Source: Bernardetiaceae bacterium (GTDB taxonomy: Bacteria > Bacteroidota > Bacteroidia > Cytophagales > Thermoflexibacteraceae). Taken from it: DNA of 64,000 bases. The position numbers and the translations under genes were made by a program. The DNA is taken from the NCBI GenBank assembly GCA_025056255.1, contig JANWVT010000001.1:62001-126000 (forward strand), in the 5' to 3' direction. Each line of letters starts with the position of its first letter. Position 1 is the first letter of the stretch. Below the pieces are notes generated by a model. The model saw only the letters and a list, made by a program, of their open reading frames with translations, was not told where the DNA came from and searched no databases. Positions 1 to 64,000 of this stretch are shown one piece after another.

Positions 1-49
1 TGGCTGCATGTGCCCCCAAATTATCCGATTGATTACCCAAGTTGCAACG

Positions 50-634
50 CTATTCAGGGATGCCTACAAAATTTTCATTTAACCATTCAGCAATTTGCCG
101 GGCAGTTAGTACTTGGTCTATGGTAGCAAGTTGCATAGCAGCACGTGGCATGGTGTCAATCATGCAGTCGGCGGGGTCTTGTACGGCGGTGATGCCTCCG
201 GCGTCTTTCAGTAATTTCATGCCCATGGCACCGTCTTGGTTGGCACCTGTCAGTAAAATGCCCAGTGTATTTTGGCGATATACATCGGCGGCAGAAAAAA
301 ACAACACGTCTATTGAAGGACGCGAATAGTGCACCAAGGGGCTGTCGGAGAGCGCTAATGTTTTGTTAGGCTCTACTACCAAGTGCCGGTTGGGCGGCGC
401 CAAATATATATGCTGCGGCAAGGGGCGCGTTCCTGCTTTGGGTTCTACAATAGGCATTCTACAAGCGCTTTGCAATACTGATTGCAGGTTAGACTGCGGG
501 TCTTGTGCCGGACGGTGTAATACCATGAGAATAGGAACAGGCATAGCCTCCAAATGTTGGAAAATGGTACGCACTGCCCGAATACTACCAGCAGAACCTC
601 CTATTACAATTAGTTCGATATGATGTAGCCCCAT
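50..634 (-). CDS. Stand-alone CheB-type protein-glutamate methylesterase domain
   Basis: A 194 aa protein that is only the CheB catalytic domain, with no receiver fused to it. The catalytic triad is visible: Ser14 in GGSAGS, His40 in LHRP and Asp134 in GANQDGA. Known CheB enzymes remove methyl groups from, or deamidate, glutamate/glutamine residues of chemoreceptors in the cytoplasm. Here it starts one base after the stop of a lone receiver protein and follows a multi-PAS kinase, so the pair may be a split CheB (receiver and esterase on separate chains); this is inference. No chemoreceptor, CheR or CheA lies in the window, so the substrate is unknown. Starts at ATG and ends 49 bases from the window edge. 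Confidence 0.85.
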   Translation of the reverse strand: MGLHHIELIVIGGSAGSIRAVRTIFQHLEAMPVPILMVLHRPAQDPQSNLQSVLQSACRMPIVEPKAGTRPLPQHIYLAPPNRHLVVEPNKTLALSDSPLVHYSRPSIDVLFFSAADVYRQNTLGILLTGANQDGAMGMKLLKDAGGITAVQDPADCMIDTMPRAAMQLATIDQVLTARQIAEWLNENFVGIPE

Positions 635-635
635 G

Positions 636-1046
636 TCAAACCTTCTGAGTACGATAGTGTTGTAATAAGATAATGAGTTCGGAAATTACTTGGTGCAAAT
701 AAGTCAGACACATTTCGCTTTTCACCAAATAATTGAAAACTCCTAAGGCTTGTACTTCCGCTAACACATCCATGTCGCGTTGAGCAGAAACTACTACAAC
801 GCGAATGTGTGGATTGAATGCCCGAATTTTTTTGATAAGTTCAACACCGCTCATATCGGGTAAAATCAAATCTACCAAGACAATATCGGGCTGTTCAGAT
901 AAGTGTTCGAGCAGCTGCCCAGCAGTAGAGAAGGTTTGGATATGTAAGTGCTTGATTTCCGACAGTGCCAGCTGGAGCAGCATGCTTTCTGTGCGGTTGT
1001 CTTCTATGACAAAAAGTTTGAATAACTGGTTATCAGAAGGTTGCAT
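636..1046 (-). CDS. Single-domain response regulator receiver
   Basis: A 136 aa receiver-only protein. The acidic pair Glu15-Asp16, phospho-acceptor Asp59 (LVDLILPDMSG) and Lys109 (NYLVKSE) match the REC fold; no output domain follows. It lies 12 bases after the stop of the large hybrid kinase and one base before CheB. The kinase ends in an HPt domain, so this receiver is a natural acceptor at the end of that phosphorelay, possibly passing the signal to the neighbouring CheB. That link is inferred from gene order only. Confidence 0.88.
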   Translation of the reverse strand: MQPSDNQLFKLFVIEDNRTESMLLQLALSEIKHLHIQTFSTAGQLLEHLSEQPDIVLVDLILPDMSGVELIKKIRAFNPHIRVVVVSAQRDMDVLAEVQALGVFNYLVKSEMCLTYLHQVISELIILLQHYRTQKV

Positions 1047-1058
1047 AGACTAAACATT

Positions 1059-4000
1059 TTACTGTGCCAATGTATGAGAAAAATATTCTTGGCGCACTAC
1101 TTGTGCAGTAACGTCCATCAATTGAAAAAGTTGCACTAATTGTTCGTTCGTAAGCAAATGCGGCTGCTCGGAGGCTTGTCTGTACAAAGAACTGGTATAT
1201 TCGAACAGTTTGGCAGCACCTATGGTACCACAAAGACCTTTTAAGGTATGCAAGGCACGTGTCATTTCTCCATACTGGGCTTGGGCATGTGTTTGGCTGA
1301 TTTTTTGCCGGAGCTGTGCAATATCGGTAATAAAGCTTTCCAGCAGCCCTTGTAGCATGCCGACGTTGTTGCCTGCCAATTTTTTAATGTTTGCTATCAC
1401 TGTTGCATTTATAATAGGCGTATCGTTACTATTTGCAAGTTCCGAAGCAACTTCTTGCTGTGCAACGGCTATCAAGGTGCGCTCCATGCAGTTGGGCAGA
1501 AACCGGTACAAGGTTTTGTATAAGTCTTCGGGAGTAATGGGTTTGGCTAAATAATCGTCCATACCTTGTGCCATAAAGCGTTCTGGATCGCCTGCCATGG
1601 CATTGGCACTCATGCCAACAATAGGAGGTACGACACTGAGAGCTGCTCGAATGTTTTGCACTGCCGTAATACCGTCCATTACAGGCATGTTGATATCCAT
1701 AATGATTAAATCGAAAGCGCCTGTTTTTGCTTGCTCACATGCTTCCTGTCCATTGGCGACTACGGTTACCTGCCCTCCTATTTCCTCTATCATCCATTTT
1801 ACTACCTCCTGATTCACGCTTACATCTTCAGCTAACAGGATTTGGGCTGGTTGAATAAATCGATATTGGTATTGGTAGTGTTCTTGGGGGGTAGTTTGGA
1901 TAGCTTGCTGTTTAGCGCGCCAAGCCTTGAAAGTAAACCAAAACTCGCTGCCTTTGTTTAATTGGCTATTTACACCTATTTCGCCTTCTAACAGTTGCAC
2001 CAATTCTTTGCAAATAGCTAAACCTAAACCAGTGCCTCCTGTGGTTTGCTGATTGGCTTGGTAGAATTTTTCAAACAATTGGCTAAAGGAGGCTTCTTCT
2101 ATGCCAATGCCCGTATCGCGTACGATTACTTTGAGCATGTCGTACTCTGCATGTTGTGCTGTTAATTCAACGTGAATTGTAACGCTTCCTTTCGGGGTAA
2201 ATTTGATGGCATTACTTACCAAATTGTTAATGACTTGTCTCAATCGGTAGTAGTCTGATACCACGATAGAGGGCACATCGGCGGCTATATAATGGCTCAG
2301 CTCTAAATTTTTTTCCAAGGCAACTGCACTAAAAAGGTCTTCTACTTCTTCTACACATTTTCTTATATCCATTGGGGCAAGGCTAAGTTTTAGCTTGCCA
2401 GCTTCTAATTTAGATAGGTCTAAAATATCGTTGAGAATGGTAAGCAGCCCTTTGGTACTGTTTTGTATGCTTTCTACAATTTTTCGTTGCCGTTCGTTTA
2501 GGGGGGTATTTAGCAGCAGATAGGTCATTCCTTGCAACCCGTTCATGGGGGTGCGAATTTCATGGCTCATTTTTGCCAAGAAATTGTTTTTAAACTCTAA
2601 CGACTTTTCGGCAATAGCCTTGGCTTTCATAGCTTCCTCTGCTTGCTTGCGCAAGGAAATATCGCGTATGGTTAGCTGCAAGAAGTCTTCATGCTGAATG
2701 TGAAAAGAAATGGCGGCGATTTCTACCCATATCCAATTGCCATTTTTTTTGCGTATTTGTGTTTCGAGTAAAATTTCTTTCTCTTGAGCAAGAATTCTTA
2801 AACGACGACGCAGTTCTTGAAAAGAAATTTTTTGTTCTAATTCAAATATGTTGAGTTGATATAGTTCAGTAGGTGAATATCCCAGTAGCTCTTGAGCAGC
2901 AGGATTTGTTTCGACTACTTTCAAGTCTGTGGCATCCGATGGATTTACTTTCAGGATGAGAACGGCGTCATAGTTAGCCTTGAACAAGGTTTGATAGCGC
3001 AACATGAGCGCTTGCTTTGCTTGTTCAACAGCTATGCGCTCGGTAATGTCGCGCGAGGAGGTTTGAATACCAATGATTTTGTTGTGCTCATTGAAAATAT
3101 ACTTCCAAATGGTTTCCAACCACAGGTAGCGCCCATTTTTGGTGCGCAAACGATGAGTAAGCATACATTCTGCATACCCAGACTGAAGCTGCTCAGCAAC
3201 CTTATGCAACTTAAGCAAATCGTCAGGATGGAAAAAATCTGCCCATAAACAGCCTGTCATCTCTTCTGGGCGAAATCCAGTTAGTTTTTCGACAGAAGGG
3301 CTAACATATTTCAATATGCCATTGGGTTGAGCCAGCACTATCAGTTCGCTGGTATTTTCTGACAGTAGCTGTAGTGTAGCTTGGCTTTCAGCAAGGGCTC
3401 GTGCCTTTGCCTGCTCTTGCTCGCTCAGCTCTTGGTAAGCACGGAGTAGCTCTTCCATAGCTTGGAGGCGCTCGTTTTGTTCGGTGATGTCGGTAGTGAA
3501 AACAGCTATTTTATCAATTTTGCCCTCCTGATTCCAAATAGGCGCCTTAATGGTCTGTAATAGGTGATTTTCGCCTTGTTTGTTGCGCACCCAGTACTGA
3601 TAAACTAACACATCTTTTTTGAGCAATACCTCTTGGTCTTCTGCTTTTTCTCTGGCGACTATTTCATTGTCGGCGATGGGCAGCTCGCCATAAAACTCTT
3701 TGAAGCGCAGGTTTGCCCAAATATATTGGGAGTCGGTTCTTTTAAGAGCTATTTGGTCTGCACTAGCGTTGAGCAGTTGCTTGTACATAGCTTCTCGCTC
3801 AGCCAACTGCGCCTGTACAGCCTTGCTTTGTGCTAATGCTTCTGCTAAAATTTGCTCTTTTTGCTTTTGCTCGGTAATGTCGGCAGCTGTTACAATCACT
3901 CCAAAAATATTGTGCGCTTCATCGCAGGCAGGTATGTATTTTACCTGCATCCACTTCGATAAAGAGTCAAGGTAGTACTCAACTGCTACTAATTTGCCGT

Positions 4001-5198
4001 GCACAGCTTCTTTATGGTGCTGGAGAAAACTTTCGCGGTTCTCCGGCTCTTCAATATTATTTACTAACAGTTCTCCCGGCGGCGGAGCCGGTTTTAAATT
4101 CATTTCACCTATTTGGGCGCGCTTGTTGGCACTAAGTAGCCTACCTTGCATATCGGTCAGGTAAACACATTGGTCTATGCTATCGAGTATAGCGCGCAGC
4201 TGCCGAGTAGTAAGTTGAAGTTCTTGATGGGTTTTATAACTTTCAGTAACATCGCGATAGTAAATGCCCACCCCATACACCTCACCGGTCAGTTGGTCTT
4301 TAATAGGGCAGTAGCGCAGTACAAGATACTTGTCTAAGTCTTTGTTATACAGTTCTCCCTGTACAACTTTTCCTTTTAAAGCAGCCTGAATATTGGCTTC
4401 TACAATACGCTTTCGCTCTTCATTAATAGCAACTGTTGCAATGGGCTTGCCTACTAAGGCAGTGGATACACCATGCGCACCAATATAATCTAAAAACGGT
4501 TGGTTAATTTCTAAAACAACACCTTGCCGGTCTGTCAGAGCTACGAAAACATCTATATTGTCTATAATGTTTTTTAGATGAAGACGCTCTAAGTACAACT
4601 TTTGTGTGGTTTCGTACTGTTGTCGGGTTATATATTCAATAGCTTCCAAGTATTGGTGGGTTTGCTCTGCTTGCTGCTCATATATTTTAATATATGCCAC
4701 CAGTAAAAACACATTCCACAAGAATGTTACCAGAACAGATGCCTGCCATTTTTGCTTGTCTACCTGTTGCCATTCATCTGTTAATAGAGGATACCAAACA
4801 ATGAGCAGCGTAGTGATAATTAGAAAGAACAACAGCCTCATACGGGAATAGCGCATCAAGAACCCGCACAAAGCCGTAGTGTAGAGATAGATTAGCAGAT
4901 GCGTAAAATAGAGATGATGCCGGAACAATTCTGTAGCCCATAGAAATATCACCAATATTTGGTAAGTAGTCAAAAGATTTCTTCTATACAGTTCATTTTG
5001 GCAGAATGGCAAAAAGGTGGATACAAAAAACAAAATGGTGGCTCCGGTTATTGTGGCTAGAACTGTTAGGCTGATGTGTGCTTCTGCTGGTTGATAAGGC
5101 AACAAATACATTCCCCCAAGCGTCAGCACAATTGTCAGAGGCAGCAAACGCTGTTCTGTAATTTCTTTTTCGACAACAATATCACTAAAAGCTGCCAT
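1059..5198 (-). CDS. Hybrid sensor histidine kinase: membrane region, five PAS, HisKA, HATPase, REC, HPt
   Basis: A 1379 aa membrane-bound phosphorelay kinase. Residues about 15-175 hold several hydrophobic segments and are followed by a coiled coil (175-210). Five PAS domains follow at roughly 208-325, 335-445, 470-575, 610-725 and 730-850, four of them ending in a D(I/V)TE-type motif and the last in DIS. The kinase core has the H box (His879 in SHEIRTP), N box (NLVSNAIKF, about 996) and G boxes (DTGIGI, GTGLGL). A receiver follows (Asp1168 in MDINMPVMDG) and a C-terminal HPt domain with His1317 in HTLKG. The longest ORF starts at TTG (5210); the ATG at 5198 is preferred and leaves 4 bases after the upstream stop. 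It forms an operon with the receiver and CheB downstream. The signal sensed is unknown. Confidence 0.93.
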   Translation of the reverse strand: MAAFSDIVVEKEITEQRLLPLTIVLTLGGMYLLPYQPAEAHISLTVLATITGATILFFVSTFLPFCQNELYRRNLLTTYQILVIFLWATELFRHHLYFTHLLIYLYTTALCGFLMRYSRMRLLFFLIITTLLIVWYPLLTDEWQQVDKQKWQASVLVTFLWNVFLLVAYIKIYEQQAEQTHQYLEAIEYITRQQYETTQKLYLERLHLKNIIDNIDVFVALTDRQGVVLEINQPFLDYIGAHGVSTALVGKPIATVAINEERKRIVEANIQAALKGKVVQGELYNKDLDKYLVLRYCPIKDQLTGEVYGVGIYYRDVTESYKTHQELQLTTRQLRAILDSIDQCVYLTDMQGRLLSANKRAQIGEMNLKPAPPPGELLVNNIEEPENRESFLQHHKEAVHGKLVAVEYYLDSLSKWMQVKYIPACDEAHNIFGVIVTAADITEQKQKEQILAEALAQSKAVQAQLAEREAMYKQLLNASADQIALKRTDSQYIWANLRFKEFYGELPIADNEIVAREKAEDQEVLLKKDVLVYQYWVRNKQGENHLLQTIKAPIWNQEGKIDKIAVFTTDITEQNERLQAMEELLRAYQELSEQEQAKARALAESQATLQLLSENTSELIVLAQPNGILKYVSPSVEKLTGFRPEEMTGCLWADFFHPDDLLKLHKVAEQLQSGYAECMLTHRLRTKNGRYLWLETIWKYIFNEHNKIIGIQTSSRDITERIAVEQAKQALMLRYQTLFKANYDAVLILKVNPSDATDLKVVETNPAAQELLGYSPTELYQLNIFELEQKISFQELRRRLRILAQEKEILLETQIRKKNGNWIWVEIAAISFHIQHEDFLQLTIRDISLRKQAEEAMKAKAIAEKSLEFKNNFLAKMSHEIRTPMNGLQGMTYLLLNTPLNERQRKIVESIQNSTKGLLTILNDILDLSKLEAGKLKLSLAPMDIRKCVEEVEDLFSAVALEKNLELSHYIAADVPSIVVSDYYRLRQVINNLVSNAIKFTPKGSVTIHVELTAQHAEYDMLKVIVRDTGIGIEEASFSQLFEKFYQANQQTTGGTGLGLAICKELVQLLEGEIGVNSQLNKGSEFWFTFKAWRAKQQAIQTTPQEHYQYQYRFIQPAQILLAEDVSVNQEVVKWMIEEIGGQVTVVANGQEACEQAKTGAFDLIIMDINMPVMDGITAVQNIRAALSVVPPIVGMSANAMAGDPERFMAQGMDDYLAKPITPEDLYKTLYRFLPNCMERTLIAVAQQEVASELANSNDTPIINATVIANIKKLAGNNVGMLQGLLESFITDIAQLRQKISQTHAQAQYGEMTRALHTLKGLCGTIGAAKLFEYTSSLYRQASEQPHLLTNEQLVQLFQLMDVTAQVVRQEYFSHTLAQ

Positions 5199-5202
5199 GC
5201 CA

Positions 5203-5937
5203 TTATTCAATTATCCATAAGTTGTTGCACCGCACATATGCCGATTGGTCGTTCCAAGTAATTCGACACCAAATATCTTTCTGTCCTGTCATACGAAAGC
5301 AGGTACCTTTTTTAGCAATTGTGATTAGTTCAGCACCTGCTGCGGGTGCACTCATAATAAACGCTTTTTCAGCACGAATAATTACTTTTTGAGCGTGTAA
5401 AAAATATGGCAGCAGATAGACTAGCACAAAAGCAATCACTGCCCATGTGATAGCCACAATAGCTAACGACTTTCTGCGGATAAACCGGCGCAACATATAC
5501 CCAGTAATAAAGGCTACTATTATTAATAATGCACTACCCCAGAGGTAGGCGTATTGTTGCAGGCTGTATATGAAAAACTCCTCATCGGGAATAGTATAAC
5601 CCGATAAGTCGTAGCGCATGGCTAAGTCAGCAATTTTATTATAAAGGACAGGGTCTTGTTGTTTAGTATATAGCAACAGGAGGTAATATAACGCCTCGTC
5701 GTACTGATTGATGCTTTCTGCAATAAAAGCAGCTTTGGCAAGCATTTGCAACGAGTAGCTACGATGTTGCTGTACAAGCTGTTGGTATCGAACAAGTGCT
5801 TCTCTGTATTTGCCTTGTTCGTAGAGCGAGTCGGCATCAGCTAGTAGCTTTTGCGCAGTACTTTGCCCTACTGCATTTTGTTGCGCAGCAGCAACGACAA
5901 AAAAAAATAGAAATATGTTGTACAGAATCTTTTGCAT
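5203..5937 (-). CDS. Exported TPR protein with membrane segments and C-terminal SH3-like domain
   Basis: A 244 aa protein with a signal peptide (about 1-24, ending AVGQ), two to three TPR-like helical repeats (28-105), two membrane helices (about 130-148 and 158-180) and a C-terminal SH3-like segment with a KKGTCFRM turn and a terminal tryptophan. This resembles BatE-like Bacteroidota proteins, where TPRs and a bacterial SH3 domain are joined through the membrane, but bat genes are absent nearby, so I do not name it. It is the first gene of the kinase operon (4 bases before the kinase ATG) and could be an accessory sensor. Starts at ATG. Confidence 0.7.
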   Translation of the reverse strand: MQKILYNIFLFFFVVAAAQQNAVGQSTAQKLLADADSLYEQGKYREALVRYQQLVQQHRSYSLQMLAKAAFIAESINQYDEALYYLLLLYTKQQDPVLYNKIADLAMRYDLSGYTIPDEEFFIYSLQQYAYLWGSALLIIVAFITGYMLRRFIRRKSLAIVAITWAVIAFVLVYLLPYFLHAQKVIIRAEKAFIMSAPAAGAELITIAKKGTCFRMTGQKDIWCRITWNDQSAYVRCNNLWIIE

Positions 5938-5960
5938 TTGCGTTTCGTATCATACTTTTG
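5931..5960 (+). promoter_or_regulatory. Candidate promoter of the tRNA-Lys/Leu/Lys cluster
   Basis: TTTG at 5931-5934 and TACTTTTG at 5953-5960 (a full match to TAnnTTTG) are separated by 18 bases, close to the spacing known for Bacteroidota sigma-70 promoters. It points toward the tRNA cluster, with a predicted start about 65 bases before the first tRNA. The -33 element overlaps the first codons of the divergent TPR gene. Confidence 0.5.
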
Positions 5961-6022
5961 TGGGCGCAAAAACAAAGGCTTCACTGCCCCGCCCAAACAA
6001 TTGGTGTTGAATTTTTGTTAAG

Positions 6023-6030
6023 CAAAGGTA
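6023..6030 (-). promoter_or_regulatory. Possible -7 element of the kinase operon
   Basis: On the minus strand this reads TACCTTTG, an exact TAnnTTTG match, about 85 bases before the ATG of the TPR/SH3-like gene. I found no -33 TTTG at the right distance; the upstream half would lie inside the first tRNA-Lys gene. Weak call. Confidence 0.3.
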
Positions 6031-6032
6031 AG

Positions 6033-6105
6033 GATTCCGTAGCTCAGTTGGTAGAGCAATACACTTTTAATGTATGGGTCCTGGGTTCGAGTCCCAGCGG
6101 GATCA
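6033..6105 (+). tRNA. tRNA-Lys (anticodon TTT), first copy
   Basis: A 73-base cloverleaf. The acceptor stem GATTCCG pairs with CGGGATC, there is a GCTC/GAGC D stem, an ATACA/TGTAT anticodon stem with loop CTTTTAA (anticodon TTT) and a T loop TTCGAGT. The discriminator is A; CCA is not encoded. Identical to the copy at 6212-6284. Confidence 0.97.
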
Positions 6106-6123
6106 CTAAAAGGTTCTTAGCTT

Positions 6124-6207
6124 GCGCAAGTGGTGGAACTGGTAGACACGCCATCTTGAGGGGGTGGTGGGCGTTAGCCCGTGGAAGTTCGAGTCTTCTC
6201 TTGCGCA
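6124..6207 (+). tRNA. tRNA-Leu (anticodon GAG)
   Basis: An 84-base class II tRNA. The acceptor stem GCGCAAG pairs with CTTGCGC, the anticodon stem CCATC/GGTGG encloses loop TTGAGGG (anticodon GAG), and there is a long variable arm (GGGCGTTAGCCCGT) and discriminator A. It lies 18 bases after the first tRNA-Lys. Confidence 0.96.
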
Positions 6208-6211
6208 CTCT

Positions 6212-6284
6212 GATTCCGTAGCTCAGTTGGTAGAGCAATACACTTTTAATGTATGGGTCCTGGGTTCGAGTCCCAGCGGGATCA
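6212..6284 (+). tRNA. tRNA-Lys (anticodon TTT), second copy
   Basis: Same 73 bases as the first tRNA-Lys, with the same loop CTTTTAA; the flanks differ, so the duplication covers little more than the gene. It starts 4 bases after tRNA-Leu, implying a common transcript processed into three tRNAs. Confidence 0.97.
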
Positions 6285-6293
6285 CCGCAATCA

Positions 6294-6325
6294 AATGCCT
6301 GTTAGTGATATTACTATCAGGCATT
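6294..6325. terminator. Bidirectional intrinsic terminator after the tRNA cluster
   Basis: AATGCCTG and CAGGCATT form an 8-bp stem, extended past one T-T mismatch by TAGT/ACTA around a short loop. T-rich DNA (ATTTATTTATT) follows on the plus strand. It lies 2 bases beyond the stop of the convergent phosphatase gene, so it can serve both transcripts. Confidence 0.7.
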
Positions 6326-6327
6326 AT

Positions 6328-7542
6328 TTATTTATTGGCTGCCACTGAACAAGAAAGCAAGGTGATATCATCTACATAGGCTTGTTCGCCCCTGAATTGG
6401 TTCAAATATTTTAGCAGTTCGCTGTGTAACTGCTTGCGGTCTAAGTGTTGGTGTGCTTTCACGAAAGCAGCCAATTGTTCTACGCCAAAAATTTCGCCCT
6501 TGTCGTTATATGTTTCTATAAAACCGTCAGTAAAGCAAAACAGCAAAAAATTAGAGAGCTCGGCAATAGAGATAATATCTAAAAAAGGCAGTTTTTTGAA
6601 ACCACCTAAAATAGTGGTTCCTTCTTGCAAATGTTGGATGCTGCCATCGTTGAGAAATAGGAACGGTGGGTTGTGCCCAGCATTGACATAAGTAAGCGTG
6701 CGGGTAGAAAAATCGTATTCCATGAAAAAAGCAGTAATGTAATTTTCACCACGCGAATTTTCTAAAATTAGTTCATTAAGTGTTTGTATAATGTAAGGAA
6801 GGGATTTTCCCTCGCGTACCAAAATGCGCAAAGCTGCTTGAAAATTAGACATCAGGATGGCAGCTGGAACTCCCTTACCTGAAACATCGGCAATACAAAC
6901 CATGAACTTATCCTTGGCTATTTCAATATAGTCGTAGTAGTCGCCGCCAACGCTGTGGTGTGGTTGGTAACTGGCTACTATTTGCAGGCGCTCGTTGTAG
7001 GGTAGTTTTTTGGGGAATAACAGGCTTTGCACTTCTTTGGCAATGTTCATTTGCCGTTGAAATGCCTCCTGTTGCGCTTGCTTTCGTGCCAATTTTTTGT
7101 TTTCAATAGCTACGAGGATAATGTTGCTCAGGGTAGCTAAAAAGTTAAGGTCTTTGATATCTTGGGCTGTATCTATGAGTACATATGCCAGCATGGTATC
7201 TTTATGGCGCACAGGCAAGGCATAGTTAAACACTGAAAAGTAGCCTTCGGTTAGGTGTAGTTCGCCGGCATTTCTAAGCGCTAGCACGCTACTGGGTAAA
7301 GGCTCTTGAGAGAAATCTGTCAGAACGCCATATTGGGCTTTGCACTCCCATCTGCCCTCTTCGTGCACATACAAGGCAAGTTTTTTGATGTAATGGCTGG
7401 CTTGCAAAGTGAGCTTATAAATGCGAAATAACTGCTCTTCGGATGCATTCTCATTAATGGCTTGAATGGTTTCAAAAAGTGCATTGAGTTGCATTTCTTT
7501 CATTTGTAGCTTGAACTCAGCCGATGCTTGCTCCATATTCAT
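6328..7542 (-). CDS. PP2C-type (SpoIIE/RsbU) serine phosphatase with GAF-like sensor
   Basis: A 404 aa cytoplasmic protein. Residues about 20-155 look like a GAF-type sensor, followed by a short helix and a SpoIIE phosphatase domain (about 185-400). Metal-binding acidic motifs of PP2C are present: GGDYYD, DVSGKG, the NAGHNPP loop, CFTDGFIE and YVDDITLL. RsbU-like enzymes usually dephosphorylate anti-sigma-factor antagonists; no STAS or RsbW-like gene is in the window, so the target is unknown. The start codon overlaps the stop of the permease gene (ATGA), suggesting coupled translation. Confidence 0.88.
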   Translation of the reverse strand: MNMEQASAEFKLQMKEMQLNALFETIQAINENASEEQLFRIYKLTLQASHYIKKLALYVHEEGRWECKAQYGVLTDFSQEPLPSSVLALRNAGELHLTEGYFSVFNYALPVRHKDTMLAYVLIDTAQDIKDLNFLATLSNIILVAIENKKLARKQAQQEAFQRQMNIAKEVQSLLFPKKLPYNERLQIVASYQPHHSVGGDYYDYIEIAKDKFMVCIADVSGKGVPAAILMSNFQAALRILVREGKSLPYIIQTLNELILENSRGENYITAFFMEYDFSTRTLTYVNAGHNPPFLFLNDGSIQHLQEGTTILGGFKKLPFLDIISIAELSNFLLFCFTDGFIETYNDKGEIFGVEQLAAFVKAHQHLDRKQLHSELLKYLNQFRGEQAYVDDITLLSCSVAANK

Positions 7543-8912
7543 TTGTTTTTTGAGACCAACATTTTAGGGTCGTAGGCATCGCGCAGCCCACTACCCAAAA
7601 AATTAAACGCCAACACCAAGCCGCCCATACCTATACAAGGTATCACAATCAAATGCTCGCAATGCAATGAATTAATAGTTGCATAAGCTTCATATATCAT
7701 GTTTCCCCAAGAAGGAGTTGGTATTTGCACACCAATGCCCAAAAAACTCATACCTGCCTCTAAAATAATAGCAGTGGCAAAGTTTGAAGAGGCTAATACC
7801 ACAATAGAACCGAAGATGTTGGGTAAAATATGTCGATAAATGATGCGCCAATGCGAATATCCAAAAGCGCGCGCCGCCTCAATGAATAACTTTTCCTTGA
7901 TGGCAAGGATTTCGCCGCGCACAATGCGTGCAATCTCTACCCAAGTAGTGAGCCCTACGGCAACAAATACTACCCACAGTCCTTTACTGCCTAGTGCCAT
8001 CCGGATGGCAATTACTAACATAATGCTTGGGATAGACCATACTACCGTCATGAGCCACATAATTAGGTGGTCAGCAATGCCGCCGAAGTAGCCAGCAATG
8101 GCTCCTAACAATACACCCAAAAACAGTGAAATTAGTACAGAAGCAAAGCCAATCAGCAAGGAAATGCGCGTTCCAAGTATTACTTTGCTCAACATGTCGC
8201 GTCCCTGCCGGTCAGTACCCAAGTAAAAAATGCGCTGTTCTACGTTGTTTTGCAGGAACTCGCTCCGCAGGCGACTGATGCTTTCTTTTCGAATTTGCTC
8301 GTCAATGTCTAAATAAACAACTGTATCGCCTTTAATGTAAAAATTTCCGGGGTAAATATCACCTAATTTGTCAGAAGGAATAGGGTAGATGGCACGAGTA
8401 GCATCTACCAACGAAAAAGCATGGTCGTAAACAGGCTTGTAAAAAGCAGACTCGCTGCTGAGTGTATCTGCTGCTATGCCTGTACTTGCTGAGCGGCTTT
8501 TAATACTTTCAATACTTGCTACGTACAGGCGAATAAAAACAGAGTCATTGTCTAACCTAAAATCGCTAACGGCATATGACTTATATTGCGGTTCTACCCC
8601 CCCTATCAATCGTTGCCAAAAACTCACTTGTGGTATTTCTTTATTGAGCACAATTTTGACAATTGTAGCTTTGAAAAAAGGATATTGCTTGCGTATTTCC
8701 GACATGCTTTCGTTGGCATTAGGGCTGTTGTCCGGCATAATAAAGTAAGCGAAAAGCCCTAATAAAGCCGCTAACAGGATAATAAAAAGGCTTATCATGG
8801 CTAACGAATTGCCTTTTAATTTTTGCCGAACGTAGTAGGAAGGCGTATTTTGCAGTTCTTCTCTCAAAGACGTCAGGTATTTAGCGAACCAATACTCTTT
8901 CTTTCCATACAA
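7539..8912 (-). CDS. ABC transporter permease, OppC/DppC family
   Basis: A 457 aa inner-membrane permease. It has an OppC-type N-terminal helix (about 35-58), a long periplasmic insertion (60-235) and a BPD_transp_1 core with about five helices and an EAA loop (EAARAFGYSHWRIIYRHILP) that contacts the ATPase. The insertion makes it longer than the usual 280-320 aa DppC proteins. The only start that keeps the conserved N-terminus is TTG at 8912; the frame is closed at 8931 and the first ATG comes after 38 residues. It therefore overlaps the end of the glycosyltransferase by 32 bases. No partner permease, ATPase or binding protein lies nearby, so the substrate (peptide, nickel or other) cannot be assigned. 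Confidence 0.85.
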   Translation of the reverse strand: MYGKKEYWFAKYLTSLREELQNTPSYYVRQKLKGNSLAMISLFIILLAALLGLFAYFIMPDNSPNANESMSEIRKQYPFFKATIVKIVLNKEIPQVSFWQRLIGGVEPQYKSYAVSDFRLDNDSVFIRLYVASIESIKSRSASTGIAADTLSSESAFYKPVYDHAFSLVDATRAIYPIPSDKLGDIYPGNFYIKGDTVVYLDIDEQIRKESISRLRSEFLQNNVEQRIFYLGTDRQGRDMLSKVILGTRISLLIGFASVLISLFLGVLLGAIAGYFGGIADHLIMWLMTVVWSIPSIMLVIAIRMALGSKGLWVVFVAVGLTTWVEIARIVRGEILAIKEKLFIEAARAFGYSHWRIIYRHILPNIFGSIVVLASSNFATAIILEAGMSFLGIGVQIPTPSWGNMIYEAYATINSLHCEHLIVIPCIGMGGLVLAFNFLGSGLRDAYDPKMLVSKNK

Positions 8913-9984
8913 AGCCGCCTCGCATTGCCCCTACCCCCACGCACACTACATACCAACTATATATTACCTGTAATGGCAAGAGGTAACCTATCAACTTTCT
9001 TTGACGAAGCAATTGCATAACAGCGTTCAAAAATACATATTCACTGGCTAATTTCAGGCTGAATGCACAGATTATATCTGTCAACAAACTAGGCGATAGT
9101 ATGGCTACACATGGCAACATTACCCAAAACAAATGGTACAAACCTACCAACAGCGCTACCCCCCATACGCGCATTGGTCTGCCCGACCGCCACTTGGCAG
9201 CCCAGCGCCTGCGCTGCATGAGTAACGCGCGCCAGTTGGTTTGAGGGGCAGTGGTAACAAGGGCTGCTGCCGACTTTACAAACCGCACGCCTCCTCCTAA
9301 ACAATCGTGAACTTGTTGAATCAAAAACTCATCATCGCCAGAAGCTATCTGCCATGAAGAACGATATCCTCCAACCTGCTCAAAAACTTCACGCCAGTAG
9401 CCCATGTTGGCACCATTGCCCATATTTGGCATATGAAAGCGAATAAATGCTGCTGTACTGCCTATAAGAGCTGCCATTTCAACGGCTTGGAATCGCTCGA
9501 TCCATGTTCGAGCAGGTGCTATACAGACCGGTCCAGTAACCAGCCGAGTGCCCGGCTGCTGGAGAGCTGCATACATGGTTTGCACCCAATACTTACCCAT
9601 TTGGCAGTCGGCATCGGTGGTAAGAATAATGGGAAAAGTAGCTTGCTGCACCCCCGTACTAATAGCTGCTTTCTTACCACTTCCTATGTTAGCAATTACT
9701 AATAACTGAAAATGGCAAAGGGGTATAAAAGATTGTGCAACAGCTACAGAATGGTCGGTAGAGTGGTCATCTACAATGATTACCTGCATAGGACCTGCCC
9801 ACTGTTGCACCATCAAACATTTTATCAGCTTGCCTATATTGTTTTGTTCATTGCGCATAGCAACAACAATGCTTACGCCACTTGTTTTTGATTGAGGGGT
9901 TTCGCAGGAAGGTGTAGCTAACCATCCGTACCACAAACATATCGTCAGAAAAGTGTATAAAAGAGCAGCTAGTAAAATTATCAT
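8881..9984 (-). CDS. Membrane-bound family 2 glycosyltransferase
   Basis: A 367 aa protein with an N-terminal membrane helix (about 1-22), a GT-A catalytic domain (35-270) and two to three C-terminal helices. Motifs seen: VVAMRNE, VDDHSTD, TTDADC (the metal-binding DxD region), SGDDEF and QRRRWAAKW, the QxxRW-like motif of processive enzymes. It probably transfers sugars to a lipid or polysaccharide at the inner membrane; the sugar is unknown. The longest ORF starts at GTG (9996); ATG at 9984 is preferred. Confidence 0.87.
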   Translation of the reverse strand: MIILLAALLYTFLTICLWYGWLATPSCETPQSKTSGVSIVVAMRNEQNNIGKLIKCLMVQQWAGPMQVIIVDDHSTDHSVAVAQSFIPLCHFQLLVIANIGSGKKAAISTGVQQATFPIILTTDADCQMGKYWVQTMYAALQQPGTRLVTGPVCIAPARTWIERFQAVEMAALIGSTAAFIRFHMPNMGNGANMGYWREVFEQVGGYRSSWQIASGDDEFLIQQVHDCLGGGVRFVKSAAALVTTAPQTNWRALLMQRRRWAAKWRSGRPMRVWGVALLVGLYHLFWVMLPCVAILSPSLLTDIICAFSLKLASEYVFLNAVMQLLRQRKLIGYLLPLQVIYSWYVVCVGVGAMRGGFVWKERVLVR

Positions 9985-10001
9985 GTAGCGAAACACAAAT
10001 G

Positions 10002-10031
10002 AAAAAAACCCTCAGGGAGTTCCTAAGGGTT
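10002..10031 (-). terminator. Intrinsic terminator of the exbB-exbD operon
   Basis: On the minus strand AACCCTTAGG pairs with CCTGAGGGTT (10 bp, one G-U) around loop AACTC and is followed directly by seven T. It ends the ExbD transcript and separates it from the glycosyltransferase gene. Confidence 0.88.
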
Positions 10032-10056
10032 CGTTTTCTTTGAAAGCTTCTTGCCA

Positions 10057-10521
10057 TTATTGTTTGTCTATTGATTGCACGCAAGAGTAGTTTACCTTGC
10101 GGGCATCTGCTTCGCGGAGCTGTTGCTTCACATCGGAAACAATTCCCATCTTTGCATCTACATCTACCTTCAAAGACATAGTTATTTTGTCGCGCTCCAC
10201 TTCGTCGAGCTTATCTTTTTCAGCATACACGAAGTTGGGGATTTCCTTTGGAGTAACCAGTGCATCATTGACTTGAATGCGTGGTTCTGTGCCGTATTTT
10301 TCTGTGTCTTTGGGTTTGCCGATGTAGATGTAGCTCACCAACGATTTTTTCTCTAACTTTTGCAACTGAGTAGCTTTGGGCAGCCTGTTTTGTACTTTCA
10401 ACTCTGTTTCTCTCAATACGGTTGTTACCATAAAGAAAAACAACAACATAAAGATGATATCGGGCAGAGAGGAAGTAGAGATTGCTGGCGTACCCTTCTT
10501 TTTCTTAGTAAATTTAGCCAT
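10057..10521 (-). CDS. ExbD/TolR-family proton-channel subunit (second copy)
   Basis: A 154 aa protein with one membrane helix (about 20-40) and a periplasmic domain. The SLPDIIFMLLFFFMV segment contains the conserved helix aspartate that carries protons in ExbD/TolR/MotB. In the ExbB-ExbD-TonB system the complex passes proton motive force to outer-membrane receptors. It lies 39 bases after the first ExbD gene and just before a strong terminator. TonB is not in the window, so a TolR-like or other role is possible. Confidence 0.88.
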   Translation of the reverse strand: MAKFTKKKKGTPAISTSSLPDIIFMLLFFFMVTTVLRETELKVQNRLPKATQLQKLEKKSLVSYIYIGKPKDTEKYGTEPRIQVNDALVTPKEIPNFVYAEKDKLDEVERDKITMSLKVDVDAKMGIVSDVKQQLREADARKVNYSCVQSIDKQ

Positions 10522-10560
10522 AATACATAAGTTTTGAAGTAAAAAAACAAGCCTTCAAAA

Positions 10561-11115
10561 TCAGTTGCCGCCTACGTTGGTAGGTTCTGCTTCGGAAAGC
10601 TGATAAGGAATTGCTTTCTTAGCTTCTTCAAACTTAGCTGTTTGCTTTTTTGGGTCGTTCTCTATTTGCAGATACTCTGCCAGCGTGATACCCATGTAAG
10701 CTGCACGCAATTCGTTATAGGCTTTCTTGAGTTCGTCCATAACAGCAACGTACACTTCGTACTTAGTGCCACGGTCTGTTTTGAGTGAAATCACAGCTGC
10801 CTGCGGGCTTTCCGATGACTTAGGGTCTCGTCCGTTGTTACTAATGAATTTTTTAGCTGCATCTTTTACTTGGTTGATAGACATGAGCTGCTCTTCTACC
10901 AACAATTGATTATTAGAGTTGATGAACACTTTGAAAATGTTGCGTTCTTTCATTTTCACGTCTAACTGTTGATCATTTTTAGGTGGCAGCAAAATGGAGA
11001 GCCCTTTGTCGGAGGCAATTGTTGTTGTCACCAAGAAGAAAATCAATAGCAAGAAGGCAATATCTGCCATCGAACTTGCATTGATTTCCGGCGCTGACCT
11101 TGATTTTTTTCTCAT
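10561..11115 (-). CDS. ExbD/TolR-family proton-channel subunit (first copy)
   Basis: A 184 aa ExbD with a basic N-terminus, a membrane helix (about 15-37) carrying the conserved Asp in SMADIAFLLLIFFLV, and a longer periplasmic region than the other copy (a charged, lysine-rich tail after about 145). Paired ExbD proteins beside one ExbB-like protein are common in Bacteroidota and may form a mixed dimer in the channel. Starts at ATG, 9 bases after the stop of the small membrane protein gene. Confidence 0.9.
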   Translation of the reverse strand: MRKKSRSAPEINASSMADIAFLLLIFFLVTTTIASDKGLSILLPPKNDQQLDVKMKERNIFKVFINSNNQLLVEEQLMSINQVKDAAKKFISNNGRDPKSSESPQAAVISLKTDRGTKYEVYVAVMDELKKAYNELRAAYMGITLAEYLQIENDPKKQTAKFEEAKKAIPYQLSEAEPTNVGGN

Positions 11116-11124
11116 AACACATCC

Positions 11125-11457
11125 CTATTTGAAAAACTTACTCACTTCTGCATAAATCACCGAAATTGCAGCACCAAACAGCATAATATACAGCATTAGC
11201 AAGCTCGCCCCTATTAACTTAGAGGTACCTTCTGTAATGCCTTCGTATGCCTTATTCTTCAATACGGTGCCGTCGGCTATCAAATAACAAACAAAAAACA
11301 GCGCCAAAAGAATCCCAACTCCAATGCCGGAGCGAATCAATGTTCTAGGCTCATTGAGCGACTTAATGATTGGTAAAATGACAGCTGCTGCAATAGCAAC
11401 AAAGAGCAATACATACATCACATACAGTGCTCCACCTACCCATCCGTAATCTTCCAT
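11125..11457 (-). CDS. Small membrane protein between ExbB and ExbD genes
   Basis: A 110 aa protein with three predicted helices (about 10-32, 42-62 and 80-105), no recognised domain. Its position between the ExbB-like and ExbD genes in one operon suggests an accessory part of the proton channel complex. I recall similar small proteins in other Bacteroidota exb clusters but cannot confirm the family here. Confidence 0.75.
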   Translation of the reverse strand: MEDYGWVGGALYVMYVLLFVAIAAAVILPIIKSLNEPRTLIRSGIGVGILLALFFVCYLIADGTVLKNKAYEGITEGTSKLIGASLLMLYIMLFGAAISVIYAEVSKFFK

Positions 11458-11512
11458 AGTGGCGTATCTGATTTGGTTAAGAAAAATGATTTTAATGGGT
11501 TTTGCTTGTGTA

Positions 11513-12313
11513 TTACTTTTGATATTTCACCATCAGGTCTACCAAAGCGATAGAGGCATCTTCCATTTGGCTTACGATGGCATCAATTTTCGATACACAG
11601 TAGTTGTACAATACTTGGAGGATGATAGCAACAATCAGACCGGCTACGGTAGTCAGAAGAGCTACTTTGATACCACCTGCTACTAGGGAAGGAGAAATAT
11701 CGCCGGCTGCTTCGATAGCATCAAAAGCGCCAATCATACCTACTACTGTACCTAAGAAACCTAGCATTGGGGCAAGAGCAATGAAAAGTGAAATCCAAAC
11801 CAACCCTCTTTCTAAGCGGCTCATTTCTACGGAGCCATAAGCTACTACCGATTTTTCAACCATTTCAACACCTTCGCTAGCGCGCAGCAATCCTTGTGTA
11901 AAGATGGAGGCAACCGGTCCCTTAGTAGCAGCCGTAACTTTACGCGCTGCTTCTACTCCCCCTTCTTGTAAAGCTTTTTCTATGTCTTTGAGCAACTTGT
12001 CGGTATTGGTAGAAGCCAAGTTCAGAGTTATCACACGCTCGATACTAATTGCCAAACCGATAATCAGACAGATTAACACCGGTGTCATCCAAGCGGGGTC
12101 TCCCTCAATAAATTTTTGTTTGAGCACTTGGTGAAAAGTTTGCTCTTCTGCCGGAGCGGCTTCTTCCACCGCAGCGGGGGCTTGTTCTACTGTAGCAGTA
12201 GTAGCAGAGTCAGCCGGAGCTGCTGCTGAATCGGGTTGTTGTGCCATTGCACCTAAGTTGCATGCAAATACTACGGCAAGCGTAATGATTAAGTGTTTGA
12301 ACAGGTTTTTCAT
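11513..12313 (-). CDS. MotA/TolQ/ExbB-family proton channel protein
   Basis: A 266 aa protein whose N-terminus reads as a cleavable signal peptide (MKNLFKHL... ending AMAQ, about 1-24) followed by a Pro/Ala/Glu-rich periplasmic stretch (25-60). The ExbB core follows: first helix at about 75-95, a cytoplasmic domain, and two helices at about 160-182 ([19 protein letters not shown]) and 205-230. The longest ORF begins at TTG (12325); the ATG at 12313 gives the better signal peptide. First gene of the exb operon, with two ExbD genes downstream. Confidence 0.9.
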
Positions 12314-12407
12314 AAAAGCAAGCAATTTTTCGGTCTTAGAATTTTAATGTTAACAAATAATAAGTTGATGTTGCCTAATCCTTACCTACTATGTTTGGTT
12401 TGGATTG

Positions 12408-12495
12408 CGGAGAGAGGGGGATTCGAACCCCCGATACCCTTTTGGGGTATACCCGCTCTCCAGGCGAGCGCCTTAAACCACTCGGCCATCTCTCC
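12408..12495 (-). tRNA. tRNA-Ser (anticodon GGA)
   Basis: An 88-base class II tRNA on the minus strand. The acceptor stem GGAGAGA pairs with TCTCTCC, the anticodon stem CTCGC/GCGGG encloses CTGGAGA (anticodon GGA), the variable arm is long, the T loop is TTCGAAT and the discriminator is G as expected for serine. CCA is not encoded. Confidence 0.97.
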
Positions 12496-12797
12496 TTTTT
12501 AGTTCGGGCAGCGCGCACCCGCTCATTGAGGCAAATAAATCAATAAAAAAGACTTTGTCCAAATTTTAACCCAAAATTTTAAGTAACCTGCCGCTCAAAA
12601 ATACGTATAAATCCAAAGTCTGTATTTAGCGAAGTTTTAAACCAGTTCTCTGTAGATAGGTCTTATTCATTTGCTATGCAAAAGGGAAGCATGCTATTTT
12701 TATTTATGCGCATCTTCTTGATGTATCGCCAATGTTACCTGTAAGAACCTGTTTATCAACCAATTTCATGAGTTAGTAGCAACATACATGTCCAGTG
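12496..12797. other. Intergenic region upstream of tRNA-Ser
   Basis: About 300 AT-rich bases with no convincing ORF. The part next to the tRNA should hold its promoter; TTTG and TTATTTG elements are present but none fits the -7 consensus exactly. No repeat or strong hairpin seen. Confidence 0.5.
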
Positions 12798-13109
12798 CTA
12801 ATATCCGCCGAATGGCGTTCCAAATATGCCAACAGCAAGCTCAGCCCAAATTAGTACTAATGACAAAAAAAGAACAATGCAAGCTATTACCCTTGCGGTC
12901 CTGGTTTTTACCTTTCTCAGAATAAGTTCAAGTGTTAGTCCAGCACTGAGCAAAAGTATACCAGCTACCATAAAATCGGATAACGTCCATTTTACTTCAT
13001 GGCTGAACTGCATTGCTACAAATGGTAGGAGCAGCAGCGTTGCTACACCTAGTAAGATGCCTATTAGTCTTTTGTTAGAGTTTTGCGCTAAGGTGCAATG
13101 TGCCTTCAT
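12798..13109 (-). CDS. Small membrane protein of unknown function
   Basis: A 103 aa protein with three hydrophobic segments (about 14-32, 42-58 and 72-95). I recall similar conserved Bacteroidota membrane proteins with no known function. The ORF can be extended to 13202 but the ATG at 13109, just before NSNKRLIGILLG, fits better and follows an AT-rich leader. A 99-codon antisense ORF on the plus strand is taken as a shadow. Confidence 0.65.
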   Translation of the reverse strand: MKAHCTLAQNSNKRLIGILLGVATLLLLPFVAMQFSHEVKWTLSDFMVAGILLLSAGLTLELILRKVKTRTARVIACIVLFLSLVLIWAELAVGIFGTPFGGY

Positions 13110-13275
13110 GTTTTTACAACTATAATTATATATTTTCCTAAAAATTCCATAAGTGATTGCCCCACTTTTGGCTGAGACGCAATTTTTTGCACGGATAAGC
13201 AAGGCACTGCCTCTGAGAGGCTCTACAAACTAACGATATTGCAGGGCGATGTAACATTGCTGGCAACCGTGCTTA

Positions 13276-13677
13276 TTAGCGTATTAAAAGTTTATTTTGG
13301 TTGTCTTCCCGTATATAAAAGCGCGGTAGCGCAGTGCTGTCTTTCAGATAAAAATGTGCGATGCTACTGGGGGCAATCTCGGCAATCAGCACTATTTTAT
13401 CGTCTAACTCTGCCTCTATGCAGTGCAATTGTACAGCAGGATAACAGTACTTAGATGCTGCTATCAGCAAAGCATATTTCTCTTCTTCTGGATCGATACC
13501 AACAATTTCTTTGCGATCATTAATCCCAATAATGAGCTTTCCGCCCCTTGTATTGGCAAATGCTACTAGTGTTTTAGCAATTTTTTCAGGGTGCGAAATG
13601 GTTTGTTTAAATTCCAATGTTACCGATTCGCCGCCGCGAATGAGTTGCTGCAACTCATCGGGCTGATTTAATTTCAT
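13276..13677 (-). CDS. AlbA_2/Schlafen-type putative DNA-binding domain protein
   Basis: A 133 aa protein consisting of the AlbA_2 (Schlafen AlbA) fold: ESVTLEFKQT near residue 20, FANTRGGKLIIGINDRKEIVGI (about 43-64) and a C-terminal FYIREDNQN. It lacks the extra C-terminal region I recall in many Bacteroidota relatives; two stop codons in a row end it. Its ATG overlaps the stop of purQ (ATGA), so it is translated with a purine gene, though no functional link is known. Confidence 0.75.
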   Translation of the reverse strand: MKLNQPDELQQLIRGGESVTLEFKQTISHPEKIAKTLVAFANTRGGKLIIGINDRKEIVGIDPEEEKYALLIAASKYCYPAVQLHCIEAELDDKIVLIAEIAPSSIAHFYLKDSTALPRFYIREDNQNKLLIR

Positions 13678-14366
13678 ACGAGTACTTTTTCAATAAGAGA
13701 TGCAAGCAGTTGATAACCGTCAGTATTACCCAGCATAGGGTGGCAAGCCCTCTCAGGGTGAGGCATCATACCGAAAACATTGCGTTTTTTATTACAAATA
13801 CCAGCAATATTGTCAACCGAACCATTAGGGTTGGCTTCTTCTGTAATAGCACCGGCTTGGTTACAGTACTTAAACAAAATTTGGTCGTGAGCACGGATTT
13901 CCTCCAGCAATGCAGGGGGAGCATAGTAACGACCTTCGCCATGTGCAATAGGTATCTGATACGTTTTGTCAGTACGTAGCCCTTGTGTGAGTAATGTATT
14001 GCGTGTTATTGGTTTAAGGTACACATTCTTGCAGATGTACTTGCGGTTGGTGTTGCGCAACAAGGCACCGGGCAGCAAGCCTGCTTCGGTTAGAATTTGG
14101 AAGCCGTTGCAAATTCCCATAACATAGCCTCCTTTTTGTGCATGGGCAATTACTTCTTGCATTATAGGAGAGAAACGAGCAATAGCACCAGAGCGCAAGT
14201 AGTCGCCATAGGAAAAGCCCCCGGGTAGCACTATCAACTCACAATCTTGTAAATCGTGCGACTTATGCCATAGCTTTACAGCGGGCTGCCCTAAAACGTC
14301 GCGTAGGGCAAAAATCATGTCATCGTCGCAATTAGAGCCCGGGAATACGACTACACCAAACTTCAT
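13674..14366 (-). CDS. purQ: Phosphoribosylformylglycinamidine synthase, glutaminase subunit
   Basis: A 230 aa class I glutamine amidotransferase of purine synthesis, supplying ammonia to PurL for FGAM formation. Catalytic Cys86 lies in GICNGFQ and the His203/Glu205 pair in PHPER; the opening VVFPGSNCDDD is typical of PurQ. It is full length for the split (PurL+PurQ) form; no purL or purS lies in the window. Starts at ATG, with a TAAATTTG -7 element close upstream. Confidence 0.95.
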   Translation of the reverse strand: MKFGVVVFPGSNCDDDMIFALRDVLGQPAVKLWHKSHDLQDCELIVLPGGFSYGDYLRSGAIARFSPIMQEVIAHAQKGGYVMGICNGFQILTEAGLLPGALLRNTNRKYICKNVYLKPITRNTLLTQGLRTDKTYQIPIAHGEGRYYAPPALLEEIRAHDQILFKYCNQAGAITEEANPNGSVDNIAGICNKKRNVFGMMPHPERACHPMLGNTDGYQLLASLIEKVLV

Positions 14367-14388
14367 AATGATGTGTGCTATACAAAAG

Positions 14389-14396
14389 CAAATTTA
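14389..14396 (-). promoter_or_regulatory. -7 element upstream of purQ
   Basis: The minus strand reads TAAATTTG, an exact TAnnTTTG match, about 25 bases before the purQ ATG. The nearest TTTG on that strand (14419-14422) is 22 bases away, longer than ideal. Confidence 0.42.
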
Positions 14397-14480
14397 TAGC
14401 TTTGAACAAAACTTAGTGCAAAAATGTGATATTTGCTCAAACAAAAAATAATTAGTGGGCAATACTTTTTGCCAATAGGC

Positions 14481-14807
14481 ATGAGACGTCTTTTTTATCG
14501 TACCAAACCACCCGTCAGGTTATTACTTGCTGCAACAGCTGTTATGTTGTTGAGCGCTTGTATCAAACTGGAGGAGCGCAACATTAAGCTAACAACCGAC
14601 TGTGAGCCATGCATGCGCATGCTCAAAGATAGTCTGAGCAAAGAAAAAGGAGTTTATTGGTTGAGCTTTCAGCCACAAACTCGCCAGTTACATGTAAAGT
14701 ATGACACCTCGCTAATTAGCGGTCAAGAAATTTATCTTTTTTTAGTACGTCACGAGCTTGTGCGCACAGCTAAAAACGCCCATACGCAGCCAGCTTGCTG
14801 CCGTTGA
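14481..14807 (+). CDS. Small lipoprotein with HMA-like CxxC motif
   Basis: A 108 aa predicted lipoprotein. The lipobox LLSAC gives lipidated Cys27. A heavy-metal-associated-like fold follows with CEPC at 41-44 and two adjacent cysteines near the C-terminus (106-107). The spacing resembles periplasmic mercury- or copper-binding domains, but the usual GMTCxxC consensus is not intact, so metal binding is inferred. The ORF can be extended to a TTG at 14433; the ATG at 14481 gives a clean lipoprotein signal. Divergent from purQ; no metal transporter nearby. Confidence 0.65.
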   Translation: MRRLFYRTKPPVRLLLAATAVMLLSACIKLEERNIKLTTDCEPCMRMLKDSLSKEKGVYWLSFQPQTRQLHVKYDTSLISGQEIYLFLVRHELVRTAKNAHTQPACCR

Positions 14808-14815
14808 GTACCCCC

Positions 14816-15607
14816 TTAAACTACTGCGTCTATCAGTTCGGCAAGGTCTAATACTTTTACTTCGCCTTCGCGATTTTTATTTTTCACTCCGTCGCTCATC
14901 ATAGTCATACAGAAAGGACAAGCGGACGCAATAATTTCAGCTCCGGTTTGGAGGGCTTCTTCTATGCGTTCTATATTGATTTCCTTCTTGCCTTTTTCAG
15001 CTTCTTTAAACATTTGCGCACCGCCTGCACCACAGCACAAACCTTTGTTGCGGCAGCGCTTCATTTCTACCAGTTCAGCATCTAAGGCTTCCAGTACTTG
15101 GCGAGGTGCTTCGTAGATATCATTAGCGCGTCCCAAATAACAAGAGTCGTGATAAGTAATTTTTTTGCCTTGGAATGTACCGCCCTCTTTAAGACGTATT
15201 TTACCCTGGTTAATGAGCTGCTGCAACAACTCGGAGTGATGCAATACTTCATAGTTGCCTCCCAGCGAAGGGTACTCGTTTTTCAGCGTATTGAAACAGT
15301 GGGGACAAGCCGTTACGATTTTTTTGATACCGTACCCATTAAGCACTTGGATATTGCTTAGTGCTTGCATCTGAAAGAGGAATTCGTTGCCAGCACGCTT
15401 AGCAGGGTCGCCAGTACAAGCTTCTTCTGTACCTAATACAGCAAAGCTAATGCGAACTTTGTTGAGAATTTTAACCATTGCTTTGGTAACGCGCTTGTAG
15501 CGGTCATCGAAGGAACCAGCGCAGCCTACCCAAAACAGTATCTCTGGCGATTTGCCTTCTGCCGCCAATTCTGCCATTACTGGTATTTGGATTGTTTCGT
15601 TTTCCAT
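14816..15607 (-). CDS. CCG-domain (heterodisulfide reductase-type) Fe-S protein
   Basis: A 263 aa protein with two cysteine-rich CCG regions, as in HdrB, GlpC and LutA. Visible ligands: GCAGSFDDR near residue 28, ACPHC near 101, HDSCYLG near 153, CCGAGG near 192 and ACPFC near 228. Such subunits bind a non-cubane or [4Fe-4S] cluster and work with a ferredoxin-like partner and a membrane quinone or flavin subunit; neither partner is adjacent. It lies 2 bases after folA, so the two are probably co-transcribed. Ends 8 bases from the convergent lipoprotein gene. Confidence 0.85.
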   Translation of the reverse strand: MENETIQIPVMAELAAEGKSPEILFWVGCAGSFDDRYKRVTKAMVKILNKVRISFAVLGTEEACTGDPAKRAGNEFLFQMQALSNIQVLNGYGIKKIVTACPHCFNTLKNEYPSLGGNYEVLHHSELLQQLINQGKIRLKEGGTFQGKKITYHDSCYLGRANDIYEAPRQVLEALDAELVEMKRCRNKGLCCGAGGAQMFKEAEKGKKEINIERIEEALQTGAEIIASACPFCMTMMSDGVKNKNREGEVKVLDLAELIDAVV

Positions 15608-15609
15608 AA

Positions 15610-16104
15610 TTACCCGAAATTACGTACCAAAGTAACAAAAGTAAAAGGATATCTGTTTTTTTCGTCGGGCTGATGTGCTTCGCGCTGAATTTCTATCCAA
15701 TCTTCTCCCAATGCGGGCAGATACACATCGCCTTGTGCTTGTGTGTGTACTTGCGTCAGATAGATACGATGCAAATAAGGCATGGCAGTGGCAAAAAGCT
15801 CTGCCCCTCCAATCACAAATAGTTCGGTTTCGTTGCTGCGTTGAGCTGTTCGGATAGCCTCTTCTAAGCAAGTAAACACCTGCGCACTGGGTAGTTGCAA
15901 AGAGGTTTGGCGCGAGACCACCATGGACTTGCGACCAGGTAGCGGCTTGCCGATAGACTCAAAAGTTTTGCGCCCCATCACAATATGATGCCCCATCGTC
16001 AGGCGCTTGAAGTATTGCAGGTCGGCAGGTAGATGCCAAGGCAGTTTACCTTGGTTACCTATTACACCATTATCAGCAACCGCTACAATAGCAGAAACCC
16101 GCAT
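15610..16104 (-). CDS. folA: Dihydrofolate reductase
   Basis: A 164 aa enzyme of normal length that reduces dihydrofolate with NADPH in the cytoplasm. Motifs: VAVADNGVIGNQGKLPWHLP (substrate loop), FKRLTMGHHIVMGRKTFESIG (NADPH and folate binding) and FVIGGAELF. Promoter elements lie just upstream at 16133-16162. The other folate/pterin genes of the window (folE, QueD-like) are 46 kb away. Confidence 0.95.
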   Translation of the reverse strand: MRVSAIVAVADNGVIGNQGKLPWHLPADLQYFKRLTMGHHIVMGRKTFESIGKPLPGRKSMVVSRQTSLQLPSAQVFTCLEEAIRTAQRSNETELFVIGGAELFATAMPYLHRIYLTQVHTQAQGDVYLPALGEDWIEIQREAHQPDEKNRYPFTFVTLVRNFG

Positions 16105-16132
16105 ATACGGAAATGGCTTGTTTGAGTGGCAG

Positions 16133-16162
16133 CAAATTTAATCTACCTATTAAGAAAGGCAA
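16133..16162 (-). promoter_or_regulatory. Promoter of folA
   Basis: On the minus strand TTG (16162-16160), 19 bases of spacer, then TAAATTTG (16140-16133), an exact TAnnTTTG. The predicted transcript starts about 20 bases before the folA ATG at 16104. Confidence 0.65.
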
Positions 16163-16183
16163 CCTGTTCCGCTGAACGAATCA

Positions 16184-16191
16184 TAACTTTG
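16184..16191 (+). promoter_or_regulatory. -7 element of the methyltransferase gene
   Basis: TAACTTTG matches TAnnTTTG exactly and ends 21 bases before the ATG at 16213. No TTTG is found 19 bases upstream. It is divergent from and close to the folA promoter. Confidence 0.45.
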
Positions 16192-16212
16192 TCTTCTAAT
16201 CTGCATTTGAAT

Positions 16213-16950
16213 ATGAATCCTGCCAGAACAGTTGAATGGTTCGACGAGTGGTTCAACTCGCCTTATTATCATATTCTTTACAAGCATCGCGACGACAGCG
16301 AGGCGCATTTGTTTATAGACAACCTTGCTACTTTTTTACCCATTACACCAGAAGATAAAATTTTAGACCTCGCCTGCGGAAAAGGCAGGCATGCTATCTA
16401 CCTGAATCAGAAGGGTTTTGATGTTATTGGTGTTGATTTGTCAGAGAGGAATATCCGCTATGCACAAAAATTCGCCAATAGCCGACTTCAATTTTTTCGA
16501 CACGACAAAAGGAGTGTTTTCAGAAAAGAATATTTTACCGTTTTACTCAATTTATTTACCAGCTTTGGCTACTTTGAAACCGACATTGAAAACATCGGAA
16601 CCTTACAAGCTGCCGCAAGTAATTTGAAAACAGGAGGGCGCATGGTCATAGATTTTATGAATACGCCTAAGGTAATTAGCCAGCTCCCTACTCAGGAACA
16701 AAAAACCATTGACGGTATTTGTTTTGAAATTTGCAAACGAATAGAAAACAGGCTGATTATCAAAGATATACGATTTTTGGATAATGGCAAGCCTTATCAT
16801 TTTCAGGAACGGTTGATGATTATCACACAAGCAGACTTTGAACGCTATTTTCGCTTAGCAGGCTTGCAAATATTGCATATTTTAGGTGACTACCATTTGA
16901 AGCCTTACACACCAGAAAGCGACCGCATGATTTTCGTTCTCAAAAAATAA
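16213..16950 (+). CDS. Class I SAM-dependent methyltransferase
   Basis: A 245 aa cytoplasmic protein. SAM-binding motif I is ILDLACGKGRHA (about 49-60) and motif II VIGVDLSE; the N-terminal WFDEWFNSPYYHILY is typical of a family of Bacteroidota methyltransferases of unknown substrate. The ORF can be extended to 16126, but that region lacks homologous character and holds the -7 element, so ATG 16213 is the start. Confidence 0.85.
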   Translation: MNPARTVEWFDEWFNSPYYHILYKHRDDSEAHLFIDNLATFLPITPEDKILDLACGKGRHAIYLNQKGFDVIGVDLSERNIRYAQKFANSRLQFFRHDKRSVFRKEYFTVLLNLFTSFGYFETDIENIGTLQAAASNLKTGGRMVIDFMNTPKVISQLPTQEQKTIDGICFEICKRIENRLIIKDIRFLDNGKPYHFQERLMIITQADFERYFRLAGLQILHILGDYHLKPYTPESDRMIFVLKK

Positions 16951-17030
16951 ACATTGGTTGCAGATGTATATTTTAGGCGAGCTACTTGAAAAAGCTTAGC
17001 TATGTTGCGTAATGTGCATCAAAATGAGAA

Positions 17031-17063
17031 AAGGGTTAACATTGTTGACACATGCTAACCCTT
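17031..17063 (-). terminator. Intrinsic terminator downstream of sigA
   Basis: On the minus strand AAGGGTTAGCAT pairs with ATGTTAACCCTT (12 bp, one G-U) around a 9-base loop and is followed by TTCTCATTTT. It lies about 55 bases after the sigA stop. Confidence 0.7.
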
Positions 17064-17119
17064 CACCTGTTTGAACGCTGTTGTGGAAAGACAAACAGCA
17101 TGATGTGGCAAATGTAGTA

Positions 17120-17989
17120 CTAACCTAAGTATTCTGCCAATTGGCTGGCTTTGGAAGAAGCACGCATCTTTTTCAATGCTTTTTCTTTGATTTGCCGCAC
17201 TCGCTCGCGAGTAGTACCCATAATCTCGCCAATTTGGTCTAAGGTCATAGGCGACTCGATGCCGATGCCAAAGAACAGCTTGAGAATTTTGCGTTCGCGC
17301 TCGCTCAAAATAGACAGGGCACGCTCTGTTTCGATACTCAACGACTCGTTGTATTCTACTTTTTTGTCAGTACTATCAATACTGTCATCAGACATTACAT
17401 CAAGCAGGGTACCACCATCCTCGTTGTCGAACGGAGCATCTACGGAAATCTGACGCACAGAAGTAGTCATGATGCTCTTGATTTCCTTCAAATCCATTTC
17501 GAGTATTTCTGCCAGTTCTTCTGGCGTTGGCTCGCGCTCGTACTGTTGCTCCCACTCGCCAGTGGCTGTTTTGAGCTTATTTAAAGCATTGGTTTTGTTG
17601 GCGGGTAGGCGAACAATGCGACCGTTTTCAGCAATAGCTTGCATGATGGACTGACGGATCCACCAAACAGCATACGAAATGAATTTGAAGCCGCGAGTTT
17701 CATCAAACTTTTGGGCAGCCTTAATCAATCCTAAATTACCTTCGTTAATCAGGTCATTCAAAGGCATGTGCCCATTCTGATACTGCTTAGCCACCGATAC
17801 TACGAATCGGAGGTTAGCTTTTGTCAGCTTGTCTAACGCGGCTTTGTCGCCCTGCTTAATGCGGCGTGCCAGCTCTACTTCCTCGTCTACGGTTAGCATT
17901 TCGATGCGGCTAATTTCCGTGAAATACTTTTCCAGAGTAGCGCTTTCACGACGGTCGGTGATAGTGTTAGTGATTTTTAACTGACGCAT
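17120..17989 (-). CDS. rpoD: Primary RNA polymerase sigma factor (RpoD/SigA type)
   Basis: A 289 aa sigma-70 factor with regions 1.2 to 4.2 but no long region 1.1 or non-conserved region, the usual form of the Bacteroidota housekeeping sigma. Seen: NLRFVVSVAKQYQ and NEGNLGLIKAAQKFD (region 2), FISYAVWWIRQSIMQAI (2.4), region 3 with RLPANK, and the helix-turn-helix MTLDQIGEIMGTTRERVRQI (4.2). It should recognise the TTTG/TAnnTTTG promoters seen in this window. A long leader and a consensus promoter lie upstream. Confidence 0.95.
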   Translation of the reverse strand: MRQLKITNTITDRRESATLEKYFTEISRIEMLTVDEEVELARRIKQGDKAALDKLTKANLRFVVSVAKQYQNGHMPLNDLINEGNLGLIKAAQKFDETRGFKFISYAVWWIRQSIMQAIAENGRIVRLPANKTNALNKLKTATGEWEQQYEREPTPEELAEILEMDLKEIKSIMTTSVRQISVDAPFDNEDGGTLLDVMSDDSIDSTDKKVEYNESLSIETERALSILSERERKILKLFFGIGIESPMTLDQIGEIMGTTRERVRQIKEKALKKMRASSKASQLAEYLG

Positions 17990-18156
17990 TGGCTTGCAAA
18001 TTTTATAGTGGTAACAATAACTTCATAACAATTAGTTTCTTATTGCCAAATAAGTTGCTCTACTTTTCTGTTTCTTTTACAGAAAAAAGAGACAAGTTCA
18101 GATAATTGCGTGATTGACAGTTTGCTTGCTGTTGCTTGAGGGCAAAAATCAAGGTG

Positions 18157-18187
18157 CAAAGTTAGTAAGAAAATTGTGTTGTACAAA
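18157..18187 (-). promoter_or_regulatory. Consensus promoter of sigA
   Basis: On the minus strand TTTG (18187-18184), exactly 19 bases, then TAACTTTG (18164-18157). This matches the Bacteroidota consensus in both elements and in spacing. The predicted start is near 18150, giving an untranslated leader of about 160 bases before the sigA ATG. Confidence 0.75.
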
Positions 18188-18204
18188 TAATGAGGACATA
18201 AATG

Positions 18205-20388
18205 TTAGTTTACAGACCTGATAACCAGTGTGCTTGGGCATTTGCTCTCCCACTCCGGAGACAGTTCCGTAACTTTTTCATATGTTTTCCTGCTGACAAG
18301 TAACAAATCATAGCTTTTCAAAGACCAATCTACCATTGCAGATGAAACATCCAACACATCAACAGAAAAGTTTTCAGAAAAGTTTTTGGATATCAAATTT
18401 TTTTCATCGGACAGGTAGCTGTTGGTTTGAATTACTGTTAAGTGTTGGGCGCCTCCTTCTGCAAAACGCTTGACATAGGGCAACAGCGCCATGTCGCCGG
18501 GGGCATCCAATAGCAGTAACAATTTCCTAATTTTATTCAATCCTTTATCTATCAAAATGCCAATTTCTGTGTCTATTTCAAACAAGAAGCGCTGTACCAC
18601 GCCCCCCATTCTGTCAGTAGAAAATAAAGAACGTGCGCTTCCAATTAACAAAAAGTCAAATTGCCCCTCTTCTACTGTTTGCTCTACTTCTTGCACTAAA
18701 TCGTCGCTTGTTTTATAAATGCATTCCACTGCGATTTGGAGCTGGCTTGCCAACTCTTTCACAGGAGCAAATCCTTCTTGCTCGAATATCTGTGCGTCGA
18801 TAGGACTTACCTGCGAGTTGGGTGTAATATGCAACGCAGTGATTTTAAAATTATTGTAAGGGGGAGAGCTCATTTGAGCTGCCAACTGCAAAAGTTTACG
18901 CCCCATGGCAGGAACGCCAAATGAAATAAGGATGTGGTAGTGATGATTGTCTGGTGCTACGGCACGAGTGCGAGCGGGATGCAGCCACTCTGATATTTTT
19001 TCTATTAGGTTCAGGGCAGGTCCGGTCATCATAGTAGTAACTACTGCCATCAGCACCATCATGGCAAAAATTTCAGGCGATAAAATACCTAATTCGTAGC
19101 CAATGTTGAGCACTACTAGTTCCATTAGTCCACGCGTATTCATAAGTGCCCCTATCACGAAACTGTCGTGCCAGGTTTGTCCTACAATGCGAGCAGGGAT
19201 GGCGCTGCCCAAAAATTTTCCGGCGATAGCTGTTAGAATGACCACCAAACAAACTATCCACAGGTTACCCCCAGAAAGTAATCCTATTTCGGTTCGCAAG
19301 CCTGTGAATACAAAAAAAATAGGCAGCAGCAATACCAAGCTAACATCTTCTATTTTTTCGGCAAGAATTTCCTTGAAATGCAAATTGTGTGGGATAATAG
19401 CACCTGCTAAAAATGCTCCGAAAAGGGCATGGATGCCAATAAGTTCGGTAATAAAAGCCGAAAGCAGCAACAGCAGGAAAATAAAGGCAATTACTGTACG
19501 GTTGATATTTTCTTTGGAGGCATATACTTCTGCAAACTTGACTAAAAAAGGGCGTACCACATATAACATTACTGCTACATAAACAGTAGAAGCCAAAATA
19601 GTCAGTAGGGCGCTTACTGCTGTTCCTGCTTTCACAATAGCAATTACAGCTGCCAAAATGCACCATGCCGTAACATCATCGGCTGCAGCACAAGTGATAA
19701 CCATACTGCCCAAAGGGGTTTTGCTCAAACCGCGTTCTTGCACAATGCGCGCCAATACTGGGAAGGCGGTAATGCTCATGGCAATGCCCATGAACAAGCC
19801 AAAAGCAGTAAAACTGATTTGGTTAGGAGCAAATTCTACATATAAAAAGTAGGATAGCCCCACTCCTAACACATATGGAAAAAGAATACTAGCATGGCTG
19901 ACAACTATAGCCGACTGTGCCTGACGTTTGAGAATGGAAATGTCTAACTCCATTCCAATAATAAACATGAAAAGCACTAAGCCAAACTGACTGAGGGCTT
20001 GTAGGCTTTTTAAGGATTCAGGAGGAAAAAGTAGTGCCGACAATTCGGGAAAAATCCCCCCCACTACCGACGGACCCAACACAATGCCAGCAATTATTTC
20101 GCCTACTACCGAAGGTTGCCCAACACGCGTAGCCACAACGCCCATCATCCGGGCAAAAAATACAATAATAATAACCTGCACCAGCAGCAAGGCTACCGGA
20201 TGGTGCAGGTTTTCAGCAAAAAGCTGCAACAGTTCGTCAGACAGGGAAACTTCAACGCTGTGAGTATCAACTGCTGGTTTGACAATATTTTTAGTGTTTT
20301 CTAATGACCGACCTTGATGGAACAACCACCAAAGAAAGGCAGTTAGAATGACAACCACTACACTGTAAAATGCTATGTTGCGTTTCAT
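18205..20388 (-). CDS. CPA2-family cation:proton antiporter with C-terminal USP-like domain
   Basis: A 727 aa inner-membrane protein. A first helix (about 7-24) and periplasmic linker precede a Na+/H+ exchanger core of about 12 helices (50-460), with SVVGEIIAGIVLGPS and the AADDVTAWCILA segment that carries the ion-binding aspartates. Residues about 485-727 form a cytoplasmic universal-stress-like domain (LISFGVPAMGRKLLQLA). It probably exchanges Na+ or K+ for protons in pH or salt balance. The gene follows tex by 14 bases and shares the operon. Confidence 0.88.
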   Translation of the reverse strand: MKRNIAFYSVVVVILTAFLWWLFHQGRSLENTKNIVKPAVDTHSVEVSLSDELLQLFAENLHHPVALLLVQVIIIVFFARMMGVVATRVGQPSVVGEIIAGIVLGPSVVGGIFPELSALLFPPESLKSLQALSQFGLVLFMFIIGMELDISILKRQAQSAIVVSHASILFPYVLGVGLSYFLYVEFAPNQISFTAFGLFMGIAMSITAFPVLARIVQERGLSKTPLGSMVITCAAADDVTAWCILAAVIAIVKAGTAVSALLTILASTVYVAVMLYVVRPFLVKFAEVYASKENINRTVIAFIFLLLLLSAFITELIGIHALFGAFLAGAIIPHNLHFKEILAEKIEDVSLVLLLPIFFVFTGLRTEIGLLSGGNLWIVCLVVILTAIAGKFLGSAIPARIVGQTWHDSFVIGALMNTRGLMELVVLNIGYELGILSPEIFAMMVLMAVVTTMMTGPALNLIEKISEWLHPARTRAVAPDNHHYHILISFGVPAMGRKLLQLAAQMSSPPYNNFKITALHITPNSQVSPIDAQIFEQEGFAPVKELASQLQIAVECIYKTSDDLVQEVEQTVEEGQFDFLLIGSARSLFSTDRMGGVVQRFLFEIDTEIGILIDKGLNKIRKLLLLLDAPGDMALLPYVKRFAEGGAQHLTVIQTNSYLSDEKNLISKNFSENFSVDVLDVSSAMVDWSLKSYDLLLVSRKTYEKVTELSPEWESKCPSTLVIRSVN

Positions 20389-20402
20389 GTAGTTGTTGAT
20401 AT

Positions 20403-22661
20403 TTATCTGAACTTAGACTTCAACTTTGCCAACAGGGTTGCCATGTCTTCCTCTGGTTCTCGGCGTTTTCGATTTTTAGGTAGGGATTCAGCAACATTAT
20501 TTTTCTTTTGCTTTTGTTCTCCTACAGGTGCATTGCCTTTCATACTGAGGGAGATGCGTTTGCGTTCTACATCTACGTCGGTTACAGTAACCATTACACG
20601 CTGATGTACTTTTACTACTTCACTGGGGTGCTCAATAAAACGGTCTGCTATTTGGCTAAGATGCACCAGTCCGTCTTGATGCACACCTATATCCACAAAC
20701 ACGCCAAAGTTAGTAATATTGGTAACAATTCCGGGCAATTGCATGCCTACTTTTAGATCGGTGATGCTGTGTACGCGCTCATCGAAAGCAAAGGCTTCAA
20801 ATTGCTCACGAGGGTCTCTGCCGGGTTTTGCCAGTTCGTTAAGAATATCTTGCAAAGTAGGCAGCCCAATGGTATTTGTTACATATTTTTTGAGGTTGAT
20901 TTTTTTACGCAATTCTTCGCTGCGGAGCAGGTCTTGTACGGTGCAGCCAAGGTCTGCTGCCATCTGTTCTACAATGTGGTAGCTTTCGGGATGTACAGCA
21001 CTGGCATCTAACGGATTGTCTCCATTGCGGATGCGCAAAAAACCAGCCGCTTGTTCAAATACCTTGTCGCCTAAACGAGGTACTTTTTTAAGTTCGTTGC
21101 GATTTTTAAAAGGACCGTAAAGGTTGCGGTAGTCCACAATATTTTGCGCTAGCGAAGGTCCTAAACCTGAAACATAGGTAAGCAGTTCCTTACTGGCTGT
21201 ATTTACTTCTACCCCTACGGCATTCACGCAGCTAATCACTACGTCGTCTAAGGAGCGCTTCAAAGCAGCTTGGTCTACATCGTGTTGATATTGCCCTACG
21301 CCAATAGACTTTGGGTCTATTTTCACTAGTTCTGCCAAAGGGTCCATTAAGCGGCGCCCAATTGAAACTGCGCCCCGCACTGTTACATCATGATGAGGGA
21401 ACTCTCTGCGGGCAACTTCCGATGCGGAGTAAACAGAAGCACCGCTTTCATTAACCATTACTACCTGAATGTTTTTGGGCAAGTGGAGCGCTCTGATAAA
21501 TTGTTCTGTTTCTCTTCCAGCAGTGCCGTTGCCTATGGCAATAGCTTGTATTTGATATTGCTCGCACAACTGGCGGATGGTCATACCTGCCTCGGCAGTT
21601 TGCTTTTGTGGCTCGTGCGGGTAGATAGTATCGTTGTGTAGTAGCTTACCTTGTGCATCCAGACAGACTACCTTACAGCCTGTGCGAAAACCGGGGTCTA
21701 TTGCCAGTACTCGCTTCTCGCCAAGAGGAGAAGCAAGAAGTAACTGTCGTAAGTTATCTGCAAACACTTTGATAGCCTCTTCATCGGCGCGCTTTTTAGT
21801 AATTGCCCGTACTTCTGTTTCCATAGACGGACCTAACAGACGATGATAGGCATCCACAACAGCTATTTTCACTTGCTCAGAAGCGGGACTGTCGCCTTTA
21901 ACAAATTGATTAATAAGTAAAGCAAGTGCTTCTTCTTCATTGGGAAACGAGGAAAGCGAAATAAAATTCTCTTTTTCGGCGCGCCGCATTGCCAATATAC
22001 GATGAGAAGGGGCATGGGCAATGTCTTCTTCCCAGTCAAAATAATCTTTGTATTTTTGGGCTTCTGCTTCTTTACCGGCAATAACTTTGGCTTTGAACTT
22101 GCCTTTTTGCAAAAATAACTCGCGCATATTGGCACGCGCTTGTGCGTCTTCGCTGATGCGCTCGGCAATAATATGACGTGCTCCGGTGAGCGCTTCTTCT
22201 ATAGTTTTAACACCTTTTTCTTCATTAATAAAACTTAAAACAGCTTGTAGCAGGTCTGTTTGTTCATCTTGCGCCATGAGGATGTCGGCAAGTGGCTCCA
22301 ATCCTTTTTCTTTGGCTTCAGTGGCTTTGGTTCGTCTTTTTGGACGATAGGGTAGGTACAAGTCTTCTAAGCGTGTTATGGTTTCAGCTGCCATAAATGC
22401 CGCTTCCAGCTCTGGTGTGAGTTTGCCCATTTCGCGCATAGACTCCAAGATAGCTTCACGGCGTTTTTCCAATTCGCGTAGTTGTGCAATGCGGTCGCGA
22501 ATGGTAGCAATGGCTACTTCGTCGAGGCTGCCTGTCAGTTCTTTTCGGTAACGGGCAATAAAGGGGACTGTAGCTCCACCATCTAACAACTCAACAGTAG
22601 CTTGTACCTGCCTGGGCGCAATAGCTAACTCAGTAGCTATTTGCAGGAAGTGTTTGTCCAT
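20403..22661 (-). CDS. tex: Tex-family RNA-binding transcription accessory protein
   Basis: A 752 aa protein with the Tex architecture: N-terminal helical domain (PRQVQATVELLDGGATVPFIARYRKELTG region), YqgF/RNase H-like domain (AIDPGFRTGCKVVCLD), helix-hairpin-helix region (GLGPSLAQNIVDYRN and KVPRLGDK), S1 RNA-binding domain (VGMQLPGIVTNITNFGVFVDIG) and a basic tail. Tex affects transcription and RNA handling in bacteria. The frame opens at an ATG at 22715 that overlaps the upstream TPR stop (ATGA), but the conserved N-terminus begins at ATG 22661, which I prefer; coupling from 22715 cannot be excluded. Confidence 0.92.
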   Translation of the reverse strand: MDKHFLQIATELAIAPRQVQATVELLDGGATVPFIARYRKELTGSLDEVAIATIRDRIAQLRELEKRREAILESMREMGKLTPELEAAFMAAETITRLEDLYLPYRPKRRTKATEAKEKGLEPLADILMAQDEQTDLLQAVLSFINEEKGVKTIEEALTGARHIIAERISEDAQARANMRELFLQKGKFKAKVIAGKEAEAQKYKDYFDWEEDIAHAPSHRILAMRRAEKENFISLSSFPNEEEALALLINQFVKGDSPASEQVKIAVVDAYHRLLGPSMETEVRAITKKRADEEAIKVFADNLRQLLLASPLGEKRVLAIDPGFRTGCKVVCLDAQGKLLHNDTIYPHEPQKQTAEAGMTIRQLCEQYQIQAIAIGNGTAGRETEQFIRALHLPKNIQVVMVNESGASVYSASEVARREFPHHDVTVRGAVSIGRRLMDPLAELVKIDPKSIGVGQYQHDVDQAALKRSLDDVVISCVNAVGVEVNTASKELLTYVSGLGPSLAQNIVDYRNLYGPFKNRNELKKVPRLGDKVFEQAAGFLRIRNGDNPLDASAVHPESYHIVEQMAADLGCTVQDLLRSEELRKKINLKKYVTNTIGLPTLQDILNELAKPGRDPREQFEAFAFDERVHSITDLKVGMQLPGIVTNITNFGVFVDIGVHQDGLVHLSQIADRFIEHPSEVVKVHQRVMVTVTDVDVERKRISLSMKGNAPVGEQKQKKNNVAESLPKNRKRREPEEDMATLLAKLKSKFR

Positions 22662-22711
22662 AGGAATTTTAAGTGGCAAAATAAACGCTGTTGAGTAGCA
22701 AAGATAGCTAA

Positions 22712-24055
22712 TCATTTTGCATTTTCGGGGGGGTCAATTAGTTTCAGGTTGAAATCTTCATCAGGATAGAACTGTGTCAGTTGCTCAATTTCTATAGTAG
22801 CAGCATTTACCAAAGAAGTACTCATCAGCCTGCGAAAATTTTTAATGGCGTTTTCTTTTTGTCCACTTTTTTTATAAGCCAGTCCTTGCAAAAAGAGGAA
22901 AGAAGCCTGTGCGTTTTCGTCTGCTGTTTTTCTGATGACGTTTTCTGTGGCGGTAATAGTTGTTTTATAGTCTTTGCGATGATAAGGAATCAGCAAACGC
23001 ATCAGTATTGCTTTCTGGTTAGTAGGGTCAGCATCGAGAATTTGACCAAAAGTTTGGTTGGCTTCTTCAAATCTTCCTAATTGAAACTGCTGTTCGCCTA
23101 TGTTCATCAACATTTCCCTTCTTTTAATAGGGTTGGGCTCATGTTGAGCTGCATTTTGCAGTTGAGGCAGTGTAACACTGTGATCTACCTTTCGTTTAGC
23201 AAGTTGCACTAGTATCACATGGGCGGCAGGAAAACCTTTTTCTATGGCTAATGCTTTTTCTGCATAGTAGTTAGACAGACTGTCTTCGTACATCCGGAAA
23301 TACGTAAGCGCAACAGCAGCAAAGTTTTTGGCTGAAAACTTTTCTATGCGCGACTTGAACGAATTAGACTCAATTTGTTTCCAACTGTTATTTGCTTTTT
23401 CGTATTGTTCTAGATGAAATTGGGCATAGCCCAGTTCGTAGTAGTATTTTTCTCTGGATGCAAGTGGTTGTTTTGCTATTTTGGGTAAGATTTTTTGTAT
23501 AGCCATTTCAGATTCCGCGTATTTGCCTAACAAATTATTAATTTTAGCATAAAAATAGACTACCGCGGTGTCTTCCTGAGAAATTTGATAGGCTTGCTGG
23601 ATTTGCTCATAAGCTTGCTGGATATTACCCTCTCTAAACAAGCGGCTCATGGCGTATAAACGATAATTGATTTTTTTATTGTTATCTTTCTCGTAGCGCA
23701 CTGCCATGTTGAGGTTTTCTATCACCTTTTTCGAGTCATTATTAGCAACGGCTATTTTGGCAAGCAGTACGTAAGCAGGTACGTAGTCATTTCGCAATTT
23801 AATTACCGAATTTAAGGTAGCTGTGGCATTGGGGTAGCGCCTCAGGATAAACTCACAAAGTCCCTTCTCATACAGATAGAAGTGGTTTGTAGGTTCGCGC
23901 TGTAGTGCCATTTCATAATGCTGTATTGCTTGTTCGTATTGTCCAGCTTTTTTTGCTTGTGATGCTTTTACATAAAAATCTAGCCCGCTTTGATGCTGTG
24001 CCAGTAGCACCCCAGAACAATAATATAATAAAAAGACAATTAGTAGTTGACGCAT
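22712..24055 (-). CDS. Exported TPR-repeat protein
   Basis: A 447 aa protein with a signal peptide (MRQLLIVFLLYYCSGVLLAQ) followed by about ten TPR-like repeats throughout, e.g. AGQYEQAIQHYEMALQREPT and LGRFEEANQTFGQILDADPT. It is probably a periplasmic or outer-membrane scaffold; no enzyme domain is visible. The ORF can be extended to an ATG at 24109 but the signal peptide begins at 24055. First gene of the operon with tex and the antiporter. Confidence 0.82.
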   Translation of the reverse strand: MRQLLIVFLLYYCSGVLLAQHQSGLDFYVKASQAKKAGQYEQAIQHYEMALQREPTNHFYLYEKGLCEFILRRYPNATATLNSVIKLRNDYVPAYVLLAKIAVANNDSKKVIENLNMAVRYEKDNNKKINYRLYAMSRLFREGNIQQAYEQIQQAYQISQEDTAVVYFYAKINNLLGKYAESEMAIQKILPKIAKQPLASREKYYYELGYAQFHLEQYEKANNSWKQIESNSFKSRIEKFSAKNFAAVALTYFRMYEDSLSNYYAEKALAIEKGFPAAHVILVQLAKRKVDHSVTLPQLQNAAQHEPNPIKRREMLMNIGEQQFQLGRFEEANQTFGQILDADPTNQKAILMRLLIPYHRKDYKTTITATENVIRKTADENAQASFLFLQGLAYKKSGQKENAIKNFRRLMSTSLVNAATIEIEQLTQFYPDEDFNLKLIDPPENAK

Positions 24056-24179
24056 AGACTTGTAGTTCTTGGATTTATACAATTTTAAGAATACATTGTG
24101 ACCATCCATTTTCTAAGTTAAGAAAAATACTTTCCTTTTTACTGGATTTTTTGCTAATTTGCTTCATAAACTCAAAATA

Positions 24180-26207
24180 ATGAAATCTTGGCGTAAGTTT
24201 TTTATTGGTTTCGTATTTTACTGCGTGTTTTTACATTGTTTCCATACCTTTACTACATACGCACAAAAAGACAATTACTACAAGGTGTTTTCAGGACAAG
24301 TGTTAGATACTGACAACGAGCCTATTAAAGGTATCAAGGTTTTTTTTGAGGGCTTCAACAACATCTCTGCCCACACAGATGCAAACGGCAATTTCGAACT
24401 TAGAATGCCTGCTACTTTTTCCATTAGTGCCCAAACAACAATTTATGTAGGCAATCAAAAGGTAGAGCGCAGCCAGTTTGCCTATAACCCTAACACCAAT
24501 GTTCTGGTAATTAAACTGAAAGACAACCTGCCAGAAGGCAGTGTTCGCTCCATAGAGTTTTTTGATGAGAAAAACCAACCACTTCCTGCTCAAATAGCAG
24601 TTAGTATTAAAGGTAGAAAGTTCAGAACGGATAACAAAGGACAAATTGTATTTGCTGCTCCGCCCTATTTTGCCTCAGAAGAACTCGACAACACACAAAT
24701 CTCCGTTCCTAACTACGAAGTAACGAGTACTTATTATACCAACTCCAATCATCGTTTTTTTGTATATCTCAAATCGGTAGCCGCTGGCACCACCCAGTCA
24801 GAGATTGCCTCACCAAGTCCTGTTGCTCCTTATAAGCCGCGAGCAGATAGTCTTTCGGCAAAAGCCTCCTCTGCACTTCCCATAGAAAGCCTAACACAAG
24901 ACTTTAATAGCGTAATCAATGAGTTGGAACTGGAAAAACAGTTTCTTAACGAACGTAGTAATAAAATCAGAAGCGAAATAGAGCGCATAGCAACACGGCT
25001 TAGCAGCCAGCAACTCTCCGAAGAAGAAAAAAATGAGCTGCGCCGGTATTTGAACCGCTTAGAAAAACAGTTGATAGAAAACGACCTTGCTTACGAAAGC
25101 GCACAAGAAAAAATTAAGTTGGTTATTGAGCGCATGCGGCAAGAAGTAATATCTAAGGACTCGCTCAATGCAGCAGCAGCACAGAAAATAGCTAAAATTG
25201 CCGAAGAAAAAGAAGCCGCTATCCGAGAGAAAGAGGCAGTAGAAGCACTTTATCGCGCACGGGCACTTATTGCTTTTATCATTTTTGTTGCCTTAGCAGG
25301 GGCAGCCATTGCCTCCTATGTTGTTGCCCAAAAACTCAAAAAGCAAAAAGAAGAAATCATCTTACAACGCAACAGTATTGAAGAGAAGAGTAGAAACTTA
25401 GAGAAAGCTTATCTGGAAATACAGTCTCAAAAGAATGAGATAGAACGGCAAAATCACCAAATTACTACTAGCATACGCTATGCAGAATCTATTCAAAATG
25501 TTATTTTGCCCTTGGCAAGTACTTTTCAAGCTGCTTTTAAAGACCATTTTGTTTACTATCGCCCCAAAGATATTGTTTCGGGTGATTTCTACTGGTGCTA
25601 CTCCAATGGCACTAAAACCCTTGTAGCAGTAGTAGATTGTACAGGGCATGGCGTTCCGGGTGCTTTTATGTCGTTAATTGGTTACAATTTGCTCAATGAA
25701 CAAGTAAAACAAAACGGTTTTTGCAACCCTTCCCAAATTTTAGAAAACTTAGACAAAAATTTGCGCATTACACTGCGCCAAGAGGAAAAAGTTAACAACG
25801 ATAGCATGGACGTAGGCATTTGCCTAATAGAAGGTAATCAAGTTTGTTTTGCAGGAGCAAAACGTGCTTTACTTATTTATCGCAGCCAAGCTGAGAGCTT
25901 GGAAGAAATACGCGGCGACAAGAAACCTATCGGCGGCTTCAAAAAAGATCCCCACCGCCGTTACCAAGACCACTACTTAACCTTACAAGCAGGCGATGCT
26001 GTGTATTTGTTTACCGACGGCATTACCGACCAACCCAATCCTTCGCTCGAAAAATTTGGCTACCAACGACTCAAAGAGCTGATTTTGCAAAATGGTAAAC
26101 TTCCGATGCAGCAACAAAAAGAATTGTTTGTAAATAAGTTAGAAGCGTATCGCAAAGGAGCGCCCATACGCGACGACATGACGTTATTGGCAGTTAGAAT
26201 TGGTTAA
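24180..26207 (+). CDS. Membrane SpoIIE-type serine phosphatase with carboxypeptidase-like sensor domain
   Basis: A 675 aa protein. Signal sequence (1-30), CarboxypepD_reg-like beta domain (about 38-115, GQVLDTDNEPIKGIKVFFEG), a second beta domain, a long coiled coil (about 245-355), one membrane helix (about 365-385), a second coiled coil and a cytoplasmic SpoIIE/PP2C domain (about 470-675). Phosphatase motifs are DIVSGDFYW, VDCTGHGVPGAFMSL, FAGAKRALLIY, LFTDGITDQ and RDDMTLLAV. This is the periplasmic-sensor version of the RsbU-type enzyme at 6.3 kb. The frame opens at a TTG (24159); the first ATG, 24180, is preferred. No target gene is adjacent. Confidence 0.9.
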   Translation: MKSWRKFFIGFVFYCVFLHCFHTFTTYAQKDNYYKVFSGQVLDTDNEPIKGIKVFFEGFNNISAHTDANGNFELRMPATFSISAQTTIYVGNQKVERSQFAYNPNTNVLVIKLKDNLPEGSVRSIEFFDEKNQPLPAQIAVSIKGRKFRTDNKGQIVFAAPPYFASEELDNTQISVPNYEVTSTYYTNSNHRFFVYLKSVAAGTTQSEIASPSPVAPYKPRADSLSAKASSALPIESLTQDFNSVINELELEKQFLNERSNKIRSEIERIATRLSSQQLSEEEKNELRRYLNRLEKQLIENDLAYESAQEKIKLVIERMRQEVISKDSLNAAAAQKIAKIAEEKEAAIREKEAVEALYRARALIAFIIFVALAGAAIASYVVAQKLKKQKEEIILQRNSIEEKSRNLEKAYLEIQSQKNEIERQNHQITTSIRYAESIQNVILPLASTFQAAFKDHFVYYRPKDIVSGDFYWCYSNGTKTLVAVVDCTGHGVPGAFMSLIGYNLLNEQVKQNGFCNPSQILENLDKNLRITLRQEEKVNNDSMDVGICLIEGNQVCFAGAKRALLIYRSQAESLEEIRGDKKPIGGFKKDPHRRYQDHYLTLQAGDAVYLFTDGITDQPNPSLEKFGYQRLKELILQNGKLPMQQQKELFVNKLEAYRKGAPIRDDMTLLAVRIG

Positions 26208-26418
26208 CCACTCGGGTAATGGGCACTCATCCCCTCCTGCCGACGGCTGCTATGTGTACCTTCGCTCCAATATTGACCGCACACAGTTTTTACTTGTACA
26301 AATTGCATTGGGTTAGGTTTGCAACAATACTACAAAGTTCGGCAGGGATGAAATTTGACTGGGTTTATTGATATAATTAATTCTATGCAGTTTCCTATTT
26401 TTCTACCACGTGCAACAG

Positions 26419-26438
26419 CGGTGTGCAATAGCACACCG
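26419..26438. terminator. Perfect hairpin between convergent phosphatase and DUF445 genes
   Basis: CGGTGTGC and GCACACCG form an 8-bp perfect stem around tetraloop AATA, 22 bases after the DUF445 stop. Neither side has a clear T run, so a terminator role is possible but unproven. Confidence 0.4.
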
Positions 26439-26460
26439 ACATGCTAAGGTGCTCTGTTAC

Positions 26461-29400
26461 TTATCGGTACAACACTCGGCTCATACCCAAACTTAACATC
26501 GAATCAATCGCTAAGCCGAACATAATGCCAAACCCAAATCCGTAGTTAATCAGTTGCCTGAAATACCGGGCAGCAAAGCTGTAAAAAAGGTCTTCAATTT
26601 CTTTCGGATGCATTTCCGATATTTCGCGGACAACTACTTTGCCAATGTCCACTGCATTGACAATGGCAGGCAAATGTTGCTCTGCCGTGTGAAGAACAGC
26701 ATCAATCAGTGCGTTGGCAAGGCTTTGCAGCGTTTCAGGAACAAGGCTATGCGGCAATTTTGGTAACAATGTACTTAACAAACTTTCTACCAATTGGTGT
26801 ACTGCTTGTCGGCTTTCTTTGTTGGCAAACAACTGATGCAGCATGGCAAAGGTTTGAGCGGCAAGTTTTTCGGTAGGCAACACATCGCCCAACGTATTGC
26901 CTTTAAGTTGCTCTTGGAAGTTGTATAGGGCATTTTGCAGCCATTGGTGCGTAGCAGGTCGTGCAAAGTATTTTTGCAAGGTTGCTTCTATGCGTGTAGC
27001 AAGTTCTTCTTTGTTGAGCATTGTTGCAAGCATTGCGGGTGAAAGCGTCCCGTAGAGTCCTTTCGCCATTTCAAAGGCTGCCTGCATGGCTAAGGGCAGT
27101 AGTTCGGGCAGGGAACGCTGCAAAAGTTCGCGCAGTTCCTCCCAAGCTGTGCTAACAATGGGTTCGGTGCGCTGCCAGAGGCTCTCTGCATTGCTGATTT
27201 GCAATACGTTGGCAAAAGCCGCCACAGGCATTTTCACCAATTCATCTACGAGCAGGCTCAGCGCACGACTTGCTGCATCGTATAGTTCGGGTTTGGCAAG
27301 TAGCGTATCGGTGAGTTGTTTCAGGTACAGTTCATCTACGCGGACACCAATTGCCGAAAGCGGGGTTTCGCCCAGTTGTGCCGTCCATTCGCCAATGAGG
27401 TCTTTCAAACCTTTGGATTCACGCCTGAAAAATTCGGGAATGCCTTGCTCAGCCAGCTCTATGACGCTGTCTTTGATGGTGCTTTTATAGACAAACGCTC
27501 CCGCTTTGCTTTGTGCGTATGCTTGTTGATAAACTTTTTCGGCGAGCATTTCTTTGTTGTCTTGCAACCAACTAAGCCCTACGGCAATAAATCCGTCCAA
27601 TATGTTGTCCAAATTGTGGGTGATGACTGCCATCAGTTGCCCGTTGAACAAATCGCTGATTTTGCGCTGCGGGTTAAACTCCTGCGCAAGGCGATTTTCT
27701 ATGAGTTGGTACAGCAATTGGCGCAGCGATTCGCCTTTGAGTTGCTTTTCTAATGCCCGATTGAGTCGTGCTTTCAGTCGGTCTTGCTGCATCGTGCCGA
27801 CGTACTGCCCCAGCGGTGCTTCATTGAATCGCTGCCAAACTTGCTCCAATGGTGGCAACAGGTAGCGTTTCAAATCGGCAATGGTGAGCGAGCGTACCGC
27901 CGCCGTAAGTACAGGCAGCATGAGTTCCGTTCCTGTGGCAGCATATTTGCTCCACTCCTCGCCTAACCAATCCTTCAAGGCAGGGGTATTTTGCAGGTTT
28001 TGGATAACGACTTGTGTTAATTTTTCAGCCCAAATTTTCCTGCCCTCGGCATTGGTTAATTGTTCAGCGATTTTCTTGCGGATGCTTTCCCAAGGCAGTT
28101 TTTCCAATGGGAAAGTGGCTGCTTTTTCCGCTACTTGTGCCTTGATAGCGACTTGGTGCTTCGGTAACAATTGTGCCGCCCAATCGGTGAGCGCGGCGGC
28201 AATGGCTGCACGGTTATTTTGCAACCACTGTCCGGGAATCAGCAAGTCGGGCTGTGCGGCGTACTCCCGCGCCTGCCTGCGGATGAGCTCCTTTTTATCT
28301 GCAAAAGTTGCGGCGATATTTTGCGAATTGAGCAGCCCTCCGGCTACAAACTTGCCCATGTTTTCGGCAAAGCGTGCCTGATTTTTGGCAACTACGCCTG
28401 GGGTAAATGGCAATGCGCTACCTTTTTTCCATTCTATCGGGCGGTAAGGTCGAAAAATCATGCGCAGGGCAAGCCAATTAGTGCCGTAACCTGTGATGCC
28501 ATAAGCAGTGGCAGCCAGCGCCGTATCCTGCCACGATATAAAATCGTTGCCGTTGATAGGAGGCAGAAAAGCCAAAGCACTGCCTGCTATGCCACCCAAC
28601 AAAGCGCCAAGCAGTGTAATGGGTTTGAGTTCGCGCCCCATGAAGCGCTCTACCAAGTCCAGCAGTTTTTCATTGGGCATTTTTTGCAGGCTGTTGCGAA
28701 CAACTGCTTCTATGCGACCTGTAAGCAGGAACTCCAAGTTTTGCAGCAGCAGTTGTTGCAGTCGGGCAGGCAACGACAGCGACCACGACTGAAAGGCTTC
28801 ACGTGCAATGTGCCAAGGTTGCGTGCCCAAACGTTGCAGGCTCGTGCTGACATAGCCCGTAATTAGTCGTTCCGCTTGCTCGCTCATGATGAGTGCGGGC
28901 AATTCTTGCTGTATCATTTTTTGCAATACTGCCGCATTGGGCGCAAGTATGCCTTGCAGCAGCGCAGGGATTTTAGCATCTGTTGCTTGCAGAAACTTAT
29001 GAAAACGAGGTTCTGAAATCCATGTTCCCCAAGAGCAATGATAGGCACTCATCCATCTCTTGTAAGCGGCTTGCTCTAATTGCACACTTGCCGCAGGGGC
29101 ATACAGCCAGCGTTTTTTTGCTTGTTCCTGCCAGATGTAGCGCAAAGCCTGTTGCAGGATGCGCACAGTTTCTTCCTGCGAAATGAAATTGCCGAGCGGG
29201 CGCTCTGCCAGTGTTGAAAAGCGCAGTACCGAATCCGCAGGGGATTGCAGCAGCCCTGCAATGGCTTTTTGCAGCAAAGTTGCCAGTGGGTCGGTATTTT
29301 CCGCATCGCTGCCGATGGCTAACCGCAGGCGGTTTTCGTTTTGGCGCAATTGCTGGACAATCTGCCCAATGGTATTTTCTTTGAGAAAGCGAATGATTTG

Positions 29401-30573
29401 CTCGGTGAGCATTTTTGCCGTTTCCGCCGGGTTTTGACTGTGCTTGTCCAAAATATCGGTAATGCGGCGCACCACATCGGCATATTGGCTGATGCTGCCT
29501 ACAAACAGTTGCAGGATAATGTCCTGAAACTTCCACTTGATGTTTCTGCGGAACGTACTGTCTATGATGGCTTCCAACTGATGGCGGCGCGATTGCAGCC
29601 ATTCAATCAGTTTTTGCAGCACCAGCGGCAGATAGCCGCGCAAAAAAGCATCAAATCGCTCCGCCAGATTTTCGTTGAGCAGCGAGAAGACGGTCGTTTT
29701 TTCCTGCCCGAGTACTTCCCAGAAAAAGCGGGCAGAACCTTCCAACACCTGCCTGCCTTCGGGTGCTTCTACCACAGCAAGCAGCCTTTCCGCCAGTGTA
29801 TTGACCAAGGCTTTGCCGTTTTCTTCGCCGAGCCATGCGCCGACGGTTTGCGTCCGCAAACGCGCTGCCACAAGGTTCAGCCATTCGGGATTGAGCAACA
29901 GCAATTCGGCAGTTTCAAAAAAAGTTTCCGTGCTTGCGCGCCCCGCCACAGTGTACAGCTGTCGCAAGGGCTGTGTCAAGTGCCTGCCAAGTGCTTGATA
30001 GTCTGTTGGCGAAAGTATATCGGCAAATGTAAGTTGTTGAAAATCAGAATAAGAAATCGTTCCGGCAAGCAATGGGTGTGTTTGTTGTACCTGCTGCAAG
30101 AGTTGTATCAGGCACTTTTCCAAAGCGGTCAGCACATTGGGGGTAAGCAGTAGCCCAATGTCTGCACTGCCAATCATTTGCTCAAACGATTGTTTGACAG
30201 AGGCATCGTGCAGTAGCTGCCTTGCACTGTCGGTTATGCGTTGAACAGAGGCATCAAATCCCGCCAAAAAGCCGATGGGTTCATTTTCAGGCAGATAGAG
30301 CCAGAGGCTGCGTTCTGCCAAATCCTGCACAGCATTGGCAAGGCTATCTTGAAAAGCGCCGGGATTTTCTGCCAGTTCGCGACTCAACGTATGATGATTG
30401 ATGATGTCGCGCTCTACCAAGCGGCTGATGTTGTCAATAAACTCATCGCGAGTGCGCAGCACAATGCCTCCCAGCCCAAAGCGTTTGCGAAACAACATTT
30501 GGATGGCTAAGTCGTTGGTGGCATAGCCGACATAAGCGCCACTAATAACTTTGGCAAGGAGGGTGGTTAGCAT
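26461..30573 (-). CDS. Giant DUF445-family membrane protein with two N-terminal modules
   Basis: A 1370 aa protein, far longer than the roughly 400 aa typical of DUF445 (YheB-like). The N-terminal motif of the family appears twice: KVISGAYVGYATNDLAIQML (about 7-26) and, near 690-735, GYGTNWLALRMIFRPYRPIEW followed by LPFTPGVVAKNQARFAENMG. The family's C-terminal signature is present once (MHPKEIEDLFYSFAARYFRQ, then a glycine-rich last helix). Between them lie long helical repeats with many LA/LL pairs. Function unknown; helical domains anchored at both ends suggest a membrane scaffold. GC is clearly higher than in the neighbours, and long antisense shadow ORFs occur. ATG at 30573 is preferred over a TTG at 30579. 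It follows pyrB by 31 bases. Confidence 0.88.
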   Translation of the reverse strand: MLTTLLAKVISGAYVGYATNDLAIQMLFRKRFGLGGIVLRTRDEFIDNISRLVERDIINHHTLSRELAENPGAFQDSLANAVQDLAERSLWLYLPENEPIGFLAGFDASVQRITDSARQLLHDASVKQSFEQMIGSADIGLLLTPNVLTALEKCLIQLLQQVQQTHPLLAGTISYSDFQQLTFADILSPTDYQALGRHLTQPLRQLYTVAGRASTETFFETAELLLLNPEWLNLVAARLRTQTVGAWLGEENGKALVNTLAERLLAVVEAPEGRQVLEGSARFFWEVLGQEKTTVFSLLNENLAERFDAFLRGYLPLVLQKLIEWLQSRRHQLEAIIDSTFRRNIKWKFQDIILQLFVGSISQYADVVRRITDILDKHSQNPAETAKMLTEQIIRFLKENTIGQIVQQLRQNENRLRLAIGSDAENTDPLATLLQKAIAGLLQSPADSVLRFSTLAERPLGNFISQEETVRILQQALRYIWQEQAKKRWLYAPAASVQLEQAAYKRWMSAYHCSWGTWISEPRFHKFLQATDAKIPALLQGILAPNAAVLQKMIQQELPALIMSEQAERLITGYVSTSLQRLGTQPWHIAREAFQSWSLSLPARLQQLLLQNLEFLLTGRIEAVVRNSLQKMPNEKLLDLVERFMGRELKPITLLGALLGGIAGSALAFLPPINGNDFISWQDTALAATAYGITGYGTNWLALRMIFRPYRPIEWKKGSALPFTPGVVAKNQARFAENMGKFVAGGLLNSQNIAATFADKKELIRRQAREYAAQPDLLIPGQWLQNNRAAIAAALTDWAAQLLPKHQVAIKAQVAEKAATFPLEKLPWESIRKKIAEQLTNAEGRKIWAEKLTQVVIQNLQNTPALKDWLGEEWSKYAATGTELMLPVLTAAVRSLTIADLKRYLLPPLEQVWQRFNEAPLGQYVGTMQQDRLKARLNRALEKQLKGESLRQLLYQLIENRLAQEFNPQRKISDLFNGQLMAVITHNLDNILDGFIAVGLSWLQDNKEMLAEKVYQQAYAQSKAGAFVYKSTIKDSVIELAEQGIPEFFRRESKGLKDLIGEWTAQLGETPLSAIGVRVDELYLKQLTDTLLAKPELYDAASRALSLLVDELVKMPVAAFANVLQISNAESLWQRTEPIVSTAWEELRELLQRSLPELLPLAMQAAFEMAKGLYGTLSPAMLATMLNKEELATRIEATLQKYFARPATHQWLQNALYNFQEQLKGNTLGDVLPTEKLAAQTFAMLHQLFANKESRQAVHQLVESLLSTLLPKLPHSLVPETLQSLANALIDAVLHTAEQHLPAIVNAVDIGKVVVREISEMHPKEIEDLFYSFAARYFRQLINYGFGFGIMFGLAIDSMLSLGMSRVLYR

Positions 30574-30604
30574 TCCCAAAAATTACGCAAAATTCGACAA
30601 TCGC

Positions 30605-31555
30605 TTATGCCGCTTTGCCCGTGCCGTACACCTTGATTTTCTCTGCCAGCAAATACAGCACTGCCATGCGAATAGCTACGCCGTTTTCTACTTGGTCTAA
30701 TATGATGGACTGGGCAGAGTCGGCTACGTCGCTGGTCAGTTCTATGCCCCGATTGATAGGACCGGGGTGCATAATGGTTATTGGTTTGCCGATTTGCCGC
30801 AACAGATTGCCATTGATGCCGTAGTAGCGGGCGTATTCGCGCAATGAGGGGAAGTTTTTGCCCTGTTGCCGCTCCAACTGAATGCGCAATACGTTGGCTA
30901 CGTCGCACCATTCCAACGCCTGCCGCGTATTGTGCACTACTGTTACGCCCAAACTTGCCATGTGTTTGGGAATCAGCGTGGCAGGACCACAAACCATAAC
31001 TTCCGCCCCCAATTTTTGCAGGCAGAAAATATTGGAAAGTGCTACGCGCGAGTGGCTAATGTCGCCAATAATGGCAACTTTCTTGCCGCTGACCGAGCCA
31101 AGTTTTTCGCGGATAGAGTAAGCATCCAGCAGTGCCTGTGTCGGGTGTTCGTGTGTGCCATCGCCCGCATTGACAATTGCCGCCTTGATGTGGCGGGCAA
31201 GAAAGTGCGGCGCACCCGGACTGGCATGGCGCATTACAATCATTTCCACTTTCATGGCCAGAATATTGTTCACCGTATCCAGCAGCGTTTCGCCTTTTTT
31301 TACCGAACTGCCCGAAGCCGAAAAGTTGATGACATCTGCCGACAGGCGCTTCTCTGCCAACTCAAATGAAAGGCGCGTGCGGGTGGAATTTTCAAAAAAT
31401 ACATTGGCAATGGTAATATCGCGCAGCGAAGGCACTTTGCGAATCGGGCGATTCAGCACCTCTTTGAACTTATCGGCGGTATCAAAAATAAGCTCTATGT
31501 CTTCGGTAGTCAGTTCTTTGATGCCCAGCAAGTGATTAACGGAAAGCGCAGCCAT
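30605..31555 (-). CDS. pyrB: Aspartate carbamoyltransferase catalytic subunit
   Basis: A 316 aa enzyme of pyrimidine synthesis joining carbamoyl phosphate to aspartate. Family motifs: FENSTRTRLSFE (carbamoyl phosphate binding), MRHASPGAPHFLA, HEHPTQALLD and HPGPINRG (about 265-272). No regulatory subunit pyrI is next to it, as is usual when PyrR is present. The longest ORF starts at TTG (31576); the ATG at 31555 is preferred. It lies 138 bases after the pyrR stop, probably in the same operon. Confidence 0.95.
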   Translation of the reverse strand: MAALSVNHLLGIKELTTEDIELIFDTADKFKEVLNRPIRKVPSLRDITIANVFFENSTRTRLSFELAEKRLSADVINFSASGSSVKKGETLLDTVNNILAMKVEMIVMRHASPGAPHFLARHIKAAIVNAGDGTHEHPTQALLDAYSIREKLGSVSGKKVAIIGDISHSRVALSNIFCLQKLGAEVMVCGPATLIPKHMASLGVTVVHNTRQALEWCDVANVLRIQLERQQGKNFPSLREYARYYGINGNLLRQIGKPITIMHPGPINRGIELTSDVADSAQSIILDQVENGVAIRMAVLYLLAEKIKVYGTGKAA

Positions 31556-31693
31556 ATGAAAATTGTTTTTCTGCAATCAATGTTGGTGTATGAGAAACAT
31601 CGGCACACGCGGATAAATACGATTTACCGATGAGCAGCGCAGATGCAGAGTGAAATAGTTGTGCTTTTATCTGAGTCTCCTGCTAACAACCCA

Positions 31694-32233
31694 TTACTGC
31701 GTAACCAACCAGATAGCATCTTCGGTTGCACCCTGTTCGGTCCATTCCACCACTACGCGTTGCGAAAGAATACTATTAACGGCACGCCCAGTGTAATTGG
31801 GCTGAATAGGCAAGTCGCGGCTGTACAGGCGGTCAATCAGCACCATCAGTTCTACGGAGGCAGGTCTGCCGTATTCGCCAAGGGCGCTAAGTGCCGCGCG
31901 GATGGTTCTGCCTGTAAACAGTACATCGTCAATGAGTACGATGCGTTTCCCTTCTATATCAAAAGGCATGTAGGTAGTGCTGGCTTGCAAGGGTTTAGTA
32001 CGCCGTCGGAAGTCGTCGCGGTAGAAAGTGATATCTAAGTAGCCTATGGGTACATTACCTGCTATAATATGGTCTAAGCGCGCTTTGATGCGGTCGGCAA
32101 AATAGCGCCCCCGTGGTTGCATTCCTATCAGAGCGGTATTGTTAAAATCAGCGTAATTTTCTACCAATTGATGGCAGAGACGCTGCATAGTCAGGTCTAA
32201 CAATTGCCCGTTTAATAATCGCAATTTTTCCAT
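31694..32233 (-). CDS. pyrR: PyrR: pyrimidine regulator / uracil phosphoribosyltransferase
   Basis: A 179 aa phosphoribosyltransferase fold with the PRPP loop IVLIDDVLFTGRTIRAAL (about 94-111) and the N-terminal ALIGMQPRGRYFADRI typical of PyrR. In Bacillus PyrR binds pyr mRNA with UMP and promotes an attenuator; it also makes UMP from uracil. Here it precedes pyrB, as expected for that system, and a strong hairpin terminator sits 9-40 bases before its ATG. Confidence 0.93.
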   Translation of the reverse strand: MEKLRLLNGQLLDLTMQRLCHQLVENYADFNNTALIGMQPRGRYFADRIKARLDHIIAGNVPIGYLDITFYRDDFRRRTKPLQASTTYMPFDIEGKRIVLIDDVLFTGRTIRAALSALGEYGRPASVELMVLIDRLYSRDLPIQPNYTGRAVNSILSQRVVVEWTEQGATEDAIWLVTQ

Positions 32234-32241
32234 AAGCCTAT

Positions 32242-32273
32242 AAAAAAGCCGTTTGTTGAATTTACAAACGGCT
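32242..32273 (-). terminator. Intrinsic terminator between sucD and pyrR
   Basis: On the minus strand AGCCGTTTGT pairs with ACAAACGGCT (10 bp, perfect) around loop AAATTCA, followed by TTTTT. It lies 16 bases after the sucD stop, and its T run ends 8 bases before the pyrR ATG. It may simply end sucD, or act as a pyr attenuator; see the finding. Confidence 0.88.
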
Positions 32274-32289
32274 GGTAAAGTGGAGCGAA

Positions 32290-33180
32290 TTATTTTCCTA
32301 AAACGTTGGCGACAGTTTCCCCTATTAAAGCAGGCGACTCGACGACTGTAATGCCATGTTGGCGCATAATTTTCATTTTGGCAGCAGCAGTGTCATCAGC
32401 TCCGCCAATAATGGCACCTGCATGCCCCATGCGGCGTCCTTTGGGAGCGGTTTGTCCGGCAATAAAGCCGATAACAGGTTTACGGTTGCCGTCTGCTTCA
32501 ATCCAGCGGGCTGCCTCGGCTTCCAATTGTCCGCCGATTTCGCCAATCATCACGATGGCATCTGTGTCGGGGTCGTTCATCAGTAACTCAACGGCTTCTT
32601 TGGTCGTGGTGCCAATAATCGGGTCGCCACCGATACCGATAGCGGTAGAGATGCCCAGTCCTGCTTTGGCTACTTGGTCGGCAGCTTCGTAGGTGAGTGT
32701 GCCAGACTTGGAAACAATGCCTACGCGCCCTTCCTTGAAAACAAAGCCGGGCATAATGCCTACCTTTGCTTGCCCTGCGCTAATTACACCGGGACAATTA
32801 GGACCTATCAGGCGGGTAGAGCTGCCGCGCAAGATGTGCTTAACTTTCATCATGTCTTTAACGGGAATTCCCTCTGTAATGCAGACTACTAACTCAATAC
32901 CGGCTTCGGCAGCTTCCAAAATAGCATTAGCAGCACCTGCAGGAGGTACAAAAATGATAGATACGTTAGCCCCTGTGGAGGCAATGGCTTCCTTTACAGT
33001 ATCAAAAACAGGTAAGCCTAAGTGAGTAGTGCCTCCTTTGCCGGGACGAACACCCCCTACTACTTGCGCGCCATTGTGTTCCTTGCCATACTCTATCATT
33101 TGAGTAGCATGAAAAGTTCCTTCTGAACCGGTAAACCCTTGTACGATGATACGAGAAGACTTGTTGACTAAAACGCTCAT
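32290..33180 (-). CDS. sucD: Succinyl-CoA synthetase alpha subunit
   Basis: A 296 aa TCA-cycle enzyme that makes ATP or GTP from succinyl-CoA together with SucC. Motifs: [20 protein letters not shown] (CoA-binding domain), [13 protein letters not shown] and the phospho-histidine loop GHAGAIIGG (His near 253). SucC is not in the window. It starts at ATG and probably forms its own transcript with the terminator just downstream. Confidence 0.96.
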
Positions 33181-33206
33181 TAGGACGGCTTTGATTAAGT
33201 TTGTGG

Positions 33207-33214
33207 CAAAAATA
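33207..33214 (-). promoter_or_regulatory. -7 element of sucD
   Basis: The minus strand reads TATTTTTG, an exact TAnnTTTG match, 26 bases before the sucD ATG. No TTG is found at the -33 position, so this is a half-promoter. Confidence 0.4.
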
Positions 33215-33271
33215 GGGTTTTCAGTTTGTATTTGTGCATGAATTGTAGCGATTAAAATTTCTTACTCTTCC

Positions 33272-33484
33272 ATGTTGAGGCGTGCACTCATTTTTTTACT
33301 TCGGACTTACCAAGTTGCCATTAGCCCGCTCTATCCGGCTGCTTGCCGCTTTGTACCCACTTGTTCCGAATACATGATACAGGCAGTAGATAAGCACGGT
33401 ATTGTAAAAGGACTTTGGTTAGGATGCAAGCGCATTAGCAAATGCCATCCTTGGGGAGGTAGCGGATACGACCCCGTTCCGTAA
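33272..33484 (+). CDS. yidD: YidD membrane protein insertion efficiency factor
   Basis: A 70 aa protein with the YidD signature: an amphipathic N-terminal helix ([18 protein letters not shown]), then [19 protein letters not shown] and the C-terminal [13 protein letters not shown]. YidD helps YidC insert membrane proteins. It is transcribed divergently from sucD and lies 111 bases before the Cas6-family gene, outside its usual rnpA-yidC context. Confidence 0.95.
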
Positions 33485-33517
33485 TAATTAAAGTGGTGCC
33501 TTGTAATAAAAATGCGC

Positions 33518-33525
33518 TAATTTTG
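33518..33525 (+). promoter_or_regulatory. -7 element of the Cas6-family gene
   Basis: TAATTTTG matches TAnnTTTG exactly and ends 70 bases before the GTG start. The only TTG upstream is 14 bases away, too close for a standard -33. It suggests the Cas6-family gene has its own promoter. Confidence 0.42.
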
Positions 33526-33595
33526 GGCTTTTCTAAACAATTTGCTCTTGTACGTGTTAATCGAATATGCAAGAGTGATTAAACCAAGTTGAATT

Positions 33596-34429
33596 GTGTT
33601 AAGGACAAGAATTATTTTTAAACTCCGTAACAAAGGAGGAATGTTGCCTTTTCATCATCAACATCTGCTTGCTGCTATGATTCAAGATTTAACATCTGGT
33701 AGCCAAGCAGACAATATATTACCTTGCGAGTTTTATAATTTTTCAGGTATTAAAGGACAAACCAAAGTAAGCCGCAATGGCTTACAATATTTTTCAAGTC
33801 GTGTTACGCTGGTTTTTGCTTGTATCGACAAGCAATTTACAGATTATTTCCTACAACGCTTATTTTGCAATCAGTTTATTGAGGTAGGAGGTTTGATTCT
33901 TTCGCCTGAAATGGTAGAACGAGAAGAAGCCCCCGAGTTTAGCGAGCAAATGAAATACATTTGCCTCTCTCCGTTGGTGTGTACTATTCATTCGGACAGT
34001 CAAATGACTGCAAAGGATTTTATCATGCCCGACACCGACCAATTTTCCGACTTGTTGTACGAATCAACTATGAATCGTATTGAGCGCTCGGGCTTGTTCT
34101 CTCCGCAAGAAATAGCCAATTTTTTTAAATTTCAAATAGTGCCAGACCATTACTACCTATCTAAGATTGCAAAGGAATCTAAGAAATTTGCCCGAATTTA
34201 CTCTATTCCTAATCATCAAGGCAAAGTGGAAGTAAGAGGGTACACAATGCCTTTCTCACTCTACGCCGACCCCAAAGTACAGGAATTCGTATTTTTTTGC
34301 GGATTGGGCGAAGCTACTACTGCTGGTTATGGTATGTTAGACTTAGCCAATACAGACCCTACCCTACGCAGCGCACCTTATGAACTGAACCAAAAGTTGC
34401 CGACTAAAATTGTACCTTCCTATCGGTAG
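33596..34429 (+). CDS. cas6: Orphan Cas6-family CRISPR RNA endoribonuclease
   Basis: A 277 aa RAMP-fold protein. The diagnostic glycine-rich loop GLGEATTAGYG lies at 236-246 near the C-terminus, preceded by EVRGYTMPFSLYADPKVQEF; the N-terminal strand and LPFHHQHLLAAMI (His20, His21, His23) could supply the catalytic histidine. The middle part (ILSPEMVEREEAPE, YICLSPLV) also fits Cas6. Cas6 cuts CRISPR precursor RNA within each repeat. No array and no other cas gene is in the window. Start: an in-frame TGA at 33590-33592 leaves GTG at 33596 as the start that keeps the first strand; the first ATG (33641) would remove it. A lipoprotein gene follows after 7 bases. Confidence 0.8.
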   Translation: MLRTRIIFKLRNKGGMLPFHHQHLLAAMIQDLTSGSQADNILPCEFYNFSGIKGQTKVSRNGLQYFSSRVTLVFACIDKQFTDYFLQRLFCNQFIEVGGLILSPEMVEREEAPEFSEQMKYICLSPLVCTIHSDSQMTAKDFIMPDTDQFSDLLYESTMNRIERSGLFSPQEIANFFKFQIVPDHYYLSKIAKESKKFARIYSIPNHQGKVEVRGYTMPFSLYADPKVQEFVFFCGLGEATTAGYGMLDLANTDPTLRSAPYELNQKLPTKIVPSYR

Positions 34430-34436
34430 AAAATAT

Positions 34437-35354
34437 ATGCAGGCGGCATTTTTAGCCGCCTCGTTTTTTTTGTTGCACAGTTGCCAGCCCCAGCAGGAAC
34501 GATTACACAAGCTCATGCAGGCAGGAACGGCTACTATTGCAGGTTTTGATACGCTCCAACTCGCAGACTCTTTGTTTCCCGTTGTAACTGTTTCGGTAGG
34601 TACACAGCTGCAACAATGGCTGATTGATACTGCTCTGCCCTGTCTGTCGGCAAATGTATCGGGCGATGCCGTTCTTGTTCCGCTTATCAATGCAGCAGGG
34701 GATACACTCGCCACAGCCTTTGGTATGATTCCTCTGCTACGCCTCGGCGGTAGCACCTTTCAGGAAGTAGGCAGCGGACTGCTGACCGATAGCTTATGGA
34801 CTGTATTACAACAGAAAAACATTCAGGGAATCATTGGCGCTAACCTGATGCAGCATAGCACCTGGCATTTCGACTTTGAAAGGAAGTATGTCATTATAGC
34901 TCCTTGGCCTGAACCCTTTATAGGTTTGCCGCAAACAATAGCCATTCCCTTTAACCGCAGTATATACCGAAGCCCTAAGTGGCAGGTGCAGTTCAATCGC
35001 TTTCCGTACCAGTTAGTGATGCAAGTTAGCACTGGATACGCTGGCGGCATTTTGTTAGACCAAGAGTTTAGCAACAACTACAAGTCGTTTATGTATGACC
35101 GCACGCTGCAAACACACTCTTTTCCCGACTTGGTTCACGGCATTGCATCGGGGGAGGGGTTGCAGATGGACTCGCTTCGGATAGAAAGGCAACATACGTT
35201 TGACAACCTGCCGGTAGTGCGTTCACAAAGCAGTTATGCTTTACTGGGGCTGGCATTTTTGCGCCGCTATCGCCTTACAATTGACTGGCGACAACGGATG
35301 ATTTGGTTACATCCTGCTCAGCGAGGCTCTATCAAATCCCACAGGTTGCCGTAG
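34437..35354 (+). CDS. Lipoprotein resembling a degenerate two-lobe aspartyl protease
   Basis: A 305 aa predicted lipoprotein (FFLLHSC, Cys near 16). Two lobes look like pepsin/retropepsin halves: FPVVTVSVGTQLQQWLIDTA in lobe 1 and LVMQVSTGYAGGILLD in lobe 2, with ending SYALLGLAFLRRYRLTIDW typical of bacterial retropepsin-like proteins. The catalytic DTG is changed to DTA in lobe 1 and STG in lobe 2, so activity is doubtful. It begins 7 bases after the Cas6-family stop, implying co-transcription, and its last 37 bases overlap the convergent VOC gene. Confidence 0.65.
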   Translation: MQAAFLAASFFLLHSCQPQQERLHKLMQAGTATIAGFDTLQLADSLFPVVTVSVGTQLQQWLIDTALPCLSANVSGDAVLVPLINAAGDTLATAFGMIPLLRLGGSTFQEVGSGLLTDSLWTVLQQKNIQGIIGANLMQHSTWHFDFERKYVIIAPWPEPFIGLPQTIAIPFNRSIYRSPKWQVQFNRFPYQLVMQVSTGYAGGILLDQEFSNNYKSFMYDRTLQTHSFPDLVHGIASGEGLQMDSLRIERQHTFDNLPVVRSQSSYALLGLAFLRRYRLTIDWRQRMIWLHPAQRGSIKSHRLP

Positions 35355-35707
35355 AGGTCGGCGAAGACAGCAACTTTGCCGTAGCTTTCCTCCGAAGGCG
35401 GGCGAACAATGGTAATGTTTTCAGCCACAAGTCGTTCGTAGTCGCGGTCAAAGTTATCGGTATGCATAAACAAGAATACACGTCCGCCGGTCTGATTGCC
35501 TATGCGTGCGATTTGCTGCTCATCAGCCGCCTTGGCAAGCAGCAACCGACAACCTCCTTCGCCGTGTGGGGCAACTACCACCCAGCGTTTGGTTTCGCTT
35601 ATGGGCGTATCTTCTATCAACTCAAAGCCCAACTTTCGAGTGTAGAAATCAATCGCCTCGTCGTAGTCGCGCACAACAAGGGCTATTTGTACCAATTGTT
35701 GGTTCAT
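35318..35707 (-). CDS. VOC-family (glyoxalase/bleomycin-resistance fold) protein
   Basis: A 129 aa single-module VOC protein: LVQIALVVRDYDEAIDFYTRKLGFEL at the start and VAVFADLYGNLWDLIEP at the end, the usual metal-site strands. The substrate cannot be told from sequence. Its ATG overlaps the stop of the NUDIX gene (ATGA). Confidence 0.88.
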   Translation of the reverse strand: MNQQLVQIALVVRDYDEAIDFYTRKLGFELIEDTPISETKRWVVVAPHGEGGCRLLLAKAADEQQIARIGNQTGGRVFLFMHTDNFDRDYERLVAENITIVRPPSEESYGKVAVFADLYGNLWDLIEPR

Positions 35708-36258
35708 AGATGTACATTGAGCATCATTGCTGCTTTGAGTAGTCCAGCTACACTAATGGCATCGGTGATACGTCCGTCCATTACCATTGCTACCGCCTCG
35801 CGGAAAGGCAGATGCCACAGCGCTAGTTGCTCGGTTTCTTCAAATGCGGTTTCGCCTGCTTGCAAGTCTTGTGCTAGAAACACATATCCTACCTCATCAG
35901 TTACCGAATTAGAGGTGTGCAGTTTCATCAAACAAGTCCATTTGTGGGCAGTAAAGCCTGTTTCTTCTTTGAGCTCGCGCTGTGCCGATGTTAATATGTC
36001 CTCCCCTTTCGGTCCGCCTCCCATGGGGATTTCCCACGAATATTCGTTGAGTGAATATCGGTACTGTCCTACCAGCCACGTAAAGCCATTGGCATCAATT
36101 GGAATAATGCCAATGGCAATATTTTTAAAACTGACTACTCCGTAAATACCAGGCTTGCCGGCAGGGTTGATGACTTGGTCTTCTCTGACAGAAATCCATC
36201 GGTTATCGTAAACAATTTTGGAAGAAAGGGTCTGCCACGGATTGTGCGTTGGTTCCAT
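35704..36258 (-). CDS. NUDIX hydrolase, ADP-ribose pyrophosphatase type
   Basis: A 184 aa protein with a near-complete Nudix box at about 83-107 (GGPKGEDILTSAQRELKEET followed by GF), where the second glycine and REL-EE glutamates bind metal. The preceding strands (VSFKNIAIGIIPIDANGFTWLVGQYRY) match the ADP-ribose/nucleoside-diphosphate-sugar pyrophosphatase group. It lies 2 bases after the DUF1838 gene and is coupled to the VOC gene. Confidence 0.88.
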   Translation of the reverse strand: MEPTHNPWQTLSSKIVYDNRWISVREDQVINPAGKPGIYGVVSFKNIAIGIIPIDANGFTWLVGQYRYSLNEYSWEIPMGGGPKGEDILTSAQRELKEETGFTAHKWTCLMKLHTSNSVTDEVGYVFLAQDLQAGETAFEETEQLALWHLPFREAVAMVMDGRITDAISVAGLLKAAMMLNVHL

Positions 36259-36260
36259 GC

Positions 36261-37169
36261 TTATTTTTTCTGTCTTTTAGCGTCAATGTACTTTTTAAAA
36301 ACCGTCCAACTGGTTTCGTTAGGGCGGTCATCGTTGGTAGGCGGAGCGCTTACATATACCGGATAGTTGGTTCTGATTTCATTTTTCATTACCTCAGGTA
36401 AATCGTCCCAGCTTTTGAGTTTTTTTCCTAATCCGCTGAAAATCAGTTGTCCTGTGCGATCTCCCATTTCCATCCAAGGCAGCCACTTAGAAACGCGGTT
36501 CCATGCAACAATGGCTTTTTCGGCTGTGTTTTTATTGGCATCTAACAGATCGTTTACATCGCAGGCGAAGTTGAAAATCTCTATTGCCTGATAGGTACCC
36601 CCCACATATTCCTGATATTCGCCAGCAAGTGGATTGGTGTAAAACAGTGGCACTTCGAAGGTTGCCAAAAACATATCGTCTTTAAATGTGCCGGGCAACT
36701 TGTAAGGGTTCGCACTATTGGGATTGGCAAATATAGGACGAGAATTTACTGGGTCGTTGGCAATGTGTATGACTTCTACTTCTTTGCCTGTCCATGGATT
36801 TTTCCATGTGCGCAAAATTTCTTTGGTTTGGGGGTCTTGGTAAAATAGGAGTTCGCGAGAAACCATGCGGTAGCCGTAACCTTTTTCAGGGTCGGTTACA
36901 GTGGCACTGCGGCGTACGTTCATAGCTTGATAGGTAAACAGTAGGCGATCTTTTTCACCGGGGACGCGGCTGTAAACACTACCTTCCCACCAATACACTA
37001 CGTCTTCATCATCTTTCAAACTGCTTTGTAGTTTGCGCATAATTTTAACAGCATCTTCGGGTTTAGAGGGGTCTAAGCGAGCTGATGCAGTTGCTTTATT
37101 TTTTTGTGCCCATAATTCGGGCGTAGCCAGCAGTGAGGCACTCAGTAGCAAAATGGCAATAGTTCTCAT
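36261..37169 (-). CDS. DUF1838-family exported protein
   Basis: A 302 aa protein with signal peptide (MRTIAILLLSASLLATPELWAQ) and the features I associate with DUF1838: LDPSKPEDAVKIMRKLQSSL, VYWWEGSVYSRVPGEKDRLL and the TWKNPWTGKEVEVIHIANDP segment. Function is not known. The ORF can be extended to a TTG at 37217; the ATG at 37169 begins the signal peptide. First gene of a three-gene minus-strand operon with NUDIX and VOC proteins. Confidence 0.78.
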   Translation of the reverse strand: MRTIAILLLSASLLATPELWAQKNKATASARLDPSKPEDAVKIMRKLQSSLKDDEDVVYWWEGSVYSRVPGEKDRLLFTYQAMNVRRSATVTDPEKGYGYRMVSRELLFYQDPQTKEILRTWKNPWTGKEVEVIHIANDPVNSRPIFANPNSANPYKLPGTFKDDMFLATFEVPLFYTNPLAGEYQEYVGGTYQAIEIFNFACDVNDLLDANKNTAEKAIVAWNRVSKWLPWMEMGDRTGQLIFSGLGKKLKSWDDLPEVMKNEIRTNYPVYVSAPPTNDDRPNETSWTVFKKYIDAKRQKK

Positions 37170-37240
37170 TTTTTTGGATATTTTTTGTAGCCACAAATTA
37201 GCTTGCAAATAGCACAAAACCTGAACGGAAGCCTAAAAAT

Positions 37241-37747
37241 ATGCAGTCTGTCAACTCTCGCGAAGTAATAGTTCCTTTACAGAAACAGGAACGCATGTTG
37301 TTACGAAAACAACTATATGTGTTTATCAGTATCTTTTTTGCTGTTCTAATATTTGCAATAGGAATAACGATTGTTTTTTTCGCGTACAAACCATCGGGAA
37401 CCAGCAGGTGGATATACCTCATTTTAATATTGATAATTGCTTTTATGATTAGCATTGTTGGAAGTACTATTTATAACGGCTACCTTTTATTCCGCGACCT
37501 GCAAAGTGGGAAGAAGAAAATTGTCAGCGGATTAGTTAGCGACAAACGAGAGGAGGCACATTTTAAACCTATTATCAACGACTTCAATTCGTATTATCTG
37601 ATTGTTAACGGGCAAGATTTTAGCGTAGAGCCTATTGTTTATCATTGGGTTAAAACGGGCGATAGGGTAGAACTACATGCTGCGCTACACAGTCAAACAA
37701 TACTTACTTTTATCAGCCGTACTAAGGCAAACGATGCGCAACCATAA
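37241..37747 (+). CDS. Two-helix membrane protein of unknown function
   Basis: A 168 aa protein with two adjacent hydrophobic helices (about 25-47 and 55-80) and a polar C-terminal domain of about 85 residues with beta character (YYLIVNGQDFSVEPIVYHWV, then VELHAALHSQTIL). No family recognised. Starts at ATG, divergent from the DUF1838 gene with 71 bases between. Confidence 0.6.
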   Translation: MQSVNSREVIVPLQKQERMLLRKQLYVFISIFFAVLIFAIGITIVFFAYKPSGTSRWIYLILILIIAFMISIVGSTIYNGYLLFRDLQSGKKKIVSGLVSDKREEAHFKPIINDFNSYYLIVNGQDFSVEPIVYHWVKTGDRVELHAALHSQTILTFISRTKANDAQP

Positions 37748-38240
37748 TCATTAACACAATACAATTAGGCATTTCAATAATTCCATCGTTACGCTGCCAT
37801 TTGTACGCTGCCGTTATGCGCATCTCACAAAAAAGTCGCTTATATTGAATGTGAAGGCACACACATCGGCATTAGCAAGGTCATAAAAAAGTCGTTTTCG
37901 AGCTATTCATCTCCTGTCCATCCTGTAATCTTGTTTTGAGAAAATAGTAGCTGCCGTTTAGTATGGAAAATGGATTGAGGAAGAGCTGAGCATGCTGAAA
38001 TTCCAAATCCTCAATCGAAGTTTCTTACGTCGTTGTTGATTGTGTTTTGACGAACGTTCCTTGTTGATGGAGGACAGCAGAGCTTGTTTTCAATTCTGTA
38101 ATCTTATCTCCTTCCCATTGTTGGAGTGGCATGGTAAAAAGCTTCTTCTTAGAAGGGTGTTAGGAATGCATTTGCCCCTACTCAGCTTTTTTCCGATTTA
38201 GTGCCTGATTGTCAAAATAATCTTGCATGGCTTGTGTTTT
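37748..38240. other. Noncoding gap of about 490 bases
   Basis: No ORF longer than about 40 codons with gene character. The decamer AAAAAAGTCG occurs twice (near 37830 and 37886), and CTGTCCATCCTGTAATCTTG lies near 37917, a phrase I recall from repeat-like sequences scattered in other genomes. No array or inverted-repeat ends seen. Confidence 0.5.
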
Positions 38241-39023
38241 TTAAACCATCAGAGCACCGCCATTGATGTGCAACACTTGCCCTGTGATGTAGCGAGCGGC
38301 ATCACTAAGTAAGAATAAAATGGGCTCCGCTACGTCGTCGGGAGTGGCGAGGTAGCCCATTGGCACTGATTTGAGATATTCTTCTACATTGATGCGGCGA
38401 GCCTTTTCACCTTGTATGCCTCCGTGAGCCGTTCCACCAGAAAGGAAGGGCGTATCTACGGCGCCGGGTGCTACTGCATTGACTCGGATTTTAGGTGCAT
38501 TTTCCGCCGCTAACGTTTTGGTGAGCGAAACAATAGCAGCCTTAGCAGCTGCATAAGGTCCGTAACGCGGGCGCCCTATGTAAGCTATACCGGTAGTCAT
38601 GTTTACAATGGCAGCTGTGCGCTTGCTTTTTCGCAGCAGCGGAAGGGCATGTTTGCAAGGAAACAGGGTGGTCAGTAGGCTGCCCTCATAAACATATCGC
38701 CAGTCGGTATAGTCCATGTGTTCTACTGTTTCAAAGGTTGTGAGAAAACCCGCCAAATTGACAAGCCCGTCCACAACGCCCCAAGCATCGCCAATTTGTA
38801 CAAAAGCTTGGCGAACAGCCTCTTCGCAAGTTGCGTCCGCAGCAAAAGAAAGCACCTCTGCTGGTGGAGGAAATGTGCGGATAACATCGGGGAGGTCTAT
38901 TACAGCTACGCGCAAGCTATTGGCAAGGGCTAACCGTACCAACGCACGACCAATCCCCCCGCAGCCCCCTACAACTACAAGGCAACTGTTCTCTGGCGGA
39001 GCAAGGCGATGAGGAGCTATCAT
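38241..39023 (-). CDS. Short-chain dehydrogenase/reductase
   Basis: A 260 aa NAD(P)-dependent oxidoreductase with a Rossmann fold. The nucleotide motif is VVGGCGGIGRALV, the acidic residue after beta 2 (VIDLPD) suggests NAD, the catalytic pair is in YGPYAAAKAAI, and NAVAPGAVDTPF follows. The canonical catalytic Ser is replaced or shifted (NMTTGIAYIG). ATG at 39023 is preferred over a TTG at 39029. Substrate unknown. Confidence 0.87.
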   Translation of the reverse strand: MIAPHRLAPPENSCLVVVGGCGGIGRALVRLALANSLRVAVIDLPDVIRTFPPPAEVLSFAADATCEEAVRQAFVQIGDAWGVVDGLVNLAGFLTTFETVEHMDYTDWRYVYEGSLLTTLFPCKHALPLLRKSKRTAAIVNMTTGIAYIGRPRYGPYAAAKAAIVSLTKTLAAENAPKIRVNAVAPGAVDTPFLSGGTAHGGIQGEKARRINVEEYLKSVPMGYLATPDDVAEPILFLLSDAARYITGQVLHINGGALMV

Positions 39024-39228
39024 TGGCAAAATCTGGAAAAATTACCCGGATTGCACACAACAATCTATACTTTTTGTTGCCCAATTGCAACTATCAATAA
39101 AAACAACCTTACTGCAATGGCAACCATTTAGGACAATCACGATGCAGTCTTCTGAGTATGTACATTTTGTACAACTCACGAACTTTTCCTGCTCAAACAG
39201 GTTATTTTCGTGCTGAGAACTTGAACCC

Positions 39229-39753
39229 ATGATTGCTATTATTTCTGGAACAAACCGCAAGGGTTCTCTTACCTTGCAAATTGCACAAATTTATCAGCAA
39301 TTGGTAGAATCGCATGGCACGCCCACGCAAATATTAGACCTTTCTCAACTTCCACATGACTTTGCTTTTTCGGCACTTTATGAAAATGGCAATCGAAATG
39401 CAGCTTTTACAGCTTTTCACCAACAAGCTGCCGATGCAGAGAAACTCGTTTTTATTATTCCCGAATACAATGGTTCGTTTCCGGGGGTGTTGAAAACTTT
39501 CTTAGACGGGATGCCTTATCCCAGTCCTTGGAAAAACAGAAAAGCAGCCTTAGTAGGCATTTCTTCCGGTCCGCAGGGAGGTGCACCTGCACTAAGCCAT
39601 TTTACCGATATTTTGCACTATTTGGGAATTCATGTTTTGGCACATCGCGTAAAGATGCCTTTCATAGAGAAAAACATGGTTGAAAACCGCATCCAAAATG
39701 AAAATTACTTACGCCAGCTTCACAATCAGGTAAAAAGTCTCTTATCTTTTTAA
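39229..39753 (+). CDS. NADPH-dependent FMN reductase-like flavoprotein
   Basis: A 174 aa flavodoxin-fold protein: IAIISGTNRKGSLTLQIAQI (phosphate-binding loop), then IIPEYNGSFPGVLKTFLDGM and LVGISSGPQGGAPALSHF. Such proteins reduce quinones, azo dyes or chromate with NADPH and FMN. The conserved PEYNGS motif supports FMN binding. It starts at ATG about 200 bases after the divergent SDR gene. Confidence 0.87.
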   Translation: MIAIISGTNRKGSLTLQIAQIYQQLVESHGTPTQILDLSQLPHDFAFSALYENGNRNAAFTAFHQQAADAEKLVFIIPEYNGSFPGVLKTFLDGMPYPSPWKNRKAALVGISSGPQGGAPALSHFTDILHYLGIHVLAHRVKMPFIEKNMVENRIQNENYLRQLHNQVKSLLSF

Positions 39754-40119
39754 CGTATCATAGCACAAATCAACTTGCTCAATCAGGCAATTGAGCGCAC
39801 TTGTTTGATTTGCTAATGTTTTGCGCTGTTTATCATCGATTCACTAACAAATGCATAAACGCTGCTTATGAGCTTTGCATCTCAGGCTTGTCTATGTTGT
39901 TATCTTGCCCGGGAAAAGCCAATACATATTTTTTCGTTGGTCTACTTGTTAAACAACTGTTTGCTTATTGTAAAGCGCCACATCGTGGCATAGCGTTTAG
40001 CTACCAAAAAGCTCAACAAGTTTTTGAAACCTGTCGGATTGTGGTATTACTTCACACTCCATCCGATTCAATTTGCACAAGCAATTTGTAGGGAATAGTT
40101 TTGATTGCTTGTATGCTGA
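39754..40119. other. Intergenic region with a candidate terminator hairpin
   Basis: About 366 bases between convergent genes. GCTCAAT/ATTGAGC at 39777-39796 forms a 7-bp stem around CAGGCA, 24 bases after the FMN reductase stop; the following TTGTTTGATTTG is only weakly T-rich. A 96-codon ORF at 39801-40091 shows no domain or conserved character and is not called. Confidence 0.45.
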
Positions 40120-41550
40120 TTAGTTCTCAAAACTTGTTGCCATTTGCAAGGCAGTGCGCAGTGCGCGCAGTTTATTGTTAACTTCTTCCAGTTCGCTGCG
40201 GTTATCCGATTTGAACACTACGCCCGCACCTGCCTGATAGTGCAAAGTGTTGCCGACACTCAAAAAAGAACGAATCATAATGGCTTGATTAAAATCGCCA
40301 TTGAAACCCATGAAGCCAATACAGCCACCATAATAGCCTCTGCTAATGGTTTCGTATTGATGAATTAATTGCATGGCACGGTATTTGGGTGCTCCTGAAA
40401 GCGTTCCAGCAGGAAAAGTGTCTGCCACAATTTGAATGGCTTTTTCGGGATTAGTAAGTTTACCTTCTACGGTAGAAACCAAGTGAATCACATGCGAAAA
40501 ATATTGTACTTCTTTAAAAGTTGCCACAGTAACCTGCTCGCAATGCTTGCTTAGGTCGTTACGTGCCAAATCTACCAGCATGATGTGCTCAGCATTTTCC
40601 TTGGGATCTTCCATGAGCCGTTGGGCAGCAGCAGCATCTTGCAAATCGTTACCCGTGCGGGGAAAAGTACCTGCAATTGGGTGAATAACAGCTTTTCCTG
40701 CTTTAATAACTAACTGGGCTTCGGGTGAAGACCCAAAAATTTTAAAATCGCCGTAATCAAAATAAAACAAGTAAGGAGAAGGATTGATAGCACGCAAGGC
40801 ACGGTAAACGTTGAATTCATCTCCTTTGAATGGTTGTGCAAACCTCCGAGATAGAACAATTTGAAAAACATCGCCTGCTCGGCAGTGCTCTTTGCCTTGC
40901 GCAATGATTTGCAAAAACTCTTCATCGGTAAAGTTAGAGCGCTCTTCGCCTACTGGCTCAAACCTATAAGACACGAAATTTTTGTTGCGAATAATGCCCT
41001 CAATTTGTTCAATCCCCTCGCCACTAAGTTGTTCGTTGCCGTATTGATGCTCGAAAATGTACAATTCCTCATTGAAATGGTTAATAGCAATAACATAGCG
41101 GAACACTTGGTAGTATATTTCTGGGATGCGCTCTTCAAAATGCGTTTTTGTTTTGAAAGGCAACTGAATATCTTCAAAATACTGCACAGCGTCGTATGCC
41201 ATATAGCCAAAAATACCATTGCTAATAAACTTCTCTGGCAATTGCGAGATAGGCTGGAACGACTTGGCAAATTGGTTCAGATAGTCCACCACCCGATTTT
41301 CGGCACTTATCAGCTGCACTTCTGTATGTCCGTCGGGCATGCTGATGTACATGTGTCCTTCTCTTACTTGGAAGGTAGCTACGGGCTGGCAACAGATATA
41401 AGTAAAAGCATTCTCATTAGCATGATAGTCAGAGCTTTCCAGTAAAAGTGTATTGACAAATTTATCCCGTAGCCGAAAATAAATACTAACGGGCGTAACC
41501 GTATCGGCGAGCATTCTTTTGAAGCGAGTTTGCACAGCAAAGTTTTTCAT
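40120..41550 (-). CDS. trpE: Anthranilate synthase component I
   Basis: A 476 aa chorismate-using enzyme, the first step of tryptophan synthesis, working with the TrpG glutaminase. The N-terminal part contains LLLESSD, where tryptophan feedback inhibition is known to act. The C-terminal catalytic domain has VFQIVLSRRF, FIFGSSPEAQL-like FGSSPEAQLV, PIAGTFPRTGN, MLVDLARNDL and TFPAGTLSGAPKYRAM. ATG at 41550 is preferred; the frame opens at a TTG (41586). No trpG, trpD or trpC adjacent; trpF is divergent 63 bases away. Confidence 0.93.
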   Translation of the reverse strand: MKNFAVQTRFKRMLADTVTPVSIYFRLRDKFVNTLLLESSDYHANENAFTYICCQPVATFQVREGHMYISMPDGHTEVQLISAENRVVDYLNQFAKSFQPISQLPEKFISNGIFGYMAYDAVQYFEDIQLPFKTKTHFEERIPEIYYQVFRYVIAINHFNEELYIFEHQYGNEQLSGEGIEQIEGIIRNKNFVSYRFEPVGEERSNFTDEEFLQIIAQGKEHCRAGDVFQIVLSRRFAQPFKGDEFNVYRALRAINPSPYLFYFDYGDFKIFGSSPEAQLVIKAGKAVIHPIAGTFPRTGNDLQDAAAAQRLMEDPKENAEHIMLVDLARNDLSKHCEQVTVATFKEVQYFSHVIHLVSTVEGKLTNPEKAIQIVADTFPAGTLSGAPKYRAMQLIHQYETISRGYYGGCIGFMGFNGDFNQAIMIRSFLSVGNTLHYQAGAGVVFKSDNRSELEEVNNKLRALRTALQMATSFEN

Positions 41551-41613
41551 AGCCAAATGCAGTGTATCTTTGAGTATATTCCGCAAGTTAACAGCCTATG
41601 CGGAGCAATAAAA

Positions 41614-42252
41614 ATGCACATAGCCATGCAATGGAAAATATGCGGCTTAAAAGATCCTGCTAATATGGTGAGCATTCTTGAAAAAGTACAGCCCCATTAC
41701 GTAGGATTGATATTTTACAGCGGTTCACCGCGATTTGCCGGAACACTTGCTCCCCAAGAGTTGCCTGCTTTTCCAGCGCAAACAAAGAAAGTAGGCGTAT
41801 TTGTCAACTCCTCAGCAGCAGCAATTGGTGAATTAGTTGCACGGTACAATTTACAGCTGTTGCAACTGCACGGCAGTGAGTCGCCAGAGGTTTGCTACCA
41901 CATTCGCCAACAAACCCAATTGCCAATTATTAAAGCATTTGCCGTAGGTCAGACCTTTGATTTCTCCCAATTGGCAGCATACGAGCAAGTAGTCGATTTT
42001 TTCTTGTTCGATACCAAAGGAAGTAATCACGGCGGAAACGGGGTAGTGTTCAATTGGGAACTATTGCAGCAATACGCGTTTTCAACTCCTTTCTTTTTAA
42101 GTGGTGGCATTGGCATAGAGCATGCCGAAGCAATAGCTAAGTTGCAGCTACCCCAACTACATGCCATAGATGTGAACAGCCGTTTTGAAACGGCTCCGGG
42201 CATTAAAAATGTGTCTTTGTTATGCGAATTTAAAACCCAACTCTGTCTGTAA
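41614..42252 (+). CDS. trpF: Phosphoribosylanthranilate isomerase
   Basis: A 212 aa TIM-barrel enzyme of tryptophan synthesis: catalytic Cys in WKICGLKD near the start, the central VGLIFYSGSPRF, LLQLHGSE, LFDTKGSNHGGNG and FFLSGGIG. The ORF extends to 41530 but overlaps trpE there; ATG 41614, preceded by GGAGCAATAAAA, is preferred, and ATG 41626 is also possible. It is divergent from trpE, so a short shared control region may regulate both. Confidence 0.92.
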   Translation: MHIAMQWKICGLKDPANMVSILEKVQPHYVGLIFYSGSPRFAGTLAPQELPAFPAQTKKVGVFVNSSAAAIGELVARYNLQLLQLHGSESPEVCYHIRQQTQLPIIKAFAVGQTFDFSQLAAYEQVVDFFLFDTKGSNHGGNGVVFNWELLQQYAFSTPFFLSGGIGIEHAEAIAKLQLPQLHAIDVNSRFETAPGIKNVSLLCEFKTQLCL

Positions 42253-42266
42253 CTTTGTTGCATCTA

Positions 42267-43265
42267 ATGTTGCCAATGCTACCTCGTATTACTGTTATCA
42301 CCCCTTCGTTTCAGCAAGCAACTTTTTTGGAGCAGACTATTCGGTCTGTTGTTGCACAACGGTATCCTAATTTAGAATTTTTTGTGATTGATGGCGGTAG
42401 CACCGATGGCTCAGTAGATATTATCCGCCACTACGAGCACCACATTACCCATTGGATAAGTGAAAAAGACAAAGGACAAAGCGATGCCATCAACAAAGGG
42501 CTGCTATGGGCAACAGGCGACATTATCAGTTGGTTAAACAGCGACGATGTGCTACTGCCCGGCGCCCTACAAACAGTAGCAGACCTGTTTGAAAAGCACC
42601 CACACGCATGGGTCATTCACGGCAAAACACAACTGTTCGGAAAAGGAATCACCTCCAAAGAAAAAGGGGCTCCTGTTCCTTGTGCTGAGGCACTCTATTT
42701 GGGAAAGCTGCCATTCCCACAACCCTCAGCATTTTTTCGCAAAGATGCCTTGCAAGCCGTAGGACACTTAGACCTTTCGCTGCACTATGGAATGGACTAC
42801 GACCTATTTTTGCGAATGTTCTTGCAAAACGGATGCTTCGTAGCTACCCAAGCAGTCCTTTCGGGATATAGACTACACCAGCAAGCCAAAGGAGTGGCTA
42901 TGCAAGCCTGCTTCGCTGATGATTATGCCCGCATTTTTGCTCGATTGCTCAATAGTACCAACGCCAGCAAGGAATTGTTGCACTTAGCAACCTCTGCCAG
43001 CCTTCCGATTTTGGAAGAGAAAAAGACCTATCCTATTCGGCGAGCACTAACAACCGAAGTGTTGTGGCAGGCTCTATTAGAGAATGCGCTCGCTCGTTTA
43101 ACTTTCTTATATGAAGCCCTTGCCCTCTCTCAAGCCCGACCGTTAGCCGCATTCTTACTCAACCATGCAACCGATTTTTGCCGTGCGCATCCTGAAATTA
43201 GGCAGATTGCTATACGCAGCCGATTGCCTGCAAGCGTAATCCGCCTATTGCGAACGCTGGTATAA
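42267..43265 (+). CDS. Family 2 glycosyltransferase (soluble)
   Basis: A 332 aa GT-A enzyme: ITVITPSFQQATFLEQTIRS, FVIDGGSTDGS and the metal-binding WLNSDDVLLPGAL, then a GMDYDLFLRM acceptor-side motif. No membrane helix is predicted. It probably adds a sugar to a surface polysaccharide. The start is ambiguous among in-frame ATGs at 42267 and 42276; the frame extends to a TTG at 42255, 2 bases after trpF. Close spacing suggests co-transcription with trpF, without an obvious link. Confidence 0.85.
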   Translation: MLPMLPRITVITPSFQQATFLEQTIRSVVAQRYPNLEFFVIDGGSTDGSVDIIRHYEHHITHWISEKDKGQSDAINKGLLWATGDIISWLNSDDVLLPGALQTVADLFEKHPHAWVIHGKTQLFGKGITSKEKGAPVPCAEALYLGKLPFPQPSAFFRKDALQAVGHLDLSLHYGMDYDLFLRMFLQNGCFVATQAVLSGYRLHQQAKGVAMQACFADDYARIFARLLNSTNASKELLHLATSASLPILEEKKTYPIRRALTTEVLWQALLENALARLTFLYEALALSQARPLAAFLLNHATDFCRAHPEIRQIAIRSRLPASVIRLLRTLV

Positions 43266-43341
43266 ATGGCGTATTTTCAGTTTTACACACGCTTTGCACA
43301 AATTTTGTCGTTATAGTTTGTAAACTTATCATTTCAGACCA

Positions 43342-45255
43342 ATGCTAACACGAATTATTGTATGTGTAATTGCCTTTTTGCTGCCTATGTACATACAAGC
43401 GCAGTTGAGTACCAACAACAAAAAGGCAGAAAAATTATATGAAGACTCCAAAGAATATTTACGACAGCGCAACTTCGAACGCTGTATCGAAAAACTGCGC
43501 AAAGCCATTGAAATAGACCCTAACTTCTTAGAGGCACACTATGCCTTAGCCAATGCGCTCAATACGATGCGCCGCACCGAAGAAGCAGAAGTACACTATC
43601 GCAAGTGCTTGGAAATCAGTCCAGAAGATAAAAAGTTAGCACCTGTTTACTATCACATTGGAGTGATTGACTTTACCAAAGGCAACTATGCCAGTGCCCA
43701 AGTAAAATTGGAGAAATTCCTTGCTATAGGAGTAGGTAATAACAACCAAATACAAGACGCTCGCCGCAAAATAGCCTCTTGCAAATATGCCATTGAAGGC
43801 ATGAAAAAGCCAGTAGAGTTCAAACCCCTGCCTGTACCTGCTCCCATTAACCACCTGCCCTTGCAGTATTTTCCCGTTCTTTCTGCCGACCGGCAGCAGC
43901 TGATTTATACAGCTCGCGAAGGCACCAGTGCCTTACACGATGAAAATATCTACATCAGCTACTTTCAAGGAGAACAGTGGACGCAACCCAAAATAATAGA
44001 AGAACTTAGAACGCCTTTCAACGAAGGCACTTGTACTATCTCCGCCGACGGACAAACCATGATTTTTACTATTTGTGAAAACAAAGACAAAATTATATAC
44101 GGTAGTTGCGACTTGTTCATTACTCATCGCATAGGCGAGCGTTGGTCAGAGCCGCAAAACATGGGACCTGCAGTAAATTCTCGGCACTGGGATACCCAAC
44201 CTTCGCTCTCTGCCGACGGACGCACCCTGTATTTTGTCTCTGACCGCCCAGGTGGCATTGGTGGACAAGACATTTGGGTAACCTACCTCCACGAAAGTGG
44301 CAGATGGACAGAGGCAGTCAATTTGGGAACACCAATCAATACCCGTGGCGACGAAGTAGCTCCCTTTATCCACGTAAACGGAAAAACTTTATTTTTTGCC
44401 TCCGACGGGCACCTTGGCTATGGCGGATTCGACCTTTTCAAAGCAGAACAAACAGACAAAGGGTGGAGCAAGCCCGCTAATTTAGGCTACCCCATAAATG
44501 ACCATCGCAACCAAGTCGGATTATTTATTACCGCAGACAGCAAACAAGGATACTACTCCCATGAAGAAAATATCGGCAATCAGCTGATTTCCAGTCGCAT
44601 TTACATGTTCGACCTTCCCGAGGAAGTCCGCCCTACTATTACCTCTAATTACGTTAAAGGAGTGGTGCGCGACGCCATCACCAAAAAACCTCTCGCCGCA
44701 CGCATAGAGCTCATCTTGCTAGGAAAAGACAGCGTGCAGCAGCAAGTAACTTCTGATGCCGTCAACGGAAAATACCTTATTGTGCTAAACAAAGGAGCAG
44801 AGTACGCCCTCTACGTTAGCCGAGAGGGTTACTTGTTTAAAAGCCTCACATTCAACTACATAGCAGAAGAAGCCAAAGATGTAGAAATACACATCGAACT
44901 TGAACCTATTAGTAAAGGTGCAAGTATTGTACTGAACAACATTTTCTTTGAAACTGCTAAGTGGGACTTACAACCTAAGTCTGTAACTGAATTGCGCAAA
45001 CTACTCAAGCTACTACAAGAAAATCCACAGCTCAAAGTAGAAATCAGCGGTCATACCGACGATATTGGCTCCGATGGAGCGAATATGGAGCTCTCTCGCA
45101 AACGCGCACAAGCAGTAGTCAACTATCTCACCCAGAACGGCATAGACCCTGCTAGGCTGATTGCCAAAGGTTATGGCGAAACCATGCCACAAGTTCCCAA
45201 TAACAGCGACGCCAACCGTGCTAAGAACCGCCGCATTGAGTTTAAGTTGTTGTAA
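43342..45255 (+). CDS. OmpA-family outer-membrane protein with TPR, PD40 and carboxypeptidase-like domains
   Basis: A 637 aa exported protein. Signal peptide (1-20, ending IQAQ), TPRs (about 25-140), WD40-like PD40 repeats (about 180-400; SADGRTLYFVSDRPGGIGGQ is one), a CarboxypepD_reg-like beta domain (about 440-520) and a C-terminal OmpA peptidoglycan-binding domain (about 530-637) with ISGHTDDIGSDGANMELSRK and NRRIEFKLL. This layout is characteristic of Bacteroidota cell-envelope proteins, some linked to gliding or type IX secretion. It starts at ATG. Confidence 0.93.
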   Translation: MLTRIIVCVIAFLLPMYIQAQLSTNNKKAEKLYEDSKEYLRQRNFERCIEKLRKAIEIDPNFLEAHYALANALNTMRRTEEAEVHYRKCLEISPEDKKLAPVYYHIGVIDFTKGNYASAQVKLEKFLAIGVGNNNQIQDARRKIASCKYAIEGMKKPVEFKPLPVPAPINHLPLQYFPVLSADRQQLIYTAREGTSALHDENIYISYFQGEQWTQPKIIEELRTPFNEGTCTISADGQTMIFTICENKDKIIYGSCDLFITHRIGERWSEPQNMGPAVNSRHWDTQPSLSADGRTLYFVSDRPGGIGGQDIWVTYLHESGRWTEAVNLGTPINTRGDEVAPFIHVNGKTLFFASDGHLGYGGFDLFKAEQTDKGWSKPANLGYPINDHRNQVGLFITADSKQGYYSHEENIGNQLISSRIYMFDLPEEVRPTITSNYVKGVVRDAITKKPLAARIELILLGKDSVQQQVTSDAVNGKYLIVLNKGAEYALYVSREGYLFKSLTFNYIAEEAKDVEIHIELEPISKGASIVLNNIFFETAKWDLQPKSVTELRKLLKLLQENPQLKVEISGHTDDIGSDGANMELSRKRAQAVVNYLTQNGIDPARLIAKGYGETMPQVPNNSDANRAKNRRIEFKLL

Positions 45256-45611
45256 CGTAGAGCTTTCCATTCATTGCCCAAGGCAACAAACCTTGTCGCA
45301 TTGTTACCCCTGAATGGTTGCGCTTGTAAATGAGTAACCGCCTTTTATAGTGTTAGCAAGCAAAAATTAGCCTGAAAATCAGCAATACAAAATTAAAGCG
45401 AGGGTTTGTAGCAAAAGCATATTGCTAAGTGGTACTTGCCGATGTAGGCATACACACGCCTATTGAAGCCACTCAAAGTTTGCTACCATGTACCGCACAA
45501 TCTGGCATTGAGCATACTGCCTTAGCTCAGGCAAAAATAGGAATTGAGTGAGGACAAAAAACTTAAAATCAGCATTTTGGTTTCTAATATTGCACATCCA
45601 AAAGAACAACT
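45256..45611. other. Intergenic region upstream of proline dehydrogenase
   Basis: About 356 bases with no gene-like ORF. CCATTC and GAATGG about 45 bases apart could pair weakly; TAATATTG near 45586 is a one-base variant of the -7 element. Nothing else seen. Confidence 0.45.
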
Positions 45612-46865
45612 ATGCAACCACATCTTATTGCTGCCAATAAATTCGGTACAGCGGTTTCTTTTGAAGATACTGCTGTTGCTTTTGCCATGAAAACTGACGC
45701 ACAACTATACCAAAGCTATTTACTGTTTAAGTCAATCAATCAGCCTTGGTTGGTGCAAATGGGCACAGGGTTGGTAAAGTGGGGGCTGAAAGCAGGACTT
45801 CCTATCAAAGGATTGCTCAAAACAACGCTGTTCAGACAGTTTTGTGGCGGAGAGAGCATTCAAGACTGCGAACCTATCATCCGCCAAATGGCAAAATTAG
45901 GTGTAGGCGCTATTTTAGACTATTCAGTTGAAGGGGAGAAAACAGAAGCAGGTTTTGAAAAAACTTGTCAGGAAATTATTGCTACTATCCACTATGCTGC
46001 CCAACACCGCCGAGAAATACCTTTTTGCGTGTTTAAGGTAACAGGCTTGGCGCCGTTTGCCCTGTTAGAAAAAGTTTCGGCGAGCATGAAAGGTGATAGC
46101 TCCCCTTTACAACCTTCTGATTTGAAAACTTTCGACCGCGTTCGTACGCGTATCGACCACATTTGTCGTATTGCAGCTGAAAACGATGTACGCATTCTTA
46201 TCGATGGCGAGGAAACATGGATTCAAGATGCAATTGACAGCTTGGCATATGAAATGATGGAAAAGTACAATCGCATCCGCGCTGTTGTTTACAACACCTA
46301 TCAGATGTATACAACTGGCTGCATAGAGAAACTGCGGCAAGCGCGCATGTTGGCTGCAAAACAAGGATTTTACTTAGGGGTAAAATTGGTGCGTGGTGCT
46401 TACATGGAAAAAGAACGCGCTCGAGCTGCCAAGATGGGCTACCCTGACCCTATCCAACCTACCAAAGAAGCCTGCGACCGTGACTTTGACGAAGCGCTCC
46501 AATTTTGTATTGAAAACAAACCAATCATTGCCCTGTGCGCTGGCACACATAATGAGGCAAGCTGTTATCTTCTTACTGCTCTCATGGAAAAACACAACAT
46601 ACCTCCCAACGACCCCAGTGTGTATTTTGCACAACTATATGGCATGAGCGACAATATTTCTTTCAACTTGGCAAAATTTGGTTACAATGTAGCCAAATAT
46701 TTACCTTACGGACCCATAGAAGCCGTTATTCCTTATTTATTCCGCCGTGCACAAGAAAACACCTCCGTAGCTGGGCAGAGTAGCCGCGAACTGTTGCTTG
46801 TGCAGCGCGAACTGCAAAGACGCCAAGCATTTAAAGGAAAAGAAGGTTTGGATATACCTGCATAA
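45612..46865 (+). CDS. Proline dehydrogenase
   Basis: A 417 aa monofunctional FAD-linked proline dehydrogenase oxidising proline to pyrroline-5-carboxylate. Seen are ILDYSVEGEK, VFKVTGLAPFALLEK, ILIDGEETWIQDAIDSL and LGVKLVRGAYMEKERARA, then the C-terminal YLPYGPIEAVIPYLFRRAQE with the conserved RR pair that binds substrate. It is longer than small bacterial ProDHs, like the Bacteroidota/eukaryote type. The next enzyme, P5C dehydrogenase, is not in the window. Confidence 0.92.
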   Translation: MQPHLIAANKFGTAVSFEDTAVAFAMKTDAQLYQSYLLFKSINQPWLVQMGTGLVKWGLKAGLPIKGLLKTTLFRQFCGGESIQDCEPIIRQMAKLGVGAILDYSVEGEKTEAGFEKTCQEIIATIHYAAQHRREIPFCVFKVTGLAPFALLEKVSASMKGDSSPLQPSDLKTFDRVRTRIDHICRIAAENDVRILIDGEETWIQDAIDSLAYEMMEKYNRIRAVVYNTYQMYTTGCIEKLRQARMLAAKQGFYLGVKLVRGAYMEKERARAAKMGYPDPIQPTKEACDRDFDEALQFCIENKPIIALCAGTHNEASCYLLTALMEKHNIPPNDPSVYFAQLYGMSDNISFNLAKFGYNVAKYLPYGPIEAVIPYLFRRAQENTSVAGQSSRELLLVQRELQRRQAFKGKEGLDIPA

Positions 46866-46948
46866 GGTAGCGCTATGCCGTTGCACTTGAAAATAGAGCA
46901 ACTACAGGCAAACGATGCTGATTGTTGTGTAGAAATAATAACCACTAT

Positions 46949-47659
46949 TTAGGGAGCTTGCTGAGCAGGAGTGTAAAACGGCTTGATGTATTGGGGCTCG
47001 AAGTAGGCAATGTCTACCACTTGTGGCGCCCTTAGTGCCAACTCGCCTATAAAACGAGCCGAAGGCTGCACATGAGGCAGCCAATACTTGTTAGGATGCT
47101 GAATTGTCGCAAATGTTTTTTCTGCACCGCTACCAAAAAGCCATAAAGGGCGCGTAGAAAAGTCGTCGAAAGAATGAGGGGTTAGTATGTGTGGCTCAGC
47201 AGGTAGCAAACAATGGTGTGCTGCATCCCAAATGGCACGGTAAATTTCCATTCGACGCGCTTCTATACAAGGACAAAGCAGTACTTCTGGCGGTACAATT
47301 CCCTGAGCAGCTACTCCATAGCTCATAGCTTGCAATGTGTCTACTGCTAACAAAGGAATACCAAGAGCAAAACAAAGTCCTTTAGCAGTAGATACCCCAA
47401 TCCGAAGCCCTGTATACGAGCCGGGTCCTGCCGAAACAGCTACTGCGGTCAGGTTTTGTGGGCTTAGGTTGCTATGTCGAAGTAATTCTTCAATCAACAA
47501 CGTCAACCTTCCCGAGTGCGACTTTTCCTGATGCAGCTCCGCATAGGCAATCAGCCTGCCATTTTGGTGCAAGGCTACTGAGCAACTGCTTCCAGAAGTT
47601 TCTAAACTCAACAATACATGATGGGCTGTTGTGTGTTCCAATCTGCTTTTTTGCTGCAA
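46949..47659 (-). CDS. tsaB: TsaB, tRNA threonylcarbamoyladenosine synthesis protein
   Basis: A 236 aa ASKHA-fold protein that partners TsaD to make t6A37 in tRNA. Motifs: LLSLETSGSSCSVAL, HSGRLTLLIEELL and AVSAGPGSYTGLRIGVSTAK. There is no ATG or GTG start before the conserved region; TTG at 47659, two bases after the S9 peptidase stop, or TTG at 47641, must be used. It probably shares a transcript with the peptidase. Confidence 0.9.
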   Translation of the reverse strand: MQQKSRLEHTTAHHVLLSLETSGSSCSVALHQNGRLIAYAELHQEKSHSGRLTLLIEELLRHSNLSPQNLTAVAVSAGPGSYTGLRIGVSTAKGLCFALGIPLLAVDTLQAMSYGVAAQGIVPPEVLLCPCIEARRMEIYRAIWDAAHHCLLPAEPHILTPHSFDDFSTRPLWLFGSGAEKTFATIQHPNKYWLPHVQPSARFIGELALRAPQVVDIAYFEPQYIKPFYTPAQQAP

Positions 47660-47661
47660 AA

Positions 47662-49587
47662 CTACATTGCAGGGGGCGTATTTTTCAGATACTTGTCCAT
47701 AAAGCGAAGAATCTTTTCATAAACCAGTTGTTCATTTTCGCGCTTACTGAACCCATGCCCCTCGTCAGGAAGCAGTACATATTCTAACGGAATATTGTTT
47801 TTTCGCACGGCTTCTACTATTTGGTCTGATTCTATTCTTAGAACGCGCGGGTCGTTAGCACCCTGTACTACAATAAGTGGGCGGCAAATGCGATGCGCAT
47901 GGAACAGCGGTGATTTATTGTACAGCATCACAGAGTCGGCTCGAGGGTCTCCAATTTCGGCATATAATTCTTTGCGTGCCGCTTCCCACCACGGTGGGAT
48001 GCTGTTTAGCGTGCGCAGCCAATTAGAAACACCAAAAATATCGACTCCTAAGGCAAATGCTTGTGGGGAAAAGGTTAAGGCTGCCAGTGCCATGTAGCCG
48101 CCGTAACTACCTCCTGCAATAGCAACACGGGTAGTATCTACGTATCCCAAATTTTGCAAATAGTTTTTGGCAGCAATGCAATCTTTTAAATCAACGTCGC
48201 CATGTTTGCGGTCGTCGGCAGCAAAAAAAGTTTTGCCATAGCCCAAGCTTCCTCTATGATTGACTGCCAGCACTACATACCCTTGATTGACCATGTATTG
48301 AATCAAGGGCGTATAGCTCAGGCGCGATTGTCCGCCGGGACCGCCGTGAATCCACAACACTGCCGGCAGCCGTGCACCGGGCAACTTAGCAGCATGGGGT
48401 TGGTACAGAATAGCTGGTATTTGCAAACTATCATACGAACTGTAGCGAATTACCTGACCGGCTACTAAATCTTCCGGGTCTATGTCCCGACTCAGCGAAC
48501 GTGTCAGCTTTACATATTTTGTGGTTGAAAAATTATACACATACAACTCATTCGGCGATTTAGAGCTATTTACGTAAAATGCCATTAACTGCTCGCTGTC
48601 AGAAATATTCACCGAGGAAATTTCTCCTTCGGGTAGGCGCGGTAAGTTTATTAAGCGATTGGTAGCTGTTTCATAAACCTTAATTTCTACACGAGCATCC
48701 CGATTGATATACTCTACGCGGTATTTACCCGTGCGAGAGTAGTACATTTTATAAACGTCCCACTCGGCGCGGGCAACTTCTTGGGTTGTGCCATTGTCCA
48801 AATCATAACTTTTTACATAGAGAAACTCTGAGTCCTTGTCGGTAACAAAATTGAGCACATGCGAACCGGGCTTGAAGTTGAGCGGATTTTGCACAACGTC
48901 GCCTGCTAATGGATGAACGGGTATTGTTTTTCGCGTTTGGGTATCGTACACATACATCTCGCTGCGGCGGCGAGAAATAACCTTTTGCAACGCTACATAT
49001 CGTTTGTCATCCGACACACATATGGGGTTCATTTCTCCCTCATTCTGATAAACCATTTTTTCGCTGAAATCGGCAATATTCATTTCGTAGAGGTCGAAGA
49101 GCCGCTTGTCGCGACGGTTAGACACATAAAAAAAACTCTTGCGGTCGGCTGCCCAAGCCAAAAATTCAGATTTGGCTGTAGAGTCTGGTGTGATGTTGCG
49201 CAGTATGCCATTTTTTTCTTTCACAAACAAGTTGGTAATCTCATTACCTCCTCGGTCGCTTTTAAACAGTATCCGTTCATCTTTGGGAAAGTATGAGATA
49301 GCATAAATAGCATTCTCCTTCGAAAAAGTAAGTTGTTTGGGTTGTCCAATTCCTTCTATATCTATTTCAAAGGCATTGATAATACCTGTTTCGTTGCTAG
49401 AATACATTACTTTCAACTCATCGGGCGAAAAGGCGCTGCCAAATATTTTTCGTGTATTAAGAAATTGCTCAACAGTGTAAGTGCGAATAGCAGGGGGCGT
49501 GCCTTGCTGTGTGTTTTGATGTTGACAAGCCCACAAACCGATACAGTAAATAGATGCTCGGAAAATCAATCGTAAACAGTGCTGCAT
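47662..49587 (-). CDS. S9-family (prolyl oligopeptidase-type) serine peptidase lipoprotein
   Basis: A 641 aa exported peptidase, probably a lipoprotein (IYCIGLWAC, Cys near 20). A seven-bladed beta-propeller (about 35-370) precedes an alpha/beta-hydrolase domain with Ser near 492 (GGSYGGY), Asp near 578 (GANDPRV) and His near 609 (DEGHGF). It cleaves short peptides, often after proline or as acylaminoacyl- or dipeptidyl-peptidases. Starts at ATG. Confidence 0.92.
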   Translation of the reverse strand: MQHCLRLIFRASIYCIGLWACQHQNTQQGTPPAIRTYTVEQFLNTRKIFGSAFSPDELKVMYSSNETGIINAFEIDIEGIGQPKQLTFSKENAIYAISYFPKDERILFKSDRGGNEITNLFVKEKNGILRNITPDSTAKSEFLAWAADRKSFFYVSNRRDKRLFDLYEMNIADFSEKMVYQNEGEMNPICVSDDKRYVALQKVISRRRSEMYVYDTQTRKTIPVHPLAGDVVQNPLNFKPGSHVLNFVTDKDSEFLYVKSYDLDNGTTQEVARAEWDVYKMYYSRTGKYRVEYINRDARVEIKVYETATNRLINLPRLPEGEISSVNISDSEQLMAFYVNSSKSPNELYVYNFSTTKYVKLTRSLSRDIDPEDLVAGQVIRYSSYDSLQIPAILYQPHAAKLPGARLPAVLWIHGGPGGQSRLSYTPLIQYMVNQGYVVLAVNHRGSLGYGKTFFAADDRKHGDVDLKDCIAAKNYLQNLGYVDTTRVAIAGGSYGGYMALAALTFSPQAFALGVDIFGVSNWLRTLNSIPPWWEAARKELYAEIGDPRADSVMLYNKSPLFHAHRICRPLIVVQGANDPRVLRIESDQIVEAVRKNNIPLEYVLLPDEGHGFSKRENEQLVYEKILRFMDKYLKNTPPAM

Positions 49588-49758
49588 GAAGTTTCGTGCA
49601 GTTTAGTAATAAAAAGCCAACAAGCAGGTATGAAATAGCGAGGTTGATAATGCTGAAAAGATAATGTTTCGACGCAATAACTCCAAGTGCTATCTGATAA
49701 GAAAAATGAAAGAGGGCGCCTTATAAAAAAATATGCATGAAACTTTTTCAGCAATGCA

Positions 49759-49789
49759 TTTGTTTAATGTTACGGTTTTGTTAAATTTG
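49759..49789 (+). promoter_or_regulatory. Consensus promoter of the small secreted protein gene
   Basis: TTTG at 49759-49762, exactly 19 bases, then TAAATTTG at 49782-49789; both elements and spacing match the Bacteroidota consensus. The predicted start is about 25 bases before the ATG at 49821, with AT-rich DNA between. Confidence 0.72.
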
Positions 49790-49820
49790 CATTAATTAAT
49801 TAATAAATTTATTGTTCGCT

Positions 49821-50114
49821 ATGATGAAAAACACAAAGTGGATGATGGCTGTGGGAGCAATGGTATTGCTCAGCAGCGCAGTTATGGCAACAGACCAGCC
49901 ACAAAACAAGGCTGCTAAAGGTGTGTGGGTAGTGGAAAATAATCAACAAAATCCACACGTATCTATTATTCGTATCTACAACGAGCAAAATGAGTTAGTG
50001 TATGAAGAAGCAGTAAAGGGCGACCATGTGCGTCCTAACAAAAAAATGCAGCGCAAACTTAACCAACTGCAAGAGGCATTGCTTAACAGACAACTGATTA
50101 GCAAGAGCCTATGA
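49821..50114 (+). CDS. Small secreted protein of unknown function
   Basis: A 97 aa protein with a signal peptide (MMKNTKWMMAVGAMVLLSSA, cleavage near VMA) and a basic mature region with one short beta stretch (VSIIRIYNEQNELVYEEAVK) and a lysine/arginine-rich C-terminus. It resembles small Bacteroidota secreted proteins but I do not recognise a family. ATGs at 49821 and 49824 are both possible. A strong promoter lies upstream and hairpins downstream. Confidence 0.7.
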   Translation: MMKNTKWMMAVGAMVLLSSAVMATDQPQNKAAKGVWVVENNQQNPHVSIIRIYNEQNELVYEEAVKGDHVRPNKKMQRKLNQLQEALLNRQLISKSL

Positions 50115-50129
50115 TTAGTCAATACATTC

Positions 50130-50200
50130 GGTAACGGCATTTTTTCAACATTTTAGCGCCGTTACCAACCCGTTCATGCGGGATGTTTACATTTTTTTGC
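50130..50200 (+). terminator. Paired hairpins after the small secreted protein gene
   Basis: GGTAACGGC/GCCGTTACC (50130-50138 and 50158-50166) is a perfect 9-bp stem with a 19-base loop. It is followed by CCCG/CGGG (50169-50182) and then ATTTTTTTGC. The second hairpin with the T run looks like the terminator. Confidence 0.5.
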
Positions 50201-50212
50201 TTTTTTAGCGCT

Positions 50213-50584
50213 ATGAATCGCTATGAACACCCCTTCTTTAATCCTGAAATTAAGCCGGCACTAATCGTTATCAACTTGCTAATGGCTCTTCTGCTACCTT
50301 TTTTCTTCATTGCCGGAACGCTCGCCGCACTGATTAAACCTCTTCAAACGTATTTTGCAACAGGTAATTGGATAGAAACTCTCTTAGTAGTAATAGTAGG
50401 ACTCGGTTTCCCTATCTTAATCGTCTGGTCGCTGTTTGCTACTTGGGCAAGATTTAACAAAGGACAATATAAGAGGGCTTTTATAGCGGCTATTTATCCC
50501 ATTGTATTTGCTGGTTTGGCAGTGCTGCTGTGGGTGCTTGTTGTTTCGATAGACTGGTTAGTAGGACTGTTTTTCTACGAATAG
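50213..50584 (+). CDS. Small membrane protein of unknown function
   Basis: A 123 aa protein with three hydrophobic helices (about 15-40, 55-78 and 90-118). ATG at 50213 begins MNRYEHPFFNPEIKPAL; an ATG at 50183 is in frame but lies beside the hairpin. No family recognised. Confidence 0.6.
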   Translation: MNRYEHPFFNPEIKPALIVINLLMALLLPFFFIAGTLAALIKPLQTYFATGNWIETLLVVIVGLGFPILIVWSLFATWARFNKGQYKRAFIAAIYPIVFAGLAVLLWVLVVSIDWLVGLFFYE

Positions 50585-51053
50585 CATCAGTTGTGCAAGG
50601 TTCATCCGGCAATCAGCTACTTACAGAGAAAACACCCTCAGCAAATATCCATCGGAAAAACGGGTTTTTATGTTACGCTTTTTTAAAAACCCATCTATGA
50701 ACATTTCGTTGAATTAATAGCCAGATGCCTCCATACCGTTCCTACGCAACATAACTAAGGGAATGGTGTTGAGGCAAGATGGCAAGACAAACAGGATAAT
50801 AAATCATAATGTTGTCGCGTGTATGCTTATCCACAATATTTGTTTGTTGTAAAGAAATGAACAACAGCAATGGGTGCATACTTAATCGTATCCCTTGAGC
50901 TAACTCACACCTTCCCACAAGGATACGCCCCATCACGTTTGAAAACCTGTTAAGCGCATTGCGGCGGGCAGTTACCACTGCAAGCAGAACGCCCATTTAA
51001 ACTGGCTTAATTGAAAATTATGCTTAGGCTGCTGCCTCAGCAGCGGAAAAAGT
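50585..51053. other. Noncoding region between convergent transcripts
   Basis: About 470 bases without a supported gene. GGGTTTTTA at 50662-50670 and TAAAAACCC at 50684-50692 form a perfect 9-bp stem with a 13-base loop, a possible terminator without a clear T run. An 84-codon ORF at 50742-50996 lacks gene character. Confidence 0.5.
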
Positions 51054-51359
51054 TCAAAGCGGAGTAGTACCTGAATAAGGTATTCCTGCATTTCGGAGTT
51101 GTGCAGCCAGTTGTATCCGCTTAGCTTGCTGTGCTTTGCTTTGTTTATACCAAAAATAAGCAATCACAACAAATGCTACGTAGGGGATACTCATCAGATA
51201 AAGAATACCTGTGTTGAGCCCGCTGCCGATTCTGTTTGTGCCTGCGCTAATGTTGTTTTCTACTGTCGCACGGCACATGGCACATTGGGCTTCTGCCACA
51301 TTATCCACTGCACATATGGTCAGTAAAGCAAGTAAAATCAGACCGATAAACTTTTTCAT
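51054..51359 (-). CDS. Small membrane protein at the end of the cox cluster
   Basis: A 101 aa protein with a signal-like first helix (1-24), a CAMC-type pair (QCAMCRATVENN) in the exported part and a second helix (about 52-71). The ATG overlaps the stop of the DUF420 gene. I recall similar proteins after DUF420 in other Bacteroidota cox clusters; function unknown. The CxxC could bind copper, but that is a guess. Confidence 0.75.
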   Translation of the reverse strand: MKKFIGLILLALLTICAVDNVAEAQCAMCRATVENNISAGTNRIGSGLNTGILYLMSIPYVAFVVIAYFWYKQSKAQQAKRIQLAAQLRNAGIPYSGTTPL

Positions 51360-51946
51360 AGGTAATAAGGGCTAATCATCAAATACACCACTACGCCTGT
51401 AACGGCTACATATAACCAAATTGGGAAAGCATATTTGACAATTTTTTTGTGGCGGGCTATTTGTTTAGTAAGTGCAAAATAAAATGCAACTAATACAAAT
51501 GGCACCACTACCACCGCCAACAATATATGCGTCACTAGTATAAACAAATAAATGCCTCGCATCATTCCTGCTTCAGCCAACTCCACTTCGCTCAGCACAC
51601 CATCGCCATTGATGTCGCCAAATTTAGTAGAGGGCGCTTGAAAATGATAGATTACGTACGAAACCAAAAAAAGCGAAGACAGTATAAAAGCTGTCATCAT
51701 TAGCCGGCGATGTACCGTTTCATTTTGGTTTTTGATAAAAAAATATGCTATTAGCAAACAGGTGGTAGTGGCGCTATTCAGCACTGCATTCAGATGCGGC
51801 AGGATAGAAACATCTATATTACCTAACTTGCCTGTTTGCGGTATCAAAAGCAAAAAGGCAACAACTACTGGTATAAGTACAGATACAATACCAATGATAG
51901 TCAGATATTGTTTGTCCTGATTGGGAGCAACTTTTTGAACATTCAT
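51356..51946 (-). CDS. DUF420-family membrane protein
   Basis: A 196 aa protein with five predicted helices, starting near residue 14 and ending near the C-terminus (about 15-35, 45-68, 75-95, 130-155 and 172-193). The segments HLNAVLNSATTTCLLIAYFF and RHKKIVKYAFPIWLYVAVTG match DUF420, a family known beside cytochrome oxidase genes and thought to help its assembly. Position in the cox operon agrees. Starts at ATG, 61 bases after the SCO gene. Confidence 0.85.
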   Translation of the reverse strand: MNVQKVAPNQDKQYLTIIGIVSVLIPVVVAFLLLIPQTGKLGNIDVSILPHLNAVLNSATTTCLLIAYFFIKNQNETVHRRLMMTAFILSSLFLVSYVIYHFQAPSTKFGDINGDGVLSEVELAEAGMMRGIYLFILVTHILLAVVVVPFVLVAFYFALTKQIARHKKIVKYAFPIWLYVAVTGVVVYLMISPYYL

Positions 51947-52007
51947 GTATACAATAGCAAAAACTATCTAATAAAACAGATGCACAACAGTTTTGTTTGT
52001 TGTCCAG

Positions 52008-52670
52008 TTACTTTTTATACTCAGCAAGTAATACTTGAATTTCGGTAATGAGGCGGTCAACGTCTTCCCGCTTAGTTCCGCTGTAGTAGCCTCTGATTCG
52101 CTTTTCTTTATCTACCAATACTAACTTGTCGCTGTGGATAAAGTCCAAAGCGGTATCAGATGTAGCTGGTTTGGCAGCAATGTAATATCCGCAACGAGCT
52201 TGCTCATAAATAGCAGCTTTGTTGCCCGTTACAAAAATCCACCGGTTCGTATCGGCGCCATAGCGTTGGGCGTATGCTTTCAGCACTTGGGCACTATCAA
52301 AATCGGGGTCTACGGTATGAGACAAGATAACCACTTCCGGATGGTCTTTCATCGCTTCGTGCACGCGAGCCAGTTCGGAAGACATCGTTAAACAAATGTC
52401 TGGGCAGCGAGTAAAGAAAAAATCTGTTACATAGATTTTTCCTTCTAAATCTTTGTCGGAGAATGGCTGCCCATCTTGATTGATGAATGAGAAAGAAGGT
52501 ACGCGGTGAATACCATCCACTTTGCCATTAGGGCACTCTCCTGATTCAGGATTGAGAATAGGGAGAGCATATTGATTTTCGCCAAATGTGCTCAGAAAGA
52601 GAAAAAACAAAGCCGGCAGCCCCAAAATTAGCAAGAGTGCGCCGGCTTTTAAGAATCGGTTAGTATTCAT
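52008..52670 (-). CDS. SCO1/SenC-family copper chaperone
   Basis: A 220 aa thioredoxin-fold protein anchored by one N-terminal helix (about 8-28). The copper site is complete: CxxxC in TDFFFTRCPDICLTMS (about 80-95) and the distal His in LDFIHSDKLVLVD (about 180). SCO proteins deliver copper to the CuA site of cytochrome oxidase subunit II. Located directly between oxidase subunit IV and DUF420 genes. Confidence 0.93.
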   Translation of the reverse strand: MNTNRFLKAGALLLILGLPALFFLFLSTFGENQYALPILNPESGECPNGKVDGIHRVPSFSFINQDGQPFSDKDLEGKIYVTDFFFTRCPDICLTMSSELARVHEAMKDHPEVVILSHTVDPDFDSAQVLKAYAQRYGADTNRWIFVTGNKAAIYEQARCGYYIAAKPATSDTALDFIHSDKLVLVDKEKRIRGYYSGTKREDVDRLITEIQVLLAEYKK

Positions 52671-52705
52671 TCAGTCAAACTGCAACAGTTGCTGCTAAGA
52701 CAAAA

Positions 52706-53020
52706 TTACTTTGCAAATATAGAACTGCCTTCTACCAGCAGTGCAATAACTAACCATACCACAAATGCACAAGGCAATACAATAGACCAAATCAGTACTT
52801 TTACCTCATGCCTGAGGTGCATAAATTCAGCAACAATGTAAAAGGCTTTAATGAAGGTCATGATAACGAATATCATGTTGCGTGCTATACCTGCCGGCAT
52901 AGTAAAAGCCAGTAAGAATTCAAGCGCAGTAACACCTGCCAAGATACCTGTAACAGTCCAGATGCGCCTTACATTGGCTTTATGTGCTTCTTCTGGCGTC
53001 AAGTTTTCGCTGTGTGCCAT
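52706..53020 (-). CDS. Cytochrome c oxidase subunit IV-family protein
   Basis: A 104 aa membrane protein with three helices (about 16-36, 45-65 and 76-98) and the FIVAEFMHLRHEV-like segment (YIVAEFMHLRHEVK) of the prokaryotic COX4 family. It stabilises the haem-copper oxidase. It follows the first-listed subunit III gene by 27 bases. Confidence 0.88.
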   Translation of the reverse strand: MAHSENLTPEEAHKANVRRIWTVTGILAGVTALEFLLAFTMPAGIARNMIFVIMTFIKAFYIVAEFMHLRHEVKVLIWSIVLPCAFVVWLVIALLVEGSSIFAK

Positions 53021-53047
53021 AGTATATGCCCGTTTAAGTAAAGTTGA

Positions 53048-53788
53048 TTATACCAGATAAAAGAAAGTAAACACAAACACCCACACCAAATCTACAAAGT
53101 GCCAATACAGCCCCACTTTTTCTACCATCTCATAGTGTCCTCGACGCTGCATAACGCCTGTGGCTACTTGGTAGAAGATAATGATGTTGAGCATTACGCC
53201 ACTGAATACGTGGAAGCCATGAAAGCCAGTGATAAAGAAGAACAGGTCTGCAAACGCCGGAGGTCCGTACTGATTTTGTACTAAGTTAGCGCCCATGAAT
53301 ATGGTGCCATCGGGCATTCTTGTTCCGGGAGGTTCGCCATGAATGAAGTGAGTCCATTCCCATGCCTGGCAGCTAAGAAACGCAATACCACCTAAAATAG
53401 TCCACAGCATCCACTTTTCAACATCTTTTTGGTCCATTCTGTGTCCTGCTTCTACGGCAAGTACCATGGTAACACTGCTGAGGATGAGGATAAAAGTCAT
53501 AATGCCTACAAATACAAGCGGCAAGTGCACCCCTTCCAGAAAAGGAACTGCTGCATATACTTTTTCTGGGATAGGCCAATATTCTGTGGAAAAAGTAAAA
53601 TTGTCGGGGTCGCCCTCATAGGCTGGGTGTGCATAACGCAACATGCCGTAAGTAATCAGTAAGCCAGAGAAAGTAAAGGCATCAGACAATAGGAAAAACC
53701 ACATCATCATTTTGCCGTAGCTTACGTTCATAGGCGAAACACCGCCATCCCAAATAGAACGTTTTTTAGGTACAGTTACAGAGGACAT
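53048..53788 (-). CDS. Cytochrome c oxidase subunit III (long form)
   Basis: A 246 aa protein with seven hydrophobic helices typical of CoxC/CyoC. Motifs: GKMMMWFFLLSDAFTFSG, QAWEWTHFIHG and the C-terminal HFVDLVWVFVFTFFYLV. It contains an insertion near 60-80. Subunit III helps proton supply and keeps the oxidase active. The second copy lies just upstream, as in other Bacteroidota; one may pair with a different form of the complex. Confidence 0.93.
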   Translation of the reverse strand: MSSVTVPKKRSIWDGGVSPMNVSYGKMMMWFFLLSDAFTFSGLLITYGMLRYAHPAYEGDPDNFTFSTEYWPIPEKVYAAVPFLEGVHLPLVFVGIMTFILILSSVTMVLAVEAGHRMDQKDVEKWMLWTILGGIAFLSCQAWEWTHFIHGEPPGTRMPDGTIFMGANLVQNQYGPPAFADLFFFITGFHGFHVFSGVMLNIIIFYQVATGVMQRRGHYEMVEKVGLYWHFVDLVWVFVFTFFYLV

Positions 53789-53847
53789 ATCGTTTCAGTT
53801 ATGTTCTAAGTCTTCAACTTGCAATATGATTTGCGTTCAAAATTATT

Positions 53848-54456
53848 TCAAATTCCATTTACCAGCAAAAAAACAAATAAATAAACCCAGAGCAAGTCTA
53901 AAAAGTGCCAGTAAGTAGCACACATTTCCATGCGCACCATTGCTTTGCCGTGTATTTGCAGGCGAATAGCTGCTATGATGATAAGCAGTAAAAATATCAA
54001 TCCCCCTATTAAGTGCAGTCCGTGCAATCCTGAAAGTACATACAGGAACGAACCTGCTGGATTAGATTGGCTACCTGCAAAAAAAACTCCCATATTGACC
54101 AACTCTACCCAACCCATCCACTGGGTAACCAAAAAAGTAATACCTAGCAGAAAAGTGAGCCAGAGCGCAATTTTTAGTTTACCTAATTCGTCTTTTTTGG
54201 CACTTATATATGCCCAGTGCATTGTTAGGCTGCTAATAACAATAATGGCGGTGCTGTAATAAAAAATTTTAGGTAGTTCAAATTCTAGCCAATTGCCTTC
54301 TGCTCGGCGCACGATGTATGCACTTGTCAAACCGCCAAATAGCATAATAACACTTACAATAAACAGCCACATGGCAAACTTCTTAGGGTGCATTGCCAGT
54401 GTAGGAGCAGGCTGTTCTGGATTAGGAGTAACTTTTATTTTAGTGCGTGTTGCCAT
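53848..54456 (-). CDS. Cytochrome c oxidase subunit III (short form)
   Basis: A 202 aa protein with five hydrophobic segments. It has KKFAMWLFIVSVIMLFGGL, VTQWMGWVELV, SGLHGLHLIGGLIF and ATYWHFLDLLWVYLFVFL, the family's conserved end with the WHF(L/V)DL motif. It sits 59 bases before the other subunit III gene and 12 bases after cyoE. Confidence 0.93.
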   Translation of the reverse strand: MATRTKIKVTPNPEQPAPTLAMHPKKFAMWLFIVSVIMLFGGLTSAYIVRRAEGNWLEFELPKIFYYSTAIIVISSLTMHWAYISAKKDELGKLKIALWLTFLLGITFLVTQWMGWVELVNMGVFFAGSQSNPAGSFLYVLSGLHGLHLIGGLIFLLLIIIAAIRLQIHGKAMVRMEMCATYWHFLDLLWVYLFVFLLVNGI

Positions 54457-54468
54457 ATGCTTTTCTAT

Positions 54469-55356
54469 TTACAATTTATCTAATAGGTATGCAATCTGCA
54501 CAATCGGCAAATACAGAAAAGAACCAAACATAATACGCAAAGCTGCTTGGTCAGAGAGTTTGCGCATCAAATAGATGCTTTGCCACAAAAACAGAATACC
54601 GCAAATGGTAGCAACAATTGCCGAAATAGTTCCAGAGATGCCAAACTGCATGGGTAGCATGCCTAAGGGAATCAGAAACAAGGTGTAAATCATAATGGAA
54701 AACGCAGTGTTGCAGTCTTTGTTTCCGCCTGAAGGCAATAATTTAAAGCCTGCCTGCTTGTAGTCATGGTCGGCAACCCATGCAATTGCCCAAAAATGGG
54801 GAAACTGCCAAATAAACTGAATGGCAAAAATTACTACTGCTTCAATAGCGACGCTTCCGGTGGCAGCTACCCAGCCGATTAGTGGAGGTAATGCACCGGG
54901 AAATGCACCTACAAACACCGAAGCAGAGGTTTTTTGTTTCAGCGGTGTGTAAATAAAAGCGTATAAAATCAACGAGAGCAGTCCAAGCAGCGCGCTAAAC
55001 ACATTGACAAATATGATGAGCATACAAGTACCTGCCATAGCCAGTAACGTGGCATAAACTCCTGCTTCTTGCGGGCTAAGCGCCCCTGTCGGTAGCGGAC
55101 GATTAGCCGTACGGCGCATTAATTTATCTGAGTCGCGTTCAATGATTTGGTTGATAGTATTGGCTGCCCCTGTAATGAGAAAGCTACCTAAACAAAAAGC
55201 AGTAAAAGAAAGCCAATGAAAGTAGTTCACATCGGCAAGCAAATAGCCAAATGCACCTGAAAACACTACTAATGCCGATAGGCGTAGCTTCAACAGCAAC
55301 AAGTACTGTTTGATTTTAAAAGTAAGAGTAGACACCGCAATAGGCTGTGTAGACAT
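54469..55356 (-). CDS. cyoE: Protoheme IX farnesyltransferase
   Basis: A 295 aa membrane prenyltransferase (UbiA fold, about nine helices) that adds a farnesyl group to haem B to make haem O. Prenyl-diphosphate site: NTINQIIERDSDKLMRRTANRPLP, second acidic region in WAIAWVADHDYKQAGFKLLP. The start overlaps the ctaA stop (ATGA), coupling the two steps of haem A synthesis. Confidence 0.95.
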   Translation of the reverse strand: MSTQPIAVSTLTFKIKQYLLLLKLRLSALVVFSGAFGYLLADVNYFHWLSFTAFCLGSFLITGAANTINQIIERDSDKLMRRTANRPLPTGALSPQEAGVYATLLAMAGTCMLIIFVNVFSALLGLLSLILYAFIYTPLKQKTSASVFVGAFPGALPPLIGWVAATGSVAIEAVVIFAIQFIWQFPHFWAIAWVADHDYKQAGFKLLPSGGNKDCNTAFSIMIYTLFLIPLGMLPMQFGISGTISAIVATICGILFLWQSIYLMRKLSDQAALRIMFGSFLYLPIVQIAYLLDKL

Positions 55357-56351
55357 CAATAATTCGTTTTAGTGGATAAAGACGAATGGAAATTGGCCAT
55401 CTTAAAAACACGTTCCCCGTTGAGCAAAAGTGCCAGCAGTACCTGCACGCCAAACATGAGCGAGGCAAGTAGTAGGTGAACAGGCTGCAAAATAGCAGGA
55501 ATAGCAAGGTATGCCATTGCTGCCCCAGTGGCAATTTCGCCTATAATCAGTCCTGTCAGTATGTACGTCCAAAAAGACAAAGTACCTACCTGAACAACAT
55601 TTTTATGTAACAAAAACAGCAAATAAAGGTGAACTGCCAAAATGACAAGCGAATAGCTGCGATGGATATAAAAAGCTATGCCAATTTGTTCAATCCATGT
55701 TTCACGTGCTAAGTAGTTCATCTGAGCAGCGATATGGTCAATTGCTTCGCGCACTTGCGTACCCAGCACAATTTGCGACAAACCCATTAGCAAACAAATG
55801 CCCAGCACAAGGTTTAGTTTGCTTTTATCTTGTACTACCTCTACCTGTACATAACCAGTATGTGCTCTTGCAATAGCATAAATCAAAATAGCTACAATGA
55901 GTAAGGCTACTACCATGTGCAGCGTAATCATCAGGGGGGCTAAATTGGTAGCTACCACCACAGAACCCAGCCAACCTTGAAAACCTGTCATCAGAAATGC
56001 CAACAGGGCGAGGTAGAACACAGCACGGTCGCGATGGAAGTAACTTACCGAAAGCAGTAGGGTAATAAATATGCATAAGCCTATTAGTACGCCCAGTAGT
56101 CGGTTCAAGTATTCTACCCACGTTTTAAAAGGGTCGAAGTCGGCAATTTCTTTGCCTTGTACCTTGAAAATAGTTTTGTAGTCAGGGGGGAGCTGCCTGA
56201 TGTGGGTAGGGGGAATCCACTGCCCAAAGCATTTTGGCCAGTCAGGGCAACCCATGCCTGAGCCCGTACTTCGCACAATGCCGCCAACCAGTATCAATAA
56301 ATACACAGCTACAATTGTAATGATACCAAATTGACGGAACGCACGTGCCAT
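55356..56351 (-). CDS. ctaA: Haem A synthase, COX15/CtaA family
   Basis: A 331 aa membrane protein of eight helices converting haem O to haem A. Conserved features: GGIVRSTGSGMGCPDWPKCF near the start and histidines in helices, e.g. VVALLIVAILI-adjacent TLHMVV and AVHLYLLF. ATG at 56351 is preferred over a TTG at 56372. Confidence 0.92.
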   Translation of the reverse strand: MARAFRQFGIITIVAVYLLILVGGIVRSTGSGMGCPDWPKCFGQWIPPTHIRQLPPDYKTIFKVQGKEIADFDPFKTWVEYLNRLLGVLIGLCIFITLLLSVSYFHRDRAVFYLALLAFLMTGFQGWLGSVVVATNLAPLMITLHMVVALLIVAILIYAIARAHTGYVQVEVVQDKSKLNLVLGICLLMGLSQIVLGTQVREAIDHIAAQMNYLARETWIEQIGIAFYIHRSYSLVILAVHLYLLFLLHKNVVQVGTLSFWTYILTGLIIGEIATGAAMAYLAIPAILQPVHLLLASLMFGVQVLLALLLNGERVFKMANFHSSLSTKTNY

Positions 56352-56390
56352 ATCTTCCGAAATTTTGCGCAAATATACTTTAAAAATGCC

Positions 56391-57197
56391 TTAGCTGGTT
56401 GCCTGTTGAGTAGTTTGCCCAACAATAGTAGGTTTGCGTTCAAAGAACAAACGAATAGCGTTTTTTGTTGTGGCTGATGCTATCTCGGTAAGGCTCATTT
56501 GTTTGGCAGACGCCACTTTTTCTGCAATCAATGGCAAGTAGGAGGTTTCGTTGCGCTTGCCGCGATATGGCACAGGTGCTAGGTAAGGGCTGTCGGTTTC
56601 TAGTACAATTTGCTCTAACGGAATGTGAGCTACCACTGCTGCCAAGTCTCCTTTTTTATAAGTAATCACGCCGCCAATACCTACGCGGAAATTCATGTCA
56701 TACAGCCTTGCTGCCTCTTCTGCCGTTCCAGTAAAGCAGTGCAACACGCCAAATAATCGCTCGTCGGCAAGGGTTTCCAGTAGAGCGAGTGTTTCGGGCA
56801 TGGCCTCGCGACAATGCACTACTAACGGTAGCCCATGTGTTTTCGCCCAAGTAGCTTGTATGCGGAAAGATTCTTTCTGTTGTTCAAAATAGGTTTTGTC
56901 CCAGTATAAATCTAAGCCCATTTCGCCAATGGCTATAAAGGGGTATTTCGACAGCCAATCTTCAGCCATTTGCAGTTCTTTTTCAAAATTGGCATCCACC
57001 GAGCACGGGTGTAGCCCCATCATGGGGAAGCATTGCGCAGGATATTGTGCAGCAAGTTCCATCATGCCCGCAACAGATTCACTATCTACATTAGGCATCA
57101 AAATTTTTTCAACGCCAGCAGCAAAAGTGCGGGCGAGCATGGCGGCTCGGTCGCCGTCGAACTGTTTGGAGTAAATATGTGCGTGAGTATCAATCAT
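56391..57197 (-). CDS. tatD: TatD-family metal-dependent DNase
   Basis: A 268 aa TIM-barrel hydrolase: IDTHAHIYSK (metal His), IGEMGLDLYW (Glu), VVHCREAMPETLALL, LHCFTGTAEEA and ETDSPYLAP (Asp). TatD enzymes are 3'-5' exonucleases, here full length. Its ATG overlaps the stop of the DUF4296 gene. Its place ahead of the haem A genes is probably incidental operon sharing. Confidence 0.94.
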   Translation of the reverse strand: MIDTHAHIYSKQFDGDRAAMLARTFAAGVEKILMPNVDSESVAGMMELAAQYPAQCFPMMGLHPCSVDANFEKELQMAEDWLSKYPFIAIGEMGLDLYWDKTYFEQQKESFRIQATWAKTHGLPLVVHCREAMPETLALLETLADERLFGVLHCFTGTAEEAARLYDMNFRVGIGGVITYKKGDLAAVVAHIPLEQIVLETDSPYLAPVPYRGKRNETSYLPLIAEKVASAKQMSLTEIASATTKNAIRLFFERKPTIVGQTTQQATS

Positions 57198-57601
57198 TGT
57201 TGTGTTGGGAAAGTAGTGTTAGTAGCTGGTGCTGTAAGAATGGAATCTTTTTGTTCAATAATTTTCTTCCTTGCATAAAGGGTATCGGTTACTTGTTTCA
57301 TTAAATCAGCAAGGTATTGGCTGTTGCTGGCATAAAACTGATAAGATTGGCGATAGGTTGCCGTGTCAGTCTGATGGCGACGCATAATTTCGCGCTCATA
57401 GTGGTCATACCGCGAAAGTGCGTCCTGAAAGGTTAGCCCTTGCAAAGCCACAGCTGCCTCTGCTAAATGAATATCGGCAAGGATAGCTGCCATTTTTGAC
57501 ATAGGAAGCGTTCCTTTGGGAACCTCTTGTTTGTCGTTGATTGCACAGCCAATCAGTGCTACCACGCATAACCTATACAAAACCTTAGGAAATAATGACA
57601 T
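57194..57601 (-). CDS. DUF4296-family lipoprotein
   Basis: A 135 aa predicted lipoprotein (VVALIGC, Cys near 19) with the DUF4296 pattern: PMSKMAAILADIHLAEAAV, then YYxxIM-like YDHYEREIMRRHQTDTATYR and a long C-terminal helix (YASNSQYLADLMKQVTDTLY). DUF4296 proteins are common in Bacteroidota and uncharacterised. ATG at 57601 is preferred; the longer frame to 57640 has no signal character. First gene of the operon that runs to 51054. Confidence 0.83.
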   Translation of the reverse strand: MSLFPKVLYRLCVVALIGCAINDKQEVPKGTLPMSKMAAILADIHLAEAAVALQGLTFQDALSRYDHYEREIMRRHQTDTATYRQSYQFYASNSQYLADLMKQVTDTLYARKKIIEQKDSILTAPATNTTFPTQQ

Positions 57602-57963
57602 AAAAATAGCAGTGTCAGACCCATGAGCGACTTCTTGCAATGTTTACTTTATCGGTTGCACCGCAAAGATAGCGCATTGCCAACTGCACTTTTGGTCAGG
57701 AAAGTTTATATTTGTTAAGAAGTAGGAAGAGAGCATGCTGCCTACTACCCTTATAGTCAATTACTGCAACTTTTGAACAAAGTCTGAGAAACGGAAAGGC
57801 TTAATGGAAAAACATATGGAAAATATTGGTTGCCAATTAGCTACGTGAGTCGCCTAATTAGGTTTTTATCTAACGAGGTGCTCGGTTTTAGCCCGCGTTA
57901 AACCCACAGCTTCTACATACAGCAGTGCCTTGCCGGAACTACTATTTGGACAAACACTTGTTA
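57602..57963. other. Divergent intergenic region
   Basis: About 362 bases between the DUF4296 gene and the BamA/TamA-like gene. It holds TATCTTTG on the minus strand (57671-57664) and TATATTTG on the plus strand (57707-57714), both exact TAnnTTTG matches, though with no well-spaced -33. No other structure seen. Confidence 0.5.
57664..57671 (-). promoter_or_regulatory. -7 element of the tatD-cox operon
   Basis: TATCTTTG on the minus strand, about 63 bases before the DUF4296 ATG. It fits the -7 consensus; the -33 element is not clear. Confidence 0.35.
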
Positions 57964-59481
57964 ATGTTGCTTCATATACATGTGTCTTCAAAACAGCTAT
58001 TGCTAATAATCTATCTTTTCTTTTCTCCATTGCTACAAGCCCAGCCACATGAGCAGAAAATGCAGTTATACTACGATAGCCTCATGGGCAAGTTGTTGCA
58101 GTTATCAGGGGCAAGTCGCTACCTGAACGCGCAAGGGCATACGACTGTTGCCGAGTGGCAGAATATCCAAAACAAAATCTTGACCTATGCAGAAAACCAT
58201 GGTTATCCTTTTGCTGAAATCGGATTAACCAATCTGAGAGTCAATTCCAACCATGTGATAGAAGGATATATCCAGTATTACAGCGGCACATTAATTCGCT
58301 TCGATACGCTCATTATCATTGGAAAAGGAGGAATTAAACCCATATTGTTGCAAGCAATGTTGGGTATCTATCCGGGTCAGTTGTTCAGTCAGGCAGTTGT
58401 TCGGCAAGCCGAGGAGCAGCTGAAAATGTTGCCTTTTTTGCGCCTCGTGCGCCCCATTGATGTGTTGTTCCGTTTCGACCGTGCTCATTTGGTATTGCAT
58501 GTGGAAACTGTACAAGTCAATCGCTTTGATGGCATAGTTGGATTTTTGCCCAATCAAGAGCGGCAAGGCAGTATTTTGCTAACAGGCATGGTTAACTTGC
58601 AATTGGGCAACCTTTTTGAAGGTGGTAGGTCGCTGGTGGCAGAGTGGCAGCGCGTTCGAGCCGCTACCCAACTGCTACGACTCCATTATGACCACCCTTT
58701 GCTATTTCGTACGCGCATAGGAGTAGGTTTTCAAGTCCATTTTTTAAAAGAGGATACTACTTTTTTCAATTTGCAGTGGCAAGGGCAAGTGTCCTATCCT
58801 TTACTTTGGGCAGAGCGCCCTGCTGGTAAAGTTGCCTTTTTTGTGCGCAATCAAATTTCTGTACTTACCGATAGTTCACGGCGTAGTGCTGAGCGTGGTA
58901 TTGCCAACACGCGGTTTTTATCCTATGGCATTAGCTACCGATTCAGCCGCTTAAATAATGCGTTCCAACCGCAAAAGGGGTGGCAATTGGCTTTGGAAGC
59001 TGGAGCTGGCAATAAGACTGCCCCTTTACGCACTCCGCAAAGCTTTGGCACTTTTCAAGTAGCGCGTTTTATTGCTACTGGCAAGCAGACAACACTAATG
59101 CTGCGAACCACAGGCGGTATTATGCTGGGGCAATCACTATTGCTGAACGAGCTTTTCCGATTGGGTGGCTTGCAATCACTGCGAGGATTTAACGAAAATG
59201 ACTTCTTTGCCTCGCAATACCTCATTGGCACAGCAGAGTACCGCCTTTATTTTGAAGAGAGCTCTTTTCTTTTCGCATTTGCCGACTATGGCAACCTGAA
59301 GCTACAGACTATCGCACAAACCTTTAACGACAAACCTTTGGGAATTGGTTTTGGAATTAATGTAGGTACCAAAGGTGGCATCTTTTCTCTTACTTATGCA
59401 ATGGGTAATTCAGCACGCCTACAACAAACTTTTTCCTTAGAACAGTCTAAAATTCACTTTGGCTACGTAAGCCGCTTCTAA
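57964..59481 (+). CDS. BamA/TamA-like (Omp85) outer-membrane protein
   Basis: A 505 aa protein with signal peptide (1-27, ending LLQAQ), POTRA-like N-terminal segment (about 30-200; GYIQYYSGTLIRFDTLIIIG) and a C-terminal 16-strand barrel typical of Omp85. GGLQSLRGFNENDFF, near 410, is the conserved RGF barrel loop, and the last strand ends in aromatic F. It has fewer POTRA domains than BamA, closer to TamA/FhaC-like proteins. ATG at 57964 chosen because the signal peptide begins there; a GTG at 57925 is in frame. Confidence 0.82.
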   Translation: MLLHIHVSSKQLLLIIYLFFSPLLQAQPHEQKMQLYYDSLMGKLLQLSGASRYLNAQGHTTVAEWQNIQNKILTYAENHGYPFAEIGLTNLRVNSNHVIEGYIQYYSGTLIRFDTLIIIGKGGIKPILLQAMLGIYPGQLFSQAVVRQAEEQLKMLPFLRLVRPIDVLFRFDRAHLVLHVETVQVNRFDGIVGFLPNQERQGSILLTGMVNLQLGNLFEGGRSLVAEWQRVRAATQLLRLHYDHPLLFRTRIGVGFQVHFLKEDTTFFNLQWQGQVSYPLLWAERPAGKVAFFVRNQISVLTDSSRRSAERGIANTRFLSYGISYRFSRLNNAFQPQKGWQLALEAGAGNKTAPLRTPQSFGTFQVARFIATGKQTTLMLRTTGGIMLGQSLLLNELFRLGGLQSLRGFNENDFFASQYLIGTAEYRLYFEESSFLFAFADYGNLKLQTIAQTFNDKPLGIGFGINVGTKGGIFSLTYAMGNSARLQQTFSLEQSKIHFGYVSRF

Positions 59482-60119
59482 AAGCATATTGACGTTTTAC
59501 AAACTACATTGCTGCTTAGACAAGAGGCAGTATTGAGTAGCAAAAAACAACCTTGCTATATTGTAGCACCTGTTATTACTTGTAATAGGGTGGCTGGGTG
59601 AGTACACCAACAAAGGCGAGCTTGCCTTTGTAAATGTACATTTGTCAAAATTGATTCTTACAAAAAACTAAACAACCACTAAAATCCAAGCCCACCGCAT
59701 TTACAATACGATATGGTGCAATGTGGCATGGGCAATGGATAACCAAACATTTACAATTGCAAAAGCAAGAAGGGAAGCCATTTTATACCTTCCAAGAAAA
59801 TATGCCCTGCCGTGCCGATGGATGATTTGCAAAAACAGAGGCAACAAGCAGTTTTTCGCAAGACGATAAAAGAAAACGTCTATTTGCAAAGATGATAGAC
59901 GACGGCGGCGTGCACAACGGCAGCGTGCAACGGCGGCGTGCAACGGCAGCGTGCAACGGCAGCATCAAAATTAATGATGTTAGAAAAGGAACCTTTAGCA
60001 CTACTTGGGTATAAAGCAGTGTAAGACAACACGCCGAAGGTCTATAAACAACAGGCAGCGGATACCCAAAAGCTAACGAGTAGGTAAAACACACATCTTT
60101 TAAAACTTAGCACAGTATT
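59482..60119. other. Long intergenic region with repeat and hairpin
   Basis: About 638 bases with no supported gene. CAAAGGC/GCCTTTG at 59611-59630 is a perfect 7-bp hairpin, followed by the 12-base palindrome AAATGTACATTT (59632-59643). The GC-rich tandem repeat at 59902-59966 is listed separately. Two short minus-strand ORFs here are low-complexity and not called. Confidence 0.55.
59902..59966. repeat. GC-rich 13-base tandem repeat
   Basis: Four copies and part of a fifth of ACGGC(G/A)GCGTGCA start at 59902, 59917, 59930, 59943 and 59956. Two extra bases follow the first copy; the sixth base reads G,A,G,A,A. It stands out in AT-rich surroundings and lies 155 bases before the YbjN-like gene. 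Confidence 0.85.
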
Positions 60120-60524
60120 ATGAACCTCATTGCCAAGCTTTGCATGGATTACCTTCGCGAAGAAGGCTATGTACCTAAATTGGATAGCGATGGAGACGTA
60201 GTTTTCAAGTACGAAGGTAAGTTTTTCATTGTAACAACCGATGAAAAAGATGAGCAGTTTTTGCGCGTAGTGATGCCTAATTTCTGGCAAATAGAAAGCG
60301 AACGTGAAAGATTGTTAGCCTTGCAAGTTGCCAATCAGGTCAATGAACGCATTAAGGTTACCAAGGTAGTGGTGAAAGCAAACAACCACGTGTGGGCTAT
60401 GGCAGAGCAGTTTATTGACAGCACCCCCGACTTAGAAGATTTCTTTAAACGCACCCTTCGCGTGTTGACAGCTGCCGCAGATGAGTTTGCTCAACGCATG
60501 TTACAAGTTCAAAGACTAAATTAA
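60120..60524 (+). CDS. YbjN-like small domain protein
   Basis: A 134 aa protein with the YbjN / type III chaperone-like fold: LCMDYLREEGYVPKLDSDGD at the start, FIVTTDEKDEQFLRVVMPNF, and a C-terminal helix pair (VANQVNERIKVTKVVV, then LRVLTAAADEFAQRM). Function unknown; such proteins are cytoplasmic binding domains. Forms a pair with the TerB-like gene 41 bases downstream. Confidence 0.75.
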   Translation: MNLIAKLCMDYLREEGYVPKLDSDGDVVFKYEGKFFIVTTDEKDEQFLRVVMPNFWQIESERERLLALQVANQVNERIKVTKVVVKANNHVWAMAEQFIDSTPDLEDFFKRTLRVLTAAADEFAQRMLQVQRLN

Positions 60525-60565
60525 TTAGTTGTTGATATAGGTTCATCTTTTATTCTTATTTTGCC

Positions 60566-60997
60566 ATGAGTTTTTTCAAAAATTTATTTTCCAGCGCTGA
60601 AACCAAGCGCCGCAAAAGCCATATTATGAACTTGCTCTCCGTAGCTGCAGCAGATGGCAAAATTACAAGAGAAGAAATAGATTATTTAGCATACGTTGCT
60701 GAAAAGATTTACATGCCTCGTGAAGAATTCATCGATGTAATTAAAAATCCGCAAGACGTTATCTTTTATCCGCCTGAGAGCAACCGGGAACGATTAGACC
60801 AACTCTACGACTTAGTAGGCATGATGATGATAGACGGGCACATCGACCAAGACGAAATTATCCGTTGTAAAATGTTTGCCCAAAAATTGGGCTTCAAATC
60901 ATCGGTCATCGACGCTATTGTAGCACAAATCATCGATGGATTTATCAATCACTTGGCTCGTGAGGCAGTGTTTGCACAGGTGATGCGCATGTTATAG
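60566..60997 (+). CDS. TerB-like helical domain protein
   Basis: A 143 aa all-helical protein with two repeats of the acidic TerB metal-binding motif: VAAADGKITREE (about 27-38) and MMIDGHIDQDE (about 91-101). TerB domains occur in tellurite-resistance and stress membrane systems, but many are uncharacterised. Its last 6 bases overlap the convergent CrtI-family gene. Confidence 0.82.
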   Translation: MSFFKNLFSSAETKRRKSHIMNLLSVAAADGKITREEIDYLAYVAEKIYMPREEFIDVIKNPQDVIFYPPESNRERLDQLYDLVGMMMIDGHIDQDEIIRCKMFAQKLGFKSSVIDAIVAQIIDGFINHLAREAVFAQVMRML

Positions 60998-62476
60998 CCA
61001 ATCTCTTTTTAGCTTTTCATAGGCAATCATACCACTTAGCACTACTCCGGGTATGCCTTGCCCGGGGTAGGTGGTATCTCCGCAAATGTAAGCGCGCTTA
61101 CCATCTAAACGGGCATCGAGCATTTGCCAAGGTTTGATGTGTATATATTGCGGATAGCCACCTACAAAGCCAAAAGCTCGCTGCGTCCACTTTTCCCAAG
61201 CAGCAGGAGTAGAAGCATGCATATACACAATATTTTCAGGTTGTAGCAAGTCTAACTCTGCCAACCGTTGAACAACTGCCTGCTCAGCCATTTGTTTGTT
61301 CAATTGCGTTCTGCATTGGGGAACATGAGTACTAACTGAGGCAACGGCAAGCCCCGGTAAATCGCTGCGCGAGTGGTCGTTAGGATGGTTAAAACTTAGA
61401 AAAATACTTGCCGAACCCGTCTCTGGCAGCGGCTCCCGCAAATGTATTTGGTGGTGAAGGCAGGTTACAGGTTTGTGCGGACGAAACCCGATACCTATTT
61501 GGAAGGCACTGTTCAAGTAGGCAGCGCCCATCACTTGTTTTTGCAGCCGCAACAGTCGCTTTTTTAGCTGAGGCGACACATCGCCTCTAAATAATGGCAG
61601 GGTATTGTTAATAGGAATGCCTGAAATGACAAACCTTGCTCGAAAATCAGTTTCCTGTTTACCTTTAAACAAAGCTCTTACCACGTAGCCTTCACGGCTT
61701 GGCACAATAGCAACTGCTTTGTGCCGAAGAAAAATTTTTCCTCCTCGTTGTTCAATAAAATCCACAAAAGGGCGAACAAGGTTAATGAGCCCTCCATTTA
61801 CATAGTAGTTGCCGTAATTAGTATAACAAAGTGCTGTTGCCCCAAATAAGACATTTACCTGCGGTGCATAATTTTGTGCTGTAATAAGCAGTTGCTCGTT
61901 GACAAAATCTACAAACAGCGAATTACGGTGAAGGTTAAATTTTTTTAACAGCCATTCGGTAGAAAAGAAAGCATAGGCAGCATAGTGCAGCTGTTTGGGA
62001 GTTACGCGCAGGGCACATTGCAACAAGTCGGTTGCAGAGGTAGGCGGAAAAGCGGTTTGTTTTAACGAAGTTCGCCACACAAACTGGCTTACCTTGTAGC
62101 AAAACTCCCAAAACGGACGTTGTCCTTCTTTGCCAAAAACACGCTCGGCTTCGGCAATCCATTCGTTCAGGTTTTGGTGACGCGTAATCGACTGTCCGTT
62201 TGCCAAATGTACCTGCATAGGTACTTGTAGAGGTACTGCATCAATCCGAATACCAGTGCGTTGTAAAACAGCTTGCAGCGGCATCCCTTCGTCTAAACCG
62301 ACTAAGGTAGTTGCACCGGCTTCAAAAACAAAACCTTTGCGCCAGTAGGCACTTGTACAGCCTCCCGGCAGCCAGTTTTGTTCCAATATGGCTACTTTTA
62401 GTCCGTCAGCTGACAGAAGAGCCGCAGCGCTTAGCGCACCCATACCACTGCCAATAACGACTACATCAAATTGCAT
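60992..62476 (-). CDS. CrtI/CrtISO-family FAD-dependent oxidoreductase
   Basis: A 494 aa protein with an N-terminal FAD-binding motif VVVIGSGMGALSAAALLSADG, LEQNWLPGGCTSAYWRKGF and the C-terminal YICGDTTYPGQGIPGVVLSG of phytoene desaturases, carotenoid isomerases and retinol saturases. Possible roles are carotenoid synthesis or a related membrane lipid; no other carotenoid gene lies nearby, so the substrate is open. Confidence 0.85.
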   Translation of the reverse strand: MQFDVVVIGSGMGALSAAALLSADGLKVAILEQNWLPGGCTSAYWRKGFVFEAGATTLVGLDEGMPLQAVLQRTGIRIDAVPLQVPMQVHLANGQSITRHQNLNEWIAEAERVFGKEGQRPFWEFCYKVSQFVWRTSLKQTAFPPTSATDLLQCALRVTPKQLHYAAYAFFSTEWLLKKFNLHRNSLFVDFVNEQLLITAQNYAPQVNVLFGATALCYTNYGNYYVNGGLINLVRPFVDFIEQRGGKIFLRHKAVAIVPSREGYVVRALFKGKQETDFRARFVISGIPINNTLPLFRGDVSPQLKKRLLRLQKQVMGAAYLNSAFQIGIGFRPHKPVTCLHHQIHLREPLPETGSASIFLSFNHPNDHSRSDLPGLAVASVSTHVPQCRTQLNKQMAEQAVVQRLAELDLLQPENIVYMHASTPAAWEKWTQRAFGFVGGYPQYIHIKPWQMLDARLDGKRAYICGDTTYPGQGIPGVVLSGMIAYEKLKRDWL

Positions 62477-62563
62477 GAGAGACAGCTGTGTTGAATTTTA
62501 TTTAGACAAAAGTTAAACAAAACGAATTGGAAAAGGTTTTTTGGTAAGAGCTTAAACTAAGAC

Positions 62564-62971
62564 ATGAAAGTTGCTGTTTTTAGAAGAGAACATTTCAACG
62601 CTGCTCATCGCCTGCACAATCCGGCATGGAGTGATGAAGAAAATAAAAAAATTTTTGGCAAATGTAATAATCCCCATTACCATGGACATAATTATGACCT
62701 GATTGTTAAGGTAGTAGGCGAACCAGACCCCCAAACGGGTTATGTTATGGACATGAAAGTGCTATCAGACCTCATTCAAGAACATGTGATAAATCGTTTT
62801 GACCACAAGAACTTAAATTTAGACGTAGATGACTTCAAAAATCTTAACCCAACAGCAGAGAATATTGCTGTGGTTATTTGGCATCTTCTAAGGAAACACA
62901 TTGATCCATCACTCGAACTCAAAGTAACACTTTATGAAACAGAACGAAATTTTGTTGAATTTCCAGCCTAA
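62564..62971 (+). CDS. queD: 6-pyruvoyl-tetrahydropterin synthase / QueD family
   Basis: A 135 aa enzyme with the zinc-binding histidines HFNAAHRLH and YHGHNYDL, and the catalytic DHKNLNLD with EETExxFVE-like ETERNFVEF at the end. It makes 6-carboxy- or 6-pyruvoyl-tetrahydropterin from dihydroneopterin triphosphate. Its product or substrate is supplied by FolE, encoded by the next gene, which overlaps it by 38 bases. Confidence 0.92.
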   Translation: MKVAVFRREHFNAAHRLHNPAWSDEENKKIFGKCNNPHYHGHNYDLIVKVVGEPDPQTGYVMDMKVLSDLIQEHVINRFDHKNLNLDVDDFKNLNPTAENIAVVIWHLLRKHIDPSLELKVTLYETERNFVEFPA

Positions 62972-63692
62972 TGGCAATGGTCATACGCATAAAAATGGGC
63001 ATGCACACCATTGCGAACATCAACCCGACCACAGCATTGAAGCGCTCATAGACCAAATTGGCGACGAACATATTGCTACCTCTTGCGATACTCCCCTGCG
63101 AGCAGATGCTTTTGCAATAGACGATGCTACTAAAATTGCAAAAATTGAAGAGCATTTTCGCCAAATCATGGAAATACTCGGGCTTGACTTAACTGACGAC
63201 AGCCTAAGAGGAACACCGCATCGGGTAGCTAAGATGTACGTCAAAGAAATTTTCAGCGGTCTGAACCCTGTTAACAAACCTGCTGTAAAATTATTTGACA
63301 ATAAGTTCCAATACGGAGAAATGCTGGTGGAGCGTGATATTACTTTCTATTCTAATTGCGAGCACCATTTTGTACCTATTTTTGGGCGTGCTCATGTAGC
63401 TTACATCTCCAGCGGCAAAGTAATTGGCTTATCGAAACTCAATCGGATTGTGCAATATTTTGCGCGCCGCCCCCAAGTGCAAGAACGCTTGACTAATCAG
63501 ATAGCCATAGAACTACAACAGGTTCTTCAAACCGAAGATGTAGCTGTTTTAATAGATGCCACTCATATGTGCGTATGCTCGCGCGGCGTACAAGATGTTA
63601 ATTCAACTACAGTTACTTCTTTTTATGGTGGCAAGTTTCGCCAAGAGGCTGTGCGCAGCGAATTTTTGAAGTATGTTTATCAAAAAGCCTGA
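62934..63692 (+). CDS. folE: GTP cyclohydrolase I
   Basis: A 252 aa enzyme that opens GTP to dihydroneopterin triphosphate, first step of folate and pterin synthesis. Zinc and substrate residues: SNCEHHFVPIFGRAHVAY, KLNRIVQYFARRPQVQERL and ATHMCVCSRGVQD. The first 65 residues form an extra, histidine-rich N-terminal part (HTHKNGHAHHCEHQPDHS) absent from short bacterial forms. The ATG lies inside queD in another frame, so translation is probably coupled. A strong terminator follows. Confidence 0.95.
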   Translation: MKQNEILLNFQPNGNGHTHKNGHAHHCEHQPDHSIEALIDQIGDEHIATSCDTPLRADAFAIDDATKIAKIEEHFRQIMEILGLDLTDDSLRGTPHRVAKMYVKEIFSGLNPVNKPAVKLFDNKFQYGEMLVERDITFYSNCEHHFVPIFGRAHVAYISSGKVIGLSKLNRIVQYFARRPQVQERLTNQIAIELQQVLQTEDVAVLIDATHMCVCSRGVQDVNSTTVTSFYGGKFRQEAVRSEFLKYVYQKA

Positions 63693-64000
63693 GCCTACAA
63701 CTTATCAGAATAACTGACAATTAGCTGTTGCCTATATTATTTGCTAAGGGCTAACACACACCAAAATGGTGTCAGCCGTACAGCCAAAGACCTTACAGTT
63801 GCCCTGACGCTGTAAGGTCTTAGTTTTCCTTACCAATTGGCTTGGCTACAGCCTTGCTATCCAAATACAGCAACACTAATGTGTCATGATGTTGGCTACT
63901 TACCAATTTAAAAAAACAACCAATAGGGCAAGCCAAAAAAGCATGGCTTCATTTTTCGCTTTGGCTACTCCGCTGTGTTTGCAGTAAGCAATACTACAAA
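63693..64000. other. End of window, noncoding beyond the folE terminator
   Basis: After the terminator hairpin no ORF of gene character is seen in the last 180 bases; the next gene lies outside the window. Confidence 0.5.
63787..63821 (+). terminator. Intrinsic terminator of queD-folE
   Basis: AAGACCTTACAG and CTGTAAGGTCTT form a perfect 12-bp stem around an 11-base loop, followed by AGTTTTCCTT. It lies about 95 bases after the folE stop and is nearly symmetrical, so it could also stop transcription from the right. Confidence 0.85.

Follow-up and report, generated by a model that had tools for sequence, protein, structure and literature searches.

The 64,000-nucleotide stretch of Bernardetiaceae DNA analysed here (the window) holds a Cas6-family gene that stands by itself, which raises the question of what a lone Cas6 is kept for. 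The initial annotation offered two answers: the protein may process CRISPR arrays located elsewhere, or it may have been taken over for another RNA-cutting task in this lineage. We found that arrays elsewhere do exist, and that the takeover is nevertheless favoured, because the gene descends along genome families, is under purifying selection in genomes without a sign of class-1 CRISPR, and has lost the usual histidine. We consider that the window gene is probably a domesticated Cas6, vertically inherited, present in single copy and no longer mainly serving CRISPR.

We confirmed the open reading frame of 277 aa with a GTG start on the plus strand at 33596-34429. Profile searches bore out its membership of the Cas6 family: the protein matched Pfam PF01881 (Cas_Cas6_C) with an E-value of 7e-18 (66.1 bits, cut-off 23), PADLOC Cas6b (PDLC01782) with an E-value of 1.5e-28, and NCBIfam TIGR01877 with 61.9 bits, just over the cut-off of 58.65. 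The glycine-rich loop GLGEATTAGYG was found at residues 236-246 (34301..34333, plus strand) and the clustered N-terminal histidines at H20, H21 and H23, both as first described. Within the order, 92 of the 148 genomes searched carry an ortholog of the protein, and G236, G238, G244 and G246 of the loop are invariant in all 92. Residues 18-22, PFHHQ (33647..33661, plus strand), are also well kept, with Q22 in 92/92, H21 in 90/92 and a histidine at position 20 or 21 in every ortholog, and the clade carries the signature SGIKGQT at residues 50-56 (33743..33763, plus strand), in which S50, K53 and G54 are invariant. An AlphaFold2 model, built on an alignment of the window protein and one named relative only, had a pLDDT of 38.5, too low to serve as a view of the two tandem RAMP folds expected of a Cas6 or of the placing of its conserved residues.

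The upstream neighbour is yidD (33272..33484, plus strand), as the initial annotation had it (Pfam PF01809, YidD, 106 bits). The downstream open reading frame (34437..35354, plus strand), which had been called a lipoprotein, starts 7 nt past the stop codon of the Cas6-family gene and had no match in a Pfam search. The "-7 element" assigned to the gene, TANNTTTG at 33518-33525, is a sequence that turns up about as often as expected by chance (15 matches vs 12.4 expected in 12.8 kb). The reported absence of a CRISPR array from the window was confirmed with Tandem Repeats Finder and a repeat search, which gave only a 13-bp tandem repeat of about 4.6 copies at 59902-59963. No other cas gene was found in the window with the Cas1, RAMP, Cas5, Cas6 and Cas6b families, again in agreement with the first reading, and searches of the 371-kb contig that holds the window (C19) with these families matched only the window gene. 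An array pattern search of the source genome gave matches on contigs C16 and C38 only and none on C19; the case named at the outset as contrary to an isolated gene, in which a cas operon with its array would lie shortly past the window edge, was thus looked for on C19 and not found. Elsewhere in the window, at 26461-30579 on the minus strand, lies a 1372-aa protein with four DUF445 stretches, which is longer than what we take to be usual for the DUF445 family.

The isolation of the gene is, however, local only, since the same genome carries CRISPR-Cas parts on other contigs. The draft assembly of the source genome comprises 107 contigs (3.39 Mb), and these parts lie on contigs C16, C30, C32, C35, C38 and C85. 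On contig C38, a cas2 cut by the contig start is followed by a leader-like stretch and 47 exact copies of the core repeat, and C16 starts with 27 more repeats of the same kind (GTTTTAATCGTACCATTCAGGAATTGAAAT); the two are perhaps one broken array. At the start of contig C30 are five units of another repeat, next to cas1 and cas2, which brings the repeat kinds in this genome to at least two. The genome has arrays whose repeats end in ATTGAAA. On C32, a Cas6 of the Cas6b_N/C kind (PADLOC Cas6, 142 bits) stands in front of cas10-csm2; C85 holds cmr5 and cmr6; and C35 ends inside another Cas6b (157.7 bits) with the motif FLHQHGY, whose neighbours fall past the contig end. The genome has, in this way, two Cas6 genes besides the window gene, one of them (C32) clearly in a cas locus. 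The idea that the window gene is the only Cas6 of its genome had rested on a single-sequence search with the window protein, which gave one match, and it was dropped when PF01881, PADLOC and PF17262 revealed the two others. The claim that the gene is isolated from CRISPR stands for contig C19 and fails genome-wide, where arrays, cas1 and cas2, Csm and Cmr genes and two Cas6 genes are present. Because this genome has two further Cas6 genes, service to distant arrays is not needed to explain the window gene.

The order was placed as Cytophagales by two named relatives, a Bernardetiaceae MAG and Bernardetia sp. Wsw4-3y2; a contig scan with the window protein as single query gave one relative, in the Bernardetiaceae MAG. 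Orthologs were called at E <= 1e-40, one copy in each of the 92 genomes with the source genome counted, and are 37-85% identical to the window protein (self left out). Weaker matches were 18-29% identical, except for a 50-residue fragment with 56% identity at a contig end in G012, which is probably the same gene twice. In a phylum sample of 395 genomes, an ortholog-level match was found in nine, all in the same order, and the best non-ortholog match reached 76.8 bits vs 148 for the weakest ortholog. The distribution follows genome families: six have the gene in all sampled members (56/56), seven more have it in at least one member, and nine have it in none (0/45). A quick tree of the 92 solitary proteins together with 21 further Cas6 sequences from the order, which carries a long-branch warning among the latter, grouped the solitary proteins in a single clade (SH-aLRT 97). 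Genome families mapped on the Cas6 tree with 13 label changes, the smallest possible number, vs a mean of 83 after shuffling; families f1, f8 and f14 each need more than one change. The gene is therefore inherited vertically along genome families, like a core gene. All three sampled members of f14 without the solitary gene (G056, G107 and G132) have class-1 signs and other Cas6 genes, and this family is a possible place to study loss of the gene.

The genes around the solitary Cas6 were compared across the 92 loci. The pairing with yidD, whose conservation the initial annotation had proposed to check, is kept in five loci, all in the family of the window. The wider conserved neighbour is ychF, which lies directly upstream on the same strand within 600 bp in 34/92 loci from nine families, at a gap of 43-390 nt; the window's own family is without the ychF neighbourhood. 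Other recurrent neighbours are DUF3276 (30 loci), a convergent T9SS plug gene (29), ABC-F (26), DUF58 (23) and a gene with DPBB and SPOR domains that we named RlpA-like (16). In one family the neighbours are asparagine synthase and an M50 peptidase, and in another a methylmalonyl-CoA mutase family gene. YchF, DUF3276 and ABC-F proteins have roles in translation or in nucleic-acid functions, and their presence nearby hints weakly at such a function for the solitary protein; the hint is weak because of the 43-390-nt gap to ychF and because the neighbourhood is missing in other families. The ychF-cas6 intergenic regions, read by eye, had no obvious shared element. No match to Cas1, RAMP, Cas5, Cas6 or Cas6b was found within 6 kb of the gene in the 92 loci when coordinates were compared by eye. 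The nearest, in the same kind of comparison, was a type I/III-like cas1 in G047 (contig C1, 13982-14872), 8.8 kb from the solitary gene, and the next lay more than 90 kb away.

We compared the solitary clade with the other Cas6 proteins of the order at the active site. The catalytic triad of PfuCas6 is given as Tyr31, His46 and Lys52 in PMC3652601. An LH motif (FLHxxGY-like) stands at the corresponding place in 15 of the other 21 Cas6 proteins extracted from the order (14 by pattern, and G133b with FLHGTAY); four have a histidine in [LV]H[KR]W[LM]G, and two (G037b and G058b) have neither. From these 21 we chose 12 CRISPR-linked proteins for alignment, by the kind of histidine and by a distance of at most about 10 kb from cas1 or an array. 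Their relationship to the solitary clade is clear (hhalign of 27 orthologs against the 12: probability 99.7, E 4.5e-26). A histidine, H44, is invariant in the 12, and we infer from the alignment that it corresponds to His46 of PfuCas6. Opposite this segment, the profile-profile alignment puts a 13-column gap in the solitary clade, between residues 43 and 44 of the window protein; the motif is missing from residues 31-46 (33686..33733, plus strand), where it would be expected. Within residues 24-49 of the solitary clade, no column has a histidine in more than nine of the 92 proteins, and the position opposite the conserved tyrosine of the 12 is variable. These alignments indicate that the solitary clade has no conserved catalytic histidine at the usual place, of either the PfuCas6 His46 type or the alpha-1 type. 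The loss looks derived, because LHxxG[YFW] is present in all 12 homologues retrieved from beyond the order, a set that is not exactly the twelve best matches. The solitary clade also has a lysine-bearing segment at residues 188-198 (34157..34189, plus strand), with K197 in 92/92, K196 in 90/92 and R200 (92/92) next to it, opposite which the 12 CRISPR-linked proteins have an 11-column gap. Profiles searched against the PDB ranked differently: the solitary family matched 3UFC best (57.0 bits) with 5YI6 a close second (55.1), and the CRISPR-linked profile matched 5YI6 (124 bits) clearly over 3UFC (86.8).

A missing histidine alone does not prove that the protein is inactive, because SsoCas6 (Sso1437) cuts RNA without it; according to PMC3652601, SsoCas6 is histidine-free yet active and uses a network of basic residues (K28, K25, K51, R231 and R269). 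The solitary protein might likewise be an active host RNase whose site has moved or is built on lysines and whose substrate is a single cellular transcript or a small number of them, which would be a sharper form of domestication. R3, R5, K53, K197 and R200 are conserved in 92/92 orthologs each and R214 in 91/92, and from the alignment K53, K197, R200, R214 and H20/H21 could form such a site. Conserved basic residues suit RNA binding equally well, however, and we regard active cleavage as a tentative reading, possible but rather doubtful.

We then turn to genomes with and without class-1 CRISPR. Any of the following was taken as a class-1 sign: a cas1 of type I/III-like score (200 bits or more), RAMP, Cas5, an array or another Cas6. 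An array was defined as at least five pattern matches on one strand (ATTGAAA-ended units), so that genomes with one to four matches, such as G111 with four, were not counted; G032 (75-bp spacing, with the look of a protein repeat) and G044 (five matches) were left out of the arrays. Matches to cas1 of 20-119 bits, judged from their scores to be mostly type II-like, were not taken as a class-1 sign. The negatives fell from 54 to 51 when three genomes were excluded: G037 and G058, which have a second Cas6, and G029, which has a partial Cas6b match. By these rules no class-1 sign was found in 51/92 ortholog-bearing genomes (50/92 if G044 is counted as having an array), as judged from a small set of cas families and a single repeat-end pattern, in assemblies some of which are fragmented. 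Forty-five of the 51, counted by eye, are at least 90% complete, G015 and G083 are single contigs, and 30 had no cas1 of any kind; the CRISPR-repeat-like pattern gave one match in the 51, in G121. Neither this pattern nor the ychF-cas6 intergenic regions revealed an RNA target for the solitary protein, which counts against domestication. Neither of the second Cas6 genes, in G058 (contig C1, ~2165553) and G037 (contig C1, ~1385443), encodes the usual histidine motifs, and the two genomes gave no further class-1 sign.

Across the 148 genomes, with phylogeny ignored, any class-1 sign was commoner with the gene (38/92 vs 13/56, p 0.03), as were type I/III cas1 (30/92 vs 7/56, p 0.006) and RAMP (21/92 vs 5/56, p 0.04), and arrays gave p 0.33. 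G094, whose control counts were noisy, entered the any-sign count and was kept out of the single-marker counts. The any-sign association was gone without three small-genome families (38/92 vs 13/37, p 0.56), a comparison made for any sign and not for the single markers. Despite the positive statistical association, the solitary gene is not confined to genomes with class-1 CRISPR.

The dN/dS ratio was 0.009-0.091 in 14/22 ortholog pairs, rough values in that several of these pairs had dS >1.5, and dS was saturated in the remaining eight. Pairs of class-1-negative genomes gave 0.014 (G026/G083), 0.032 (G096/G044), 0.036 (G108/G144), 0.031 (G032/G061) and 0.025 (G031/G086); both genomes of G026/G083, G096/G044 and G032/G061 are without a cas1 match of any kind. 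Purifying selection acts on the gene, and does so even where both genomes of a pair show no class-1 sign.

The association with class-1 markers would fit a Cas6 that stays in the genome and processes crRNA in trans for class-1 systems (above all type III) as these come and go. According to PMC12669027, type III systems mostly use Cas6 given in trans, and the source genome has both ATTGAAA-ended arrays and type III genes. Type I/III cas1 is commoner where the gene is, and no other intact Cas6 was found in 6/38 class-1 ortholog genomes (G012, G041, G069, G095, G115 and G143). One of these, G095, has an array of about 31 units (contig C166, ~42262-43992) and only the solitary Cas6, with no cas1, RAMP, Cas5 or other Cas6 found; this is possibly an orphan array. 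However, the gene is strongly constrained in genomes without a class-1 sign, its usual histidine is lost, and another Cas6 is present in 32/38 ortholog-bearing genomes with a class-1 sign, the source genome among them, as it is in 12/13 class-1 genomes without the ortholog. We therefore think it unlikely that processing in trans is what the gene is kept for.

Descent from Cas6, and coexistence with another Cas6 in 32 genomes, could also suit a factor that acts by itself in defence or regulation and binds CRISPR RNA or RNA of foreign origin; it might, for example, adjust the linked Cas6 as a decoy. Genes caught in an arms race are not expected to follow genome families with so low a dN/dS, and mobile elements are nearly devoid of the gene: at E 1e-5 the window protein matched 0/50,697 phage records and 1/72,556 plasmid records, and no relative was found in the viral contigs searched. 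Such a role is very improbable. The one plasmid match is a 602-kb replicon of Bernardetia sp. Wsw4-3y2 (NZ_CP147018.1), which is called a plasmid, carries purQ and rimM near the gene and may be a chromid; its record labels the protein "CRISPR-associated endoribonuclease Cas6", and no cas gene is annotated within 8 kb of it. That the gene is a remnant, now in decay, of a CRISPR locus that has been lost, as its standing alone might suggest, is hardly credible, given frames of 260-334 aa that are open in 92/92 loci, dN/dS of 0.009-0.091, and matches to both PF01881 and TIGR01877 at E <= 0.001 in 27/27 aligned orthologs.

Returning to domestication, we lean towards the view that much of a bacterial order turned a Cas6 into a core RNA-binding protein outside CRISPR, with the histidine segment lost and a lysine-bearing segment gained. 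On balance, we would include in this exaptation inheritance with the genome and, in many families, a place beside ychF. A Cas6 would have come to serve a cellular RNA in the ancestor of these families, and its descendant, now without the classical active site, would have been retained as a core gene. As a member of the Cas6 family the protein is expected to bind RNA, and it may still hold a specific RNA as Cas6 does, in the groove between two RAMP folds and with the glycine-rich loop. This RNA would be cellular, in place of a CRISPR repeat, because constraint persists without class-1 CRISPR. The main role is predicted to be that of an RNA-binding or chaperone protein; cleavage, if any, would be slow and without the classical histidine, with H20/H21, K53 and K197/R200 as candidate residues.

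If this is true, a Cas protein has left immunity for a cellular RNA role, and the order offers an RNA-binding Cas6 of natural origin that does without the classical active site. There is also a practical side. Automatic annotation calls the solitary proteins "CRISPR-associated endoribonuclease Cas6", and genome surveys may therefore score CRISPR genes in genomes that yielded no such system. No account of the solitary Cas6 of this order was found in open PMC papers, a scope outside which most subscription papers and preprints fall.

Among known systems, the solitary clade resembles the Cas6/Cas6b endoribonucleases (PF01881, TIGR01877, PDLC01782) in profile match, glycine-rich loop and length, and differs from them in standing without a cas match within 6 kb in 92 loci, in lacking the histidine-bearing segment, in having a segment (residues 188-198) without counterpart, and in a distribution that follows genome families. 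PH0350 (3QJJ/3QJP), which we take to be a non-catalytic archaeal Cas6 paralogue, and PfuCas6nc (3UFC) offer another comparison. The latter, called non-catalytic in PMC3652601, is the best PDB match of the solitary family, with a small lead over 5YI6; these archaeal paralogues stand beside an active Cas6, whereas the solitary clade persists in genomes that show no class-1 sign. With SsoCas6, the solitary clade appears from the alignment to share the lack of a histidine at the usual site, and SsoCas6, unlike what we propose here, processes crRNA. Finally, the isolated or orphan cas loci surveyed in PMC5294841 are loci with at least three cas genes. The solitary Cas6 is like them in being a cas gene away from any array, and unlike them in being a single gene conserved across an order.
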